From: a bacterium
GTDB taxonomy: Bacteria > T1Sed10-126
NCBI GenBank assembly: GCA_003554945.1
Contig: PWHN01000065.1
Span: forward strand, 1 to 7,634
DNA: 7,634 nt
Direction of reading: 5' to 3'
Shown here: in pieces, positions 1-7,634 of the stretch
How positions within the stretch are numbered: the stretch's first letter is position 1
Layout: the number at the start of each line of letters is the position of its first letter
Notes under the pieces: generated by a model
Databases searched by the model: none
The model's input: the letters and a program-made list of their open reading frames with translations, nothing else
Told to the model about the DNA's origin: nothing
Made by a program: the position numbers and the translations under genes

Positions 1-2064
1 GTGCAGTTCAAGTGGGAATTTGACCGGGAGGACGGCACTAATTCATTTGACAACGTAACCGTAGATGTAGACGAGCCGGTGGTGGATACCTACGACGTAT
101 CCCTTACATCGCTTGAGGGTCGGGGAGTAGTGGAAGTAGACGGGACAGAGCTGAGCGAGGAGACGGATTCGGTAAGCGTGGAGGATGGTGAAGAAGTAAC
201 GATAGAGGCGATAGCGGGAGTGGGGTATGCATTTGACCAGTGGACGGATGATGCGGCCGGAGAGGACGAGGTATTTACGGAGACGATAGAAAGCGATTAC
301 GACGTGGGAGTGGAGTTTGAGGAAGTAACTGTACTGGGCGAAAATCTGCTTGATAATCAATTTTATGAACAGTGGGTAGACGATGAACGACCGGAACATT
401 GGGAAAGTGACTACTCATTTGGTCCCAACTGGTATCCGACCCCCGAATACGCGCTCACCGGTAATTTTGGCGTTATGGTTGACGGTGGTGGTGAACGAGA
501 CCTTGATCAGGTGACGGATTTTACTACGGGTGATCTGCCGGAACCGGCGCCGGATGAAGCCCATGCGGAAGTATGGGTCAAAGGAACGGGCGATGTGCAG
601 CTGGGCCTTAAAGCGGGTCATGAGAGTTTCTGGCTCGATGATCCAGTGACTCTTGATGAAGATGGATGGACTGCAATTTCAACCACCCGAAGTGTTCATG
701 AAACGGGGGATTATGAGTGGGGTTTCCGAGTGAGGACTGATGAGGAAGGTGGTGAGTCGCCGGATGAGACAGTATATATCGGGGCGGCCTGGTTAAGTGA
801 TACTGCGCCGCCGGAAAACTGGACCGACCCGGAAGACTACGACATAACATTCCAGGTCCAGGATGAGGATGGTAATGATCTTGAAAATGCGGCCATAGAA
901 GTAGAAGGGGCTGAATACGAGGTCACAGATGTAAACGGTGAAGGGGTTATAGAGGGGGTTTTGGAAGGGACTTATAATTACGTTGTTGAAAAACATGGTG
1001 AATATGTATCTGGAAGTGTTAACATCGCCGACCAGGATGTAACAGAACAGGTAACACTGGCTGAGGCGGAAAACGTGAATATACTGCAGAATGAGTTTAT
1101 GGAGGATTGGGTTGGAGACGAGCTGAATTACTGGGATATAGGTACGCACGCCGGACAATCTGCTGCCGGCGAGGGGATGGTGGATGATTACAATATTCTT
1201 CACGAACACGATCGTTCCTCCAGCACAGAGCAGGAGGATGAACAGGATTTCCTTCACGGAGCTGCTTATGGTCAGGCAGGTCTGACATACCAGCTGGAAG
1301 TATGGGTTCGCGGTAGCAACGCCGAGGTAAGACTTGGCCTGCGTCGCCCCGGGTATGATTTATATGAACATAACCACTCTGAGCCTGAAGATTGGGATGT
1401 AGTCGATGAGGACTGGCAGAAAATTACGTTTGAGGTGGACAGGCCAACTGGACACGAAGCCGTTGATGGTAATTTCAGGATTCAACACCGGAAAGATGAC
1501 GATGCAGTTGAAGAAGTAGAGTTTGAAGTCGGTGCTGCCTGGTTGGCCGTCGAGGAGTCGCCTGAGTATTGGCCGGACGAAACAATGGATTACGAGGTTG
1601 AACCACGTGAGGGCTGGAACCTGTTTGGTTTACCGGTCGAACCGGATGAGCCGGCGGCGGGAGATATTTTTGCGGAACTGGAGGAATTCCCGACTATTAA
1701 TGTTCGGGCTTCGGATGGCTCACGTTCCCCGATCCGCTCCGGAGATGAGATGGAAATAGGCGATGGCAAAGGGTACATAGTTCTGATTGATGAAGATATA
1801 TCTAACCTCACGATTACCGGCGAGGCGGTTCACAGTATGACGCTTGAGTTGCATGCCGGCTGGAACGTAATCAGTGTTCCCGCTGTGATAGCGCCGAAAG
1901 AAGCCGGTGAGGTTTTTGATGACCTGGCGGACTACCCAGAAGTATTAAAAATAGCTGAAGACGGCACTGAGACTACTGTTGAAGAAAATGATGAAATAGA
2001 ACCGGGAGTAGGTTACTGGGTGCGCGTGGATGAATCCCATAGTATTGAGTTGAGTTCCGATTAA
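1..2064 (+). CDS. Multidomain acidic surface protein, 5'-truncated by the window edge
   Basis: This is the C-terminal 687 residues of a larger exported protein. The frame is open to base 1 with no signal peptide, and the first residues (SFDNVTV near 15-21) look like the last strand of a preceding beta-sandwich, so the GTG at base 1 is read as an internal valine. Visible domains: a divergent InlB B-repeat at about 31-108 (GEEVTIEA, GYAFDQW); a jelly-roll/CBM-like module at about 115-274; an Ig-like CarboxypepD_reg/PEGA-type domain at about 281-355; a second copy of the jelly-roll module at about 360-524; and two 'GWN' modules at 538-596 and 620-676. No cysteine is present, and acidic residues greatly outnumber basic ones. 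No enzyme motif is seen. The inferred role is adhesion or glycan binding at the cell surface. Unlike the next gene it has no FlgD/Por-type C-terminal domain. The next gene starts 22 bases downstream, suggesting one operon. Confidence 0.85.
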   Translation: MQFKWEFDREDGTNSFDNVTVDVDEPVVDTYDVSLTSLEGRGVVEVDGTELSEETDSVSVEDGEEVTIEAIAGVGYAFDQWTDDAAGEDEVFTETIESDYDVGVEFEEVTVLGENLLDNQFYEQWVDDERPEHWESDYSFGPNWYPTPEYALTGNFGVMVDGGGERDLDQVTDFTTGDLPEPAPDEAHAEVWVKGTGDVQLGLKAGHESFWLDDPVTLDEDGWTAISTTRSVHETGDYEWGFRVRTDEEGGESPDETVYIGAAWLSDTAPPENWTDPEDYDITFQVQDEDGNDLENAAIEVEGAEYEVTDVNGEGVIEGVLEGTYNYVVEKHGEYVSGSVNIADQDVTEQVTLAEAENVNILQNEFMEDWVGDELNYWDIGTHAGQSAAGEGMVDDYNILHEHDRSSSTEQEDEQDFLHGAAYGQAGLTYQLEVWVRGSNAEVRLGLRRPGYDLYEHNHSEPEDWDVVDEDWQKITFEVDRPTGHEAVDGNFRIQHRKDDDAVEEVEFEVGAAWLAVEESPEYWPDETMDYEVEPREGWNLFGLPVEPDEPAAGDIFAELEEFPTINVRASDGSRSPIRSGDEMEIGDGKGYIVLIDEDISNLTITGEAVHSMTLELHAGWNVISVPAVIAPKEAGEVFDDLADYPEVLKIAEDGTETTVEENDEIEPGVGYWVRVDESHSIELSSD
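343..1572 (+). repeat. Two diverged copies of a jelly-roll-like module within the first gene
   Basis: Module A (bases 343-822) and module B (1078-1572) share the same order of landmarks. Both open with N-[LI]-L-x-N-x-F-x3-WV (NLLDNQFYEQWV and NILQNEFMEDWV). Both have a central strand pair (HAEVWVKG...VQLGLKAG and QLEVWVRG...VRLGLRRPG). Both close with GAAWL followed about nine residues later by W (GAAWLSDTAPPENW and GAAWLAVEESPEYW). They are separated by an Ig-like domain. The fold resembles the CBM4/9-type beta-sandwich, but ligand residues cannot be assigned. The copies are clearly diverged, so the duplication is old. Confidence 0.75.
1612..2028 (+). repeat. Tandem C-terminal 'GWN' modules of the first gene
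   Basis: Two adjacent modules of about 60 residues each begin with GWN plus a short hydrophobic strand (GWNLFGLPV at residue 538 and GWNVISVPA at 620). Each continues with a DIFAELEEFP / EVFDDLADYP helix and ends with G-x-GY-[IW]-V (GKGYIV and GVGYWV). This GWN...GxGYW pattern is common at the C-termini of large bacterial surface proteins. Its exact role is not known to me; a cap or surface-association function is a guess. Confidence 0.7.
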
Positions 2065-2086
2065 TATAAACAGGAGCGACGAAAGA

Positions 2087-3943
2087 ATGAATTGTAAACG
2101 AGTCCTGCTTTCTTTTGTCCTGATTGTCGCTTGCCTGTTATTTGTTCTGGGGACGGCTGTGGAGGTAGCTTTCGCCGGGGAGGACTGGCAGGAGAGAATA
2201 GTTATCCACGAGGATGGTTTCGATCGCGGTGCTGGTGATCAACCGCGCGACAATTTCTACTTTGGCATGGCGGAAGAACCCCGCCAGACTGGTAGTCCCG
2301 GACCAATGACAACCAGGTCCAGCAGCAGCTTACACTGGGAAGCCGAGGAAAGTGACCTGTTTCACTACGAGACCGAAATCACAGAAGAGTATACCTGGCA
2401 GACAGTAGTTGATTTAAGAGTTAGCGATGATAATAATCCCGGGGAAGTAGAGCCGGAAATTATCTGGGGGAAAGAAAGCGACGAGGCAATGGGTAATATT
2501 CCAGATTACTTCGACGTCACGATGGATCTCAAGGATCGCCATGCAGAAGAGATTGTCGCCGAGGGGATTGATCTGACGGAAGCGGGTTCATTCGCCTGGG
2601 AGGACCCCGAGCTGATCAGCCTCAGGCGCCGGCCCGACCAGGCTTTGTTAGCCGTCACCATAGAGGTTGAGCGGAACGACATTTTTGATCTTGATTACAA
2701 AGTCACCGATGAGCAAGGGGAAGCGCTTGAAGGGGCTGAAGTAGTGCTGGACGATTATGAGGGAAAAACTGATTTGGAGGGAGAACTAACCTTTGCGGAC
2801 CTGCAGGCAGACAAGTATTCTTTCTCGGTTGCCAGAGAAGGGTATGAAGATGTAAAGGAGTCAGTCCAGTTAGAGGGGGATATGAAACAGGAAATTACTC
2901 TAACGGAAGTTGAGGATACCGAGCCGGAGCTTGTTGAAAACCCCGGATTTGAAGAAATACAGCGTCCTTTTGCCGGTGAAATGATATCGACCGGAGATGC
3001 ACTTGAAGTAAAGTCTTTATATGACGGGAACAAAGGCGACACCGTCGCTATCAATTTTGCGGATGAACTGAGCAAGAAAGTCCCTGTCCAAGAAAACAAT
3101 AAGATGCAGAAGCTTGATGCAAGTCTTGAATCAGATTCGCTTGAGCCTGGCGAATATCCAGTGAAGTTTGAATACCTCGCCGCCGGCGGTGTAATCAGTT
3201 CTGATAGCAGGGTAATCACTGTAACTGAGCAGGAAGTTGAAACTGCCGAAGGGGAGAAAGTTAGCTTTAATAACAATTCACTTAAGTTGAGTTTCGCCGA
3301 TTCAGCAACCGTTAGCGTGACACCCTATAATGGGAGTAATGTCCAGGGAATGAGCGGTGAAGAAACAGTGCAGTTAAGTGGGGAGAGTGGAAATAATAGA
3401 CGAAAATTGATTGAAAATTCGGCTTACGAAATTAAAGCTTCCGCTGCAGAATCTCCCGAACTTACGATTAGTTACGAGCATGTTGCAGAAAATCTGGACC
3501 CCGCGGAGGAAGAGTCGCTTAAACTATACCGGTTGAACGATGACGGGCAGAGCTGGAGCGACGAAGCGGTTCGCACACAGGAGATCAACACTGACGAGCA
3601 GACTGTGACTGCCGAGCTTGAGCACTTTTCGGTCTATGCGCTGCTGGTTGAAACCGCGGACGCATACGAGGAAGACTACGTCTACTCCTGGCCGAATCCA
3701 TATAGAGCACCGGACGAAGATGACGGCATTAAATTTGAGCTTCCTGAAGAGTTTGGTAACAATGGCGGGGAAGTGACCCTGGAAGTTTATAACATTAACG
3801 GCCAGAGACTTGTTGAGAAGTCTTTGGATATAAACGGATACCAAGCCGAATGGAAAGACCCTGATCTTGCTTCCGGCTCCTATATTTACGTGATTGAAGG
3901 TAACGGTGAAACCTGTTCCGACAAGTTTGCGATCATCAGGTAA
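2087..3943 (+). CDS. Secreted multidomain protein with FlgD-like / type-A sorting-like C-terminal domain
   Basis: 618 aa. ATG is preceded by AGGAG at 2072-2076, ten bases upstream. Residues 1-30 form a signal peptide, with likely cleavage at AFA|GEDW. Residues 31-195 form a domain shared with the gene at 5396 (EDWQER, NFYFGM, EEYTW, IIWGKE, MGNIP, VTMDL, then an FxWEDP-like strand). It resembles the N-terminal beta-sandwich often found in proteins that end in a Por/FlgD-type domain. Residues 200-273 are an Ig-like CarboxypepD_reg domain (GEALEGAEV, GYEDVKESVQL). Residues 281-520 are further beta-rich sequence ending in ESLKLYRL...W...EHFSVYALL. Residues 531-618 match the FlgD_ig / T9SS type-A sorting pattern: SWPNPYRAP, VTLEVYNINGQRL, LASGSYIYVI, terminal KFAIIR. 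The only cysteine in the mature chain is C610. Inferred role: surface or secreted structural/adhesive protein, possibly cargo of the barrel encoded next. No catalytic motif is seen. Confidence 0.85.
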   Translation: MNCKRVLLSFVLIVACLLFVLGTAVEVAFAGEDWQERIVIHEDGFDRGAGDQPRDNFYFGMAEEPRQTGSPGPMTTRSSSSLHWEAEESDLFHYETEITEEYTWQTVVDLRVSDDNNPGEVEPEIIWGKESDEAMGNIPDYFDVTMDLKDRHAEEIVAEGIDLTEAGSFAWEDPELISLRRRPDQALLAVTIEVERNDIFDLDYKVTDEQGEALEGAEVVLDDYEGKTDLEGELTFADLQADKYSFSVAREGYEDVKESVQLEGDMKQEITLTEVEDTEPELVENPGFEEIQRPFAGEMISTGDALEVKSLYDGNKGDTVAINFADELSKKVPVQENNKMQKLDASLESDSLEPGEYPVKFEYLAAGGVISSDSRVITVTEQEVETAEGEKVSFNNNSLKLSFADSATVSVTPYNGSNVQGMSGEETVQLSGESGNNRRKLIENSAYEIKASAAESPELTISYEHVAENLDPAEEESLKLYRLNDDGQSWSDEAVRTQEINTDEQTVTAELEHFSVYALLVETADAYEEDYVYSWPNPYRAPDEDDGIKFELPEEFGNNGGEVTLEVYNINGQRLVEKSLDINGYQAEWKDPDLASGSYIYVIEGNGETCSDKFAIIR

Positions 3944-3947
3944 GGTG
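3942..3947 (+). promoter_or_regulatory. Ribosome binding site that fixes the TTG start at 3955
   Basis: AAGGTG overlaps the stop codon of the preceding gene and lies 7 bases before TTG at 3955-3957. The reading frame then enters a clear signal peptide (RQTKRWLLVLLAV). The overlap of stop codon and ribosome binding site suggests coupled translation. Confidence 0.75.
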
Positions 3948-3954
3948 AATTATT

Positions 3955-4887
3955 TTGAGACAAACTAAACGTTGGCTTCTGGTCCTACTGGCGGTAATGG
4001 CGGTAGTAATCGTCCGTGCGCCAGCCTACGGTGGTTTGGAAGGAAGTGCCGCCGAATACCTGCGCACGCAGGTCTCGCCCCGTATGGGGGCGATGAGCGC
4101 CGGGGTCGCGCTGGAAGCCGACGTCTTTAACAACCCGGCCGCGCTCCACCAGCGCCGGCAAAGAAGCGGAGGTTTTGGCTACCGCACCGGCGCCGGCGAG
4201 TTTGACTACTATTCGGCCAGCTACAGTCAGCCGCTGGGTCAGGCCGGAGCACTTGGCCTGGGAGTCAGGTATTTTGGTATTGATCACGAGGAACGCTTCG
4301 ACCCAGATGAGGACCATTACGGCGGCGATTTTTCTCACGACGGGATGGCGGCGGCCCTACACTACAGCAGTTGGGTGAATTTACCGGGACTGGCCGAACC
4401 GTTGAGCTACAGCCTGGGAGCGAAAGGAATCCACGACGGCATAGACGACGAGTCGGCCTCGGCCCTGGCCATGGATGCCGGACTGCATTATAGCTTCAGC
4501 GATATGCCCCTGAAGGCCGGGCTGACGCTGCAAAACCTTGGAAGCGACCTGGAATACATTAAGAAGTCCGAATCACTGCCCACCAACGTGCGCGCCGGTC
4601 TGGCCTACAAAATTGATGTAGTTTTTCTCCCTCCTATAACGATCGCCGGTGACGCGGAATACGATGTGAATGACAGTTACAACCGCTACGACGCCGGGGT
4701 TGAGCTGACACCTCTGGTGGGTTTTGATTTGCGGGCCGGCTATCGAACAACTTCCGACGAGGAGTTGGACAGCAATTTAACCACCGGTTTTGGTCTGCAA
4801 CTTAACGGCTTGCGTCTGGATTACGCCTACACGCCCGGGGACGAGCTGGAGAATGAGAATAGCCTCTTCATAACGACAAGCTTTTAA
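3955..4887 (+). CDS. PorV/PorQ (UPF0164)-family outer-membrane beta-barrel protein
   Basis: 310 aa with a TTG start. Signal peptide at about 1-26 (RWLLVLLAVMAVVIV, then APAYGG). The mature N-terminus follows the family pattern of a Gly/Ala-rich plug with an Asn-Pro-Ala landmark: YLRTQVSPRMGAMSAGVA at 35-52 and NNPAAL at 59-64. Alternating amphipathic strands follow (YYSASYSQPLG, LGLGVRYFGI, YSLGAKGI). The family hallmark is TLQNLG at 191-196, with LPTNVRAGLAY at 208-218. The chain ends LFITTSF, and a terminal Phe is typical of outer-membrane barrels inserted by BamA. About 310 aa is close to the usual family length. It starts 11 bases after the gene for a protein with a sorting-like C-terminal domain. 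In Bacteroidota, PorV shuttles such cargo at the outer membrane; a similar partnership here is inference. UPF0164 members are also discussed as FadL-like uptake proteins, so transport is an alternative. By eye it looks more GC-rich than its neighbours. Confidence 0.85.
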   Translation: MRQTKRWLLVLLAVMAVVIVRAPAYGGLEGSAAEYLRTQVSPRMGAMSAGVALEADVFNNPAALHQRRQRSGGFGYRTGAGEFDYYSASYSQPLGQAGALGLGVRYFGIDHEERFDPDEDHYGGDFSHDGMAAALHYSSWVNLPGLAEPLSYSLGAKGIHDGIDDESASALAMDAGLHYSFSDMPLKAGLTLQNLGSDLEYIKKSESLPTNVRAGLAYKIDVVFLPPITIAGDAEYDVNDSYNRYDAGVELTPLVGFDLRAGYRTTSDEELDSNLTTGFGLQLNGLRLDYAYTPGDELENENSLFITTSF

Positions 4888-4939
4888 TATTTTCCTTCTC
4901 GGAGGTCTCCGGTGTTAATTTTTTAAAGAGGTGTAGCCG

Positions 4940-5077
4940 TTGGCCAGTTTTCGTTCTCACCCACGAGCTTACCTATCTTTTAAAGAATACTTGTTTGGCG
5001 TGGTCCTGACAAAATACCCCTTATTCCGTCATTCCGGGCAAGCGACCGCAGGGAGCGCGACCCGGAATCCATCTTGA
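4940..5077 (+). pseudogene. Short TTG ORF, possibly the 5' remnant of a gene interrupted by a repeat
   Basis: AAAGAGGTG (4925-4933) sits 6 bases ahead of TTG at 4940. This is as good a ribosome binding site as those of the real genes, 52 bases after the upstream stop. The frame encodes 45 aa beginning MASFRSHPRAYLSFKEYLFG. The last third (from about RHSGQ to RNPS) is simply translation of the inverted repeat at 5027-5073, and the frame stops just past it at TGA 5075-5077. The first ~30 residues (KEYLFGVVLTKYPLF) could be the start of a membrane or small protein whose remainder was lost when the repeat arrived. It could equally be a chance ORF. No family is recognised. Confidence 0.25.
5027..5073. 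repeat. REP-like inverted repeat (GTCATTCCGGG...CCCGGAATCCA type)
   Basis: ATTCCGGG (5031-5038) and CCCGGAAT (5061-5068) are perfect inverted copies around a 22-base, GC-rich centre that itself holds GCG/CGC complementarity. The flanks read CGTC on the left and CCATC on the right. Sequences of the form GTCATTCCGGG...CCCGGAATCCA are familiar as short dispersed palindromic repeats in many unrelated bacterial genomes. Only one copy is present here, so the dispersed status is recalled knowledge, not seen in the window. The stem is not followed by a T-run, so it is not a classic terminator. Confidence 0.6.
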
Positions 5078-5128
5078 ACTTGCCGTTTCGACCGGAGTCC
5101 AAGCCGGATAACTAAAACCGAACGATGA

Positions 5129-5150
5129 ATTGCGGATCGGTGTCCGCAAT
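5129..5150. repeat. Perfect 8-bp inverted repeat (hairpin) in the intergenic region
   Basis: ATTGCGGA (5129-5136) and TCCGCAAT (5143-5150) pair perfectly around a 6-base loop TCGGTG. No T-run follows, so intrinsic termination is unlikely. It could be a second palindromic repeat arm, an operator-like dyad, or an RNA hairpin in the leader of the next operon. The function is unknown. Confidence 0.5.
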
Positions 5151-5287
5151 GATGACCAATAGGTCAAACCCGTAAGAATAGAACAGGCGCTAAACATTTA
5201 CTTTTTAGAATTATTCCCTTATTTTTTGGTTTTTCCTTGATTATCCTTGTTCTAATAGTTTTGGGTCTGCTCTACATCTCAAGTGAT

Positions 5288-5318
5288 CCGCTGTTTGCTT
5301 CTCAAAGCGGAAATTTTT
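5288..5318 (+). terminator. Possible Rho-independent terminator upstream of the second cargo/barrel unit
   Basis: CCGC (5288-5291) pairs with GCGG (5307-5310). After a 2-base bulge, TTTG (5294-5297) pairs with CAAA (5303-5306) around the loop CTTCT. AAA and then a run of five T (5314-5318) follow. The stem is short and bulged, so efficiency is doubtful. If real it would end transcription from the upstream operon about 80 bases before the next start and imply a separate promoter for 5396. Confidence 0.35.
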
Positions 5319-5385
5319 GAGTAAACTATTTTTCTACAGGTTAGAGAAGTTATAGATAGCCACCTGAATTCCTTGGTTTAATTTT

Positions 5386-5390
5386 GGAGG
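5386..5390 (+). promoter_or_regulatory. GGAGG ribosome binding site that decides the start at TTG 5396
   Basis: GGAGG lies 5 bases before TTG at 5396-5398. An in-frame TTG at 5384 would overlap the same GGAGG and add only four residues without a ribosome binding site of its own. The 5396 start is therefore preferred. Confidence 0.85.
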
Positions 5391-5395
5391 CCACC

Positions 5396-6298
5396 TTGTT
5401 CTTTCGAAATCATTCGCTCCGCGACCTATTTGTTTTTGCTTTGTGCACCTGTCTGTTTCTCTTGGGCGGGACTGTATTTACTTCGGGTGCTGTTTGTGCC
5501 GAGGACTGGGAAGAAAAACTACACGTTTACGAAGATGAATTTGAAAACGAAAAACCTGGGGCTAATTTTTACTTTGGGATGGATAATGAATCAGATACAC
5601 AGGAACAAGACTTTATAGACCCGTCGGACGACCAGGTCTGGTGGGTTGATGACGAGGATAACTATATCCACATAACCGAGCATACCTCAAGCTATACCTG
5701 GAATACTGAAATCGAGCTTATAACACCGGACGAAGGCGAACACGGAGATATTGGCCCGGAAATCAGTTGGGGACAATCTGGGAATGAGGATATGGGGAAT
5801 ATCCCGGCCGGGTATGAAGTGACCATGGAGTTAGATAGAGGATATGGGAGCGGAACACTGGCGGAAGATTTGGATCTTACCCAGGAGGGAGAAATTGTCT
5901 GGGATGACCCGGTATTTGAAAGCTTTACCGATGAGGATGTAGCCTACCTTGAAGCCACGATTGTTGCAGAACCTGCTGGTGTAGAAAGAGTGGTTGATTT
6001 TCGGGTGGGGCCTAACCCGTTTCGAGCTGAAGAACATGATAAAGTTAGTTTTCAGTTTCAAAAATATGATGAAGGAGCTGGTGTGGATTTTGAAATAGAA
6101 ATTTACACTATAACCGGGAGGTTGGTTTACGAAGAAAGCTTCTATGGAATTGCTGATGAAGTTATGGAAGACGGGAAACCTTACAGCCAGCTACACTGGG
6201 AAGATGCGGATGATGTGGCCAGCGGACACTATATCTACCGGTTGAAAGACAACAACTCCGGCGACGAGGAGACCGGGCAGCTGGTGATCATCCGATGA
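5396..6298 (+). CDS. Short secreted paralogue with FlgD-like / type-A sorting-like C-terminal domain
   Basis: 300 aa from the TTG at 5396. The signal peptide is residues 1-35 ([16 protein letters not shown]), with likely cleavage AVCA|EDWEE. The C at 34 is not in a good lipobox, as V precedes it. Residues 36-190 align with residues 31-195 of the protein from 2087: EDWEEK/EDWQER, NFYFGM in both, SYTW/EYTW, EISWGQ/EIIWGK, MGNIP in both, [40 protein letters not shown]. Residues 199-300 are the C-terminal sorting-like domain: [45 protein letters not shown]. Compared with the longer paralogue it lacks the whole middle (Ig-like and following domains), so it is a minimal N-domain plus C-domain form. 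The mature chain has no cysteine. The stop overlaps the start of the next barrel gene (ATGA). The role is unknown; a surface or secreted partner of that barrel is inferred. Confidence 0.85.
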
Positions 6299-7634
6299 GA
6301 TTGAAAAAGTTTACCCGGCCTGGAGTATTGATAATAGGGATAATCATAACTCAACTGCTGTTGGCAGGACCTGCTGTGGCGGGGGACTGGGGAGATGCAA
6401 CGGCGCCGGTGCTGGAGCTGGGAGCCGGAGGAGCTCTGCCGGCGATGGGGGGCGCGGGTCAGGCTGCGGTTAGCGGACCCTCAGCCCTGCAGTATAACCC
6501 TGCCGGCCTTTTGAATGGAGGCAAAAGGGAGTTTGAATTTTCCTACCAGTCGATGGTGGAAGGGATAAATTACGGCAACCTCGATTATGTCCAGCCACAC
6601 AGTCGGACAAGTAGTTGGGCGGGCGGGCTTCGTTATTTAAGCTACGGTAGCGTGGATGAGACGGACCGGAGAGATGATGGTTTTTTAACAGAGGAAGGTT
6701 CATTCAGCGATGCGGATGTGGTGCTGTCAGGGGCTTATGCAGGAGAGTTGGCTGATAATATCAACTGGGGAGTGGGCACGCGGCTGTTCAGGCTGGAGCT
6801 TGCGGACGAGGATGCGATGGGCCTGTCTCTGGACGGTGGTCTGCAGTGGCATTCGCCGGACCCGGATCTGCCTGTTTCGGCAGGACTCACGGCTCAGAAT
6901 TTGGGTATGGGCGTGGAGTTTGACGACAAGACTGAGGACCTTCCCTTGCTGTGGAAGGCGGGGGGAAGTATTTACCTGGAAAAATATGTCGGTTATGACG
7001 TGCGAGTGCACGGGGATATAGAGCATCAAATACCTGATTCGGAAGTATTCCCGAGACTGGGTGGCGAGTGGAATTTTTACGAGGGACTTTTCAGCCTGCG
7101 GCTGGGATATGAGGGAAGTATGAATGTTGATGATGGATTATCTTACGGGGTGGGTGTATCCTCGCCGGATGGGGGGTTGAAATTTGATTATGCGTTGGTG
7201 CCGTTTGGAGATTTTGGGAATATGCATCGGCTGAGTCTTACCTATGATCTGCCGGCCCCTGACCCGGAACCAGAACCTGAACCAGAACCTGAACCAGAAC
7301 CAGAACCAGAACCGGAACCGGAGCCTGAACCCGAGCCGGAGCCTGAACCTGAACCGGAACCCGAACCTGAAATTGACCTCGAGCCGGAGGATTATTATGA
7401 AATGGGGCAGGATGAATTCGAAGAGGATAATTATGAAAGGGCTGCAGAATACTTTGAATCTGCGGCAGATGGTCGTCCTGAGCATGTAGATACTTACCTC
7501 TGGTGGGCCGTGACTCTCTATCGGTTGGGTGACCTGCAGCAGGCAGCAGACAAATTTGAACACGTCTTAGAACTGGACCCGGGGAACCCAACCGCGCTGA
7601 ACGATTTAAAAACTATTCGCGAGAGAAAAATGGA
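6295..7634 (+). CDS. PorV/UPF0164-like beta-barrel with Pro-Glu linker and TPR domain, 3'-truncated
   Basis: The ATG at 6295 overlaps the preceding TGA by four bases (ATGA), with GGTGAT at 6283-6288 as a partial ribosome binding site; translation is probably coupled. The frame stays open to the window end, giving 446 complete codons. Signal peptide 1-29 ([23 protein letters not shown]). The barrel covers about 37-319: a Gly/Ala-rich start with [18 protein letters not shown] and QYNPAGLL at 66-73, alternating strands, and the family hallmark AQNLG at 200-204 with LPLLWKAG at 216-223. The last strand, [10 protein letters not shown], is at 311-320. Residues 324-359 are (PE)18. Residues 366-432 form two TPR-like helical pairs ([18 protein letters not shown]; then [18 protein letters not shown] and ELDPGNP). 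The tail should lie in the periplasm and may bind protein partners or reach peptidoglycan (inference). Other domains may follow beyond the edge. The chain contains no cysteine. Confidence 0.85.
7264..7371 (+). repeat. (Pro-Glu)18 hexanucleotide-like repeat between barrel and TPR domain
   Basis: Eighteen consecutive CCN-GAR codon pairs encode an uninterrupted PE dipeptide repeat, residues 324-359 of the barrel protein. All four Pro codons and both Glu codons are used, so the DNA is not a perfect repeat: selection for the peptide, not simple recent slippage, seems to maintain it. Pro-rich charged repeats of this kind form stiff, extended spacers, as in TonB (which uses both EP and KP); here the spacer is purely acidic. 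Confidence 0.9.

Follow-up and report, generated by a model that had tools for sequence, protein, structure and literature searches.

Type-A-like cargos and PorV-class barrels encoded in adjacent pairs: probable operons for cargo and carrier in a divergent type IX secretion system of a soda-lake bacterium

The window analysed here is a whole contig of 7,634 bases (C6) from the genome of an uncultured soda-lake bacterium (G000; 2.2 Mb in 121 contigs, 93.5% complete). A median pI of 4.55 marks its proteins as acidic, which fits a saline habitat. Behind an upstream protein that is open at the contig start lie two units (Table 1). Each consists of a gene for a protein with a signal-peptide-like start and a C-terminal domain (CTD) ending in AIIR or VIIR, which we call cargo A (ORF 2087-3943) and cargo B (ORF 5384-6298), followed directly by a gene for a PorV-type barrel, which we call barrel A and barrel B. 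This is the layout that had been read from the sequence in the original prediction, and its details hold: an 11-base gap separates cargo A from barrel A, the start of barrel B overlaps the stop codon of cargo B (ATGA), and the NPA and QNLG landmarks of the barrels are present. Barrel A has a TTG start with AAGGTGA upstream; for cargo B, where the ORF opens at 5384, the TTG at 5396 with GGAGG just upstream is the more likely start. A gene-free stretch of about 500 bases lies between the two units, and the ORF of barrel B (6295-7632) stays open at the contig end. Two features of barrel B had gone unrecorded, namely a Pro-Glu repeat and the TPR domain that follows it; this C-terminal extension is expected on the periplasmic side.

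Table 1. Features of the window and the scores that support them (CTD, C-terminal domain; positions in bases unless given as amino acids)
Feature	Position	Strand	Content or evidence
Upstream protein, open at contig start	1-2064		
Cargo A, 618 aa	2087-3943	+	Signal peptide, passenger domain, CarboxypepD_reg/PEGA-like domain, CTD
Passenger domain of cargo A, in common with cargo B	about aa 10-195		
CarboxypepD_reg/PEGA-like domain of cargo A	aa 205-273		
CTD of cargo A, type-A-like, aa 529-618, terminal AIIR	3671-3940	+	TIGR04183 27.9 bits (cut-off 23); own CTD profile 70 bits
Barrel A, 310 aa, PorV/PorQ-family probable carrier	3955-4887	+	NF033709 121 bits (cut-off 90)
Cargo B, 300 aa from TTG 5396	5396-6298	+	Signal peptide, passenger domain, CTD
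CTD of cargo B, aa 205-304 of the listed ORF, terminal VIIR	5996-6295	+	CTD region of PorU model, E 9e-8
Barrel B, PorV/PorQ-family probable carrier with C-terminal extension	6295-7634	+	NF033709 131 bits (cut-off 90)
CCTGAA hexamer array, 19 copies	7258-7371	+	Encodes the Pro-Glu linker from barrel B to its TPR domain

The CTDs resemble those that direct type A cargos to the type IX secretion system (T9SS). Cargo A exceeds the cut-off of the T9SS type A model TIGR04183, as does a cargo encoded on contig C79 of the same genome (24.0 bits); the latter also incidentally matches models of leucine-rich-repeat proteins, through its repeats only. Cargo B falls under the cut-off (18.4 bits), but its CTD matches the corresponding part of the PorU model and scores 84 bits with a CTD profile of our own, among whose members the window CTDs themselves are counted; on the evidence of these two matches it is homologous to type A CTDs. 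The same profile matches the CTD of PorZ (E 1.4e-4), and the type B model TIGR04131 has no match in either window cargo. In the AF2 model of cargo B (mean pLDDT 58.7) the CTD is confident and the remainder weak, so that we propose no fold for the passenger domain; the top structural match of the modelled CTD is a type A CTD bound to SprA and PorV (8glk_D; Z 8.9, rmsd 1.9 over 75 residues), with unrelated Ig-like domains following within 1 Z.

Both barrels lie above the cut-off of the PorV/PorQ subfamily model NF033709 and far under those of the corresponding equivalog models, PorV NF033710 (39-41 bits; cut-off 250) and PorQ NF033711 (85-98 bits; cut-off 220), with PorQ as the nearest named equivalog. 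The PorP/SprF family PF11751 is approached by barrel A at 18.9 bits, under the cut-off of 22.3, and has no match in barrel B; the FadL/Toluene_X Pfam family matches neither window barrel up to E 1, and none of the TpsB/BamA-type families matches a barrel in the family search. A profile of 28 barrels finds the PorV of the Flavobacterium johnsoniae SprA complex at E 7.8e-46, as against 5e-10 for the FadL-family protein TodX. Barrel B gave an AF2 model with pLDDT 89.5, which we read as a barrel of approximately 14 strands with the PorV/FadL fold. The model agrees with this ranking: its first matches are PorV structures (8gl6/6h3i; Z 33.9, rmsd 3.3 over 277 residues, Foldseek 3e-16), with FadL-type barrels next (Z about 30.5, rmsd 2.8 over 265). 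Barrel B is thus closer to the PorV of the SprA translocon than to FadL by sequence and by fold, as had been predicted for both barrels.

The two pairs are examples of a genome-wide arrangement in the host, where one carrier gene stands directly behind nearly every cargo gene. A search with NF033709 gave 11 strong barrels (79-164 bits) and one with TIGR04183 gave 10 CTD places, which rose to 12 CTD proteins once the surrounding stretches had been read and profiles had been built from the pairs. Ten of the 11 barrel genes lie directly 3' of a CTD gene on the same strand, with a four-base overlap in half of these pairs (5/10), and the eleventh comes after a paired barrel (contig C102); of the two CTD proteins left over, one is encoded in tandem before a paired CTD gene (C108) and the other is without a barrel (C36). 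By chance about 0.03 pairs would be expected at roughly one gene per kb, a figure that treats the genes as independent, which paralogues are not. Several barrels besides barrel B bear a TPR tail.

The predicted conservation of this adjacency in relatives is borne out as well. The genome G001 (soda-lake-sediment MAG CSSed10_354m), from a sister genus, is the only other genome of the host family among the relatives compared, the remainder sharing only the domain; the prefix of its isolate name, CSSed10, appears in PMC6146748. All seven of its PorV-class barrels that were read, being over the cut-off or TPR-tailed, sit behind a CTD gene. Across 12 other genomes, each of a separate genus and G001 included, the best-scoring barrel lies behind a CTD gene in 10. 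The pair-derived profiles contain the host pairs and so lean towards pairs of this kind, for which the low-scoring, mostly FadL-like barrels of the same genomes serve as a control: none of 18 has a CTD gene upstream. A search for relatives with the family alignment returned the same sister MAG and a single contig of another MAG, which bears the label Ca. Nealsonbacteria, while barrel B alone as query gave no named relatives and the viral contigs searched held no relative.

The translocon that the original prediction had proposed to look for is SprA. The standard models TIGR04189 and Pfam SprA_N find nothing in the host, and the standard SprA models likewise find nothing in the sister genus, although SprA_N has matches in several distant genomes. 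The apparent absence of SprA was overturned by a broader profile built from nine distant SprA proteins, which finds SprA in G029 and, split over two contigs, in G001 (C23, E 9e-98; C86, E 4e-13); the G001 protein matches TIGR04189 at E 3e-21. Once extended with the G001 and G029 proteins, the profile finds an N-terminal piece in the host at the end of contig C25 (E 3e-18), where the contig end cuts the gene. Because SprA is encoded in G001 and the host piece is 68% identical to that protein over 73 aa, the host lineage very likely has SprA. The original prediction had left the choice between a T9SS-like route and a novel one; the first, in a divergent form, is supported, and since SprA has been found a novel route is not needed and a divergent T9SS is simpler. 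The fact that standard SprA models miss divergent members also implies that surveys of T9SS undercount. Of the further components, GldM gave no match to its model in any of 13 genomes, not even where SprA is clear, and the PorU model NF033707 gives only C-terminal matches in the host, a search of this one 93.5% complete genome made without a positive control.

We consider it probable that each of the two units is an operon for cargo and carrier in a divergent T9SS, where PorV-class carriers are dedicated to single type-A-like cargos much as SprF is to type B cargos. Each cargo would pass the inner membrane via Sec and its CTD would fold in the periplasm; the CTD would then enter the SprA barrel, the loops of the PorV-class barrel from the adjacent gene would take hold of it, and the cargo would be carried out sideways with that barrel to the cell surface. 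Each type-A-like CTD would have its own carrier, often made together with it through translational coupling. As no sortase was detected in the host, the cargo probably remains on its carrier at the surface, and the carrier may be tethered or coupled by its periplasmic tail, which in barrel B consists of the Pro-Glu repeat and the TPR domain. The cognate binding of CTD and barrel, its specificity, the retention at the surface and the role of the tail are inferred; for the binding of the neighbouring cargo the coupled evolution of CTDs and barrels is indirect evidence.

Cargos A and B are related, as was originally noted, both in their N-terminal passenger domains (36% identity over 188 aa, E 5e-30) and in their CTDs (33% over 96 aa, E 1e-8). 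The further claim of a tandem duplicated unit does not survive a nearest-neighbour analysis of CTDs and barrels: barrels A and B are only 28% identical, CTD and barrel A have their nearest relatives in the pair on C79, and CTD and barrel B have theirs, within the host, in the pairs on C118 and C23 (CTD 41-44%, barrel 39-42%). The CTD and barrel modules of the window neighbours thus belong to different subfamilies, and only the passenger domain is specifically common to them. As CTD similarity follows the adjacent barrel and not the passenger, simple tandem duplication does not account for the window. The same holds for two cargos with S8-peptidase passengers (on C118 and C45), which share 35% identity over 461 aa in the passenger, 28% over 72 aa in the CTD and 31% in the barrel, and whose CTDs and barrels are each nearer to other units than to one another. 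Over the whole host genome the trees of CTDs and adjacent barrels agree (r 0.58, p 5e-4), and when G001 is added and permutation is confined to within genomes the agreement is closer (r 0.87, p 1e-4). In host bit scores, similarity of CTDs goes with similarity of barrels (r 0.81, p 1e-4), whereas that of passengers goes with neither barrels (r 0.17, p 0.13) nor CTDs (r 0.14, p 0.17). Because shared passengers carry different types of CTD and barrel, the latter two seem, from these sequence comparisons, to be transferred together, as one module, from passenger to passenger. Such coupling is the pattern expected of a recognition pair; joint inheritance of the adjoining gene ends could also produce it.

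It is on this point that an ordinary type A T9SS with redundant carriers has to be weighed, an explanation that we regard as unlikely. Any PorV-class barrel would then take any CTD, and the adjacency would balance expression after repeated duplication of a two-gene cassette. Such promiscuity would suit the CTD-binding pocket in Flavobacterium, which for type A cargos is plastic, mostly hydrophobic and of little sequence specificity (PMC10994853), and co-duplication of linked genes would by itself yield matching CTD and barrel trees. It does not, however, yield the passenger contrast, in which the CTD follows the barrel and the passenger does not, seen both in cargos A and B and in the two S8 peptidases. 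Some ten paired carriers would moreover be hard to explain by redundancy, because in the species studied all type A cargos depend on a single carrier.

In two-partner secretion the genes for a cargo and its barrel typically lie side by side, one to one. By analogy, the barrel itself might be the exporter, or a mere surface anchor, independent of SprA, and the blank results of the standard SprA models in the host and the sister genus would fit such an account; we find it very unlikely, as the broader profile does detect SprA and the barrel has the PorV/FadL fold of about 14 strands, with no match to a TpsB/BamA-type family. It is scarcely credible that the barrels are FadL-type channels for hydrophobic compounds, or PorV-fold accessory subunits of the Bacteroidota BAM complex, beside which the CTD genes lie incidentally: FadL and BAM-associated PorV-fold barrels do share the fold of barrel B (Z 26-30), but PorV outscores both in sequence and fold, the window barrels are without a FadL Pfam match, the FadL-like barrels of the same genomes have no CTD neighbours, and the pairing is far above chance.

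Dedicated PorV-class carriers, the explanation that we prefer, can be set against what has been described for other systems. Export in F. johnsoniae begins with entry of the CTD into SprA; there it binds the loops of PorV, and it exits sideways together with PorV (PMC10994853). One PorV serves all type A cargos, and every type B cargo has a PorP/SprF carrier to itself (PMC12618676), which retains it at the surface (PMC12618676, PMC12635249). The host shares with the type A systems of Porphyromonas and Flavobacterium the fold of the CTD, TIGR04183-type motifs, the PorV-fold barrel and SprA (in the host as a fragment). It differs from them in that the place of one PorV is taken by some ten barrels of the PorV/PorQ class, each encoded behind a cargo of its own, in that these barrels score far under the equivalog cut-offs and in that the host search gave no PorU sortase. 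Type B pairs (PMC12618676, PMC9143113) have the same order, a cargo gene and then its own carrier barrel, and likewise occur many to a genome, but there the carriers are PorP/SprF and not PorV/PorQ proteins, and the window CTDs lack a match to the type B model. The PorQ and PorV barrels of the attachment complex belong to the same barrel subfamily; they differ from the barrels here in gene order and copy number and in the TPR tail that barrel B and several others carry. FadL/TodX transporters are relatives of PorV in fold, but they have lower profile and structure scores and no CTD neighbour. The arrangement described here thus combines type-A-like CTDs and PorV-class barrels with the one-to-one pairing of type B systems.

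In the current view type A cargos share one PorV and dedicated carriers are a matter of type B, and it is from this view that the host lineage would depart. Reports of T9SS come from Bacteroidota, and other phyla of the FCB group may have it too (PMC11285876). Searches of the open-access literature found no description of a dedicated PorV-class carrier for each type A cargo, nor of PorV families outside Bacteroidota. With this finding an uncultured soda-lake lineage joins those with SprA-based secretion, and the natural pairs of cargo and carrier, including natural swaps of the passenger, could reveal what the interface between CTD and carrier recognises.

The neighbourhood of some carrier genes offers a lead, and only a lead, towards the motor of the system. 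GldLM is a proton motor of the ExbBD/MotAB type. On contig C102 of the host a cargo gene is followed by two carrier genes and then by those for ExbB, ExbD, a TonB-like protein and a TPR protein. We speculate that T9SSs outside Bacteroidota keep each type-A-like cargo permanently on a PorV-class carrier of its own as anchor and export it by a carrier-adjacent motor of the ExbB/ExbD type instead of GldLM, perhaps coupled through the periplasmic TPR tails; taken as a whole this is unlikely. In G004, in G025 (at two places) and in G029, too, a PorV-class barrel gene has an ExbB gene of the same strand no more than about 4 kb downstream, which makes five places against about 0.3 expected, with a distance limit that was set after the data had been seen. 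In G029 the genes for carrier, ExbB and ExbD are directly consecutive.

The host gene for SprA, the outer-membrane translocon of the T9SS, is truncated by a contig end past its N-terminal part; the genes that precede it encode a protein of O-antigen-ligase/TPR type and a member of a competence family. Divergent SprA proteins were found with a broader profile in the sister-genus genome G001 (contigs C23 and C86) and in the distant genome G029 (contig C20), with best E-values of 9e-98 and 2e-86, and the Pfam model SprA_N (PF14349) matches none of them. Surveys of T9SS that use standard models will consequently undercount, as divergent SprA is overlooked. In distant genome G027, an 883-aa protein lies immediately 3' of a CTD-carrier pair and matches the SprA profile weakly, over ~95 positions (E 7e-6); it is possibly a short SprA-related barrel.

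Coordinates of features in the window, the host (G000) and G027
Feature	Location	Strand	Remark
Host SprA gene, N-terminal part	L118 (G000:C25) 3-857	minus	
883-aa protein	L102 (G027:C105) 766-3417	minus	weak SprA-profile match
ExbB, ExbD, TonB-like genes and TPR protein	L040 (G000:C102) 4181-10297	minus	
Two tandem CTD proteins and PorV-TPR barrel	L045 (G000:C108) 4876-19750	minus	
CTD protein, no barrel behind	L047 (G000:C36) 3-3824		
Upstream protein, CBM-like domain	window 1-2064		open at contig start
Palindrome-like stretch (CATTCCGGGCAAGCG...CCCGGAATCCATC)	window 5026-5072		gap separating the two units

The host ExbB, ExbD, TonB-like and TPR genes immediately follow a cargo-carrier-carrier cluster; their order recurs in G001 (L121), and G004, G025 and G029 each contain carrier-ExbB neighbourhoods. 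At L045, the tandem CTD proteins (3154+ and 1254 aa) precede a single PorV-TPR barrel: possibly one carrier serves two cargos. The solitary CTD gene at L047 seems to have lost its carrier or been parted from it, because its G001 counterpart (L084) is followed by a barrel.

In the window, the upstream protein, which has no CTD of its own, ends 22 bases 5' of cargo A and shares its CBM-like domain with the C20 cargo (39% over 168 aa). The palindrome-like stretch, not reported by the inverted-repeat scan, resembles REP-like elements.

A CTD-carrier pair of the same family as the host pairs also occurs at L091 (PWGJ01000035.1), in a MAG labelled Candidatus Nealsonbacteria. This group is thought to lack an outer membrane; the contig is probably misbinned.
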